The notes below the pieces were generated by a model. It searched no databases. It had not been told where the DNA came from and was given only the letters and a program-made list of their open reading frames with translations. Of a stretch of DNA of 64,000 bases, positions 1 through 64,000 are shown piece after piece; within the stretch, counting starts at the first letter, position 1, and every line of letters begins with the position of its first letter. The position numbers and the translations under genes were made by a program. The stretch is taken from NCBI GenBank assembly GCA_008694505.1, contig VZDJ01000205.1:111718-175717 (forward strand), read 5' to 3'. The DNA is from Cyanoderma ruficeps (Eukaryota > Chordata > Aves > Passeriformes > Timaliidae).

Positions 1-18
1 GGGGGGGGGGGGGGGGGG
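1..18. other. poly-G run at the window edge
   Basis: Eighteen consecutive G at the left edge, directly followed by retroviral integrase sequence. Two similar G or C runs in the window (9092-9110, 59995-60006) each touch a single n. This is probably an assembly artefact, so the true left junction of the provirus is not visible. Confidence 0.6.
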
Positions 19-578
19 CACAAGCTCTCGCAGAGCAGTTTCTGAAGTTCTTTGGGTGCAAAAAAGATGAATCAGACACTAAAGGCACAGCTATCAAAGT
101 TAATGTTAGAAACAAAAATGTCTTGAGTAAAGTGCCTCCCTCTAGCTCTGCTCTGAGACTGGACTGTCGCCATTTGAAATATTGTATAGAATGCCTTATG
201 AACATGGGATGCCGGTGGGGCACCCCCGAATAGAGAATGGCCAAATTCAACCCTATTTGATAGCTATAAATAAGAGCCTACAAGACTTGCGAAAGCACGG
301 ACTGGTAACACAAAGAACTCCCTTAGGGTTTGCTATACATAAAATACAACCTGGAGATGAGGTACTGATCAAAACCTGGGAAGAAATCTTGCTGACACCT
401 CACTGGGAAAGCCCTTTTCTTGTCCTTCTCACCACAGATACAGCTATCCAAACAGCAAAAAAAAAGGTTGGACTCATGCATCACGAGTGAAAAAGATCGA
501 GCATCGGGAAAGTACCCAGGAGTGGAAGGTATCCTCATCACCAGGAGACTTAAAAATCAGATTACAGCGTCACTGTAA
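19..578 (+). pseudogene. pol: pol remnant: integrase N-terminal scrap and C-terminal domain
   Basis: The first 45 bases correspond to the end of the integrase zinc-binding region. A deletion of roughly 420 bp then removes the whole DDE catalytic core, and the text resumes near base 68 just after the third catalytic position. An in-frame TGA lies at 124-126, and about 23 bp are missing near 155. From 182 to 490 the C-terminal DNA-binding domain is readable, including the proline-rich stretch and the segment before TPHWE. A frameshift near the A-run at 458-466 breaks the last residues. The pol stop TAA (576-578) directly abuts the ATG of the next ORF. The matching minus-strand copy is 14486-15480. 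No active integrase could come from this copy. Confidence 0.88.
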
Positions 579-1172
579 ATGACTGAGGATCAGATAAGTT
601 GTCTGGAACAGGATTGTGAATGTTTTCCATTTATTTATTTCAAATGTGTATATTGTAAACAAATTTGGGTCACCCACTGCAGAGGAGGGTATAGACCTAA
701 AGGCTTGTGTACCAAGTGTCTGGAGGAGGAACAAAAGGTGACTAGCTGTGTCTTAGTGCTTGCTACTAATTTGGGTTTGCTGGAGTTAGATTCTCTGGAG
801 TGGTATTTGATATACAAAAAGGGAGTAGAGAGAAAATTCGATGCAAAGGCACAGGTCCTTGCAATCAAGTGCCGAAGGTCAAATAAAGTACCCTGCAGGG
901 CTGATCCTGTCAAATCATTGAGGTGGGGCACTTTTAAAAGGAGGTATGCGGTTTGGACAAGCTGTGGAACCCCTGAAGAATACCCCTGCTGCCAAGAAGA
1001 TACTTTACCTCATCACTGGTTGCAACCCAGTGGGCGCAGGCAAAGGCAGAGGAGTACACCTGTGGGGAAGCCTGATGGTCCTGAGCCTAGTAGGGTGCCA
1101 GACAGCTGGAATGCACGCAGAAGACCCACTGAGGCAGAACCCCATAATGGAGTGAGCAGTGTTTGCAGATGA
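579..1172 (+). CDS. Cysteine-rich ORF of unknown function between pol and env
   Basis: An uninterrupted 197-codon frame whose ATG touches the pol stop (TAA at 576-578, ATG at 579-581). The N-terminal 50 residues are Cys-rich: C8, C13, C15, then CVYC (C23/C26), H33, C34 and CTKC (C44/C47), a pattern suggestive of a metal-binding fold. More cysteines follow in the middle (LAIKC, KVPC) and a CC pair in YPCCQED. There is no signal peptide or membrane segment. The last third overlaps the start of env (946) in another frame. The minus-strand provirus has the same ORF at 13922-14485, also abutting its pol stop, with the CxxC pairs, the KVPC segment and the CCQED segment kept despite frameshifts. I recognise no family. 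The gammaretroviral layout I know has no gene here. It could be an accessory protein or an unusual leader region. It is the only undamaged coding frame in this provirus. Confidence 0.65.
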   Translation: MTEDQISCLEQDCECFPFIYFKCVYCKQIWVTHCRGGYRPKGLCTKCLEEEQKVTSCVLVLATNLGLLELDSLEWYLIYKKGVERKFDAKAQVLAIKCRRSNKVPCRADPVKSLRWGTFKRRYAVWTSCGTPEEYPCCQEDTLPHHWLQPSGRRQRQRSTPVGKPDGPEPSRVPDSWNARRRPTEAEPHNGVSSVCR

Positions 1173-4100
1173 CTCTGGAGGGGCAGGTGACCAAGAAAAT
1201 ATTAGCCTACCAAGCCCAGTATGACTGTCAGAGAGGTAAAGAAAAGGGGTACTGTACCTTCAACGGCACAAACTACAAATTATGTGAATTGAACCGGGGA
1301 ATAGTGTGCCACAACCCAAGAGCAATACCTAAGGATGGGCAGTCAACACCTGCATCCACTGAAAAGAAAAAAAAACCAGCCATGTATTATACAAGAGAGA
1401 AGCTGGGGGGATACCAACTATTCCAACATGTAACCAATGTAATCAGACTGTGTGGATAGGAGGTAAATTGAAATCAACCTTTGTGGCCTATTTTCAAGTA
1501 AAAAAATTGTGTTATGACAGTAAAGAGCTGGGAATGTGTATTATAAGAGAGAAAACTAATTGGGTAGGAAAGAACCTGAAACATGACAGGAAACCCTCAG
1601 TAAGCAATGAGCCCATTATACTTGACCTTCTCAGGGAAGATGATGATAGAATATGTCTGCAATTTGATGAGGTTTTTTTGCTTTTCAAGGAATGAAGAAG
1701 GACTAGATCCAGAAAGTAAAATGGAGCTAGTGGCACAGGAATTAAAAAGACAGGAATCAGAAGTAAGGAAAAAGAGGATGGAACAAGAGAGGTTAAAGAC
1801 TCTGAGTGAACACTATGAACAGTTAGAAAAGCAATATAGTGACTGGGGTCTACCTGCTTCTAACCAGAATCTATTTATAGATTTAATGCAGGAAATTGCC
1901 ACAAAATTGGGTTTGTCTAACTGTTGGATTTGTGGGGGACTCAAGTCTGCAGAAAAATGGCCATAGAAAGGTGAGAGTTTAGCTCCAGAACAACTCTTAA
2001 AATGGGATAATGCTCAGATTTCAAAAACAATGCAGAAGCCCGAAGGATGGATACTGGATCAAAGGATAATTGTAACTATTTGTATTAGCAGAGAAGGAAG
2101 AGAATACAATGAGGTGGTAGGATATACTCCCTGTATATCCACCTTAGCTGTAAATTCAAACAATAATACCAAGATCTGGCAACCAGAACCCCCTAACTGG
2201 GTATTGGAGCCAAAAGAAAAAAGATACCTGTGATTAGTTTGAATCAATCGAGTTGTGTTGGCATAAAAGCCCTGGAGCTAACCCCTACCAATCTTTGGAA
2301 AGTCTGCGGGATTATTGGAGGGAGCCAGAAAAGGTAAACATGAACTGGAAGGCACCTGATGGCATATATTGGATTTGTGGGAAAAAGGCCTATAGTGAAT
2401 TACCCTGCAGATGGAAAGGATCCTGTACGCTAAGCATGATCCAGCCTTCCTTTTTCACACTACCCAGGTCAGAGAGCAATTTATTGGGATCTCCTTTGTA
2501 TGAAACCTTAAACCAACAGAAAAGGGGATTAAAGAAAGAGCTTCCCATGGCAGGAGGAAGCCAAAGATGGGGGGAGGAAGAATGGCCCGCAGAAAGAATA
2601 ATTGCATATTATGGTCCAGCTACTTGGGCCCATGATGGAAGCTGGGGTTACAGGACTCCTATCTATTTGTTAAATAGGTTGATAAGGCTTCAAGCTGTGG
2701 TAGAAATTCTCTCCAATCATACCTCAGATGCCTTAGAGTTACTAGCCAGACAACACTCTCAAATGTGGGCTTTTGTATACCAAAATCGTATAGCCCTAGA
2801 CTACCTGTTGGCAAAAGAAGGAGGAGTTTGTGGGAAATTCAATGAGTCTGAATGTTGTATAGAGATTGATGATTATGGGGAGACCATTTGGGGTCTAGCA
2901 GCTAAAATTAAAAAGGTAGCACATGTACCCGTTCAGAAATGGAATTCTATCCTCCAAGCCTCATGGTGGGATCAGTTGTTTGGGCAAGGAGCTTGGTGGA
3001 AAAAGGTAGCGTTCTTTATATTATGTTCCATCGCTGGGGTAATATTTCTACCATGCCTGATACCTTGTTTTATCTGATTGATACATTCAGTGGTACAAGG
3101 CATGCAGATTGCAACCCTGCCCACAGACCCCAAACTTGCAACAGAAAGGTCTGGTCAAATCTCTAAAATGTCAAAGATACTGAACTTAGGGGAAGAGGCA
3201 AGTAAAGCTGCAGAGGCTTTGGCTAAATTTGAAGAAGAGGTTAAAGAAGAAAACATTGTCTATCAGAAATATTGTGAAATATCACAAGGGGAATGGGATG
3301 ATTATAATAAGTTTGAAGATGACTGGTGTCATGGGTTGGCGCTGGCCAAATGCCAGTGCACCCATGAGTGCATGTTTTTTTTAATGAGCTATTGTGAGAT
3401 GTGGTCAAGAACAGAGCAGAGCAGGCTTAAAACTTGAAATAGGAAAAAAGAAATTAATTAACTTACATAACAACAGACAGTAGATACAAAAAGAAAACTT
3501 AAACACCCAAGAGTAGAAAAGAAAACCTCTTAGAACACTTCTCCTCCTCCCCCCAATTTCCATCTCTTACATGCTCAACAGTTGACACTAGCACATACCC
3601 TCATCTACTTGCTTAAACCTTCCACAACCCTGGGTTCCCAATCTAAATCATCATCCCTTAAAAAACAATCTTCAATCTATTCAGAGAGAGAGGAGTCTCT
3701 CTTGCACTACAGACCCCCCAAAGGAAACACAGGTCTATCCTCTCGTGTTCCCATGTCACCCATGGCACCACCTGGAGAATTCTACTAGGGTGACACTTTC
3801 TTTTTCATGTTTAGTGCTCTTACTACTGTCTATGGACTAAAACCAGATAGGGCTCTTTTAAAGATGTTTGGTCAAGTACTAAAAACCAGCCATCTTCTTA
3901 TATTGGGACTATCAGTCCCCTTCAACATTTACCCCTAGGGCCGAGGGTTCTAAGAATAAGCCACAAAGAGTTTGGCTTTGAACTAAAAAGCATCCACCCA
4001 AAATACAGTTTTATTTATATTTGGAAGAGTCAGGGTCCGTTTATAGTTAACATTATGCAAGAGAAGTCCAACCTAAAGGCCACTCCTCTTCATCTCTGGC

Positions 4101-4765
4101 AATCGGGGGAGATTCTTTTTAGCTTTTTTTATCATCTTAGTCTCAGGTTGTCCTCTTTCTTCTGAAACCACCAGCTATGAGAAATTAATGTCTGAGAACA
4201 GTTCTCCTTTGTCTTAAAAAGAGTTAAAAGCTTCTGTCTCCCAGCAAGGCCACAGGCTCAGGCACTCCGGTAACTCTTACACAGCTCTCTTACACAGCTC
4301 GGTAACTCTTACACAACTCGCAGCTCGGTACCTTCTCCCTGGGGGGGAGGGGAAGACGGGCCGAGGGGGAGGGGGGGTAGAAGACAGAGACGAGGGACAG
4401 AAGGCACCTCTGAACCTCTCCACCCCTCCATCCTAAATGGGGCTAACTCAGCTTTTGTTTTGTTCTTGCTCTTTCCCCCCCCCCGAGGCCCGGGCCTACC
4501 TCAGCCAGGCCTACTTAGCTCCCCTCCCTCACCCAGCCTAGCCAGGCTGGGCAGAGAAGAAGAAAAAATGCTCCTCTGCTGAAAGCAGAGCCAAGAAAAA
4601 GAGAATCCTTCTGAGAATTTTTGCTTTTAACCCCCTGTGTCCTCAGAGGCGTGTCCAACGTCTCAGTGGTCACCGAAGGTGCCAACATCTAAACTTGACC
4701 ACTGATTAGTTTGACCTCAGCTTCCTGAAAAAACTCATTTCCCCTTAAACCAAGACAACTGGTAA
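946..4765 (+). pseudogene. env: env of copy 1 (surface and transmembrane subunits), broken and interrupted
   Basis: The frame starts at 946 with a hydrophobic leader (HLWGSLMVLSLVG). Breaks are a 2-nt loss near 1154 giving TGA, a frameshift around 1350-1450, an extra T in the T-run 1673-1679, TAG at 1964-1966, TGA at 2231-2233 and TGA at 3075-3077. The surface subunit carries CWIC (1922-1933), the kind of motif that bonds SU to TM in gamma-type envelopes. The transmembrane subunit (within 2253-3326) shows a heptad-like helix, a conserved NRIALDYLL segment, a Cys followed seven residues later by CC (2829-2858), and a hydrophobic anchor (about 2997-3074). A cytoplasmic tail follows the 3075 TGA. 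The ERVL-type LTR at 3327-4757 lies directly after a Trp codon. Across it the frame meets TAA at 4763-4765, which fits the original env stop. Confidence 0.9.
3327..4757 (-). mobile_element. ERVL-type solo LTR (1,431 bp) inside env, TSD ACTGG
   Basis: The + strand reads from TGTCATGGG to CCAAGACA, flanked by a perfect 5-bp duplication ACTGG (3322-3326 and 4758-4762). Read on the minus strand it begins TGTCTTGG, like other ERVL-type LTRs in this window, and ends in CA. It contains pyrimidine-rich and GC-rich blocks (4330-4560) and no long ORF of note. It is younger than the host provirus because it splits the env tail. Assignment to ERVL rests on the LTR ends and 5-bp TSD; the duplication itself is exact. 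Confidence 0.85.
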
Positions 4766-4941
4766 ATAATTATCATCACTTCAAAAGTACAGTTGGGAAA
4801 AGGGAGAATTTTAGAAGAAGTAGACTATAGAAACTAGAATAGTTGTTCAGAATAGCCTGGTGTGTTAAGGATGGTTTACTCACATGCCTGTAAAGAAAGA
4901 TCAAAAGTAATAAGGTAAAAGCACGAATTTAATGTGTTCAT

Positions 4942-4957
4942 GAAGAAGGAGAGGGAC
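4942..4957 (+). other. Polypurine tract of copy 1
   Basis: Purine-rich GAAGAAGGAGAGGGAC directly before the TG of the LTR at 4958, the normal place for the plus-strand primer. This ties the LTR to the env-bearing sequence to its left. Confidence 0.7.
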
Positions 4958-5473
4958 TGTGGTATACGTTATAAGATAAATTTGTGCTTCAAACTAATGT
5001 GGTGTGATATATGACATATGTAAATTTGTGCTTGGAAATTAAAAGATCCAATACTGTAATAAAACCCTAAGCAGGAGGCAGATTTGTGGTTGTGAAACAC
5101 AGTCGGCACTGAGGAAGACTCGAATTAACAACAGAAAAGAAGTGGCTCAGTCTGAGATGGCTGGTTACCAGGGTTGGGCCTGAATACACCCAGTGATTGA
5201 TACCAGATATGCATCTGCGATAAGACAGTCAGAGATGTGCATCCCAATGCCGGATTCCCATAAATCGAATCAAGCCCTCATCTCTGCCCGGAAAGAGCCC
5301 AGAACACAGAGTTTGTGAACGGGAGGAGTTCGGCTTGATTGAGGCTGACTCTACGTTCACCCAACATTCGATTCCCGGAATCGGCGTTGTCTCTTTTATT
5401 GTGGCTGTCCGAGATTGCTTTTCATAGCGAAATAAAATTGCTTTATATTAAATTTGCTAAAAATCTTTTTACA
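4958..5473 (+). repeat. 3' LTR of copy 1 (family B, 516 bp)
   Basis: Begins TGTGGTATA and ends TTTTTACA. It carries AATAAA near 5431 and is clearly related to the solo LTR at 7936-9177, sharing the block before the polyadenylation signal almost base for base (for example the TTGTCTCTTTTATTGTGGCT stretch). Compared with that copy it lacks about 100 bp that there contain the TATA box, so its own promoter is probably inactive. The right-hand TSD cannot be checked because the 5' LTR is outside the window. Confidence 0.82.
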
Positions 5474-7104
5474 CCTGTCTCAGAGCATTGTTTGATTGAA
5501 AGAATAAATTTGAATTCATGCTGGTTTGCTTTGTACCTGGCAAAACTGTGGGGAGAAAACACAAGTTGTAGCTGTCTTCCTCTTCTTCCTCCTCCCAGCC
5601 CACATGAGCTCTAGCAGAATTCTCAGATGGAGTCTGGTGCATTTACCCATCTCTGAAAGTCAGAAAAAACAAAATAGCTCTTTTCCTTACACCCTAGAAA
5701 TTTTTTGTCATTATCTACAAGAATGTGAATGCTGTTGCTTCCCACTGAGGAACAGGACAATTCCACTGCTGTGATAAATCAGTGCCTCTGTGATGGTGGA
5801 AGCAGTTGGTGATTTAGGAATGTTTTGAATTTTGCCGTTTTGCTTTCTGCTTATCTTTGGGTAGGTGTAAATGTTGTGGTCCTTAAAGATGGGTGCTGTG
5901 GAGAGCCGTGCTCTGAGCTCAGCTGATTGAGTCACCAGATCCTTGTGATCCTTGGTGTCTGCCACGTCATGTGCCTTTCCAGCAAGGGGCTCTTGGTTTC
6001 CTGTGCCATGAGTTGGGAACATGGAGCTCTGCCCCATCATGGGGGAGACACGTGGCTCCAAGGTGAGCCTGCACAGGTGAGCCTGCAGTTCTCTGAGTGA
6101 ACTTCTCAGGTGGAGAACCAATTAAAAAAGCTGAAAAGGGCTCAGCGAAGCACTTAGTGGTTTGCAGTGATGTGTGTCAGAGCGACTCAGCAGATCCTGG
6201 TGTTCCTCCGAGTTCTGTGTTTTCATCAAGGGTAGTGTGAAAAACAAGGTTCACTTTCAATGTAAATTTTAAGAAATAGGTTTAATAGAAGATAAGACAA
6301 TTAGGAGTTAGAAAAAAAAAATTCAGCCAAGTCCACACCCTGCTATATCAGACGCATTCTTTAAATACTCTTTCTATTGTATCAATCTGTTGCATATTCA
6401 TATTTTTCCATAAACTAGTTTCCATATTCCAGGAACTGTTTTGCATGATCCCTCCTTGGGTCCACCTTTTTAGAGCATGTGTGTTTCTTGGCTGTGTCTT
6501 CATTATCACCTCCAGTTTGGGCCTTGGTCCATACTTTCTTCAGATGGTAGATGCTGATAGTTGGTATATCAATAGCAGGGTCTTCTTTATGTGTTCACTG
6601 GATGTTACCCTGACCAAACAGACAGTTTAAGCATACTATATCAACTACTACCACTATGCCTAATTTTCTTTACTAATAGCAGAAATAAAAACCTATATCT
6701 TTACCACAACGTTAATAATCACATAGCACACATCTTGCGAAAAGCCAACTTTATAATATGCATTTATAACGGGTAGGAAGTATGGTTAAATGCAAATAGG
6801 ATTGAGCTTTTATGGTAAGACTTGATCTTTTGCCCTCTGAGGGTGCATATGTGAAATGGGGGATCTGGCAATGGCAACAAGCTGATACTAAAATGTGCTT
6901 CTGAATGCTGCTCATTATTCTTGTTGAAAGAAAGAAAGGGAGCAGATGCAAGCCTACAAGTTGAAATTGCATTTACTGTTACTTTATAAATGTGTGTTAA
7001 TCCTTCCCTGTGTAGCCTTTCACACATCCAAATTATAATCTGAACTCAAAGCTTTCATCATGATAATGATAGCGATGCCGGCATATAGAAGGAAGCATGA
7101 GAGA
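5474..7104. other. No recognisable feature
   Basis: About 1.6 kb of moderately AT-rich sequence to the right of copy 1. The longest open frame (minus strand, 5711-6121) has no recognisable domain and ordinary composition. I see no LTR ends, tandem repeats or exon signals that I would defend. Confidence 0.5.
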
Positions 7105-7108
7105 TGGT

Positions 7109-7739
7109 TGTTATAAATGTGGTGAGCCGAATCAGAATTAAAAAAAGATCAATTTTATTTGCTCGCTAATGCAAATTGAAATACAGAAAAGAAATAAAAA
7201 CCCAACAAGAAAAAGACCAAATTGCAATGAAACAGACAAAAATCCAAGCCACAACAAAGATCAAATTCGATCGAATTGGGAGGCGAACACTGGACTGGCC
7301 CGCGCCAAGTCCCCCTGTCATTCGCTCCGACGTCCTGCTTTTAGGGTCCAGTTTTTATACTTTTTATTTCCCTCCAGGCAGGGTTTTCCTTTGTTTGGGG
7401 CAGGATTATGAGATTCATGGTTCTTCCTTTTTGGATTCAAACTTCTTCCTGAGTGGAATCAGAATGGTGTCTGCCGATTAACTGTAAATCATATTGAAAT
7501 TTAGAGTGAGGTCCCTTCGCCAGACAGAAGGATGGTTATTGGAAGCCGAAGTTGTCTCGGAGCTGATGGTTGGGTGATTTGGCTGCGGAGACTCAGTTGA
7601 AGTCCTCCCTTCACTTGTAAATTGAGGAAGACATTCCTCAGTCCACCTTTTCCTCCGGTGTTTCTGTTAGCACATTCCTTCTGCCTGCAATTCTTTAATT
7701 TCTCATGCCCAGATTAATATACAGTACCTATTTACAACA
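7109..7739 (-). mobile_element. Solo LTR, family A (631 bp), TSD ATGG
   Basis: The + strand begins TGTTATAAATG and ends TTTACAACA, with a perfect 4-bp duplication ATGG (7105-7108, 7740-7743). Read on the minus strand it has TATAAAAA near 7355 and an AATAAA-type signal near the end. Its terminal block resembles the LTRs of the copy 2 provirus, so it is probably a gamma-type LTR. Other copies are at 8537-9162, 11051-11674 and, partially, about 9400-9632. Confidence 0.88.
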
Positions 7740-8536
7740 ATGGTGATGCCAGAGACTCTGTTATAATACTGTTTATTACTTGTAGGACTTACTTAAAATG
7801 TAGTGATCAAGTGTCTAACTGGTAGTAGAATACATTCTTTAAATCTCAGTGGTTTAGGTCAGGTGGCCTCCTGGGCTGAGGTGGTGTTCTGTGTGCTTAT
7901 GTGTGTGTATCATGTCTTTGCTGCTGTATTTGGTGTGTGGTATATGATAGAAAATAAATTCGTGCTTAAAACTAAGGTTTCCAAAATTGTAGAAATCTTC
8001 AGGCAGCTGGAGAGAAAAACTAATTTGCAATTGTAAGAACACAGGCCAACGACAGGGTGGATTCCAGATGTACAACAGAAAAGGGGTGGCTCAGCAGGAG
8101 ATGGACCATCTACCAGGGCAGGAGGACTACTCCCTACTCCCTCCTACTCCCTCGGTGATTGATACCTGATATGGATCTGAGATAAGGAGATCGAGGATGT
8201 CAAGTATCAGCATCCCAATGCCAAGTTCTCAGAAACCAAATCAAACCCTCATCTCTGCTCAGAAAAAGTTTTGAAAACCAGCAACAAGAAAAGAAAATAC
8301 ATGAATATGCGTGTTGAGCAAAAGCTAACAAAGACTTTGCCTTAAGGGAAAAAACCTGTATAAAAACTGTCCCCCGAACACAGAGTTTGTGAACGGGAGA
8401 AGTTGGGCTCCATAGAGGCCATCTCTTTTTTAACCCAACATTGATTCCCGGAATTGGCGTTGTCTCTTTTATTGTGGCTGTCCAAAATCGCTTTTCATGG
8501 CAAAATAAAATTGCTTTCTATTAAATGGGTACGTAT

Positions 8537-9162
8537 TGTTATAAACGAGGTGAGCCAAATTGTAATTAAAAAGACCAAAATTTATTTTCGTGTGACAGCG
8601 AGTACGGAAATGAATCAGAAAAAAAATTACAGCCACGATAAATACCAGTTTGATCCCGGGAATTGAATGGGGTGAACGCAAGACAGGCCTCTATCGCACC
8701 TGCCTCCCCTTCGTTCACAAAAACCCACCACCAATAGTCTAGTTTTATACAGTTTAATTTCCCCGAGTCTAGTTTCTTTTGTTGAACAATCCATGTATAG
8801 GTATTCATTGGTCTTCTTTTGGGATTCTGATGTCCCCTGAATAGATTTCCCAGTCGAGTGGGGCCAAGATTTCTGGGTCCAGTGGGGAGAAAGGGTTTCT
8901 GAGAAGCCATCACTGATTTAATCAATGTTATCAGGTAGATGTTCCGCTCATTAGGGGCAATTGGTAATTCCCCTCCAGACTGAGCTACATCCATTCATGT
9001 GTTGATTTTCTCATTTTCCCCCTCCTATGGGTGATCAGTTGACTTGTCCAGGCTTGTTCCTCTCCTCCTAGAATTCCCTTTTGAATCATTGCCCCCCCCC
9101 CCCCCCCCCCNTGCAGTTTTATATTTCAGGCGAGAATTAATATATAGGAGTTATACATGACA
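8537..9162 (-). mobile_element. Solo LTR, family A, nested in the family B LTR; TSD GTAT
   Basis: The + strand starts TGTTATAAACG and ends ATACATGACA, with GTAT on both sides (8533-8536, 9163-9166). The insertion splits the LTR at 7936-9177, so it is the younger of the two. A 19-C run and one n at 9092-9111 interrupt its right part, so the sequence there is unreliable. Confidence 0.86.
9092..9111. other. Poly-C run with n: assembly gap
   Basis: Nineteen C followed by a single n inside a family A LTR. The other family A copies have no such run, so this marks a gap rather than biology. Confidence 0.75.
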
Positions 9163-9399
9163 GTATCTTTTATAACAGGTGTGTAAAGAAAAGAAAAAAA
9201 GCTTGTTCTCATGTGTCCCAAAAGTGTGGAAGGTGTTTTACAGTGATGCTGTGGTGTCAACCAGGGACTGAAAAAAGATGCTGCACTCACAGTTGTGACT
9301 GCTACTGGGAAGCGTTACTGGGTATTTATGCAGTGTGTCTGGAAAACCATGAGGCTGGAGAGCTTGAGAGAGGCTTCTCTGGGAAGAGCAGCTTCCTGT

Positions 9400-9632
9400 C
9401 AGTAATCTGGAGAGTTGTAGGCAGGTGCAGTCTTTTGGGCAGATGTTTTGGTCATTAAGCATGCTTGCTAGTCCATTTCCATGGGAGCCACATCCATTCA
9501 TGTACTAAAGGTCTAAATCTTCCCCTGTTTTCCCCTCCTTGTCCTGGAGTTTCTCCATGAATATCTTTTCCCTGTTTTTAAATTCTTTATTTCTCAGCCA
9601 CAAATTAATACACGGAGGTTATTTACAACACT
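9400..9632 (-). repeat. Partial family A LTR
   Basis: The stretch containing CACATCCATTCATGT and ending GGTTATTTACAACA matches the right-hand part (U3 start) of the LTR at 8537-9162. The other half is not recognisable. The left boundary is approximate and no TSD was found. Confidence 0.6.
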
Positions 9633-10406
9633 TGTGTTGTTTCCACCCTGGGCTTGCCCAGCAGTTGGGAGCCAGCGTGGCTTTGGTTTTCTCCTCACTG
9701 TGTTCTTTGCCTGTTCAGACCCAGTCGTTTTCTACTGCCCTCCGTGCTCCCGGCAGCCTGGGTCCCATTCCTTCCTGCATCTGCGGTGTGCTGTTTCTCA
9801 CTGCTCAGCACATCCACCTTGAGCTGCGGCTTCATCTTTGTGAAGCCATTGCTTCTGTGTTATTTATTGCTTGTTTGCCAAGTAGATGAAGTCGTTCTGA
9901 ACTGTGAATGATTCCTTCTTTCTTAAAGTTGCAGTCTGCTATGTGTCATGTCTTTGAGACAATTTCATGCTCTAGATCAAAGAATTTCTAATATTGTCTT
10001 TCTGTCTGGAATTTTACTGGGAAAAAAATCCCAAATTCTCACAGATGGCATCTACCAAAAGTATCCTTGCCTGGGGCACAGGCAAGTTGTTAATGAAGAG
10101 TGGTGCTGCATGGGTCATGTTGGATATAAGCATTGTCTGGTCAGCTCTTCTTTCCTGCTGTGGTTTCCTCTAATGCATTGGGTGCTGGAGCACTGCAACC
10201 ACCTGCATTTCCTGCAGACCCACTGTGCAAAGGATGCTGTGTGGGATTGCAGCAGGCATTTTGTATTGGTCAGCAACAAGTGCAGCACTGCCTCTACCAT
10301 ATCATGCCCTGGGCAAAGAAGCCATTTGGAAAAATTTTGTGTAAGGAATAACACATTATTCCTTTCCTCGGTCTGGTTAGTCCATAAAAAATCAATATGA
10401 CTGATG
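9633..10406. other. No recognisable feature
   Basis: About 770 bp between the partial LTR and the left TSD of the copy 2 provirus. Open frames here are short and overlap on both strands, with no domain I recognise. It would be continuous with 19369 onward before the provirus inserted. Confidence 0.45.
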
Positions 10407-10411
10407 ATAGC

Positions 10412-10979
10412 TGTTATAAATGAAAAGCGAAATCAGAAATTAATAACAAGCAATTTATTAATACAATAGCAAAACTAATTAGAAAAAGCCACAATAAAAG
10501 AATTAACACCGGTGTGGGTGGCAGAGTGGCAGTCTCTAAGAGAGGAGTCCACCTTGTCCACACCGTACAGTTTCTAGGGTCTGGTTTTAATAGGGGTTTT
10601 CGTATCCTCAGGCAAAGTCTATTGTGAGTTTTGGTATACTATTCATATGTAAGTCTAGTGTGTCATCCTCTGCTCAGGGTTTGAAATGGTTTCTTGGACA
10701 AGCTCGGGTAGCAGAATAGATTTCCTGGTAGTCTTTTGAGAGTTGTGTTTAGAAACTACAGATCCATATCAGTTCTTGATGGCTGGTAGTGGGCGGTAGC
10801 TATGGGCCATCTTTCATTTAGCCACTTCTTTTTCTGATGCTAATGTTTTTCAGCCAGGGTTATTGTGTTGAGAAGAATGAACCTGATAAGGAGATACCTG
10901 TACGGGACACACCTGTGTTCACAGTCAGGGTTACAATATATTTTTTAATACACAAATTTTTTCCACACTAAATATCACA
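10412..10979 (-). repeat. 3' LTR of copy 2
   Basis: Bounded by TG and CA on both strands and colinear with the 5' LTR over its full 568 bp. In the direction of transcription it starts TGTGATATTT and ends ATTTATAACA. The TATA box seen in the 5' LTR is altered (TATAAAAA to TATTAAAA, 10584-10591). Most differences from the 5' LTR are C-to-T on the + strand, that is G-to-A in the sense direction. The flanking internal sequence (GCTGGGAGAC) is a poor polypurine tract. Confidence 0.93.
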
Positions 10980-11050
10980 GTCTCCCAGCTGAAAGCGCTA
11001 ACGCATAAAAATTCGCGTTTTCTTAAACTAATAATAACAACTATTCTACT

Positions 11051-11674
11051 TGTTATAAATATGGTGACCCAAATCGGAATCAAAGAAATAAAGTTTATTT
11101 TTCCAAATTAATTAAATTGAGATACAAAAAAAGAAACAAAAAACCACAACAACAAATAGCCAAATTGCAATGAAACCAGCAAAGATCCCCGCCACAGCAA
11201 AGTTCTAATTCGATCGAATTGGGAGTCAGATGCTAGACTGGCCTGCGCCAGATCTCTGTGCCACCCGCTCCACCATGTGTTCCCAAAGTCCAGTATTTAT
11301 ACTTTTTAGTTTCCTCCAGGCAAGGCTTTTCCTTGGAGATGGCCAGATTATAACATTCATGAGTCCTTTCTATTCAGTTTTAATTTCTTCCTGAGCCAAG
11401 CCTGAATTGAGTTTTCGGGATTAGCCCGAAACAGTTCAGTTGCAAAGAGGGGTCCTTTCTCCAGATGTCTGATGTGGATTCGGGGACCTGAGCTCTGCAG
11501 GTGTGAAGTTTTGGCTGTCTGGATCTTATGGCTGAGCCAACTCGGCTTTTCATTTGCAGATGGGGCTGGCATTCCTCTGTTGGTCTCTCTCCGGCAGCTT
11601 TATCAACGTCTCCTGCAACCTGTAAACTTTTAATTTCTCATGCCCAGATTCATATACAATGTGTTTTTATAACA
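11051..11674 (-). mobile_element. Solo LTR, family A, nested in copy 2; TSD TACT
   Basis: The + strand begins TGTTATAAATATGG and ends TTTTTATAACA, with TACT duplicated at 11047-11050 and 11675-11678. It carries TATAAATA near 11296 (minus strand). It inserted into the sequence between env and the 3' LTR of copy 2, so it is younger than that provirus. Confidence 0.87.
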
Positions 11675-11734
11675 TACTCAATGCTAGAAAGTGGTGGGTT
11701 TTTTGGTGTTTATTGTGATTTGGGCTGCGGTCCC

Positions 11735-11825
11735 CTCTCATTCGGGGGACCACTTGTCGCTAGCTGAGGCTGGGTGTGTCCCCCTTTAGGGACAGGAAGA
11801 GAGCAGGCAGACACAGCAGCAGTGA
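11735..11825 (-). repeat. ERVK-like LTR end with primer-binding site, cut by the gap
   Basis: From 11755 the + strand (TGTCGCTAGCTGAGG and on) is the reverse complement of the LTR end of the provirus at 40503-44665. Directly to the left, 11735-11752 reads on the minus strand as a primer site starting TGGTCCCCCGAATG. The rest of the LTR runs into the N gap. It is a fragment of an ERVK-like element inside copy 2; its other boundaries cannot be resolved. Confidence 0.75.
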
Positions 11826-11931
11826 NNNNNNNNNNNNNNNNNNNNNNNNNNNNNNNNNNNNNNNNNNNNNNNNNNNNNNNNNNNNNNNNNNNNNNNNNNN
11901 NNNNNNNNNNNNNNNNNNNNNNNNNNNNNNN
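11826..11931. other. Assembly gap (run of N)
   Basis: About 106 N. The gap hides the junction between the ERVK-like LTR and the env tail of copy 2. Confidence 0.99.
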
Positions 11932-14124
11932 TTGAATTTTTTTTTTTTTTTGAATGTTTGAGAGTGGATTAGATTTTCTTCTAGCCAGTTCGGGGTCTAG
12001 GGGGAGGGCCACTCCCTGCATTCTTTGGACTACGGAATGAATTAGCCTGATAAGACAAGGAATTAAACAAGGTAAAAAGATTACTCCTGCGATGGAGCAC
12101 GATATAAAAAAGATTATCTTTTTCTACCAGGCCCCCTGCCCGAAAAATTGATCCTACTAAGGAGCTTCTAAAATCGAATTCTACTTTTGGACTGGCACGT
12201 GTGCCACCTTTTTTATTTCAGCAGCTAATCCCCTTATAGTTTCACTATAATTATCAATTTTAATACAACACTGATTCATTGAACTTTTCACATACACTTC
12301 CTTCTTCAGCAAGTAAATAATGTAAGGCCAGCCTACTTTGGTATACAAAAGCTTTCATCTGTGTATGCTGCTTTGCCAATAGCTCAAGGGCATCTGACGT
12401 GTGATTGGATACAATTTTTATCACTGCTTGCAACCAAATGAGCCTGTTTAGGAGGTATATTGGGGTTTTGTATCTTCAGCTCTCATTATTAGTCCAAGTG
12501 GCAGGGCTATAATACTCTATAATTTTCTTTGCAGGCCATTTCTCACTTCTTCACTTTTGGCTCTCTCCGGCCATGGGAAGTTCTCTTTTTAGTTCTCTTT
12601 TGTGCCTGTTCAAGGTCTTAAAAAGTGGGGCCCCCAGCAGGTTACTGTCAGAGTGAGGCAGGGTGAAAAAGAAAGGCCTTATCATTTTTAGGGTACAAGA
12701 CCCCTTCTATTTTCCTGGGAGTTCACTATATGCTTTCTTCCTACAGATCTAATAAATACCATCAGGTGCTTTTCATTTCACATTTACTTTTTCTGGTTCT
12801 TTCTAGTATTCTCTCAAGCCCTCCAAGGATTGGCCCCAGGACTCTTGTGCCAGCATAACCTAATTTTTTAAATCTATTTACAATTATTTTTTCTTATGCG
12901 GCTCCAGAAACTTTCTGGAAGTTCAGGTTGCCACATCTTTGTTTTATTATTAGAATTCACCATTAAGGTGTTTATGCAGGGAGAATACCCAACTAGATTA
13001 GTGAATTCTTTACTTTCTCGGCTGATACAGGTAGTCCCAATTATCCTTTTGTCTAGTATCCACCCCTCGGGTCTCTGGATAGTTTTTGAAATCTGAGAAT
13101 TTTTTTATTTTAGTAGTTGATTGGGGGTCAATCCTTCTCTTTTCTAGGGCCACTTCTCAGCAGATTTTAGTTTTCTACAAATTCAGTAGTTAGTTAATCC
13201 TAATTCTGTTGCTGCTTCTTGCATTAAGTTTATGAACAAGTTTTGGGTTGAAGCTGGCAATCCCTAGTCGGCATATTGCTTTTTAAATTGTTTATAGTGT
13301 TCACTCAGGGTTTTTAACTTTTTTTGTTCAAGTCTCTTTTTCTTGACTTTGGCCTTTTGTCTCTTTAGTTCTAGTGTTATTGCTTTTACCTTACTCTCAG
13401 GGTCGAGCCCATCTTCATTCTTTGAAAAACAGAAGGTGGGATCAAACTGCAAACACACTTTATTATTGTTATCTCGAAGTAGATTTAACACAATAGGTTC
13501 ACTATTGAATGGCATCTTCCCTTCATGTTTCAAGTTTTTCCCCACCCAATACAGTTTCCCTCCCAGAGAGCACATTTTTAACTTAGTTTTATCATAGCAT
13601 AAAGGATTAACTTGATAATAAGCTAGAAAGGTGGACTTCATCTTTCCCCCTATCCAGACGGTTTTGTTACACAGATTACAGGTGGGAATAGGTGGAATGA
13701 CCTCTGTTTCCTGTTTGTGGATAACATGAGCAGGAGCCTCCTTTTTGTTTTTAGAGTTGGCAGACTGCCCGTCCTTAGCAGCTACTTTCCGGTCATGACA
13801 AACCACCCCCATTTCAGATTCACAAACCTCATATCGAGTGCCGTTGAACAAACAATACCCTCTTTGCCACCCCACGGGGCATTCGATTATCTGTCCGGTC
13901 AGTGTAGCAGTCAGGCACTGTTTACACTCTCTCAGGGGATTCAGCCCTTGTGGCTCCTCGGGATTCTACCCCTTGGCACACACGGCTAGACTCAGGGCAA
14001 TCAGGATTCTCCACAGATATATTCTTCTGCTTCGCCTTCCGCCCGTAAAGAAATATACGGCGGGGCTGACTATCTTCTTGGCAGCAAGGATAGGCTTCAG
14101 GGGCTCTGGTAGTCTGAATGGCAA
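11932..14124 (-). pseudogene. env: env of copy 2, riddled with Trp-to-stop changes
   Basis: The frame corresponds to the copy 1 env throughout, from the hydrophobic leader (about 13966-14030) to the membrane anchor and tail (about 11940-12120). The position of the copy 1 start codon reads TTG here (14122-14124). Eight Trp codons that are TGG in copy 1 are stops: 13264-13266, 13183-13185, 12749-12751, 12707-12709, 12181-12183, 12157-12159, 12154-12156 and 12124-12126. The first Cys and the Trp of the surface CWIC motif are Tyr and stop. A TAG shared with copy 1 lies at 13144-13146, and one base is missing just before the CC of the transmembrane motif. Open stretches survive only between stops, the longest being 13264-13875. 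No functional envelope could be made. Confidence 0.9.
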
Positions 14125-14485
14125 ATTTTTTTTTAAAGCCAGCCCACCGGGACAGTTTAATTGTGTTAGTTTTGCAAGGTACTTTAATTGTCCTCTGGCA
14201 CTCAATTGCAAGAATTTCGGCTTTTACCTTTTACTCCCTTTTTGTATATCCAATACCAGTCTGGAGAATCTAGCTCCAGCAGACCCGCTCGAGTAGCTAA
14301 TACTAAAAGACGGCTAGTCTCCTCTTGTTCTTCAATTAAACACTTAGTACACAATCTTTTCAGTCGGTACCCACTTTCAACAATGAGTTACTCGAATTTG
14401 CTTGCAGTACACACATTCAAAGTGAATAAAAGGGGAAACACTCGCAATCAGGAACTGTGCAACTTATCTGGTTCTCGTCTGTCAT
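13922..14485 (-). pseudogene. Second copy of the cysteine-rich ORF, frameshifted
   Basis: Starts at ATG 14483-14485, directly after the pol stop TAA (14486-14488), and ends at TAA 13922-13924. Length is close to copy 1 (594 bp there, about 564 bp here). Protein-level matches to copy 1 include ISC near the start, CECFPF, CVYCKQI, CTKCL, a LLELDS block with WYxIYKKGV, LAIxC, KVPC and YPCCQED. It has single-base losses or gains near 14417, 14382 and 14225. The matches lie in one frame with mostly conservative replacements, as expected for a coding sequence under selection before the copies decayed. Its distal third overlaps the env leader, as in copy 1. Confidence 0.72.
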
Positions 14486-15480
14486 TTATGATGATGCTGC
14501 AGCTTGATTTTCAGATCCTCGGGAGGTGATGAGACTTTCCACTCAGGGGCAATTGGTGGCTCCACCTTCTTTACTCTTGAAGAGTGAGTCCAGCCCTTCT
14601 CTGCCGTCCGGATTGCAGTATCTGTGGTGAGAAGGACAACAAAAGGACCTTCCCAGTGTGGAGCCAGGGGAATATCTTTTCAGGCTTTGATTAGGACATT
14701 GTCTCCAGGTTGTACGTTCTGCACCGCATAGCCCAGAGGGGCGCTTTGGGAGACGAGTCCACGTTTTCGCAGGTCCTGCAAGTTTTTGTTTATAGCAATG
14801 AGATAAGGTTGAAGCTGACCATCTTCGATTTGGGGGTGCCCCACAGGCATTCCATGTTTGTATGGCATTCCATACAGCATTTCAAAAGGTGATAATCCAG
14901 TCTTAGAATGAGGCATTGTTCTCACATTTAGCAGAGCTAAAGGAAGGCATTTGACTCATGACATTTTTGTTTCCAGCATTAATTTTGACAATTGTACCTT
15001 TAATGTTTGGTTTATTCTCTTCACTTGCCCTGAACTTTGAGGGTGCCAGGGAGTGTGATATTGCCACTGGATTTCCAAGACTCCTGATATCTGCTTGATA
15101 ACTTTAGAAGTAAAATGAGTCTTCTGATTAGAATCAATGCAATTCACAATCCTATTTTGGGGAATAATTTTCTCTAATAAAATTTTAGACACTGTCTGGG
15201 CAGTAGCTTTTGCCCTGGCAAAATCTTCCACCCAATTAGTTAATTTATCTACAATTACTAATAGAAATTTATATCTTCTTATCTTGGGTAGCTCCGTGAA
15301 ATCTACTTGGATTTTTTCAAAGGGCCTGTAGGCTAGAGGATGCCCTCCCCGGGCCGTTTGTCTGGATCTGGTTTGATTTATCTTTTGGCAAATCACACAT
15401 CTTTGCACTTCTTGTTTAGCTAATTCAAAAATTTTTTTGCACCCAAAGAACTTTAGAAATTGTTCTGCCAATGCTTGCGT
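14486..15480 (-). pseudogene. pol: Integrase of copy 2
   Basis: The frame 14956-15471 contains the end of the zinc-binding domain (CVIC) and the catalytic core: an Asp in VDFTELP, a second Asp in CIDSNQ, and, at the third acidic position, Lys (AAG, 15019-15021) instead of Glu. TGA at 14956-14958 matches a stop in copy 1. The C-terminal domain continues in 14680-14925 up to TGA 14680-14682, where copy 1 has Trp, and then to the pol stop at 14486-14488. Upstream, the two zinc-binding His are visible, with TAA between them and the next segment (15484-15486). It is catalytically dead and matches gamma-type integrases in order and spacing. Confidence 0.9.
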
Positions 15481-15508
15481 TCCTTAGTGAATTTGCAAGT
15501 GAAGCATT

Positions 15509-15844
15509 TTAGAATTTTTTTTTTTTTTGGGCATATTCCTTTAGAACTAGCTCCCTTCCATCAGGCAATTTCCATTTGCCTTCTTTCAGCTTCCCCCCTA
15601 TCCTTTTAAATCCTTCGATTTCCTTTTCACTGGGCTGGAGAGGAAACTTCGAGATTGTTTTTGTTTCAATTTCAGGTACACTGATGGTGAGCAGTGCTGC
15701 TCTTTTTGCCTCTTGGTCTGCCAAGTTATTTTTTTTTGTCTGAAATTTCTCTCTTGTCTGGTGTCTCTTCACATGGACCACAGATATTTCTTCTGGTTTT
15801 CTTACAGCCTCTAAAATTTTCTTTATTAGTTCCTTATGTACCAA
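15509..15844 (-). pseudogene. pol: RNase H end and linker of copy 2 pol
   Basis: An open stretch of 111 codons with HVKRHQT and NNLADQEAKRAA, which I read as the C-terminal part of a gamma-type RNase H followed by the linker to integrase. Several positions where Gly is usual in this segment are Arg or Lys, in line with the G-to-A pattern. Reverse transcriptase and protease are not recognisable upstream. Sequence continuity with integrase is broken by the T-run at 15519-15528. Confidence 0.8.
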
Positions 15845-15899
15845 ACTCTTTTTCTTGGTGTTAATTTTTTTTTCCTTAAATTTTCCTGAAGGTGTGTAT

Positions 15900-16640
15900 T
15901 ATTTCAAAAGCATATTTTGAGTATTTTCAACCTCTTCACTTTCTCGGAAATATACCACACATTTTCCCATCTCCCCCTGGGATGCAAGTCTGCTGAGGCC
16001 TGGTGTTCACCTTGTCTACAATGTGGGATACAGAAAAAAACCTCGGGACTGCCCCCCCCACGGTGCGAACAGTGGCCTCCCGGTGAAAGGCCGCTCGCAG
16101 GACATTCGGCGGCCCTGTCACGAACTTTGCACTCGGAGCAGATGGAATTCTTAAATTTGCAGAGTATCTGTGGTGTCTTCCCACGGCAGAAATGAAGGAG
16201 CCTTTTTGGGGCGGGCACCTACCGTGGGCAGAGCGACTGAGATTAGGTGGGCTGCAGAGATACAGGCACGAACCTCAGTGCAGCCCGAACTAAAGCAGAG
16301 GGGGGAAGGGGGGGGAGGCACGGCAGGCGCCGCAACAGGCGCTGGCAGAGCCTTCGACAGCATCCATGCAGGGGGGAATACTGCCCAGTAGCACACNCTG
16401 CACCCATCCTCCTTCTTTCTTTTCCCAAACTTTAATTCATTCTTTTTTTCACCCTTTCTGCCTCTCACTGCACAGGGAATTCCCCTTTCTAACTACACGA
16501 CACAATAACACAAATGAATTCCACCACGAACACATCATTGAGCCACACAAAAACAACAGACAAAGATTAGTACCTCTATATCTACTCACTCACTTTCTTC
16601 CACAGCTGGACAACACAAAACCAGGCACTCCTCTTTTTTT
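15900..16640 (-). other. Unassigned, partly GC-rich block inside copy 2
   Basis: Lies between the RNase H remnant and the second gag segment, where capsid, nucleocapsid, protease and reverse transcriptase would be expected. Positions 16030-16350 are GC-rich and CpG-containing; the rest is AT-rich. Open frames on the minus strand (16151-16468, 15904-16218) show no retroviral motif I can name. One n is at 16397. It may be degenerate gag, or foreign sequence captured with the deletion. Confidence 0.4.
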
Positions 16641-16649
16641 TTAGGTTTC

Positions 16650-17100
16650 TTGTTAATATTTACTCATGGGCATTGCATAACTTCAAGTGCCTAGCCAAAA
16701 CCTTAGATGCTTTTGGTTTTTCTGTATTTCTTCTGGTTTTTACTGTAAATAATTTAACTTATGCTCTTTCTTCAAATTTCTATTTTTTCTAGTTTTCCCT
16801 TTTTTTTACTTTTACGGGGTACAGCCCCCTCCAAGATTCCCAAATCTCTGCATACCGTCTCTCTTCTCAGTCTTCTGGTCTTTCTCTGATCACGAATTTA
16901 TTTAAAGCTCTGCCGACCCATGTTTCGAATGTCCCAAACACGGGCCTCTTATTTCTTTTCCTCTTTTAAACTTCTGTGCAATAATGTACCATCTTTTCTT
17001 TAGACAGTCTCCTGTAAATTCTTTTCTTGCCACCCCTCTATTTCTCTAGCTTTTCTGAATGTCCTCCCATGACTTGGCTATAAATTGTGTTTTTAACAAC
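16650..17100 (-). pseudogene. gag: Second matrix-like gag segment of copy 2
   Basis: Read on the minus strand, this repeats in diverged form the middle of the intact matrix region at 17408-18058: a KSWED segment, SKEKM followed by HYC, a segment with GTFE and W, then RRYAEIW. It has several stops, among them one directly after the EV dipeptide where the first matrix segment has Trp. A proline-rich linker (about 17110-17400) separates the two. Two matrix-like units in tandem suggest a duplication or recombination between related genomes. Confidence 0.6.
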
Positions 17101-17407
17101 ACCTCCCCGACAGGGGAAACAGACCGTGCCGCTCAGTGCCGCTCGGCCCCTATCATTCCCTCCTCCTCTGTCATTTTCTTTGCCCAGAGCCTGGTTCGTG
17201 GGGGCGAGCCAGCAGCCGTCGGCTTTTTAGTTGCCTTACGCAGTGGCGCCGGCATTGGGCTGAGCGGCGGGGGAGGCAGGGAGGCTTGTGCTAGGGCAGG
17301 CATAGCTTCTAGGGGTTGTAATGGGAACGCAAATGGAGGGTGCTCAGAGGCTTGTGAGGATTGTAATTCTCAAGCATGTGCAGCCGATGCCTCCAGGGGT
17401 GCTGCTG

Positions 17408-18058
17408 CTATCTGAACGGCCAGCGGTCCCTGCAGTGTGGCGCGTCTGGAGACAGGGACAGGAGAGGGGGAGGCAGCTGGGAAAGAGGTGGAGGGGGACC
17501 AGGGACCGGCGCATGTGTAGGCGCTATCACCGGGATCCCTGATGGGGAAACCCCTGCTGCCATAGGCTGGTTAGAGGGTGCTGGGAGTGCAGATGGAGGT
17601 GCCTGACCCACTACCGAGGGTCCATGGGACCCCTGATATGGGGGAGGTAGATGATCAAGAGGGTCCCAAGGTTCATGGTGATTTTTATTTTTCTCTTTTG
17701 TTTTTAAAGCAAACAATCCAACCCGGGGTCTTTCCCACAACTCGGCATAGACCCTTTCTTCAGGATTTTTTGAATTCTTTTCTTTTACATACTTACCTAG
17801 GGCTTTGCAAGTCCATCTCTCAAAGGTACCCAACGGGGCCCTTGTCAAATGACTCCTTAGCTCCTTACCACCCCAAACCTCGATACAGTAATGTATCATT
17901 TTTTCCTTTGACCTTTCCCTTCTGCAGGGGCAATCCTCCCAGTGTTCCAGGATCCATCCCAAGGGACTTTCCCTTGGAATATCTAGTGTTTTTCCCTCCT
18001 TTTCTAGAGTGTACTCCTCCTGTTCCTTTTTCAGGTGTTTACTCTTTTTCTGTCCCAT
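17408..18058 (-). CDS. gag: Gag N-terminal fragment: matrix and PPPY late domain
   Basis: An open 216-codon frame. It begins MGQ, with Gly2 a likely myristoylation site, then a basic Lys-rich stretch and the segment SPLGWILEHWED typical of gammaretroviral matrix. HYCIEVW and ERVYAELW follow. Near residue 140 is LPPPYQG, a PPPY late domain of the kind that recruits NEDD4-like ligases for budding. The remainder is proline-rich. The frame ends before any capsid. All six TGG Trp codons I can see here are intact, unlike the 3' half of the provirus. About 715 bp separate its start from the primer site, a reasonable leader length. Known gammaretroviral Gag proteins run over 500 residues, so this is a fragment. 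Confidence 0.85.
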   Translation of the reverse strand: MGQKKSKHLKKEQEEYTLEKEGKTLDIPRESPLGWILEHWEDCPCRRERSKEKMIHYCIEVWGGKELRSHLTRAPLGTFERWTCKALGKYVKEKNSKNPEERVYAELWERPRVGLFALKTKEKNKNHHEPWDPLDHLPPPYQGSHGPSVVGQAPPSALPAPSNQPMAAGVSPSGIPVIAPTHAPVPGPPPPLSQLPPPLLSLSPDAPHCRDRWPFR

Positions 18059-18773
18059 GTTTTTGTGTGTGTGTTTTACTTACTCTTCCTCCGATTTCTG
18101 ACTGGATCGGAGATTCTCTGCATTGTTGTTGTTTCCCTCCAAGGTGGGTTCCGCGTTTCTCGGCTTACTCACCCTTTGGCAAGCTTAACCTCGGGTCCTT
18201 TCGGCCGATGTCGGATTCCCTCCTGAATTTTTTTTGGACTCTTACCAAGTCCTTAAGCTAAAAGGTTTACCAATTTCTCGAACTTGAAAGGAACGTTTTC
18301 TTCCCTTTTAGCTTTCCTGTGACCAGTTCCCCAAAGCTTCACGAGCTTTAGGTTTTACGAGCGAAATGAGAGAGTTTTCACACAGATTCGCTTCCTTCTC
18401 AGCCGACCAATTCCCTCAAGGGAGGATGGAAATGCGGCTTTGAAGTCCACAATCGCCCCGTGATAAAATCACATCTCACACGCTCGCCCGATCACCCTCA
18501 CTCAACCAGCAATACTTACAGCTTCTTTTCTTGCGTGGATTTCTTCGTGCACATAGAATTTTTACGAGTGAAAAAATTGACTGCGGTTTTTGAAGACCTC
18601 CCATCTTCCCCGAGTTCTCTGGGCCCGCCTGGATCCTTACCCCTTCTTTTATTGTGGCTTTTTGGCCTAAATTTGGCTCATTTCGCGATCGGGGCTACAG
18701 GGTCCCCCTCGCCAGGCCACTGAAATCAGCAGGGGCCCCCCCGTACAATGGGGTCCCGCAGCACCCATCAGGG

Positions 18774-18791
18774 ATCCGAGTCACGGCACCA
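18774..18791 (-). other. Primer-binding site, complementary to tRNA-His
   Basis: On the minus strand it reads TGGTGCCGTGACTCGGAT, complementary to the 3' end of tRNA-His including CCA. It starts four bases inside the 5' LTR. tRNA-His priming is known for HERV-H-type elements. It fixes the orientation and the 5' end of copy 2. Confidence 0.93.
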
Positions 18792-18795
18792 AATC

Positions 18796-19363
18796 TTTTA
18801 TAAATGAAAAGTGAAATCAGAAATTAATAACGAGCAATTTATTAATACAATCCCAAAACCAATTAGAAAAAGCCACAATAAAAGAATCAACACCGGTGTG
18901 GGTGGCAGAGTGGCAGTCTCCAAGAGTGGAGTCCACCCTGTCCACACCGTACAGTCTCCAGGGTCTGGTTTTTATAGGGGTTTTCGTATCCTCAGGCAAA
19001 GTCCATTGTGAGTTTCGGTATACTGTTCATATGTAAGTCCAGTGTGTCATCCTCTGCTCAGGGTTGGAAAAGGTTTCCTGGACAAGCTCGGGTAGCAGAA
19101 TAGATTTCCTGGTAGTCTTTTGACGGCCATGTTTAGAAACTACAGATCCACATCAGTTGTCAATGGCCGGTAGTGGGCAGTGGCTATGGGCCATCTCCCG
19201 TTCAGCCACTTCTTTGTCTGGTGCTAATGTTCCTCGGCCAGGGTTTTTGTGTTGAGAAGAATGAACCTAATAAGGAGGTATCTGTACGGGACACAACTGT
19301 GTTCACAGTCAGGGTTACAATATATTTTTTAATACACGAATTTTTCCCACATCAAATATCACA
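18796..19363 (-). repeat. 5' LTR of copy 2
   Basis: 568 bp, matching the 3' LTR end to end. In the sense direction it starts TGTGATATTT, has TATAAAAA (18969-18976), and an AATAAA-type signal near the end (about 18840). The inner terminus reads AA instead of CA. This copy keeps C on the + strand at most of the positions where the 3' LTR has T. Confidence 0.93.
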
Positions 19364-19368
19364 ATAGC

Positions 19369-20532
19369 CTTAAATGTGGAAGGATCTGAACAGAAAGGAA
19401 AATACTTCTTTTAAACATAATAAAACAGGCACCCCTGAGGTTATTTAACCAGGCAGCTAAAAGGCAGGGCGAAGATGCAGAAAAATCCAGAGGACACAGC
19501 TTTTCCCTGGTCTGCAGGACAATGGGTTTCACTTGCTCTTTATTTAATCTATTATGAGGGAAAATAATGATTTTTTTTTTCTATTTGGTAAACTGCTTTG
19601 TGGTCCTGTAGCCAAGGTGGGAGGGCAGAGAGCTGCTGAGGCATGGGGAGATTGGCTGATGGGCTCATGGGTGGCCTGGAGTCAGCTTTTAGGGCAGCTC
19701 TAGGCAAGGCTTCTGCCCCGGTTTGGGGGGTCTGGAGGTCCCTGAAGTAATCTGAGTAATGAGGAATTGCTGTAGGGTGAGGGGGCATACAGAAGGACCA
19801 GGACTCTTCCTGTCCCCTGCTGGGCTGGTTCTTGCTTGTGAAGTCTGTCCCCCACTGGAGCTCAGGAGCCCCAAAGCCTTGGGGTTGCTTTCCTCCAGAA
19901 GCACAAAGTCAGGACGGTGTTCCTCGTGAGTGGAGCTTTGTCCCAGTGCCTTGGCTGCTCTGAAGCCATCTGGAGGTGCCAGCATGCTGCTTGCCAAGCC
20001 GTGCTGCCACAGAGCCTGATGGCACCGCGGGCTGTCCCCTTGTGCGGGCTGTCTGTCCCCTCTGCAGGCTGGCAGGGGTTTGCAGGTGGCACTGCAGGTG
20101 TGGATGCTCACCTGCCATGGGCTAAATGCTTGTGTCAGGCTGCTCCTGCTGGGGGACACCACCGCCCATGCTGCTGTGACATCTCTGAGCTTGGCACCTT
20201 GCACTATTTGGGAAGAGGTGGCAGCCTGATAGTTTCTCTTAGAAGAAAACAGAAGTATTTTAATTATATTTAGTATTAGTCCTGCACAGACACAAATGCC
20301 AGCATGATTTACATAATTTAGCAGTATGTTCCTCTCTGCTGAATTATGTGTAATTGTGTAGACATGGTCACTTTAAATATTTTATGGGTTTGTGTAATAT
20401 AAGACAGAGTGCAGCCTGTAGGGCCAGCAAAAAATCTTGCTGTATAACTTTTATTTCATTTTATTTCAGTACTTTAGTAATTCATTTTAGCTGGATTTGA
20501 ACATCAGAATGAGCTCGTGGTTAGAGGGTAAC
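19369..20532. other. No recognisable feature
   Basis: Unique-looking sequence to the right of the copy 2 TSD. Several overlapping open frames on the minus strand (19552-20204) are GC-driven, lack domains and are not supported. The segment would join 10406 in the empty site. Confidence 0.45.
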
Positions 20533-20900
20533 TGTCTTGGGTTTTGTAACCAAAAAAATGTTTATTCTATTCCATCTGTTGAAACCCGGTTGGGAGATTT
20601 TTTCTTTATCTGTTGTAACTCCAGAAAGGAGGGGGTAACTGCCTTCTCTGATAACAAGCCAGCTGTTAAAACCGGGTGGGGCATTGTTTCTTATCTCTGC
20701 TCACTCTTCCACTACCTCCCAAGCCAGCTGTTAAAACAGGGTGAGGGATTGTTTCTTATCTCTGTTCACTCTTCCACTACCCCCATGGAAATATCTTCTG
20801 TTAATGGACCATTAAAGCTCACCAATGATATAACACATTACATCATCCTATTGTGAGATGCTCCACCCAGGGAGGAGGTGCCAAACCATTTTCACCCAGG
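20533..20900 (+). repeat. Partial ERVL-type LTR (family F)
   Basis: Begins TGTCTTGGGTTTTG and follows the complete family F LTR at 54643-55264 (opposite strand) through the block with GAGATGCTCCACCCAGGGAG, then stops matching near 20900. It contains a 65-bp tandem duplication (20655-20719 and 20720-20784), each unit beginning CAAGCCAGCTGTTAAAAC. The 3' part of the LTR is missing. Confidence 0.72.
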
Positions 20901-23900
20901 TAAAAACCTTGTACAAAAACAATCTGCCGTCTCTGTCAAGAGAGAGTATTTGTATTTATTTGCAGGATGGGTATCATTGAAGTCAGATGTCATCCTTGTC
21001 AGGTTTTGCCACTGATCATGTCATAGGTGGTTTGAATATGACTTAGTCCAGTGAGATATTTAATAACAGCCCATTTGAAGTGCAGCGTTCACAATAGCTT
21101 CTCATTTTTGCCTGATACAACACAAAATCTCTCACTAGCATGCTTTTCATTTGGAATTGTCTGGCTGAGGATTTCTGATCTCTTCTGGTTTTATCTGCAT
21201 AGAAGTTTTTAGTTGCTCAGGTAGATTGCTGGAATTTGAAGTGTAAAGCACCATGTAAATAAAACAGGTGTTCCACCCAAAAAGCCTCTGCAGAAACCTT
21301 GTAAATAGATTATAGTAAGGGTTTTTAGGAAGCTCAGCTGTATCTCAGCTTAAGCTCTATTTTTTCCTTTTTCTTCTATCCCCTTCCTTTCAGGGCCGTG
21401 TGTAACATAGGAGCCTTTTGAGGCTGATGCAGAACAAGACTCTGTCACCTCATGTCTGCTCTGTTGACAAAAACATGTTATTGTGGGTGACCACAATGGA
21501 ACTGAATAGATCCAGGGCTTTGCATCTTGCTTTGACAAAGCAAGAGAAGATCAAACCCTCCATACTTTCAAATAAACGAAATACTTCATAGTCTGCTTGA
21601 GTTGAAAAATTTGTATTCACAGGTCTTTTGGTTATTTGTGAAGCCTTTTCTAGAGGGATAAAACTGATCATAATTTGATACAATTGCAGCCCAATACTCT
21701 TGGCTTTATTTGGAGTGAATGTCCACATTTTGTTATCAGTTGCTTTGATTTCTCTGTAATCATCAAGGCTGCCTCTCAAGAACTGAGATGTAATAGCTCT
21801 GAGCTGTAATGAGAGGAAGGCAGGGGACAGGAGTGCAGAAACCAGCACAAGCTGCTGCAGATCAGGTTCCTGCTCTGGCCCTGCTGTGTGAGAGCAGTCT
21901 CTGTGGCCCCAAACCCTTCAGCCCTGGTGCCCCAGAGTCCCAGTGGAAAACATCCCTCTGGGGAGCTGCTTTTCTGTCCTTCTTCAGCAGATCCCTGCTG
22001 GCAGCTCCTCTTGGAGACTGGGTCTCCATCCTGCCAGGGCAGGCTGGTCACCATTCCCAGTGCTTTGGATTTCTGCCTGACACTGCTAAGAGACATTTTG
22101 TGTCTTCAGCGCAGCCTGGCAGATTTCCCTCTGCCCTCCCCCTGCTCCCATCCCATCTCTGCAGGCACTGTTAAATCATTTTACCTCTGCATCTTGCCCT
22201 GGTCCTGCTGCAAGGCAGCAGTGCTGCTCGGCTGTTGGTGAGGCCATGTACAAATGGTTCAGAGTGGTTTCTCTTCCAGGAAATTCAATTTCCCTTCTCA
22301 TATGAGCTGCCAAAAGATCATAGCTGCTGGGAAGACTTAAAATCCAAAAAACCTTTTGATGAGTTACATGGGTAAAGGCCCTTTGGATTAGAGCCAAACA
22401 AATGGTGTGTTTTGGCTTGTGGACCGTAGAAAAATATTGGAGAAAAAGATGGCAGATAGGGGAGCTGCATAAATATGACAGGTTTTTTGGCAGTTTTCAA
22501 CTAAGGAACAGTAACTTTAGGAAGTTATAAAGGGTTGAACAAAATATTTTGCATAGCTAATTTTTTTATTTTGGGGCTGACCTTTAAACAAATCTAATAA
22601 ACCTCAGAATTGTTGCCATTTGAAATCAAAAGACAAAATATCTAATCCTAATTTTGAATGTCTTTTGTTAATTTTAATTGGTATTTTTCCTTGGAAAAGT
22701 TTGTCTGAAAAATATCACCTACTACTTATGATGGCAGACAGCATATTTTATGAGACATTTGTGTTTTGACAAAGCAAGCTCTGTCATACAATTTGGTTTC
22801 GCATATTTTTATACTAGCGTTTAAATGTTGGGCTTGAACTGCTCAGCTGTAAGAAAATACATTTATAATCTCCTTACAGTCATATATTCTTGCATGCTGA
22901 AAGAATTGGTTAGAGTAATTTGTAATTCTTCCAGATAATTTTAAATAATACATGGTTTAGAAGAAAAAAGCAATGGCAAACAGAAGCTCAGAAAGCAGCT
23001 TTTCACCTGATCATGTGAAAGGCAACTGCAGAGCTTCCAGCAAAGCTTGCCAGTGACTGGATGTTGCTGATGGAAGGATCCCACACTTTGATTTGAACCT
23101 GTTGGCCAAACGTGCTGTATAGATGGCCAAAAGAATGAATTCTTTTAGAGAAAACACCTGTCCCTGCTGTCTCCAGTCCTCTGCTGCTGATTTGTCTTGG
23201 CAGCAGAAAGGGGTAGAACAAGTGTGCTCTATTTTAAAAAGTACTTTTGTCACTGCAATAGTCTAATCTTACCTTCCAGATGTACCTCTTAAAATACTTT
23301 TTCTTAGTCTGTCCATGCAGTCTGTGCATCTCCCATGTGACTTCCAGCGCTTTCATCTTTGGATTCTCCCAGTTAGGCCCTGGAAATCCTGATTTGCTGA
23401 CCCCCAGCTGGCACTAGGCAAGGTCCTGTTCCCCTGGACTTTTCAGTGGTGCAGGGTCATCTCAAGTGATGGACAGATGGAGACCCTGAAATAAGGGTAA
23501 ATTTGTTGTTGTGCTTTTATGGGGATTTCTATTCATTTTTTGAATTAATCTTTTGCAGTTGGGCTAAATGTGAGTTCTGCCTATTGTTTAGGGCTTTGAA
23601 CATGAGTGTGCAGTAATTGGTTGGAGATAATTAGCACAATGACAGTAAATCACCCAGCAGCTTGAGCCATCTGCAATGGCACAGACTTTGTGTGCTTTAT
23701 GAGTAACCTTTTACAGACGATTTCATGCTTCAGCACTGCAGAAAATAGAAGTGCAGGAATGATAACAATGTCCTTCCCTGACAACACATGATACTCATTT
23801 CCTCTGGTCTCTCACCTGTTTCTTTGTCACATCCTGTTTCCACTTGCACTAGAAAGGCACAGAGAGGTTGCTGGCAGGTTGGGAAGTGCCAGGAGTGCTG

Positions 23901-26900
23901 GAATGGGCATTGCATGTGGAGTGGACATGATTGTCCAGCTGATACCCCAATGAACTAAGTACTGCAACTGAGAGGAGAAAAAGGGTGTGGTGAAAGGAAG
24001 CACTGTGTAAGATCAAGTTGAGAATATGATTATTTTTCACATGTGGCATCAAATTTTGGAAATATGTATCTTTTTACATTTTTATATTGAAAAAAGCATG
24101 CCAAGTTTTCCTCTTATGTAGAAAGATTGGCTATTGTTAATGAAATGAACAAAAATGGCATTTTCATTGCACTTGATGAAACCACAAAAGGTGAATTCCC
24201 TTGTTCTTTAAAAGTAGTCATGGCTATAACTGATTTTTAAATGTAATTTTAAATACTCAAGTTTTTTCTCTCATTTTATTGTAGAAGTATTTTAACTTCA
24301 TTTTTATCTGTATTGAAATTATAAGGAGAAGTAATGACATATTGAGAATACAGGCAATATGAGAATATATGTATTCAGACATCTAATTTTTATTTGTCCC
24401 TAACCAATTATGACAATCTCTTTTAAGGAGCAGTGCTCCTTGTAGTTTACTGTGCTGGATAGGTTGGCTAGAGGTAATCCCAGTCGTGCTGGTCCAGTTT
24501 GGCAGTTGTCCAGCTGAGTTGGGCCATAGAGGCGTGCTGTGGAGAAGTATAAAATGCTGTATTTCGGGGTGTGCGGATCATGTTTGTGTTGTTGCTTTCA
24601 TTATTCACAGTATGTAGGATGCTTTCCTTTCTGAAAAAGGAACTCCTTCACACAACAGTCTGAAAATCCCTGATGGCTCAAACTGCTGGATTCCGAGCCA
24701 GCACCTTCCAGCAGTGAGCTTGTCTGGCAGCATGCCCTGCTGGAGCTGCTGGCCCCTGTGTCACCGTTCTGCATTTCCATTTGGAAGCAATCATGTTTAC
24801 TTGGGTTTCTGGGTGCAGTTGGAATTACTGCCTGCTTGTGGAGCACTTCAAGGACATAAAATAAGTACTGGAGATGTTGATTTATCTGGCTCCTCAGAGG
24901 AGCTGACTGAACATCCTGAATGCACGCTCTGGAGACCAGCACTTTGGATGATGCTTTAGGAGGCTCTGGCCAGCCTTGGCCCTTGGTCTCTTCCCCCAAA
25001 CAAGCTGTGCTTCCTCCAGAGCACGTGGACTCTCTTTCTGTGTCTGCTTTCTGCTTCCCCTCCATCCAGCCAGCCCCCTGCCTGTGTTTTATTCTGTGAC
25101 ATTTAATACTTCTTTGCCTAGGGTGAAGTCTTACAAATGGTTGTAAATAGCATTGCCCCCTTCCATTAGCAGCAGAATGACTTGCTTGCTTTGCTGCTAT
25201 TTAGCCTGGCTGAAACAAGCTTGTGGCATACAATTCCTTGTGCTGGTCATTAAACCCTGTTAATAATGTGCTGTGTGAGGTGCCATCTGTCCATGCAGAG
25301 ATACTCCTATCTGCTGAGGAATAACTCACTGTCAGATACTGGAGCAGGTTTGTGTGGGGCTGTTACAGAGGCCCCATTTGTGCCTTGTTTGAATCTGGGA
25401 TAAGGGAGGAAAGGCTACATCTCATCACTGCTCTTAGACCTGAGAGGTTTTGGGAAAGCAAGTGGATTCTCAGTGTGTAACAAGTGAAATAGAATGAACA
25501 GGCAGGGTTGGGAGAGTGAAATTCACAACAGTATCTAGAGCAATTTATGCTAGAAATAAGAGGAACATTTGCATCATCAATTTGGGAAGACCTTAATTCA
25601 GAACGACAGTGGATTCTTTTTTAGCTGTTTTTAACAATGAAATTTACCTTTCTGAAGATCCTCTAGAAGGTCAAGTTTTAAGCAAGGCTCACCTTAGAGC
25701 CATGGGAAGGGACATCAGGGCCATGAGCTGAATCTGCCTCACAGGGCACAAACCAGGAGGTTGTCAAGGTCATGCTCAGGAGAAAAGCATTTTCCTTATT
25801 CTGGTCCCACAAAAAAAAAACCAAAAAACCCTGTTGGCAGTCATTTGTATGCTTATGACCTCTGCTACGCAAAAATTCAGTTTAAATTACTGGAATGGTT
25901 TGGTCTGGTTCAGCATTTATAATTTTTCTTAAGATTTCAAGGTTTCTGAATGCTGTCCAAAACTCACATTTTGTAGGAGCTCTTAAGTAACAAACCCCTG
26001 AGGCAGGATCTTGTTTGTAAACATAAAATTTACCCTGGACTCCCTCCAGGACTGTTCTCTGTGATCCTTCCTCTCTGTGGAAAGCAGGCTTAAAAAGCAG
26101 CAGTGCTTTGATATGAATTCTTCTCAATCGAAGTTTGGAAACTAGTCTGCTCAAGCTGCTAAAAGGAATCAGTGAAATAACTTCATTCAGCTTCCTAATG
26201 CCTTTCCCACTGATCTCTCCTAAATGCCAGCTTTTTCAGGAGCCTGTATTAGAGATTTTGGGTGAATTTCTCTTTAAAGATAACATTTGTCTTCATGTCT
26301 AGAAGATATTATTGGCCCAGTCAGAGAGAACCTCTTCCAAAAATGGTACCTAAAATTATCCAGTGAGATCCAACAAGAGACAAACTAAGCAAGCAGAAAG
26401 AAATATTTCATTTTATCTCTCCATAAATAATCCATTGGGAGATTTTTATTGAAGGCCATGTACAATAAATTGTGCAGTGACAGAAAATGCATAATTTCCC
26501 CTGGAAGGCAGGCAAATGGAATAGAAGTTCTATCTCAAAGGCTGGGGCAGCCTGGGTGGCTCATCAGCTGGATAACCATGTGAGAGACCCAGAGGCAACT
26601 GCAGAACTGTCATCTCAGCTGTTGTCAGTGGAACTGGCCAGGGAGGTAGCTGCTGAAGGCCTTTCTACGTGGGCATCTGGTTCTTGCAGCAATTTAATGC
26701 TGCCCATCTGTGTGCCCATCCTCTTCCAGGGGAGTAGAGGAGTCACCTGGTTTTTGGGGAGGGGTTTACAACTGCTGATCCACCACCATTTTGGATCTCT
26801 CTTGGCTTGGCTTGGGTTGTATTTTTACTAGCAGTATTTTTGAAGCATGTTCCTATCTTAAGACATGGTTGAAATTTGCAAGGAGACTTCATAGGAGAAA

Positions 26901-27387
26901 TGAAGTAATAGAAGGATGGATAGCTGGACAGTGAAAGTGTCTTATCTCTTTTTCACAGGAAATGAGGTTAAAAAAGAAAGAGCTAGTACTTTTTCTGGGA
27001 GCTGTGTACTGCTCCTTGGACAGATGTCCGCATTCTTGGATTAGTCAGGATAAACCTCCAGATAATATACGAGAAGAGCAGTGAGTTGTGAAATGCAAAA
27101 TTTTTCTGCAACAGGCCCATTAGTGTTTTGCTTCTGCATTACTTATAGAAGCTCAGTTGAACTTGATGGATAAATATTCTTTCTCTAGAGTCATGTTGTG
27201 TATGTACACTACCTCTGTTGCATATTGTAAAGGTCAAATTTTAAATCTGCTCTTAAATGAACACTCTGCTGCATATTCTCTGTTCTGCTGTCACATGTGT
27301 GTACTCATTTTATCGACTTGTTTCTGTACCAGATCCATCATTTGCCTCTCTGTGTGTGAAATGATGTTTAATGAGTTTTATACCAAT
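20901..27387. other. No recognisable gene or repeat
   Basis: About 6.5 kb of ordinary intergenic-looking sequence. The longest frames (for example minus 24601-25065, minus 21450-21848, plus 21809-22174) have no recognisable domain and are accompanied by equal frames on the other strand. I see no tandem array, LTR pair or RNA gene. Confidence 0.5.
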
Positions 27388-27393
27388 ATCCTG

Positions 27394-27899
27394 TGTAGTG
27401 ATGCACCCCACACCCCCAGCAGGTGTTTCCAAATAGGGAAAGAGTTTCAGTTTACCTTTAGACATTTTAGGAAGTTTAGCTAGAAAGTTCTGTGTTTTTC
27501 TCTTAAGTAATTGGCTCAGTGCCAAGAGAGAAGCATCTATTGGACCTTTTCATCATTCTTCAAAGCCTGTATCTCTCTCTATTGGCTGCAAGCAAAATTG
27601 TCCCTCCTAAAACATTCAGTATTTAGGAAGGGGTCCAAATTAAGTAAGAGGCTTTTTGGAGTATTTTTAGCAAGGTGTCAGAGGTTTCTCAGACACCTGT
27701 GCATGGCTTATCTTTTGTTTTCTGTAACATTTGTTATTTTTCTTTATTAAACCTTTTGCTTTACAAAACACCTCTGAAGAGCAGTCTCACTAATTGATTT
27801 TAGCCACTTCTCTGCAAAGGCTGGACCCTCAGAGATTGATACATTAGCACATAGTTTATAAGACTCTGACCGCGTGTAAACCTGTATCAATCCTGCCTG
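27394..27899 (+). mobile_element. Solo LTR, family D (506 bp), TSD ATCCTG
   Basis: Begins TGTAGTGATGCACCCC and ends CCTGTATCA, with a perfect 6-bp duplication ATCCTG (27388-27393, 27900-27905). ATTAAA near 27746 could serve for polyadenylation. Two copies on the other strand are at 39936-40435 and 52131-52625. A 6-bp TSD points to a class II (ERVK-like) integrase. Confidence 0.9.
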
Positions 27900-27905
27900 C
27901 AGAGA

Positions 27906-28701
27906 ACTCAGTTTAAAAATAGACTGGCTCAGCTGTGTAAAGATGAGATACCTGAGGTCATCCAAATGGCACAATTGGGATTGCTTTGAATGATGGGACA
28001 GTGCCAGTGTACCCCAGCTATGAATCAGTGTACTCAGGGGCTTTAAATTAAGGAGGGCAGATCAGTTTTAACTTTGTCAGGCTTTCCAGGTGGAGGTTTG
28101 TGGGGTAGTTTCCCCCCTTTCACCACAAAGAGCTCTGTTCCAGAGCTCTGAGGAGCCCTTTGCTGCATCCTGGTGTCTCCTGTACTCCAATCCACCCTGG
28201 TGATATCTCAGCAGGCTTCAGGCACCTCACAAGGTTTTCATTCCCATGCTGCTTTCAGAGCTGGATGGGACCGCTTGCCTGAGGTCATCCCAAGGAGCCT
28301 GCTGGCACTTGGAGCTGGGCTGTGGTTCTGAGTCACAGTCAGTGCCACCACCACATGGTGTGCCATGGCTCATCTCTCCAGAGCTTCTATCTGGCAGGGA
28401 GAACAGGCTTCAGAATGGGCTTGATGTATTTATTTCTGCTGCCTGTCTTTTCATTCTGTAGGACTCATGTTTCTGTGCTGATTCTTGAGTTGTTAATGAA
28501 GTTGAGAAGCAGTGAGTAATTGGGATGCAGGATGGGAATGCTTACCATTCTTTGACAGAAGCTTGAGTGAAAATGTTACTTGAAGCTCATTTCCACAGTA
28601 TTGTTATGCAAAACAATGGAAAGAGCCTGCCAGCTTCTGATTTTGGGATGGGGAAGTTTTTTTAGTTTGTCTTCCAATAGGATATATCCAGCCCCAGATA
28701 T
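27906..28701. other. No recognisable feature
   Basis: About 800 bp between two solo LTRs. Only short frames; nothing I can name. Confidence 0.45.
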
Positions 28702-28706
28702 CTAGG

Positions 28707-30179
28707 TGTGTTGGTTTAGCACAGATGGTGAGGTGCAATTGGTGATTTCTTTTGAACTGACAACCAAAATAGCCAATTGCATGCAGGGATACACCTCTGG
28801 GACACACACAGCCTTAAAAAAAGTTAGAAGGAAGCCTGGGATAGCTCTCTCTTCCTTCTGCTTTCAAAGGAGGTAAGGCAGTCCTGGCTCTCTCCTTTGG
28901 AGGGGGCCAGGGCGGCCTGGCCTGCCCCGGCCCTGGGCCTTCACGGGAGGCCTGCCTGGCCTGGCGATTCCCAGGCTGGGAGAGGGGATGATGTGCCCCC
29001 ATCCTGGCCCAGATCGGGTTTTTAGCAGCTGGAAAACACCCTGCCGCTCCCCCTATGGGGGGGGGGAGCTGGCCCGAGGCCTGGCCATGGGCCTGAGCCT
29101 TTTTCCCAGCAGGGGGAGGGGAGCCTGCAGCCACTCCAAACTGGGCCCACCCTGAATAAGACCGAGGGGTGGGGGCAAGGAGCCTTTCATCAGCTGGGCT
29201 GTTTTGAAATCTGAGTTTTTCCCCCATTCCCACAGCTTTTGAAAAGCCTGGCTGCCACCCAGCAGAAATCACATGACCACCACAGGCCTGGGCAAGCTTT
29301 AACTGTTTCCTGCCAGGAGATGGGACTTCCAAAGCACTGGCTCTTCCCAGAGTGAGAACAGACAAATTGATGGAGCATAAAGAAGACTTAGCATAACAGT
29401 CATGGAGAGAGTGAGAAAAGGATTAATTAGAGGAAGGATGAAGGAGTTGCCTGCTGGCTGGACTTTCTTGTTTGAGCTATGGAAATGAACTCTATAGGTA
29501 GATTGTCCTTTAAATCATGGAAAAATATGCATCTGGGGAGATGATTTCTGGATTTTTGAGCAAAGGTGTTTGTGATGGACTGAATAATATTGCATTAGAA
29601 TCTGTGATTCTTGTGGTCCCTTGAGATACCTGAACAGAGAGAAAGATGAGAAGCTCCTGCACCAGTGAAAGAAGTGAGAAGACATCTCTGTTCCTTGAGA
29701 TGAGAAATCCTTTGCCTTGAAGCTGCTTATCTTTAAAAGGTGACACCCTAGATGCCTGAGTTCCATGACCCATAAGCAGCTTGGGAAACTGCTAATGGGA
29801 GGAGACCACATGGAAGCAGGTTTCCCCGGGCAGCTGTTTCTGTGAGAGTTCCAACCCACAAGAGAGCTTTTCTAAGTTGTCAGTGGGAGAATTTCATAGA
29901 GAACAAGAGACTCCTCTCCTGAAGAATAGATGAAAGACTATATTTAAATGGTGAAACTGACTGGAAGTCATAAGTTTTGTCTCTGTGTTGTTTGTAGAAA
30001 AGTGAACACTTGTGGGGGGAGGAGAATGGTTTTGTAAATTTCATTTTTTTTTCTTTCTTTTCCTTACTGTGTGTTAATAAACTACATGTTTACCTTTAAG
30101 TTGAGCCTATTTCACCTTTTTATCCCAAAATCCTATTTCCAGTTGGCAAATAAAATTTGGCAAACGTGAAACCATCACA
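28707..30179 (+). mobile_element. ERVL-type solo LTR (1,473 bp), TSD CTAGG
   Basis: Begins TGTGTTGGTTTAGC and ends AAACCATCACA, with a perfect CTAGG duplication (28702-28706, 30180-30184). The interior has a GC-rich block (28890-29160), an AT-rich 3' third and AATAAA near 30077. The long minus-strand frame 28814-29365 falls in the GC-rich block and is not a gene. Length and end sequences are like the LTR at 3327-4757. Confidence 0.88.
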
Positions 30180-30184
30180 CTAGG

Positions 30185-31704
30185 TTAAAGCCTGACCTTT
30201 AATCCAAGACATGATCACAAAAGCTTGGAATATAAAGATGTATTTTAAGAGTTTCCTTCCCCAGAAGCCTTTCTATTGTTTTTTCTTTTTGTATTACAGA
30301 TGCTCATTTGTGGGGAAATCTTATAAACATGGCATCTGCTGCCAGTGATTTTGGAAACCGCTGCTTTTTGTCAATGGCTTATTTTTGCAAATTGCTCAGA
30401 TTAATTTCTCTGCAATTCTAAATATTTCTTTCAAGATATTCTAGCTACTCCAGCTGAATGGCAGGCTCTTGCTGTCAGCCTAATCAGCCTAATATGCCTG
30501 AGGGTGCTGCCTGCTGTCTTCTGACCTCTGGGCAGGACGTCTAAGATATTTTTTCTCCAGAATCTCTGATGTCAGCGTCCAATCTGTGGGGAGGAAGCAG
30601 AAAGCATGTGACTCACTGAATGGGAGACTGATCTAGCAGACTTCATTTCACTACAGTCTCATCCAAACTCAGCATTGGTATTGGTTGAAGATAAGCACTG
30701 AGACTGATCTAAACCAGGATACTTGTTAGGCAGATCTGCTTTAATTTTAATGCAGATCCATTTATTTTATGTTACTGTGGAAACTATGAAAGAAGAAACT
30801 GGTCTTCAGAATTGTGTTAAGAAGGGATGAGACTCAGATTGCTGGGATGCTACATGTACATTTGCCTTGTCCTTAAACTTTTTCCTGAGTAGCCACCATG
30901 GACAACGTCAAGAGACTAAATTGGAGGGGATTGGTGACTTTCTCATTTAGGCAGTCTGTTTGTTTTTATGTTAAATTTGCCTTTTGATTGTGATCACAAA
31001 ATTTTATAGCAAGGAAATTGATAGGAATTTCTTTAATTTCTTGGAAACCTCCAACCTGGAATGAAATATTCCTTGCAATTGTACTGTTGAGTTGCTGGTT
31101 ATCCCCTGTGGGTAATACAGCATTAACATGCGGATGTGCCAGGCAAACCAAAGGAGGAAATTGGAATAGAATCTAAATACATATGTATTTGCTGTTGCAG
31201 CAGGTTTTTTTAATAAATGCTGCTGGCCAGACTGCAATACCCTGTAGCAGGTTCTTGCCAGCCATGGTCTGTCTGCGTGCAAGCTCTCCTGGACTGGTGC
31301 CCAAACAGACCCAGAGCCATGGTGCACTGAGGAGGAGGAGGTGCACTGAAGACTCAGGCAGGGCTCAAGAGCTGGGATAGACTGGGCAGATTTTGGACTC
31401 CTAAAGGCAGGCAAACAGTGTGGGTTGCCCCAAAATAGAGAACTCGCAGTATCTGTTAAATGCAGTCCAGTAAGGTGGCAGGCAGAGCTGCCATGCTGCG
31501 CAGTGAGGGCAGGGGGTGCTTTGGGAAGCTGCAAGTGTGTAGTCCCTCCTGCATTTTGATGCGATGCCAGAGAAACCCCAGCTAGCTCGCACACCCCAGC
31601 ACTGCGCCGAGAGTGGCTGCTCCCATGCCTCTTCAGGCTCGGGTAGTGGTAAAGCAGGGCTGCTGAATCGGGCAGCAGCGAGACTGCTCTCAAATGGCAG
31701 TCGG
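30185..31704. other. No recognisable feature
   Basis: About 1.5 kb. The minus-strand frame 31004-31693 is long (229 codons) but has no domain and overlaps other open frames; composition explains it as well as coding would. Confidence 0.45.
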
Positions 31705-31706
31705 TT

Positions 31707-32236
31707 GTGATGTGCCGTGGATTGGAGCAAAGAACAGGAAGGGGTTTCTCGCGTGCTTCTCAAAGGATTTATTCCTCAAGGGGTGCAGTGGCAAAAAAAC
31801 CAAAAAGCCTGTGCTTACACAGTCTTTTAAATGGGGGAAGAATGGGGGGGAGGATACAATTCTTCAACCAATCAGGGATATAACTGGGAGGGGATTAAGG
31901 AGGGACTCACAATATGACAAATTATAGGCTAGGCAAGGGGAGTGGAAAGGGTCACATGGACCAACGGGGTGTCGAAGAATAGGGGAATTCCCAGGCGGAG
32001 TTTAGGCAGGGGGTAGGGGAGAGCAAGGATTGACAGGGAACTCTCTGGAACTAAGGGCAGGGATTTAGGGAAGATTGACATAATGTAAATGAGGTAACAG
32101 GTGGGTCTAGGGGGTGAATGACAGCTTGATAAGGGAGGAGAACTTGGGGTAAAACCAAACCCATCAGGGAGAAAACAGGAACAAACCATTGGGAGAATAA
32201 TTTCACAATAACTTAACAAAAACATACCACCACAGC
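31707..32236 (-). repeat. LTR-like element, probably a solo LTR (family G)
   Basis: Read on the minus strand it starts TGTGGTGGTATG and ends GGCACATCACA. It has a long pyrimidine-rich region, a TTTAAAAGAC motif (about 31830) in the place of a TATA box, and AATAAA (31770) about 60 bp from the end, the order expected of a retroviral LTR. I could not find a matching TSD, so the ends are tentative. Confidence 0.6.
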
Positions 32237-32241
32237 ATTTC

Positions 32242-35200
32242 ACTTGCTTCATTTCTCTGTCATAACCAGGGTTTAGGTTAGGGGTGATTCAGCATTTTGT
32301 TTTTTGGGCTGGCTTTTTGTGGAGCCCAGGAGTGTGATCCTTGCCCCAGCCCGGGGTCGGCTCTCCACCTGAGTCAGTCCAGCAGCATCTGCTACTCCTG
32401 GGCAGGGAGTGGATGCTGGAGAAGAGGCAAGTCCTGGACTGAGAGATGCTTCAGAGCCATTTCCTCTCTTACCTATGTTTCCTCTCTCAGTACTGTCCAC
32501 AGACAGCAGTGGTGGCACATGGCTGTGGATCAGCTCCAGTGTGCCCTTGGCTGTGCTCCTGGCAGCCCATGGGTGGTGGGGCTCCTTGCAGCCTCCTCTT
32601 GAGTTCAGCTTGGCAAGAGATTTCTGTGAAAGCAAACTTGGATTTTTTCACCTTCCTGGCTTATTGGAGGGCAGATTTGGAGCTGCCATGGGCTCTGAGT
32701 TCCATAGATACTCTCTTCCTTAGTACTCTCTGATTGATATAACCCCCTTTCAGTAGATTTAATTTGAAACTGGTATTTGTGAATTATATAATGATGCTGT
32801 AATGAGAGTTGAGGGCTCATGTGTTCCTTTTGTAGCATCACAGCACCAGGATTTCATGCAATGGAGAGAGAACTTGGCACCCAGATTAAAAATAATTATG
32901 CTTGCAAATTTCATTAACTCCTTGAGAAATGCTTTTGCCTGGAAGCTCAGCTCTCTTTCCTCCCACCACATTTGTGTCAAAGCCTCCCAGCTGAGCAGAT
33001 TTGAACCAGATCAGAGAAGTATGAGGGGGGTTCAGACTTTTTTTCTCTAACTGTAGTGTGAGCAATATGAAAAACTTCCTAAATCACCAACAATCCTCTT
33101 AACTTGGTAGGTGATGCTGTGGTGGTTTATTCTTTCTAATACTGTTGGTTTAAAATCAAACCAAACCGACACCCATATCTAAAAGTGAAATAATCTTTGT
33201 CTGAACTACTTTGGTGTCTCTTCAATGCCCTGGCACTCTGAGAGGACTGTGGTGGTCTGGCAGTGTTTCCCAGCAGTATTTCAGCAGCACTGCAGGTTTA
33301 CAGGGAGGCATTCCCAAAGCAGAGCCGTGGCCTTGCTTGGATTGCCAGGCATCAAATGTTGGCAGGCAGAGGCAGCCAGGTCCTGTGCCTGTGCTTCACT
33401 GGCTTTGTGCCAAAATGAAGTGTGTGGGTTTAAGGTTCTCTCCTCATAATCAGTTTAGGAAAGGTAGATTGTGTTAGACAAACAAAGGGAGGACCGGGAA
33501 AATCAGAACTCTCATGCTGATGATAGTGGGAAAGTAGAACTGAGCTGGGCTCCAGGAAATGTCCTCGTCCCTAAAACTGCTCTGAGAACCCTGGTAGTAC
33601 AGCTGGGATTGTGTAATTGAATGAGAGGGAAGGGCTGTTGCTGATGCCATAAGTATAAACAGAAATAAATATTATCCTTAGGTTTATTATGAATATGAGC
33701 TGTTTATTCTCTGGGAAATACTTTCCTCTGGGTTTTTTTTTGTTTGTTTTTTGGGTTTTTTTTGGTTGTTTTTTTTTTGTTAGACTGTTGGAGGAGTTGC
33801 GCAGTAGCCTTCACACAAAAGTCAAAATTCAATAATGAAGTAATAACCTGGTTTCACAGGGAAGATAATTTTTTACCAACTATAGTATCCTGAAGATAAA
33901 GACGTCTTGAAGTATAAGCACCATGAAGACAGGCAAAGAAAACCATCCTGGGCAATTTTTATCTAGCATGTAACTGAAGAGATACCATTTAGATGTCCTT
34001 GGCATAATAAAGTAAACCCCAAAGCATCTCAAGATCATGTTATTATTGAAGAAGGAAAAGATGCAGGAGATAGTCGAAAAGCTAAATTCTGTTTTCCATT
34101 GACAGGAATAAGCCTTACACTTTCTGTGAGAAGGGATCACACAAAGCAGACCAATACTTCCTGTGTATAAGGGATTAAAAAACCCTTCCTGGGTGTAGAA
34201 AACTTTTTTTTAAAAAAAGCCCAAATCTTCAACCTACTCAACTGCCTTTGCTTTTGAGCTTGAAAAGGTGTCAAAACTACTATGGCAACACATAAACATA
34301 ATTCTCTTTCCTGAAGCAATTTTGGCCACTTTAGGATAAAAAGGTTTAATGAGAGGTGATGTTTGCCTTGTAACCCCCAGCCTTCTGCACCCAGCCCCTT
34401 CTACAGCAGAGGGTGAGCTCAAGCTATTTCCCTTATGTAATTTACAGTAATTAAAGTCCTGGGTGTCTTGTTATCTCTGGGTTCCATTTTCAGGCCGATG
34501 CTTGTTCCGTGATGCTGCTCAAAGTCTGAGTCCTGCTCAGGAGGAGCAGCCTGAAAAAGAAGTCAGTTCTGTAACAACATGAATTTCACAGCTTTATGTG
34601 TAGAATAGGTTAACTTAAAATGAAGGGAATGGAGAACACCATTGGTACAGCTGATAGATCCTCAGATGTTTTACACTTTTAATAGTTCAAATCCAAATAT
34701 TTTGTGACTTACGGTGCTCTCAAGTTCTCATTTTATCATGAATGGGTACAATTATCTTTACTGAGTGCTTAATTCTCCATTGAAATGTTGCAATTTTTAT
34801 CTTCGTTCTCATTTATATTAATTCTTTCTCTCTACACACAGAGTACGTTGTTCCTGAGGTATTTTATTTGAAGCAGAGTGTAATTTAGATTCCACTCTGT
34901 GAAATGAATTTCAAGAGAGACTGTCTATTAAAATTGTGGAAGAAATCCCCTGTAGTGAGGCGTTAGGAGCAGTACGTAGCAGAGAGCTTGAACCAGACAC
35001 CTGGCCTGGTAATGCAGCTGCTTCTAGAGCTGAGGGAATGAATTGATTACTGGCTTGTGTGTAGCATTTCCTGGAATATTTCGAGGGTTATACTAAATCA
35101 ATCTCCATCAGTAACCATATTGAGCAAAACCCACATCCTACATTGCTCTGCTGAAAGGTTGTTTACCTTGAGAATTGACTTGAAGCTGATTTGATGGTAA

Positions 35201-36281
35201 AGATCCATGCCACACTTGTTTTGGGTCCAGGTTTGGCTACACATCAGTAACAGCAAGGGATTTTATTTTCTGGGAAGCAAATTTCCACTTCATACAATTG
35301 TTACTGTATTTTATAGTATCTAATCTTTGTCTCTTTAATTTTTAGAAGTGTTTCCAAATTTTTTCTGTGCTGATTGGATTTAATTTTTAACTTGGCATTA
35401 GAACTGCTAATAATGATAGTTCTTTGTAGGATAATTTTAATTTTTAATATTGCAGTTATTTTTAACACAGAGACGTGTAGCAGATTTCATCTTTCATTTA
35501 TATATAGGCTCTTTTTGCCGGAGAAGCTTCTCAGCAAACCCTAATTCTTCATTATTTTAGCAGAGATAAAGGAAGCAACACCTGTAAAGCTGTTTAATGT
35601 CAGAGCCCACATCATGTTTTCCTTATTTAGCAAGTGCTCTTAGCTGTCCCCATGTTTGAGCCTCTGAGAGCTTGATGAAATCCAAGAACTGGGTCTGTTA
35701 GTTGGAGATCCACAGACCTCTGACAAAGCCAAAAAAAGGCCCCAGAACTAACCTAAAATTCTTGGGATGTTTTGGGAAAAACACTTGAGAGGCTTCAGCA
35801 TTTGGTCCCAGAGCATTTCTTTGCCATTTCTGATGTTTTTTGGCTTGGCCCTGCAGGCGAACAAACTGCTTTATCACTGAGCCAGGTCTGGGGGCTGCTG
35901 TCCCCTGAGCAGTGTGATAGGAGCAGTCAGGAAGGGTGGAGAGTGAAAGAAAGCAGTTCCGGCACGCAGGAATTGCAGAGGGCAGAGGTGCTCTTCTGGG
36001 AGAAGAAGCACAGAGTTCTGTTTGTATCTCTGGTGGGAATCCAGGTGCTGCAGTGACCTGAGGATCCCATACTCTGTGTGTGGCAGGGATTTGTGTTCTC
36101 ATGAGAATTTATTCCTTTTAGGGTGTATGGTCCTGAATTTCTTTGAATGCTGTCCAGACTGATCCGGCATTCTCCTGTAGATGTGGCCAACACCAGTCCT
36201 GCCTGGTGTTTTATTTCATTGCCCATTTTTGTTCTCCATGTAACACACAGTATGATTGCTGCTGCTTTGCCTTCCCAGGTT
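32242..36281. other. No recognisable gene; one T-rich simple tract
   Basis: About 4 kb without supported features, except a T-rich tract with interspersed G at 33730-33781. Open frames at 32273-32733 occur on both strands and have no domain. Nothing suggests exons. Confidence 0.5.
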
Positions 36282-36286
36282 CCTTG

Positions 36287-36974
36287 TGTCCTGGGTTATA
36301 GTCTATTCAATTTCATCTGCTAAAAAACAGTTGGGGGCGGGTGCCTTTTGATAATGGGCCAACGGTCAGTATCAGGTAGAGCATTGTTCTTATCTTTAAT
36401 GGGCCATTAACACTCTTCCCAAGCGTCTCCCCTTCCCAACACATACCTACATCCTAGCGTACCTATTGTGTGATGCTCCACCCCGTGGGAGGAGCCAGCC
36501 ATTTTTACCTGGATAAAGCTGGAACTTTAAACGAGCACAGGGTCTTGCTTCATCCTATTACGGGAGGAAGGCTGGACCCTTCTCACCACCTCAGGACCCC
36601 TTTCTTTTCTGCTACTGGATCATTTTCTGCCTCAGCGGAGCTGTACCTGCCATTCCAGGAGGACTCACTTTTGGACTGCTTTCCACACCCTGACTAACAA
36701 GGTTGTAGCTTTGACCCTGTCAGGGCTTTTCAAAATTGTTGTTTGTTGGTTTGCTGGTTTGGTGGGGTGGTTTTGTTTTTTTTTTTTTTTTTTTTTCTAC
36801 CACATTTGTATTCTTATATTCTTAGTAAAAAGCTGTTATTCCTACTCCCAAATCTTTGCCTGAGAGCCGTTAATTGCAAAATTAGAACTTGGCGGGGGGT
36901 GAGGGGTTTACATCCTCTATTCTAAGGGGAACCCCAGTTTCCCTGGCAGATACCTGTCTTTCTAAACCAAGACA
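36287..36974 (+). mobile_element. Solo LTR, ERVL-type (688 bp), TSD CCTTG
   Basis: Begins TGTCCTGGGTTAT and ends TAAACCAAGACA, with CCTTG on both sides (36282-36286, 36975-36979). It shares the GATGCTCCACCC and CCATTTTTACCTGG blocks with family F LTRs, so it is a related subfamily. It contains a long T-run (36777-36796). Confidence 0.88.
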
Positions 36975-36979
36975 CCTTG

Positions 36980-39479
36980 TGAGCATGTTCTCCCAACACA
37001 CCTCCTGAAGGAAATGTACAATTTGAGTTTCTTCAGAAACCTCCTGGGGGAAGAACCTCCTGCTCAGAGGTAGCAGTTCAGTGTTGATCTGCTCAAGTCC
37101 CCCTCTACGCCCTTCCACTTACACACACGCTTTGTGTCACAACTATTGCTCTTGTAACACGCTTTTCTCTGGCTCTTTGAGGTGAGGCTTTCCTTGTTTC
37201 TCTACTGTTTTTAAACAGTTGTGCATATTTGTGGTGGTTTTGTGAATGATGTAAGTACCTGTCAGAGAAATCGCTTTGCTGAGCAGCAAACTACCCACTC
37301 ATCTCCAGTACGCTGAGAGCAGGAACAAATCATCTCGCTTCTAAGGAAGAATTGGCAAAGTTTGGAAATGCGTCAGAAAAACATTACAGTCGTGGCTGTA
37401 CTTGCCATGCTGAAAAGAAAATCGTGCTGCTGTCAGAAATACAGCTCAGCCTTGTGCTTGTAACAGTTGTGTTTGCAACCTGCTTTAGCTTGAAGGCTTT
37501 GTTGACTGTTTTTTGATCTGCAGCTGTTACAGCCACAAATTGGTGGTGATGTCTCAGAGCAGTCCAAAGTGCCTCTTTCCAATCCAGTACCATCCCTACA
37601 ATAAAACTGACATTAAACATTAATGTGTGTGCCTCACTGATGAGCAGAGAGAGATGTACCAATGTATTAGATTTTAATTCCTGATTAAGACTTTAAGAGG
37701 ATATCTTGTTCTACTATCTGTGCAAATTGGCGGCAATGATGGCAATAAATCAGAAAAGAAGGACTTAAACCGCATCAATCAATTTGATGCATGATTGATT
37801 TCTCATGCTCATCAAATCCCTGGGTGCTTTGTGGTTTTTCTTACTGTGACAGGATTATTTCCCTTGATCTATGGTTCTGAGTGGTCTGGATTTGTTTTTA
37901 TTTTTTCTAAAATTGTGGGTGTTCTTGGTGAAGCTTGTAATTAGAAGGGGATATGCTGATCAAGGCAAATAGGTGGGCCCATCAATTATTAGTTTTTAGA
38001 GAGCAGTAAGGGGTTTGGTTTTGTTGGCTTGTTGGGTTTTGGTTTGTTTTTTGTTTTTTGTTTTTTTTTTTTTCCTGTGGTGTTAATTTGGTTTTGGTTT
38101 TTGCTGGTTTATTTTACTTCATTTTGTAGGAAGTGGTGTCACTTCTGAGACATTCCCTGCAATATTCTGCCTTCTTTTGCTACTTGAACCACTTGGGCTG
38201 GAGTAAAATATGGATTATTAAAATTAAATTAATGTTGAAAGTAGTAACATCAGAGTGGTGTTCTATCTTAGGCTCTTGAGAAGAGAGATGACTGTTCTTC
38301 TAGAATGCATTTTTTTCTTCTCTGAGATACTAGATCATTTTGTAGAATAACATGAGGTTTTTTGTAGTGACAGCAGAACTTGATATTCACTAATAAGTTA
38401 ATGACATTGAAAAGGATATATTAAGTGTAGAGACAGAGTTTTCTGTTATTAATATTACTGGGAGCAGAATTAGGTTCATAATTCATAATATGGATTGACG
38501 TCCTCATAATATATAAATAATAAAAGAGCTGTTAATATATTTCAAGTGAGTGAATGCTGATAATACCCAGAGCTAACTCACCATGTCATTGCTGCTCATA
38601 TTTTATCTTGAGAACTAACTTGCATGAGTTTTTGAGGCATCTGAGATCAATTGATCCTCACTGGCTGTGGCTGTTCTTTAACTCCAGCCAGCAACTGAGC
38701 CTCACTCCCTGCCATGGGATGAGGAAGAGAATTGGAAGGTAAAAGTGAGAAAAGTTTGGAGCTGAGATAAAGGCAGCTCAATAGGTAAAGCACAAGCCAT
38801 GTGTGCAAGCAAAGCAAGGAAATAATTTTCAGTTGCCATGGGCAGGCAGGTTCAGCATCCCCAGGAGAGCAGGGCTCCACCACAGGTCACAGTGACTTGG
38901 TACACGCTGGCCATGAGGCCACATGGTCTGAGATGTCACTGGGGGTCAACTGTGCTGGCTGTGTCCCCTCTCAGCCCCAGGGTACCTCCAGCCTGCTCGC
39001 TGTGTGGTGAGGAGCAGAAAAGGCCTTGGCTCTGTGTGAGCTCTGCTCAGGGATAGCAAAAACATCCCTGAATTATCAACACTTTCCAGCACAAACCCAA
39101 AGCACAGCCCTGGACCAGCTACTGTGGAGAAAATGAACTCTGTCCCAGCCAAAGCCAGCACAGCTGTCAGTATATGAACTCAGCCCAGAGGAAATACAAG
39201 TTAGTGGGATTTTGCTTATGCCTCCTGTGGTAAGAGAAGCCATGGTAGCATTAGCTGAGGGTCTATGCTGGTGGAACATTTCTGCTAGTGCATGGTAACT
39301 CCACATGACTGAGCCTTGCCCAGTGTTTGCAGAAACAGGCTTAGTCCCTGGGCTGTCCTGCCTTTGTTCCTGTTTGTGCTGAGTCCCTGAGAGCTCTGCA
39401 GAGTTCACCTGCCTGTGAGGCTGGGGAGAGTCTGGATAATGTGCATCCATAGGAATTTCCACTGAAGCCTTTACCCAAT
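36980..39479. other. No recognisable gene; GT-rich tract
   Basis: About 2.5 kb. A T/G-rich low-complexity tract lies at 38008-38110. Open frames near 38550-39460 are short and occur on both strands. No further features. Confidence 0.45.
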
Positions 39480-39935
39480 GTAATGAATGAAAGGCTAGAC
39501 TTCACAATACATCAAGTAACATAGCCAATTTATTAATTTGTTTGATAAAGAGAGTGAGCAATTGACAGCGCTGGGTGCGTGAGGGGTCTCCACCCCAAGT
39601 AATGCACACATTCAGCTCTCAACCGGTGGTCTCTTATACCATTCTAGGCACTTCACTTCCCCAAATTTTCAGTTATTTTTTACTTGCTTTTCTTCATAAT
39701 CAGCAGTTGTGGTTTTTGAAGATCTGTTGGGGAGGTGGTCCGAGATGGTCTTCTGATGTCTCTCCAGTCTCCCATTCTTCTTTTAAAATATCTTTTTCCA
39801 CTAGCATTATTTTTGGTTATGCAGTTTGCTTAAGCAAGCATATATATTCTGTTAGCATACATTTTGCAAGCCTCCTCTCAGTCATTACACAACTTAAAGC
39901 TAGCATGCCTCAACACCTGTCTGCATGGGGCCCCT
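39480..39935 (-). repeat. Old LTR (family E), split by later insertions
   Basis: Starts TGTAATGAATGAAAGG on the + strand, then a block with AATTTATTAATTTG like the R/U5 part of gamma-type LTRs. It is cut at 39935 by a family D LTR and resumes at 40436-40502 up to the ERVK-like provirus. Its end, near 44700, is not certain. It contains a diverged tandem repeat of about 66 bp, and both later elements landed in that repeat. Confidence 0.6.
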
Positions 39936-40435
39936 TGATACTGGTTAGCACATGGCCAGCGTCTTATAAAACCATGTACTAATGTATCAATCTCTGAGGC
40001 TCTAGCCTTTGCAGAAAAGTGGCTAAAATTAATTTCAGCAAGACTGCTCTTCAGAGGTGTTTTGTAAAGCAAAAGGCTTAATAAGTAAAAATAACAAAAC
40101 AACAAATGTTACAGAAAACAAAAGAAAAGCCGCACACAGGTGCCTGAGAAAACTTCTGACACTTCGCTAAAACACTCCAAAAAGCCTCTTACTTCCTTTA
40201 AGTTCTTTCCTAAATACTGAATGTTTAAGGAGGAACAACCTGGCTTGCAGCCAATAGAGAGAGATACAGGCTTTGAAGAACAGTGACAAGGTCCAATAAA
40301 TGCTTCTCTTTTCGCCCTGAGCCAATCACTGCCAGGAGGGTATCGAAGTTTCTGGGTTCTTTACCTTAAGGGGTGAGTCTTAAACTTTTCCCTATATGGA
40401 AAATACTTGCTGGGTGTGTGGGGTGCATCACTACA
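39936..40435 (-). mobile_element. Solo LTR, family D (500 bp), TSD GCCCCT
   Basis: The + strand reads TGATACTGG to ATCACTACA, with GCCCCT duplicated (39930-39935, 40436-40441). It is the same family as 27394-27899 and 52131-52625, inserted in the old family E LTR. Confidence 0.9.
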
Positions 40436-40502
40436 GCCCCTCTCTCAGTTATTAGAAAACCCCAAAGTCAGCATGTTTCAAAATATCTTTGTAGAGCCTC
40501 TC

Positions 40503-40804
40503 TGTTGCCCTGAGGTTTTCTGTTTTTAGTCTTTCTGAAGAACTTTCACATGCAGCCTTCTGTAAACAAAGTTTATTCTAGGAATGTTTGCATTCTTCTC
40601 TGAGAGAAGAAATGATTGATGGTCATGTCCACCATCCAGGTTAAGAGGTGGCGACCTCTGTAGCCAATCTCTGGACCTCTGTACAAATGTATAAAGTAGC
40701 TAAATTGTAAACAAAGTAGAAGAGTTTGTCCCCTCACTGCGATGCTTCTGGCCTGCTCTCTTTCTGTCCCTAAAGTGGGACACACCCAGCCTCAGCTAGC
40801 GACA
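40503..40804 (+). repeat. 5' LTR of the ERVK-like provirus
   Basis: 302 bp, near-identical to the 3' LTR. It has TATAAAG near 40689 as a possible TATA box. The position that gives AATAAA in the 3' LTR reads AACAAA here. Confidence 0.92.
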
Positions 40805-40972
40805 AGTGGTGACCCTGAACGTGTGAGAACCGCAGCCTGAGAAACAAGTGGTGACCCCGAACGTGTGCCGACCGCAGCCTGAGCGACAAGTGGTGACCCC
40901 GAATGTGTGAGAACCGCAGCCTGGGTCACATTTGCTGACCCCCTGATGAGTGGGAGCTTGCAGCCTGCTTGT
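40805..40972 (+). repeat. 42-bp tandem repeat containing the primer-binding site
   Basis: Directly after the LTR the primer site TGGTGACCCTGAACGTGT (40807) recurs at 40849 and 40891, exactly 42 bp apart each time, with a degenerate fourth start at 40933 (TGCTGACCCC). Units also share CCGCAGCCTG and the LTR-terminal GACAAG. The site is complementary to the 3' end of tRNA-Trp apart from one extra A, as in avian alpharetroviruses. A duplication that carries the LTR tip and primer site together is unusual. Confidence 0.85.
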
Positions 40973-41012
40973 GGACTTCACACTGCCGTGTATCTGAAGG
41001 TGAAGGTGAGAG

Positions 41013-41210
41013 ATGACTTCTCCCCCTACCTCAGATGGCTCTCTCCTTGTGGAACTTTGGCTTAGGGTCCTGGAGAGGAAAGAAGCCTCTGTTTCTGCAG
41101 AGGACTTCCGGGCGTTGTTTTATTTTGCTAAAAGCCATGGATTTTTTTGCAATGCCCAAGCAGTTTTTTCCACAGTGGAGTGGAGAGCCTTAGGCGACTA
41201 TCTACTCTGA
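41013..41210 (+). pseudogene. gag: gag start of the ERVK-like provirus (matrix-like)
   Basis: A 65-codon frame beginning MTSPPTSDG with LLVELWLRVLERK and VEWRALGDYLL, which resembles the helical matrix of class II retroviral Gag proteins. It stops at 41208-41210 (TGA). No Gly follows the start Met, so myristoylation is not expected. The sequence continues into a GC-rich region where the frame is broken, so a full Gag cannot be produced from this start. Confidence 0.7.
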
Positions 41211-41758
41211 TTTTTTGAGGTTGCTAGCAACATGGAAGAGGCTGGAAGGAGTGCTGCGTAATTTGCAGCATCCCTCTGAGGTCTCAGAGCAGGGTGGCTC
41301 CAGCCTGATGCTCTCTCCCGGGCTGGGTGCCAGGGGAGGTGGTGAAGGTTCTTCTTCTCCTGTTCCCTCACGGCCGTTCCGCCGCTGGAGTTGGGAGGCT
41401 TTAGACCTCTCCTGCACAGACGCCGTGCCAGCGGGACCACCGAAACCCCCCCCACACAGAAACAGCAGTAAGGGAGCTCTCCCTGCGGGCGGGACACCCA
41501 CAAACGCGGGCGTGGGGTCCCCGCGGGGGCTTCCGCCGGCCTCAGCCCGCCACGGACAGGGGGCGGAGGTGCACGGGGCTTGCGGAAGCCCTGCGGGGCC
41601 GGCGCGGCCAGCCCGCTCTGCTCCCACGCCGCCGCAGCAGTGAAGGCGGCGGCGGTGGGGGAAGGACGATCACTCCCTCCGCACCTTCCCAGCGATGGAG
41701 GCGCCAAAAGCGCGCTGGGACCGGGGAGGGCGGACAGTCACAGCAGTCTGTCCACATT

Positions 41759-42976
41759 GTGATGTTTCCACGAGATACTCGGTGGAAACTGGTGGCGCGG
41801 GTTTGCTCCGTCCCGGGGGTCCGACGGAGGAACCCCCGAACCCGCGCCCTGCGCAGCCGCAATCTCTGCGGGGTGCTGGGCACTCAGCCAAGGCTGAGAA
41901 GCCCGCCACACAGCGGGCTGGAGCCCCGACTGGCAGAGTTGCCGGCGGAGCTTCCTTGGGGGCGTTGCCAGGATCCCGTGCTGCCGTGCTTTGGTCGGGG
42001 GACTCGGCACTGGGGTGGCGCTCTTTGGCCCTTTGGGCTATCCAAACAGACTCCTCTGGGAGCCCGTCACCCTCCGAAATTCTCCCTCGTTCGCGAGTCA
42101 CGCGCGGCACCTCCCCCATGGCACATTCCCCCCCCTTTCCCCTGTGTCCTTGAACGGGACGCTTGGCAGTGCTGCGGCGCTGTGGGGCACGTCCCCCTCG
42201 CTGCTCCGTTCTTCCCCCGTCGTTCTTCCCCCGTCGTGAGGCGGAGCGGAGCCTCCAAGGTGGAGGCGGGGTCCAGCGCGGCCGCCTCTGAGGTGGACAC
42301 GCCCTCCCCCGCGCTGCTCTCTCCCCCCGCGCGGAGCCGGGGTGGCGCTGCGCACGCAGACGCCTCTAAGGTAGAGGCAAGCTCTGGTTTTGGCGCTGTG
42401 TTTAAGGGGAAAAACGGCACGGATGATGTCCAAGCCAAGGCTGATGCAGTGCATGGCCGTGGCTTGGCACGGTGCTTCCTTCATGGCAGGGATGGATTCT
42501 CTAGCTCTGGAGTTCCTGTGAGACAGGGTCTCGCCCCTGTCCCACTGCATTCTAAGGGACACGATTCAGTGGACGAAGTTGTCTCACTGAGCAGTTTGAA
42601 AGCTTTCCCTGTCATTCAGGGAGCTGGCCACAAAAAACATGTAGTTACCAGCCTGCAGCCAACCTGCAAGGGGCAGCAGGGTGGGAAGCAGACACGGGCA
42701 AATGCTCAGGCCAGCAAGAAAAAAGGGAAGAAAGTGAAAAAGGGGACTTTTCCTTCATTTTTCTGTGGACGGTGTGGAATGCCAAATCATACAGCCGAAG
42801 CTTGTAAGGCAATGGTTCATGTGAATGGCCAGCCTCTAGCAGGCTCAGAAAACAGGCAGAGAAGCCCAAAAGGGAAACATACTCAGACACGAGTCTCTTC
42901 CCAATCCTCAGACCCGATGGAGGTCAGCTGGGCAAGCTCACTTCCCACACCCACCCGCCCCTTTCACTGTCCCTGA
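41759..42976 (+). CDS. gag: Open gag middle and nucleocapsid with one zinc knuckle
   Basis: A 405-codon open frame. The first half lies in very GC-rich, CpG-rich DNA and is rich in Pro, Arg, Ala and Ser. Three similar blocks of about ten residues occur between 42250 and 42390 (ASKVEAGSS, ASEVDTPS, ASKVEASSG). The C-terminal part has a Lys-rich basic stretch (about 42715-42755), then CGRCGMPNHTAEAC, a CCHC zinc knuckle that binds genomic RNA in nucleocapsid. The frame ends at 42976. The starting Met is arbitrary: this is the inside of gag read from the first ATG after a frame break. No capsid major-homology region is recognisable. Frames on the opposite strand here are composition-driven. Confidence 0.7.
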   Translation: MMFPRDTRWKLVARVCSVPGVRRRNPRTRALRSRNLCGVLGTQPRLRSPPHSGLEPRLAELPAELPWGRCQDPVLPCFGRGTRHWGGALWPFGLSKQTPLGARHPPKFSLVRESRAAPPPWHIPPPFPCVLERDAWQCCGAVGHVPLAAPFFPRRSSPVVRRSGASKVEAGSSAAASEVDTPSPALLSPPARSRGGAAHADASKVEASSGFGAVFKGKNGTDDVQAKADAVHGRGLARCFLHGRDGFSSSGVPVRQGLAPVPLHSKGHDSVDEVVSLSSLKAFPVIQGAGHKKHVVTSLQPTCKGQQGGKQTRANAQASKKKGKKVKKGTFPSFFCGRCGMPNHTAEACKAMVHVNGQPLAGSENRQRSPKGKHTQTRVSSQSSDPMEVSWASSLPTPTRPFHCP

Positions 42977-43179
42977 CAGGACCAGATTTGTTTAATCTGT
43001 GTTTTCTGAGTCTTCTGTTCCAGGACAAAGAGCTGGTGGTGAGAAGGTGGCTGCTCTGAAGGTACTGGGCTGCCTCAAGTTCACTGGACTGTTGTTCTGG
43101 TCAGAGACTGTCCTGAAATGATTTTACCCTGCCTGTTCCTGGAGCGGACATTGTGAGTCTCTCCCTTGCCGTTTGGCAT

Positions 43180-44150
43180 CTGGAATGGACTTTCTTTCAG
43201 GATGAATTCGCCGCCCTTCGTGACTTGATTCGGGAGCGTTTGGTCCAGGATCATCTGGAAACCAGTCGTGGAACACTCCTGTTTTCTGCATTGAAAGAAC
43301 TCTTGGGAATGGAGGCTTTACAAGACCTCTGAAAAGTATCCTCATTTTGAATCTGAATGATTGTTTTCTTGTGATTCATTTGCATCCCACAGGTATCATT
43401 GGCCGATGGAATGATGAATGGTCCGATCCTTTGCACATTTTGGACTGGGTCATGCTGCCCCATCAGCCGCAAAAGACGGCAAATACATTTTTGAGCTAAT
43501 TGCTCGATTTCAGCTGCAAAAAAAAAGGCAAAATTACTTTGTTTGAGCTCATAGCTCAATTGATAATTAAATGCAGGCAACAGTGCTTGCAATTGATGGG
43601 TGCAGATTTCATACTCTCGGTATTACGGGAGAAATTTGACTGGAGCTGTGCAAGCAGAGTTTCTCTGCCAATTCTCTGGAAAATTTTTCAGGGCAGATTG
43701 TTTGTCATCTGCCCAGCCATGAGCTCTTGCAAGTGGCAAAATTCTTTAAAAATACCCAGAAGCCAGTGCAAGGACCCACTGTCTTTACAGACAGTTTGGG
43801 AAGGACGAGACGGGCCATTGATGCTTGAAAAGATGGCCTTGAAAGGCAAGTTTTGGAAGGTCATGAGGATGGGTCAGCCCAATTGGTTGAATTGAGGGCT
43901 GCTGTCATGGCATTTCCAAAGTTTTCCCAGGAAACTTTCAGTTTGGTCACGGATTTCATTTCTGTGGCTGACATGGCACAGTGGTTGTGTCATTTCATTT
44001 TGAAGGGCATCAGAAACTTTGATTTGCTGAATTTGCTGAAGAACCTGTGTTGTGCCTCTCAGGCCTGGTTCTTCAAAAACAAAAATGGGGAATGCAGGGT
44101 GAACCCCGCAAATTCAATTGGCAAAAGCTTTGCATGCCATCAGGCACCTT
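43180..44150 (+). pseudogene. pol: pol remnant: reverse transcriptase and RNase H
   Basis: Broken frames in order. About 43190-43420 resembles the start of class II reverse transcriptase, ending in a DCFLVIHLHP segment. The YxDD region is deleted. About 43500-43700 (CLQLMGADF, KFDWS) resembles the thumb and connection. About 43775-44000 is RNase H, with an Asp in VFTDSLG, a Glu in LVELRA and an Asp in LVTDF visible. A TGA interrupts RNase H near 43826, and several frameshifts separate the pieces. Integrase is absent. The element depends on other copies for reverse transcription and integration. Confidence 0.75.
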
Positions 44151-44347
44151 AATGGTGCTGCAAAATTCTAATAATCCGGTCATGTTGAAAGTCAGGAGAC
44201 CGTGACCAAGATGAAGGTCAACCAGTGGAGGAACCACTGAGTGACGACTCTGATGTCAATGACACGAGCGATCACTCCGATGGTCCTTCATGAACAGAAA
44301 TTGAACAATGTTCATTTTCTTTTTTGTTTTTTTCTTTTAATTAATGT

Positions 44348-44360
44348 AAAAAGGGTGAGA
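44348..44360 (+). other. Polypurine tract of the ERVK-like provirus
   Basis: AAAAAGGGTGAGA directly before the TG of the 3' LTR, interrupted by one T. Confidence 0.75.
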
Positions 44361-44665
44361 TGTTGCCCTGAGGTTTTCTGTCTTTAGTCTTTCTGAAGAG
44401 CTTTCACATGCAGCCTTCTGTAAACAATTTTTATTCTTGGAATGTTTGCGTTCTTCTCCTCTGAGAGAAGAAATGATTGATGGTCATGTCCACCATCCAG
44501 GTTAAGAGGTGGCGACCTCTGTAGCCAATCTCTGGACCTCTGTACAAATGTATAAAGTAGTTAAATTGTAAATAAAGTAGAAGAGTTTGTCCCTTCACTG
44601 CGATGCTTCTGGCCTGCTCTCTTTCTGTCCCTAAAGTGGGACACACCCAGCCTCGGCTAGCGACA
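44361..44665 (+). repeat. 3' LTR of the ERVK-like provirus
   Basis: 305 bp. Carries AATAAAG (near 44570) and TATAAAG (near 44550). The right end CTAGCGACA is followed directly by the TSD CCTCTC. Confidence 0.92.
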
Positions 44666-44904
44666 CCTCTCATCTTATGTTAGTCCTACTTCCCCTTGTT
44701 AAATGATTGCAAATTCTATACTAAAAAAAAAATTATTACTAGTACAAAGGATAGTTTAAAACCTATACTACAAGGTAGTTTAAGGCTTATATTAATTACT
44801 TGCAAACAATTACGATTTTGTTGTTAAAACAAACTTAGCTAAAAGCCTACTGTTGTATAGTTGCCTTGTTAAACCCCACTTCCATGCCTTACTTAGCTGT
44901 TTTT

Positions 44905-45469
44905 TTAAAACTCTTCTTTATAATAATCCCATGGTCTCTGTCCACATTGCCCACAGACGCACATGCTATTTGATTGACATGAATCACGACCTGATTTCTC
45001 ACACCGAGGATTTGTCTGACTAATTTTCAGTCGTATAGTGTCTCTGATCTTCTCATGTAATGAATTCCATTTTTGATCTACTGAAATTTTGCTCAGTTTC
45101 ATGGAGTTCTCTGTAGGATGACAGATAAACTCATTGAGGTAGGAATTGGGATATAAGAAGCTTGCTGTTATGACTCCATTTGCTGTGATTGACTGTATTT
45201 TTTGTGTTACAGTTTTCCAACTTATCAAAGGAAAAGAAGGGGTTTGTTTTACTGGAGTGGTGAGAGAGGCCAGTATGGGTTTGGCATGTTATACATGGGT
45301 GCAGGAAATAACTCTGCCTGGTAAAGGGAGAAAAGAACAGTGGGATTACAGTGGATGAGAGGAGGGAGAATGGAGGGAGTGGGACACCAAAGCAGCTGTT
45401 GCGATAATGTGGATATATGGAGCAGTTGATGTATCTCTGGAATATTAATGATGGATTGAGTTGCACCAA
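44905..45469 (-). pseudogene. Possible 3' coding remnant of the old minus-strand element
   Basis: Two overlapping minus-strand frames (44905-45228, 107 codons; 45131-45469, 112 codons) lie just upstream, in sense, of the old family E LTR, where the last gene of a provirus would be. The first ends CVCGQCGQRPWDYYKEEF, with closely spaced cysteines. I do not recognise the family. Position is the only argument for retroviral origin, and chance open frames cannot be excluded. Confidence 0.3.
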
Positions 45470-46641
45470 TACATTATGGAATTTCCATGAGTGAGTGCTT
45501 TAGCTTTATAATTTAACTTTTATATTTGAAAAGCAAGGAGAGGGTAGAAGTGTGCTCATGTGAGTGAGGCAAGGGATGTATGGAGAGACAAAGAAAGAAA
45601 TGAGGCATCTTGAAGAGTGTATGTGTAAAGAAACTGTTGGGGCTGTGTCAGACCATTACAGCCATCAGTGATGGAGTGCTCTACTAGCTCTTCCAGTATC
45701 TAAAAGAAATCTCTCCTGGGAGCAGAAGAGTAGTGTGAATCCTCTCACAGATGTGCTTTTTGAGCCCTGCTTGTGAAATACTTACTCCAGAAGTGTCGCT
45801 GGTATGTCCAGCAGAACAATTCATCCCAGACCGCGTGGACACAAGCTCTGCTTCTGCACAATCCAGGTGAGCAGCTTCCCAGTGGTGGAAAGATGGCTTC
45901 AATCCTGAATTGCTACTAAAATCAAGCTTCTTGTTGCCTTCAGTGCAAGTAGGATTATGGCTTCAGTGCCACAGGGGTATGAGGTTAATGAAATGCTCTG
46001 CTTTTGGTGGTGCTTCCAGCCTGAGATGCCACAATGAAAGGAGCACGAGTTCCTTTTCAGCATCCATAGCAATTAAAAAGAATTCAAGGAACGGAAGCTC
46101 AATTTGGTTCTTTAATTTCATTTAAAGTGTTTATTTAAAGCGATTTTAGTAATGAAAGTTATTGGACTGTAAAAGAGACCAACTGCTTTAGCTGACTTCT
46201 CAGGAGTAATTACACACCACATGCTGTTCTTTCATAAAACAGGATCTGTTCTCTGAGAGCAAGGTGGGAAACAACCAGGTGCAATGAAAGTTTAATTGCT
46301 GAACATGCAGAAAGTCTGCAATGAGCTTTTCAATTTTTACAAGCAATTGACTGACCTAAATTAATGAAATTTTAACAAACAGCAATTTCACAGATTAAGA
46401 GAGAGATTTTCATTTCAGTGCTCTTTGTGTGGGAATCAAGGGATGTGAGGTTTTTTGTTTTGTTAAAGGCTAGAACATGTATTTTGGTAAACCAATGAAA
46501 GCCTGCTTTAGACATAAACGAACAGAAACTGGGTCATTTTCATGAAGGAAGATGTTCTGTTGGTCCATACATCCTGCTTGCTTTACTTGCACATTCTCAG
46601 TGCCACGAGGAGAACTTTTTCCTGTGCAGGTGTTACAGTTT
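45470..46641. other. No recognisable feature
   Basis: About 1.2 kb of AT-rich sequence with short frames only. Confidence 0.45.
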
Positions 46642-46646
46642 GGGCC

Positions 46647-47328
46647 TGTCCTAGGGTGACTATGATGCCTGTATCACCAATCGTCTGTTCTGTCTGTGCT
46701 GTGTGTGTTCTGTACCTTTAAGACTGATTCTGAGAAGAGCAGGGAAGAAGACGCACGCAGTTTGTTTTGGGGAAACATTTTTCACTCCTACTGACTTCTT
46801 CGTCGTCGTCCTTGTGTGTGTTTGTCGGATGTGCGGACAGCAGCGAGAGAGTTTTTTTTCCCTCTTCTCTTTCGTTTAGTTAGTCTAGCTAGCTGAGGCA
46901 AAAAGCTTCCTGGACTGTTTTTTTTTCCCTTTTCCCTTTTTTTCTTGGAACTGTTTAAATCTGCTCTGGACTGAAAACCCAGGGGAGCACCAGGAACTGC
47001 ACCTGTGGCCCACCCGGGCCTGGATCTGGGCATTTACCAGCGCCGAAAGGGACACGGACTGATCAGAGACTGAGAGAGCTGAGCTGACTCATGGCAAGGA
47101 TTTCTCTCAGTTTTGCCATCTCTTTTCGGACCAGCGAGAGGTTTTATTGTTTCATACTATTCATTCCTATGCTTGTGGGCAGCTTGTTTGTTAAATAAAT
47201 AGTTTTTTCCACTTTTCTCTGAGGAAGTTCTTTTCCCGGACCGACTGGGGGAGGGGCCATTTAGGTTTTTCTCTCTCGAGGAACCCCCATTCGGAGGTTT
47301 CCTCCCAAATTTGCCCTAAACCAGGACA
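46647..47328 (+). mobile_element. Solo LTR, family I (682 bp), TSD GGGCC
   Basis: Begins TGTCCTAGGGTGAC and ends TAAACCAGGACA, with GGGCC on both sides (46642-46646, 47329-47333). AATAAA near 47195. A second, internally deleted copy is at 63015-63218. Confidence 0.9.
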
Positions 47329-47849
47329 GGGCCTTTTCAAAAACTCCCAGAGTATGGGAATGCCATTGGCTGTAAGTTTAAGGAAAAATACCCTGATTTT
47401 CAGCTGATTTTGAAAGGAAGCCATATAACCTTAACTAATTTCCATGGAAAACAATTTTATGTTGGGGTAGAACTGAACCTGAGGGTTACATTTTGTTCCT
47501 GCTCTGAGGTATCATGAAATTGAAATGGAGGAAAGGTAACAGGATTGCATTGTTAAAAACCAGTAAGTCCATCTTCTGTGCAAAATAGAAAGATGTCACA
47601 TTTTCACAGGTGTTCTGCAGGGTGACTCCTGACTGTGCCTGTCCCCTCCCAGAGCTGCTGCAGGGGCAGGGGCTCTCAGAGGTCACTGCAGTGGCTTTCA
47701 GCTGCCTGTGCTGGTGGCGTCCATTTCTTGTGTCTCACATACAGTAAAACCAAGCTGGTGTCTTTGTCTTCCCAGAAATGCAACAGTCAGAAATGGGCTT
47801 GTTCTCATGAGAACTTTCTTGCCAATAATGAGACTTTTAGGAATGGCTG

Positions 47850-48383
47850 TGTAGTGGTTTGAAAACAAACCAAGTGAGAGGCTCCAAGTCAGAAACATAT
47901 AATTTAATAAGAAGAAAGAAAAAAAAGGTAGAATAAAAATAAATCAAATAATACAAAAGACCACTGACAGAGTCAGAATACAACCGGATCCGGGTGATAG
48001 AAGCAGTCCAGATGAGGTGGTCTTCCTGAAGCAGTGATCCCATAGAAAGGTCAGGTAGCTCTGGTCCTCTGGGAAATCCAGTGCCTAAGGGCTGCCCGAA
48101 TCCCAGATTATAACCAGGTGAGAATGCCTGGCTCCTCCCCCCTGGGCGGAGCATCTCACAATGGGATGGTGAGTGATGCAGAAGAGTCTTGATGTCCCAT
48201 TAGTGAGTGATTGCTCCCAGAGGCAGTTATCTATGAGTCATACAGCAAGGCACCTGATGGGCCATTAACAGAAGATAGTCCAGGGGGAGGGGTCTGGGAA
48301 ATACTGCCTCAGCAATTGGATTCAACAGTTTGTGAAGATGGTGATAGAATACTTTGGCATATTCTATACTACAACCCAGGACA
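47850..48383 (-). mobile_element. Solo LTR, family F (534 bp), TSD GGCTG
   Basis: The + strand reads TGTAGTGGTTTG to AACCCAGGACA, with GGCTG duplicated (47845-47849, 48384-48388). Same family as 54643-55264. Confidence 0.9.
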
Positions 48384-48388
48384 GGCTG

Positions 48389-51300
48389 TAAAGACAAGAA
48401 AACACAAATGTGCCCAGTAAGCAGAATTCCTGGATCTTTTAATCTGCCACTTCACTGCTCTACCCTGTCATTGTCTGTTAATACTTTGTTTTAACTTTAA
48501 ATGAAACTTTAGCATAGAGCTGCATACATAATTGCATTTTTTTTGGCTCTGTGCTTGATCTAAAATAGCACATAAAAACAAAATAGATATGCTCTGAAAC
48601 CAAAAGAAAACTTGTCAGCATGTCTCACTGACAAGAATATGTTTTTAACTCAAACCAAAAATAAAAATAAAAAACCTTTGAAGCAGCTTTATCTTCTTGA
48701 AATGAGTTAATTGCTAGAGAATCATGATTCATAAAACAAGAACACATCTGGGACGTAGCACTTTTTCCCAGTGGTTCCTGGATGAGCTGATGAAACTCGG
48801 ATTGTGGATTTGAACTCATTTCCCTTTTCAGCCTGGGGGAATTTAAATGCCTTTCTCCTGCATCCCTGGAAAGTATCTAGCTGCTGAGCTCTGGAGTCAG
48901 TGTGGGCTCAGCTGATTACTCAAGGAAACAAAGCAGTGTCAGGGGAGAGAGGGAAGACTGCCCCTCTGGCTTTCTGCAGCTCTGGGAGCCCTGGCACGAT
49001 CCTGGGCAGGGAGGGCTGGGGGTCAGAGCCCAGGGCAGGTGACTGTCAGTGTCCCAGGCTGTGGGGCAGGTGTGTCCCAGGCTGTGGGGCAGGTGTGTGA
49101 GTGTCCCAGGCTGTGGGACAGGTGCAGGTGACAGTGGGGCTGCTGACACCACTGCTCTCCTATCAGCCTGGCTGAACTCCTCTCTTTTGCCACCTGGAGC
49201 CACTTAGCAGATTCAAACCAAATCCTGGCTTGCCCAAAGCAGCTTTCCAGGCAGATGTTGTGGTAAGCAGATGTTTTTCCCTGCCTTTTCTCCATAATGG
49301 AGTGTGTTCTGCCACTGGGAAGATGTCTTGCCCAGCATATGAAGATCAGTGAATCTCAGAGTTGTTTCAATTGACTAAATGCAGTACGAACTCACTTGTG
49401 TGGGTTTCCCGGCTGACCTGGGCTGTACCTCCCTCTTGCTTCACGTCCTGCAGCTCTGGGGGCTCTCACAGCTCTTCTGAGACAAGAGTGCCAGCATCAG
49501 TGAGGGGGTTTGGAGGAAACCCCAGTAACAGGCATTGCACATGAAATTATCCTTTTAAATGCTGCCAGGCACGGGCTGTGAGCTGCCCTGGATCTTGCTG
49601 GACGCCTCACTATCAGTGCCACTAGCATTTGTTGGCATTAAATAATGTCCAAGAAGTTATTCCTTTTGCACTCTTGGCAGTTCCACAGAGCATTCTGTGG
49701 TGATGTGGACATGTAGGTTTAAGCTTGACCCCCTTACAGGGAACTGTGTTACCCACTGTGCATGGGTTGGTGCATTTTTATGCAGTGTGCAGATGTTCTC
49801 ACAGAGCTGTAACATCCAGGACACCTTAGCCTGGAGATGAATTAAACCATCTGTCAGGTGGTGGACTCCTCTGAAGGTCTCATGCAAAGCTGGAGCCTCA
49901 GGACAGCCCCCATCCAGCTCAGGTGTTGAGGGTGCCTAGTTCCGAGTCAAAGATGCCCATTTCTGTTTCCCTCTGTCAGAAGAATCCCAGGATTTTCAGT
50001 CTGTGCATAGCATAATCGGGTATTTTGTATTTTGAGCACTTCAAAGTTAATCCTGAGGAAAACCAGTGCTCACTGGGAAAAGTTTGGGTAGTTCACATTG
50101 GCTGGGATTTAAGAGGCAAGCTGAGGATGTTTTTATGTGAAGGTGGAAAAAGTTGTGAGCTGGAAGAGAAAACTGAGTATCTCAGGGTTTTTCAGGAATG
50201 TTCAGGTGAAAATTCAGCCTGTTATAGACACTAGAAAAAAACCAAGCAAACAGTGAAGACTTATTTTATTTGTATTTGTATTGCTTTTTTCTGAGTTCTC
50301 TTTTTTTTTTTCAGAAACACCATTATTTTAACTCTTATCTGGCATTTTCTATGTAGTTAGTTAATTCATTAATAAAGCCTAATTTATATACAGTGATAAT
50401 AGCTTGCAGGCTTTCATTCTCTTTCATTCTCGCTGAATGATAATGCTGGATGTTTTTATGTTGCTTTAGTTAAATCCTCGCTAATCAATATATCCTGCAA
50501 ATCACCTGACTAATTTTATCTGGGAGTCATTTGAGGGGGATAAACTACAAAGGCTGTGCTTTGAGATGAACCATCCAGTGAGTAATATTTCAAACAAACA
50601 AATGGATTAGAGCTTTTCACATACTTTGCTGCTTGTTTGTTTGAAGTGCGACTTCCTACTGCAGGTTTTTTCCAAGCCTTGTTTTGTTCTTGTTTCTGAA
50701 GATCTGCATGTGACATCATGACATCACCTGCTGGGTTTTGCTGCATGTTTAGAATTTTGTATTTTACGTGCACAGGTCAGGGACGTGCCTCTCCCAGGCC
50801 CTGTGTGCTGGCAGAGCAGCAGTGGACAGGGATTTTGCTCTTTGGGACCCTGCAGCTAATGGAAAAATATTTCAGCATCCTCGAGCCTTGCACAGATCCT
50901 GGCACTTTGTGGTTAGTGGCTGATACTGTCACTCTGTAGGCAAGTTAGAAATTGTCTTGTTGAGTTTGCCTGAGAGTGTTTTGCTCTTGTTCAATTTCCT
51001 AAAGCACTTAGTGGGGCAGGAATTCATGTAACTCTTCCCTTGAGCTCTCTGGAAATATTCAGGAGCTGTGAAACTCTCTGCATTCAATCAAGGTGATCAC
51101 TTTTTAACAAATTTCAGAGCTACTTCTGCTTGAACAGAAAGTGGTGGCAACTGTGTGAAAATCAGCCTAAGTGCTGATGCCCCCAAATTTCTCTTTGCTT
51201 TATATCAGCTGTGGGCTGAGAAGGCAGGAATTACTCTGTGGCTGTTCTTTTATTATGTGTGACAAAGAACTCAATTTATCGTTAAGTTGGTGTGGGAATT

Positions 51301-52124
51301 TCCTGAGGTTAGATGTAGGAAGTTGAGAGCAAAGCAATCTTGTACAACTCAATCAAGAATTCATTCAGACTCAGGAACTGTGATTTTGGTGTATGTTACT
51401 GCTTGGCAGAGGCAAGCCTTAGATTATGGAAAATATATCTTGAAACGTTCTGTGTTACAAGTGAAGTGCACAGAGAGTTTCTTGTCTTTGTCAGCATTCA
51501 GTTGCTCCCTGGAAATTTGAAAACCTGTGAAGAAATGCTTCTATATTCAGTGTCAAATGGTGTGGGGCATGAGCTGAACCTTCAGGCTGGGTGAGTAGCC
51601 CTGCCCTGCACTGGGTCCTGAGCTTTCACTTCACATCTGCCAGGGGGAAGGTGTCCTCATCTGCTGGACATGGCTGGGAGACTTGCTGGGCTGGTTATTG
51701 TGGGCTGGTGGAACAAGTCTTCAGCTCCCTGTGTGCAGGGCCTGCCTTGGTGTGCACCTTGTGATATATGCTAAAATAGATGGAAGTAACAATCTAACTG
51801 AAATTTAAATGAGGGAGAGATGAGTGTAACTTCCTTTGCATTTTAGGACTGCTTAAAGCAAACAAAACAACCTTGCAGGTTTTTGTTTGTTTTCTTTTTT
51901 AATATTTTGTTTTTAATAGGGTCAAAATTAAATTGTGTTATTGTTGGACCTGAACTGAAATTTGGTTTTATGCTTTTCAGACTGGTGATGGATGTAGAGA
52001 TATTAGCTTTTCATTCCAAGACAGAAAGGGACATCTTTTTGACTGGAATAAAAGTTCCAAGAACTTAATGCAAACACCTGATCTTCTGTGTTAACTTTCA
52101 AATGGTGGGGCAGGAGGACAAGTG
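48389..52124. other. No gene; one small minisatellite
   Basis: About 3.7 kb. The only structure I see is the tandem repeat at 49050-49126, listed separately. Open frames are short and without domains. Confidence 0.5.
49050..49126. repeat. Minisatellite, three units
   Basis: TGTCCCAGGCTGTGGG recurs at 49050, 49073 and 49102 with spacings of 23 and 29 bp and GCAGGTG-type linkers. Short and imperfect. Confidence 0.8.
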
Positions 52125-52130
52125 GTTTTT

Positions 52131-52625
52131 TGATACAGGTTAACACGTGGCCAGAGTCTTATAAACCACATGTTAATGTATCAATCTCTGAGGGTCCAGC
52201 CCTTGCAGATTGGCTTAAAAGAATTTCAGTGAGACTGCTCTTCAGAGGTGTTTTGTAAAGCAAAAGGTTTACTAAGTGAAAAATATCAAAATAACAAATG
52301 TTACAGAAAACAAATGAAAAGTGCACAGGTGTCTGAGAAATCTCTGACACCCTGCTAGAAACACTCCAAAAAGCCCTTTACTTTTTTGTGCTTCTTCCTA
52401 AATACTGAAAGTTTTAGGAGGGACAATTTGGCTTGCTGCCAATAAGATCACAAAGAGGCTTTGAGTTACACTCTGAGCCCAATTCATGCTCTTGTGCTGA
52501 CACTGAGCCAATTACTGTGAGAAAACCAGAACTTTCTAGTTAAACTTCCTAAAATATCTAAAGGTAAACTGAAACTCTTTCCCTATTTGGAAGCACCTGC
52601 TGGGGGTGTGGGGTGCATTACCACA
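52131..52625 (-). mobile_element. Solo LTR, family D (495 bp), TSD GTTTTT
   Basis: The + strand reads TGATACAGG to ATTACCACA, flanked by GTTTTT (52125-52130, 52626-52631). Same family as 27394-27899. Confidence 0.87.
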
Positions 52626-52631
52626 GTTTTT

Positions 52632-54637
52632 CACAATTTTCTTTGTTTTTGTCTTAAGCTTAGCTGAAGGTGGTTATGGTGCCTGGTGGAGCCCCCCTTG
52701 ATAAGCACCAGAGTTGAGTAAGGGTTGATGCCAGGAGTGACCAAGGCTCTCCTGGTTGTGAAACAGGCACAGAGCAAAGATGAGCTGAGACTTGAGAGAA
52801 CAGCAGAGGCAGTGCTAATTAGAGCCTGTTAGGCCATTCATGAGTGAAACCATTTCCCTCTTGACCGGATATTTGAGATTCTGAGCCTGAGGATGCTTTT
52901 TTGGGAAGGTTGGGCCATGCTGCTTCGTGGGGATGTCAATGGGGCAAGGACACTGGCACCTGGCAGGGCTGGGGCCCCAGGCTGCAGTGGGATGTGACAA
53001 GTTGCAGGAGTTAGACACAATTAGTTTAAGGGGAAAATCTATGATCTTCACAAAGATAATGTACTTAGCTGGTTAATAGGGGGCTTGCTGGTCTGCAGAT
53101 GCCAAGTCATTTACTAATTGCCTCGTTTGCATCATTGCATTAAATTTCAGATCTGATCTCTAGTCCTCTGCTATTCCACAGAGTGAAGGGAAATCATATG
53201 CTGCCTCCCATTGCTGGCATGCACTGACCTTTGGAACCTGGGCTCTGGCTGGGACACAGCCCTGGGAGCCCAGGAGAATTACATCCTCCAGCTTCTGGGC
53301 CAGCCCAACCTCCTGCCGTGGAGCAGCCCCCGTGTGTCCATATGCCCTGCAGAGAATCCAGGTCATGCTAGGCTGACCTTGGCTGGAAATGTATCTCATC
53401 GTCTCTGTATTGGCATCTTTAAAATGGGAAAGTTAAATTAATGATGAAAGAGATTTTGGGGGCCTGTGGGTGTGTTTGCAGTACAATGGACAGTGAAGCA
53501 AAAGCTGCAAAAAATTAAATGTTCATATCCTTTAAGTCAGACAAGGGTACTGTGATTCTGTTTTGATTCATGCCTGCTGGCAAGAATAAAGCAGGTTGTC
53601 AGTAAAGAAAGCCTTTATTCAAATCTATTTATTACAGCTAAAATATTCAGCCCACTGGTTGGGTGGTGTATTGGTGCTGGCACCTGGTGCAGGATTAGCA
53701 GTGCCTGAGAGATGCTGGGAGCCAAGGCACAGGGGCTGCAGTGGGGCTGCCCTGTGCTCCTGGAGCACTGTGCCCTTCTTCTGCCAGGGCTGCAGGGACA
53801 AGGGGCACAGCAGTGGCACTGCAGTAGCCCCAGTTATCCTGGAATTCCCTAAAATCACTCTGAGTAGATTTACTGGCAGAAGCAGATATTTTTGCAGTAG
53901 GATGGGCAATATTTAATTTTCTTAAATTGGTTTGTTCCTTGTCTAGACTGGAGTTCCACACTTTATTTTTATACCTCCTAATGCAGTTTCCATTTTGAGC
54001 ATTGCTGTCAGCATGACAAGCTTTTAATTCTTGAGAACTTTCTGGGAAAGTTTCCTTAAATTACATAGACCACTCTTCTCTTCTGCAACATCTGTTGCTT
54101 TTTAGAACCCTCATTGACTTTTGTCCAATAACCTCTTTCTAGCAGTTTATCTTTGTACCCTGTAACAGAAGTCAGAGTACACAGGCCAACACCTCCCTGT
54201 GCTCCAAAACACTGAAAGAAGGTTTCTATAGCAAGGTGGAGGCACCAGGAGAGCACACAGAGCTGCTGCCTTGGTTTGTGGTGAATAATTCTCCCTCTGC
54301 TTGGGCTGCTTGCGTGGTGCTGAGCTGAGCATCCCGCTAGTGCACACACAGAACTTCTCACCTTCTCTGGCTCACAGGCTCTGTGTCTTCCACAGAGATG
54401 TCAGTGTAAACATTCACTACGAGAGTGCATGGATGCAGGGATGTGACAGTTGAGTGGTTAATTATAAAGGAAAGAAAAACCCCTTTAAGCCATGCCAGTC
54501 TGTTCAAGTGATCCAGATTTGTCTGATAGCCTGTGTGATCACGCTTCAATTAACTCTGTCACAGTGCATTTTCTGTGGTTTGCAATCTCACCAATCTTCA
54601 ACTCATGTTCATTGGTTTTGACACTGAATTTTGTTGT
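52632..54637. other. No recognisable feature
   Basis: About 2 kb. Frames around 53596-53961 are open on both strands with no domain. Nothing I can support. Confidence 0.45.
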
Positions 54638-54642
54638 AAACC

Positions 54643-55264
54643 TGTAGTGGTTTGAAAGCAAAACCAGTGAGACACTCCAAGGCAGAAATACAATTTAATA
54701 GGAAGGGAAAAAAACTAAACTAAAATAAATGCAAAAATACAAAAGACCACTGACAGAGTAGGAATATAACCTGACACCCTGTTGGTCAGGGTGTTGGAAA
54801 CAGTCCAAAAGTAAGCCCTCCTGGAGTGGCAGATGTGGTCCTGTTGGAAGTAGAGATGGTCTTGTAGAGAAAAAGGGTCCAGAGATGGGTCCAGTCTTCC
54901 TTCAGGAGTCCCATGAGAACACTGGATGTCTAGTGACACTTGTGGCTCCTTTTTATCTAGGTGGAAATGGTTTGGCTTCTCTTCCCTGGGTAGAGCATTT
55001 CACAATGGGATGATGTAATGTGTCATGTCATGTCATTGGTGAGCTTTAATGGCCCATTAACAGAAGATAACCCCATGGAGGTAATGGGAGGGTGAACAGA
55101 GATAAGAAACAATCCCCCACCCAGTTTTAACAGCTGGTTTGTTATCAGAAAGGCAGTCACCCCCTCCCTCCTGGAGTTACAACAGATAAAGAAAAAAAAC
55201 CTTCCCCAATGGGTTTCAACAGATGAAATAGAATAAACATTTTTTGGTTACAAAACCCAAGACA
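54643..55264 (-). mobile_element. Solo LTR, family F, complete (622 bp), TSD AAACC
   Basis: The + strand reads TGTAGTGGTTTG to AACCCAAGACA, with AAACC on both sides (54638-54642, 55265-55269). In the sense direction it starts TGTCTTGGG and has ATTAAA near 54690. It is the best reference copy for the partial LTR at 20533. Confidence 0.92.
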
Positions 55265-55269
55265 AAACC

Positions 55270-58150
55270 TTTGAAGTGGTCAGAAATGATAAGCTGGAAA
55301 ACCCCAAAACCTATTTTCTTTTCTTAAGTCTTTCTGCTAGCTTTTTGAAATCTTGAGTATAGTATTGATGGAGATTTTGTTTGGAGTATAAAAAGGGTTT
55401 CCACAGGTCATCTAATCAGTAAATGGCATGTAATTGGAACAGGCAATGATATATTCTAATTAGAAACCCGTGCTATAAAATTGTTTGAAAATAAACAGAT
55501 GTGGAGGGAATGGGTGCTATTTTTAGACTAGGACTCTAAACGAGAGAATAAAATTCTAAACCAGATTTTCATTGATTGATTTGTAGACCCATGGGAGGAT
55601 CCACAGACCAGGGAGCATAGGACTGACTGCCTAGAGGCAGACCTGGTATCAGGTGCCCATATCCCTGTGGCTCTGACATGCAGCCAGAACATTTACAGGA
55701 CTAGCAGTGTGCTGTGAGTGCAGGGCTGAATGAAACCTGCTGGCTTTTGCTTGCCGGAGACCATCCCAGGTGTGCTCCCACAGCTGTCTGCAGGCTCTGG
55801 TCTCTGGAGGTGACAGCAGAGGCAGAGGTGCTGTTGGCGCTCCAGCTCTGGAGATCACCCTGGCAGGGAATGTTTTCATGCCTGGGATTAACTTCAGAGG
55901 AAACTGCTGCAGAGAATGTGACAAAGAACAGAGCAGTGTGGAAGTTTCACACTGGGGAGGGTTGGGTATTTCCATTCTCTTTGTTTATTTGGTTCTTTAT
56001 GGTGTAATGGTGGTGTAGAATGCTGAGCCCTTAGCCCTGGGTGTCCATGGTGCAGTGTCCAGGGGTTCTGCCCAATCTGGGTGGGGAGGGGAGAGCTCCT
56101 GGCCCCATGGCATTGAGCACAGCATGGGACAGATCTGGGCAGGAGCTACTGCACCTCTGGTGCCCATTGCAGTGCAGGATCCAGCCTTTTTACCTGCTTC
56201 AGATAGTCCTTGCCTGCCAGAGGAGTTGCTGGGCTAATGTGGGCTGCAGCTGTGTGATCAGGTCTGCAAACCCTCCTCACCCTCAGTGGTTCTGGCTGTA
56301 GCTGCTGTTGGTCTTGGTGTATGCAAGCTTCCTCTCCAGGCAGAGATTTGTCACTATCACCGCCTTTAATAGCTTACTGGAAAAAATATAAAGATTAATT
56401 TTTAAAATATATTTTAATTTGTTAATCTTTTATTGTGCTGGAGCTAGAAATCTCCGAGGATATAATTGGAGAAAATAGTAATTGCAGGGCTTGCTCATGC
56501 TATTATCTTCTTCCCATAGGTACGTTATGGCAGTGTGTCTAAGGCATTATTTTAATTGGTCTGATGCAAACCTTCCCAAGATGAATGATTTATCTTTATT
56601 TTATTACTTTGTTTCTACTTTGTTACTTCATTTGCTACCTGTCATAAAAGAGGAGATAAGTAGGCCAGTGTCTGTATGGAGGATGCAGAGGACCAGTGCC
56701 TTTTGTAAATCATCCATTTTTATGTCTCTGATCTGAGCTATGAAGGAAATTGCTGCTCAGCTTCTGATGAAACAGAACATAGTGTGATAGAGAAGCAGGA
56801 AAGTCCACCCTGAAAATAACAGGGACAAAAGTTGTGCAACATCAGTGACTGTAGCTTATGGGAGCGTAGGAGAGAAAAAATAAAAATGGTACCTTGTTCC
56901 TCCACTTCTTCACTTCATGTAAACTCATGCCTTAGGCAATAACAAATAATAAAAATAACAGTGAAGCACGAAATGCTGTACAACAAGCCACATCTTTAGT
57001 TTTTTCCCTTTCCTGGTCTTGCTAAGAAGAGATTACAGGCAAAGCACTCCTTTTTCTTTCCAATGTCACTAAAAGCATTTAAGATTCACTGCAGTTCATT
57101 GGCCCTGCTTTCTGCATTATAGAGCTTGAACAATTTGTGAGAGCAGTTCCTAAGTAGAATGAGGATTTTATTTTTGGGCAGAGAAGGTCTTTGAAAGCAG
57201 AGCAGAAGGCAGAACATGCTGCAGATCTGCTGCCTGTGGTGTTTGTCTTCCTGCTCTACACAGACCAGATTAGGCTGCCTCCTTTCTCCTGCCATTCAGT
57301 CACATCTAGCACCCTCAAGGACTATAGTTTTTCTCCTGTTAGATGTATGTATGGACTCTGAAAGCAACAAGAATTAGTTGGATCCTGCTCTGCCTGTTGC
57401 CAGCAGTACTGGTGATGTTCCAGTTGGAAAGGCTCCTGGACCAGTGGGGTCAGTCTTTCCTTCTTGTGTTCTTTCTTCCATTTTTTTTTTCTGCTGTTCT
57501 TTTCTTCCTTTTGACGAAGCTGTCAAAATTCATGATGTTCTGATTCTCTTCAAGTTTTCTGTACAAGTTTAGTTTGCAAATTGAAATATTGATTCCTTCC
57601 CCACTGTTCTTTGGTCCCATTTGTGTACAAACATCTGCAGAAGTGCCTTGACTTCCACTGCAGGAAGTTATTTTCTCTGTGAGTTCACAACTGTGTGCCA
57701 TGAGTGACCTTCTGTGCTGTTGTTCATCTCATTCACTGTGGTAGGACTGTGATCATTCCCTGGTCAGCCACAGACAGATCTTAGTTGTAGTAATACTTGG
57801 GATTTGTTATATTTTGTGTGACAAACTACATCCAGAACAGGCCCAGGGTGATGTCTGAGGACTGGCAGAAAGGGTTCACACTTACATGGTGAAGAGGAGG
57901 AGGGAGAGGGTTCTTTTTGTATGAGGGTTCTTTTCTGTGAGCTGCCGAGCAGTCCCATTTTGGGGAGTTGAAGAGTGGCTTAATTTCAACTCAGACATCA
58001 CAGGTGAAAACTCAGACAGAAGAGCTAAAGTGGGACTTCACAGAAGGGAAGAAACTTTTGTTGGCAAATGCAAAAGGGTTAAATAATGTGTACAAACTTT
58101 AGGGCCTGATTCTTCTGTCCAGAAGATGGGGAGGAGCATCTTGTGCCTAG
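55270..58150. other. No recognisable feature
   Basis: About 2.9 kb of intergenic-looking sequence; no repeats or exon signals that I would defend. Confidence 0.45.
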
Positions 58151-58159
58151 CTGTAGGAT

Positions 58160-58460
58160 GTGGTTTGTCGAGGCTGGGAGTGTCCCACTTCAGGGACAGA
58201 AAGATGAGCAGGCACACAGCAGCAGAGGGAACAACTCTTCTCCCCTTTATTCAAAAATCTGACTCCATTATATACATTTGTACAGAGGTCAAGAGATTGG
58301 CTACTTCAGGTTGCCACCTCTCAACCTGGATGGTGGACATCCATATCAATCATTTCTTCTCTCAGAGGAGAGGTATGTAAACATTCTGAAAATAGACATT
58401 GTTTAGATGAAGCTGCGTGAGAAACGCAGCACAAAGACAGAAGGCAGAAAACTCAGGGCA
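58160..58460 (-). repeat. Solo LTR related to the ERVK-like provirus
   Basis: The + strand (TGTCGAGGCTGGGAGTGTCC and on, then the block with CCTCTCAACCTGGATGGTGGAC) is the reverse complement of the LTR at 40503-40804 with many changes. The right end resembles CTCAGGGCA. No TSD was found, so the ends are approximate and the copy is old. Confidence 0.75.
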
Positions 58461-59994
58461 AAAGTAGGAGATCAGGCTGGACAGACAAGGAAGACATGGT
58501 TTGCACAGTCCTGCAGCCAGTTCCTCTCTGCTGGTTTTACAGATGGGTGACTGCTCCCCAGCTGTGGCTGCATATTTGCCTCCCACACCTGGCCCTTGGC
58601 ACTGGCCATGCCTGGGCTCCTCTCCATGAGGTGTTCTCTGAAGCTACACCTCCCTCTTGACACTCTGCTTGGCTCTCCTGCTGTGGGTCCAGCCTTTGGA
58701 ACTGCTCAGCCCAACAGCCCTCTCACCTTCTGGTGGGTGCCTGTGCTCTGTGCTTGGGCCTTTCTGCATGGGCTGTGTTTGGCCAAAGGTTCTGCCTGGT
58801 GCCAGCCCCTGTTCTCCCAGGGAGGTGGCTCAGCAAGTCCCACACTCTGCTTGGAGTCCCTGTGCTGTGCGAGCCAGGGAAACACAGGGGCTTTCCTGAG
58901 TCTCCCCCACGGCCAGGTGAGGCAGGGCAGCTCCTGGTCCCAGGCACCTGGGACATTTTAGGGTTATCCCCTCCTTGTCAAGGAGGGTGATTTGTAGGTA
59001 CATGTATGCAGTGATGCTTTAGCATTGCCTGAAGGTGTTTTTTTTCCCGGGTTCTGTGACCTCCTGTAGACCACGTGACATTTCAGTGGCTTTTCAGGAA
59101 CTTGAAATGTTGCATATTTTCCTAAAAATATGATCCTCTGATTCTTGCTGTTCTCATGGGAGCAGGATCATAACAACATTCCAGGAGCTCTCATTATATT
59201 TTTACAGGCATTTTCTATCTCCTGCTCAAGTTGTAATTGTGCCATTTCTTTTTCCTGAGAGCACTTTTGGCACTGTTTGCTGAAGGTGAACTTGCAAATC
59301 AGTAATGTCTTGGAAAAAAATCTGCCGTTTACTGTATAGCAAATGCCTTGTACAAAAGCATCTCCAGGCTTAACATGGGGATGACATTGCACGACTAAAG
59401 GCCTCAGCTAGCTGACCTTTAGCATCCCTCTAAAAATAAATCCCTTTCAATGCTGGCTCTCTTTCAGTGGCAGTTGGGGTTGTGCAAGGGGTCTTCATTA
59501 CCTCTGGCACTTTCTTAGTGAAGCATGTGCAAACCAGGCAGGTTTTCACTGAGTTCTGTGGTAATAGACTGCATTTCTCACTGCAAAGGCTTCTGTGTTA
59601 CCTTGTACTTTTAAATGTCCTTAAATGAAAGAAGTGTTGAACACAATGATCAGTGCCTGTGCAGTTTAAAGATGTATACACTTTTCTTTAATGCTAGTTA
59701 AGCTAAGCTTGAACTTTGTGGTTTGGTTCAGCCTAATATTAATAAGAGCAGTTCAGAACTAATATTTTACAACCATCAGTGCTTATGGACTGTTATGACA
59801 GGATTGAGAGCCCTCAAATTGGCATGGATTATTTAATTAACTGACTGAAGTATGAGTTCACTTTGATGGAACTTTAACTGGGGCTTCTTTCCTGTTCTTT
59901 AAGTTTTACCTAATGGCTCTTAAACAAATAAATGTGTGAGACTTGGGTTTGTATCTAATGATAAAATGTATCTTGTTCTTTTTATGGCCATCTT
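58461..59994. other. No recognisable feature
   Basis: About 1.5 kb. Frames at 58596-58990 are open on both strands in a GC-rich stretch and have no domain. Confidence 0.45.
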
Positions 59995-60007
59995 GGGGGG
60001 GGGGGGN
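59995..60007. other. Poly-G run with n: assembly gap
   Basis: Twelve G followed by one n, like the C-run at 9092. Likely a gap placeholder or sequencing artefact. Confidence 0.7.
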
Positions 60008-60224
60008 AAAAATCCCAACAGAACAGCAGGAGTGATACACTTGGAAAAGAAACCTTATGCTTTTAACCGTTTTGTAAACAGTGTACCAACAATGATGAGA
60101 GACTTTGGGAGTGGGAGCTGTGATTGATGTTTCAGTATAAGTGGAAAAATCATTCCAAACAATGTAATCCCTTTTAATTCTTATTGAAAATGACATTCTT
60201 CTCTTCCGCCTTCCTCTTGTCAGA

Positions 60225-60320
60225 TTTCAAGACTGGAACAGCTTTAGGACTTTTGAGGGTTGGTCTAGATGGTCTTTAAAGGTCCCTTCCAACCCAAACC
60301 ACTCTGTGGTTTTACGACTG
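60225..60320 (+). repeat. CR1 LINE 3' end
   Basis: GGTTGGTCTAGATGGTCTTT followed by AAAGGTCCCTTCCAACCC and CCACTCTGTGG matches the conserved 3' end of avian CR1 retrotransposons. Strongly 5'-truncated, as is usual. It supports an avian source. Confidence 0.8.
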
Positions 60321-63009
60321 TCCCATATGACATTTTTAACCTAATGCATATCTTATGATACTTTCAGATATTGCAATAAATGCATTTGCATTAAAGATTT
60401 ATTGTGGGTCTCAGCACTGTAATTGCTGTGGCAGGCACATACCATATTTATACTTGGTATTATTCCAATTAATGCATGGAGTGTAAAAAAGCATCTCGAT
60501 AAGGCAATAAAAAAATGAAAACAAAAAGATATTTTTAGGAAAACATACTTCAGTCTCACAGCAGGATTGTCTATGTTTATCAGTCTTCTTGGGGAATTTT
60601 GGAAAGTGCTGTTCAAGTGCAATTTAGAGTTCATGGCTGCTGTTCACATTGTCTCAGCAGCTGGAGTTACTGTAATTTCAATTTCCATATTGTGTCTATT
60701 CAGAATCAGTTAATAGTGTTTTGTTTCATAGAGGAATAGGAATAATTTTCTGGTTCCTAACGGTGCATGCAGGAGTGGGCAGGTCTGGAAGGGGCTATGT
60801 AAGGCTGAGGCATTCCCCAGGTTTTGGTGCAGGAGCTTTGTTGGTTTCTCAGGCTGAGTGCAGTGGAACAGAGCTGGGCTGCTCAACCCCACAGAGCCCT
60901 GCTGGACTGGAGCAGCCCAGCTGATCCAACCCCTCCTCTGCAGCGCTGATTATCTGTTTGGTGATTATCTGTTTGGCAGTTCTGGTTTTTATTTCAACTA
61001 TGAGCCATGTAGCTTTATTCATTATTATATTTGTCTTACCACTGCGCTGCTCTTCAAGCTGCAGTGAAAATTTTCTCTTCCTTTACAGAACTGTCATTGC
61101 CATTTTGGTTTTCTGGATTTTATTTGCACAGGGGAGATCCATGAAAGTCACTGGCAGTGCCATTTATATCCCCAATTCAGAAATGACAGTACAGGTACAC
61201 CCTGTGCCTTCATCACAGCATAGGTTAGAGAGGAGAATTTTGCCATTGTATCTTTCACTCTTTAATTATGATAGCACCTATTTAATGCATTTTTTTACCC
61301 TTTGTTGTTGGATTTGGCCCAATTCACTTGCTTTTTGTGCAGACTTATTGATTAGGTTAGACTACTGCCTGCCTAACTGCAGGATCAGTCTAATTGTAAG
61401 TAACAGAGCAAATTAATGAGAAAGTAATAATAACCCTTCTGCTAATGATCCTCTCTGCTGATTTCTGTATTCTCTGTGTAGGGCATGAATTTCTGAGCAG
61501 GACACCCTGAAACACCCTTCTAGTAGGAGCAGTACAATCAAACTTTGTTCTTGAATGTGATACAGTGAGGCATGAAAATGAGATGAGGAAAAAACAAGCA
61601 AAATCAAAGTGATAAATCACAGTGAAAAAGAACTCCCAGTGGAAAACCTTGGAGTGTTCGGACAGAAAATTAACCATTCTTCTAATATTTGTTTTCAAGT
61701 TATTCTTTCAGTCCCGTTTTAGAAGTGTTTCGACTTTGCTATTGATACTTTTGGAATATGGTTATTCTCTGTATAGTAATAAATTCCTGTTATGTCAGAA
61801 ATAAGCCTAAAATAATTAAGGTGGAAGTATGTATCACAGCCAGGGGGTGACCTTCCTGAGTGACCAGCATCTAATGCTGTCTGCTTTTTGTAATGTGAAA
61901 ATCAGTGAGGCAAAGAAAGAAGCAGATGTCGCTAGAATGACTGTAATAACAAATTCATGCAATTATGCCATGCTGTGTTCACATTTTACTTCTTCCAGAA
62001 TCAGGTCAATTTTGCATAAAAGTTTTTATTTTGCCAAAACTTGTTGTTTGTTGTGCATCTTCTAGCTGCTTTTTTTTTTTGGAAATACCACTTTAAGACC
62101 TGAAACCAAATTAGACATGCAAAGAGAGAAAGATTGAAAGATTCATAAAGAACATTTTTAATTAGCCAGAAGAAACTTTGCAGCACGTTGGTTTGCAGCA
62201 TGTTGGTTAGCCTGAGGTACTCTCCATTCAGAATGCTTTTTGTTTTATAAAACTGGCTGATGGTTTGACATCTTTAAGGTAAATAGATGCCCATGCTGAA
62301 GTATTTCCCTCAAGCTGAAACAGAGCCAAGGGCTGCAGCACATAGCAGAGCAGTGCTTCTCCCTGCCAGGCATCTCCTATCCATCCCTCTGGGTGTTAAG
62401 TTTTACTTGTATACAATTGCCATGAGCTGCAGCTCTGGGGTTTGTTATGTCCTCCAGGTAAGAGAACAGGGAACAATCTGTGCCCTGCACAAAGCACATG
62501 TGCTCGTTATCCCCTTGCCATCCTCTTGACATCCCCATGTCCGACACAGGAGCTGCACTCAGCTTGGCTGAGTTAGCAGCTCCAGGCTGCTTGGCTTTTA
62601 TGCTGTAGGTGCTTCAGGTTTATGACGAAAAACTGTGCTTGTTGGATGATTTCTTCCCACTGTAAAGAAAGCATTAAAAGAGAATTTCAAAACCTGTGTA
62701 AGCACCAAGTGATAGTTACTGCCATGTATGTGTGCTTGTGCCTCATCTGAGCCAAGCTTTGTTAGGCAAGAAGCAGTAGATGGATCCAGAAAGAGCTTTT
62801 CTGAAATACTGCTGGTTTCCTTGGCTGATCTCAGTTTACTGACACTCCTCTTGATGACTGAATGATTGCTTTCTTCCGTCCAAGTCTCAAAATAGCCTCT
62901 ACTATTGCTAGAAGAGGTCTAATAAAAAGAAATAATATATAGCGTTTATTAGCTCGAGATGTGGATAGCTGCTGGCTGGTAAAATTGCTTTGTCAGGGAG
63001 AATATCACA
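60321..63009. other. No supported gene; one weak exon-like stretch
   Basis: About 2.7 kb. At 61089-61194 an open stretch follows a pyrimidine-rich acceptor ending CTTTACAG and precedes CAG/GTACAC, so it has the form of an internal exon. The reading is hydrophobic and I do not recognise it. Chance is the more likely explanation. Otherwise nothing. Confidence 0.3.
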
Positions 63010-63014
63010 GTGGA

Positions 63015-63218
63015 TGTCCTAGGGTGACTATGATGCCTGTATCCCCAATCGTCTGTTCTGTCTGTGCTGTGTGTTCTGTACCTTTAAGACTGATTCTGAG
63101 AGGGAGCAGGGAAGAAGACGCGCGCAGTTTGTTTTGGAAAAACACTNCATTTAGGTTTTGCTCTCCAGAGGAACCCCCATTCGGAGGTTTCCTCCCAAAT
63201 TTGCCCTAAACCAGGACA
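63015..63218 (+). mobile_element. Solo LTR, family I, collapsed at a gap; TSD GTGGA
   Basis: Begins TGTCCTAGGGTGAC and ends TAAACCAGGACA, with GTGGA on both sides (63010-63014, 63219-63223). About 480 bp present in the copy at 46647-47328 are missing at the n (63147), so the deletion is probably an assembly artefact. Confidence 0.88.
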
Positions 63219-63223
63219 GTGGA

Positions 63224-64000
63224 GCAGAATGGATCGCCAGGAAAAGCCTGACCATGGCTGGTAGGTGATGAGGAGGTTCCTGGTTTGCCCCAGGAGGAGG
63301 AGGCTGCACTGCCCAGGTGGCTCTGCCCAGGTGCTGCAGGTGGCACTGGGGAGTGACAGCACTCAGGACACAGAGCTGTCACCCACAGCCCTGGCAGTGA
63401 GCCATTTTCAGGATGGATATATTTGCCTACGTACCTTGCAGTAGAATGTAATTGTTAGAAGGCAGAATGATGTGAAAAGTGCAGAAGGACAGCTGAAATA
63501 CCAATAAATCTTGACTGCATCTTGCCCTCTTCTTCAGCAGAGGCTTATCTCAATTATTTTTTAAATAAGGTGTCAGTGTACATAGCTATTTAGGAATGTG
63601 TTTGTGGAATGGAAGAGGGTGGGAATTGTGAAGTATGTCCTGACTTCGTGCCTCTGAAACACAAATCTGGTATTGATCATAGTCCTAGTGCAAATCTTTC
63701 ATTACAAGTTTGTTTAGAAGGCTAGATAAAAAATAGATGCACTGTATATATGTGTGTGTGTAAAAATGTACTTTTAAAATGTGCAGTGTTAATACAGTGT
63801 TTGAATTAAGGATATAAAGTGCTTTGTTTTATTTTTTTCATCATAACATCTTTCATCATTATGCATTGCATAGATGATTAAAGCAGAGGAATGATTGCCA
63901 TGGGTGGGCAATCCTGCATAATAATGCAAGATGTCACAGAAGCAGAATATGGATAGACATGGCTAAGTCAGTGTTTTCCACTGAACTGACACGGAGAATT
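63224..64000. other. No recognisable feature
   Basis: About 780 bp of AT-rich sequence to the right edge. A short TATATGTGTGTG tract is at 63747-63760. Confidence 0.45.

What the first reader, a model, noticed from the sequence alone, without database searches (positions are those of the whole stretch)
579..1172. Conserved cysteine-rich ORF between pol and env in two proviruses
Seen: both gamma-type copies (579-1172 and 13922-14485) have an ORF of about 190 codons whose ATG directly follows the pol TAA. Two CxxC pairs, a His-Cys, LAIxC, KVPC and YPCCQED are kept, with mostly conservative replacements between. In copy 1 it is fully open while pol and env around it are broken. Known: the gammaretroviral layout I know has no gene here. 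Inference: an accessory protein with a metal-binding N-terminus, specific to this ERV lineage.
Basis: partly seen in the sequence, partly recalled or inferred. Interest (0 to 1): 0.8.

Follow-up and report, generated by a model that had tools for sequence, protein, structure and literature searches.

The report
New accessory gene in bird retroviruses
A family of ancient bird retroviruses carries an apparently undescribed, strongly conserved cysteine-rich gene between its polymerase and envelope genes, which suggests that some gamma-type retroviruses, usually thought of as simple, had an extra control or host-interaction protein.

Summary
The 197-codon ORF at 579-1172 is real and coding. The host genome gives at least 151 matches, some of them pieces of one locus. 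In 62 of 70 fetched loci it lies between integrase and env. Across 38 copies with long open frames, codons 1-115 show purifying selection: median dN/dS 0.08-0.19 at pS above 0.3. The two other frames do not show it. Twelve Cys and His33 are kept in nearly all of 34 non-redundant copies.

Pol ends at a TGA overlapping the ORF's ATG (31 of 31 usable starts). Copy 2 is on the minus strand. Copy 2's ORF is broken across three frames.

It is lineage-restricted: an ORF match follows 85 of 100 integrases at 58% identity or more, 3 of 50 below. No family or solved structure matches credibly.

Best reading: an accessory gene encoding a zinc-binding adaptor, made with Env from a spliced RNA. Function, metal and splicing are inferred. 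G-to-A hypermutation in 9 of 71 copies makes a Vif-like role worth testing.

The parts
579..1172 (+). ORF, 197 codons plus stop: lineage-specific accessory gene, copy 1
600..719 (+). residues 8-47: Cys-rich N-terminal module (C8, C13, C15, C23, C26, H33, C34, C44, C47), enough ligands for two zinc ions (inferred)
870..992 (+). residues 98-138: second conserved Cys cluster (C98, C106, C137, C138)
1032..1058 (+). residues 152-160: basic tail (GRRQRQRST); lies in the stretch shared with the env frame
   Evidence: weak constraint there
361..582 (+). 3' end of the pol (integrase C-terminal) frame; its TGA stop at 580-582 overlaps the ORF ATG at 579-581
412..437 (+). candidate splice acceptor: pyrimidine tract and CAG; the tract also lies in the integrase coding frame, so it may be coincidental
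922..1152 (+). env-frame leader overlapping the ORF (+1 relative to the ORF); first env-frame ATG at 946
1148..3077 (+). remainder of env, broken into several frames; the TM part matches Pfam TLV_coat
13922..14485 (-). relic of the same ORF in copy 2, similarity in three frames
14959..15471 (-). integrase fragment of copy 2 (Pfam rve)
12016..13875 (-). env relic of copy 2
18795..19363 (-). 5' LTR of copy 2 (matched extent)
10411..10979 (-). 3' LTR of copy 2, 91.2% identical to the 5' LTR; 22 of 50 substitutions are G (5' LTR) to A (3' LTR)
18774..18791 (-). primer-binding-site-like stretch after the 5' LTR (resembles tRNA-His; assignment recalled)
18077..18086 (-). candidate splice donor (AGAGTAAGTA), just upstream of the gag ATG at 18058
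   Evidence: read; no test run

Best explanation
The ORF is a genuine fourth gene of one gamma-type (class I) bird ERV lineage, apparently gained after that lineage split from sister lineages of the same genome, whose readable loci have no such ORF. Anatomy shown: its ATG overlaps the pol stop (ATGA), its 3' part overlaps env in another frame, and it encodes about 170-200 residues. The protein has a Cys-rich N-terminal module (8 Cys and one His in residues 8-47), a middle part with four more nearly invariant Cys, and a basic tail. Inferred expression: the singly spliced env RNA, joined at an acceptor about 133-143 nt upstream, presents this start codon in a weak context, so ribosomes make some of this protein and scan on to env. 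Inferred action: the zinc-stabilised module acts as an adaptor docking on a conserved host or viral partner. That is, it is an accessory or regulatory protein working during infection, not a structural protein. Sub-estimates: real coding gene 0.97; zinc-binding 0.85; shares the spliced RNA with env 0.65; adaptor toward a host factor 0.5, against RNA or transcription regulator 0.3.
For: At least 151 matches in the genome, many in open frames of 170-200 codons. IN-ORF-env order in 62 of 70 loci. Purifying selection: codons 1-60 median dN/dS 0.109 (257 pairs, pS 0.5-0.7), codons 61-115 0.165 (250 pairs). pN/pS in the ORF frame is 0.24-0.40 over codons 1-135, against 0.70-1.69 in the two other frames. 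ORF codons 1-115 pN/pS 0.27-0.30 lies between pol (0.20-0.22) and env (0.49, rough), pairs with pS above 0.3. Each of the 12 Cys and His33 is kept in 31-34 of the 32-34 non-redundant copies with a letter there. ATGA overlap and a pyrimidine at -3 in 31 of 31 usable starts; acceptor-like site in 28 of 31. No relative of the ORF in six sister loci read, two of them clear (L072, L075) and one probable (L074). ORF match after 85/100 integrases at >=58% identity, 1/14 at 53-57%, 2/27 at 44-52%, 0/9 below.
Against: No RNA or protein evidence. Both structure predictions are poor (mean pLDDT 43 and 42). The acceptor tract lies in the integrase frame, and 16 of the 28 loci with an acceptor-like site have an ATG between it and the ORF start. 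The C-terminal quarter has median dN/dS of 0.24-0.94 by divergence bin and may be dispensable. Deep pairs are near saturation at synonymous sites, and copies share ancestry, so pairs are not independent. My choice of copies leans: it asked for 135 open codons and an N-terminal pattern that itself contains the positions of C13, C15 and P17, and six loci without that pattern were dropped, so conservation at those three positions is partly by construction. rests on capped lists (150 of 200 and 150 of 838 candidates scored).
Confidence: 0.8

Rival explanations
1. A nuclear export or transcription regulator of the Rev/Rec/Rem or Tat/Tax type: the basic tail binds viral RNA or serves as nuclear localisation signal, and a leucine-rich helix serves as export signal.
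For: Arg-rich tail motif in 24 of 29 copies of at least 165 residues. An export-signal-like pattern at residues 58-68 in L001, L008 and L041, among five copies printed. Constraint closer to pol than to env.
Against: The tail lies where constraint on this frame is weak. The loose export pattern matches somewhere in 38 of 38 copies and is uninformative; in L054 it is not at residues 58-68. The gene sits on the presumed singly spliced RNA, not on a fully spliced one (inference).
Confidence: 0.27
2. A captured host gene, as in CrocERV29, where a KIT-ligand ORF sits between pol and env.
For: Same position, and purifying selection reported for that case (PMC4299795, section 9 read).
Against: No Pfam, NCBIfam or PDB-sequence match worth crediting. 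Database relatives are only 11 proteins: one Zosterops hypothetical protein and ten unnamed. Host proteins could not be compared by fold.
Confidence: 0.1
3. Not a separate gene: an extension of env or pol, or an ORF held open by overlap.
For: It overlaps the open env frame by roughly 200-350 nt.
Against: In L041 and L054, where env is open, it is in frame +0 while both pol and env are in +1, with its own start and stop. Selection is strongest in codons 1-60 and clear to codon 135, while the env frame shows none by the same measure. Joining it to env would need a +1 shift.
Confidence: 0.03

Closest known systems
KIT-ligand ORF of CrocERV29 (PMC4299795)
   Same: Extra ORF between pol and env of an ERV, under purifying selection (section 9 read).
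   Different: That one is a recognisable captured host gene (nine copies retain the ORF), in a lineage represented by the consensus SFV1-21_Gav. This one has no detectable homologue outside the family, several subfamilies and a fixed ATGA start.
Lentiviral Vif (recalled)
   Same: Starts at the very end of pol, overlaps pol, precedes env, zinc-binding protein; and this lineage bears APOBEC-type G-to-A footprints.
   Different: SLQxLA in 0 of 38 and PPLP in 0 of 38 copies; Cys pattern differs from the recalled HCCH motif.
Papillomavirus E6-type zinc modules (recalled)
   Same: Paired CxxC motifs in a small viral protein.
   Different: Spacing between the CxxC pairs is 17 residues here, against 29-30 recalled for E6; no Pfam match for P0001.
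Gammaretroviruses and class I ERVs; TgERV-F (PMC10536682, passages)
   Same: Pol with MLVIN_C and env TM with TLV_coat.
   Different: No gene of this kind in the gammaretroviral layout (recalled); readable sister loci in the same genome lack it. TgERV-F is described as an alpharetrovirus with a gamma-type env.

Membership tests
Class I (gamma-type) ERV | Integrase with gamma-type C-terminal domain | tested here: met
   MLVIN_C 34.6 bits over cut-off 29.2 in L054 pol
Class I (gamma-type) ERV | Gamma-type TM in env | tested here: met
   TLV_coat E 2.2e-10 in window 2253-3074; the open env frame of L054 gave no family in the same call
Class I (gamma-type) ERV | RT phylogeny places it with gammaretroviruses | not tested
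   RT of copy 1 is not in the window (assembly gap upstream); no tree built
Retroviral accessory gene | Own reading frame outside gag, pol, env with conserved product | tested here: met
Retroviral accessory gene | Expressed protein that is not part of Gag, Pol or Env | not testable with these tools
   no RNA, protein or infection data
Vif | SLQxLA BC-box motif and PPLP motif (recalled) | tested here: not met
   0 of 38 each
Vif | Counteracts APOBEC enzymes | not testable with these tools
   only indirect: hypermutated copies exist
Papillomavirus E6 | CxxC-x29/30-CxxC spacing (recalled) | tested here: not met
   CxxC-x17-CxxC
Rev/Rec-type RNA export factor | Conserved Arg-rich RNA-binding motif and export signal | tested here: inconclusive
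Captured host gene | Detectable host homologue | tested here: not met
   sequence methods only

The most novel reading that the evidence does not exclude
The protein is an independently evolved, zinc-based counterpart of Vif in bird gamma-type retroviruses, which protects reverse transcription against avian APOBEC1-type deaminases. It starts at the end of pol as vif does, is under strong constraint, and its lineage visibly suffers GR-context G-to-A editing, in hosts (songbirds, if the inference about the host is right) where such editing is reported to be exceptionally strong.
Probability: 0.1. Interest if true: 0.92.

Novelty: new variant of a known kind. Interest (0 to 1): 0.74.

Why it matters
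Gamma-type retroviruses are the textbook simple retroviruses. A conserved extra gene in a lineage with on the order of a hundred loci in one genome means that complexity arose there too, outside the known complex genera. The genome record gives several subfamilies for tracing when the gene was gained and which residues matter. Because the same copies carry deaminase footprints, a question becomes directly testable: whether retroviruses of birds, which lack the mammalian APOBEC3 genes (recalled), needed an antagonist of DNA editing.

Tried and rejected
Tried without result: relatives in IMG/VR viral contigs with P0001 and with A3 (none confirmed). PDB sequences (with P0001, with A3: best E 0.68 and 0.55). 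Pfam on 15 members (five families in 1 or 2 members each, best 0.011, an ANCHR-like B-box in 1 of 15; not credited). NCBIfam (2 of 15 to a bacterial transporter, best 0.026; not credited). Two AlphaFold2 jobs on 12-row alignments gave mean pLDDT 43.1 and 42.4, too poor for a fold search, so none was run. Both models put strands at about 18-34 and a helix at about 45-65, which would suit a treble-clef zinc finger; this is not counted as evidence.

Rejected: chance ORF, env or pol extension, E6 likeness (spacing), membership in Vif (motifs absent). Openness of copy 1 alone was not used as evidence of function. The env figure is rough because env segments were picked by length. The long output was cut, so counts of open env frames from it are lower bounds.

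Literature: of ten searches, eight looked for this gene and two for deaminase editing in birds. No listed title or abstract start described the gene; each listing shows only the best 6 to 20 papers, often of many more. Eight papers were opened: passages of PMC2717909, PMC10536682, PMC4272516, PMC1224870, PMC3880073, PMC6523648 and PMC6497032, and passages plus section 9 of PMC4299795. The library holds open-licence PMC papers only, and one relevant paper (10.1128/mBio.00344-12) is not held.

Full report
What is there. The ORF at 579-1172 + is 197 codons long and open. Upstream is the 3' end of a pol gene whose earlier part is lost in an assembly gap (the window starts with a run of G; locus L001 shows N before it). 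Downstream is an env broken into several pieces. Copy 2 is on the minus strand: LTRs at 18795-19363 and 10411-10979, a pol relic, the ORF relic at 14485-13922, an env relic. Its ORF is not open: stops in the first frame, similarity to the family in three frames.

The pol frame does not end at the TAA before the ATG; it ends at the TGA inside ATGA. This overlap occurs in 31 of 31 starts that could be judged. 38 loci were examined there; seven were left out: four whose trimmed start is not ATG (L011, L012 with a shifted frame, L052, L063 with a changed start codon) and three where my trimming picked an internal ATG (L016, L060, L061).

Family. One genome search gave 151 matches at E <= 0.001, a lower bound (150 of 200 candidates scored) that includes pieces of single loci. 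Listed identity to P0001 runs from 100% down to 33%. Of 70 fetched loci, 64 have integrase upstream, 67 env downstream, 62 both. In four loci (L033, L044, L048, L054) the pol frame is open for over 500 codons up to the overlap, and env is open for over 500 codons in at least two (L041, L054, output cut). Outside this genome, protein searches found a Zosterops borbonicus hypothetical protein and ten unnamed proteins. A third search with a wider alignment returned only five of these.

Selection. 44 loci had an open stretch of at least 135 codons around the match; six were dropped for lacking an N-terminal pattern, and 38 were codon-aligned (116-199 codons after trimming). Pairwise Nei-Gojobori estimates: codons 1-60, pooled pN/pS 0.228 and median dN/dS 0.109 at pS 0.5-0.7 (257 pairs), and 0.255 and 0.211 at pS 0.15-0.3 (18 pairs), so saturation does not make the result. 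Codons 61-115: 0.342 and 0.165 at pS 0.5-0.7 (250 pairs). Codons 116-150: 0.388 and 0.211 (264 pairs). From codon 151 on, median dN/dS is 0.24-0.94 by bin. The five pairs with pS below 0.05 show no constraint (pooled pN/pS 1.24), as expected after insertion, but are very few. Frame control: over codons 1-135 the ORF frame has pN/pS 0.24-0.40, the +1 frame 0.89-1.39 and the +2 frame 0.70-1.69. The env frame is +1 and is not constrained in the overlap by this measure (1.07-1.44 over codons 116-175). In pairs with pS above 0.3 the ORF (0.27-0.30) lies between pol (0.20-0.22) and env (0.49; rough).

Anatomy of the protein. In 34 copies less than 97% alike, C8, C13, C15, C23, C26, C34, C47 and C98 are each kept in 32-33 of 33-34; H33 is kept in 34 of 34, C44 and C106 in 34 of 34, C137 in 31 of 32 and C138 in 32 of 32. 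C13 and C15 lie in the pattern used to choose copies, so their score leans. Median pairwise identity is 61%, minimum 39%. Eight Cys and a His within 40 residues suit two zinc ions; this is inference. The Arg-rich tail motif is present in 24 of 29 copies of at least 165 residues but lies in the weakly constrained overlap.

Expression (inference). An acceptor-like site lies in 28 of 31 loci 110-160 nt upstream; in 12 of these no ATG intervenes, in 16 one does. All 31 starts have a pyrimidine at -3, a weak context, so leaky scanning to the env-frame ATGs at +220 to +367 is plausible. The tract lies in the integrase frame, so it may be coincidental.

Lineage restriction. Among 150 integrase places, an ORF match lies within 2.5 kb downstream in 85 of 100 at >= 58% identity, 1 of 14 at 53-57%, 2 of 27 at 44-52% and 0 of 9 below. 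Both lists are capped (150 of 200 and 150 of 838 candidates scored), so absences are not certain. Six sister loci were read: in L072 the env frame opens about 130 nt after pol, in L075 directly after it. In L074 pol is broken near its end and about 540 nt lie before the open env frame, without an ORF match. L071, L073 and L076 are too decayed to judge. None of the six encodes a relative of the ORF at E below 0.1.

Deaminase footprints. Site-wise polarised changes show excess G-to-A at GA or GG in 9 of 71 sequences after Bonferroni correction on two tests. Copy 2 is among them; so are L019, whose ORF is open, and L056, open for 146 codons. In copy 2, 22 of 50 LTR substitutions are G in the 5' LTR and A in the 3' LTR, 20 of them before A or G, against 3 in the opposite direction. 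Papers, passages only, both citing Knisbacher and Levanon: APOBEC modification of LTR elements is especially strong in zebra finch (PMC6523648), and birds, above all oscine passerines, have the strongest hypermutation signals (PMC6497032). This shows the pressure under which a Vif-like protein would be useful. That edited copies exist, one with an open ORF, shows that protection, if any, was incomplete. No comparison with ORF-less lineages was made.

Known or not. Closest precedent read: a KIT-ligand ORF between pol and env in CrocERV29 (PMC4299795, section 9). OVEX1 (PMC2717909, passages) is described with three ORFs: gag, pro-pol and an env-like one. Eight literature searches listed no description of this gene; the library is incomplete and only the top of each listing was seen.

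Verdict. A real, apparently undescribed accessory gene of a gamma-type bird ERV lineage; function unproven.

Noticed in passing
window 12016-15471 (-), LTRs 10411-10979 and 18795-19363; loci L059, L066, L062, L068, L013, L019, L018, L056: Plus-strand G-to-A hypermutation in GA/GG context, the mark of an APOBEC-type deaminase, in 9 of 71 sequences tested.
   Followed up: partly
L053, L057, L058 and five further matches with the same score as L057 and L058: Nearly identical ORF copies; in the three fetched ones the ORF is open while pol and env are broken in similar ways, as if recently amplified without working pol or env of their own.
   Followed up: no
L073, about 630-1526: A sister lineage (integrase 54%) with some 900 nt between the end of pol and an env-like hydrophobic stretch; too decayed to tell whether another gene stood there.
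   Followed up: no
L072, about 882-1200: The env N-terminal leader of an ORF-less sister lineage contains a short repeated unit.
   Followed up: no
window 41759-42976 (+): A 405-codon GTG-initiated frame with a CCHC-knuckle-like motif near its end (CGRCGMPNHTAEAC); possibly gag-like.
   Followed up: no
window 1-18 and 11826-11931: A G run next to an assembly gap, and a run of N; both touch the proviruses and hide missing parts.
   Followed up: no
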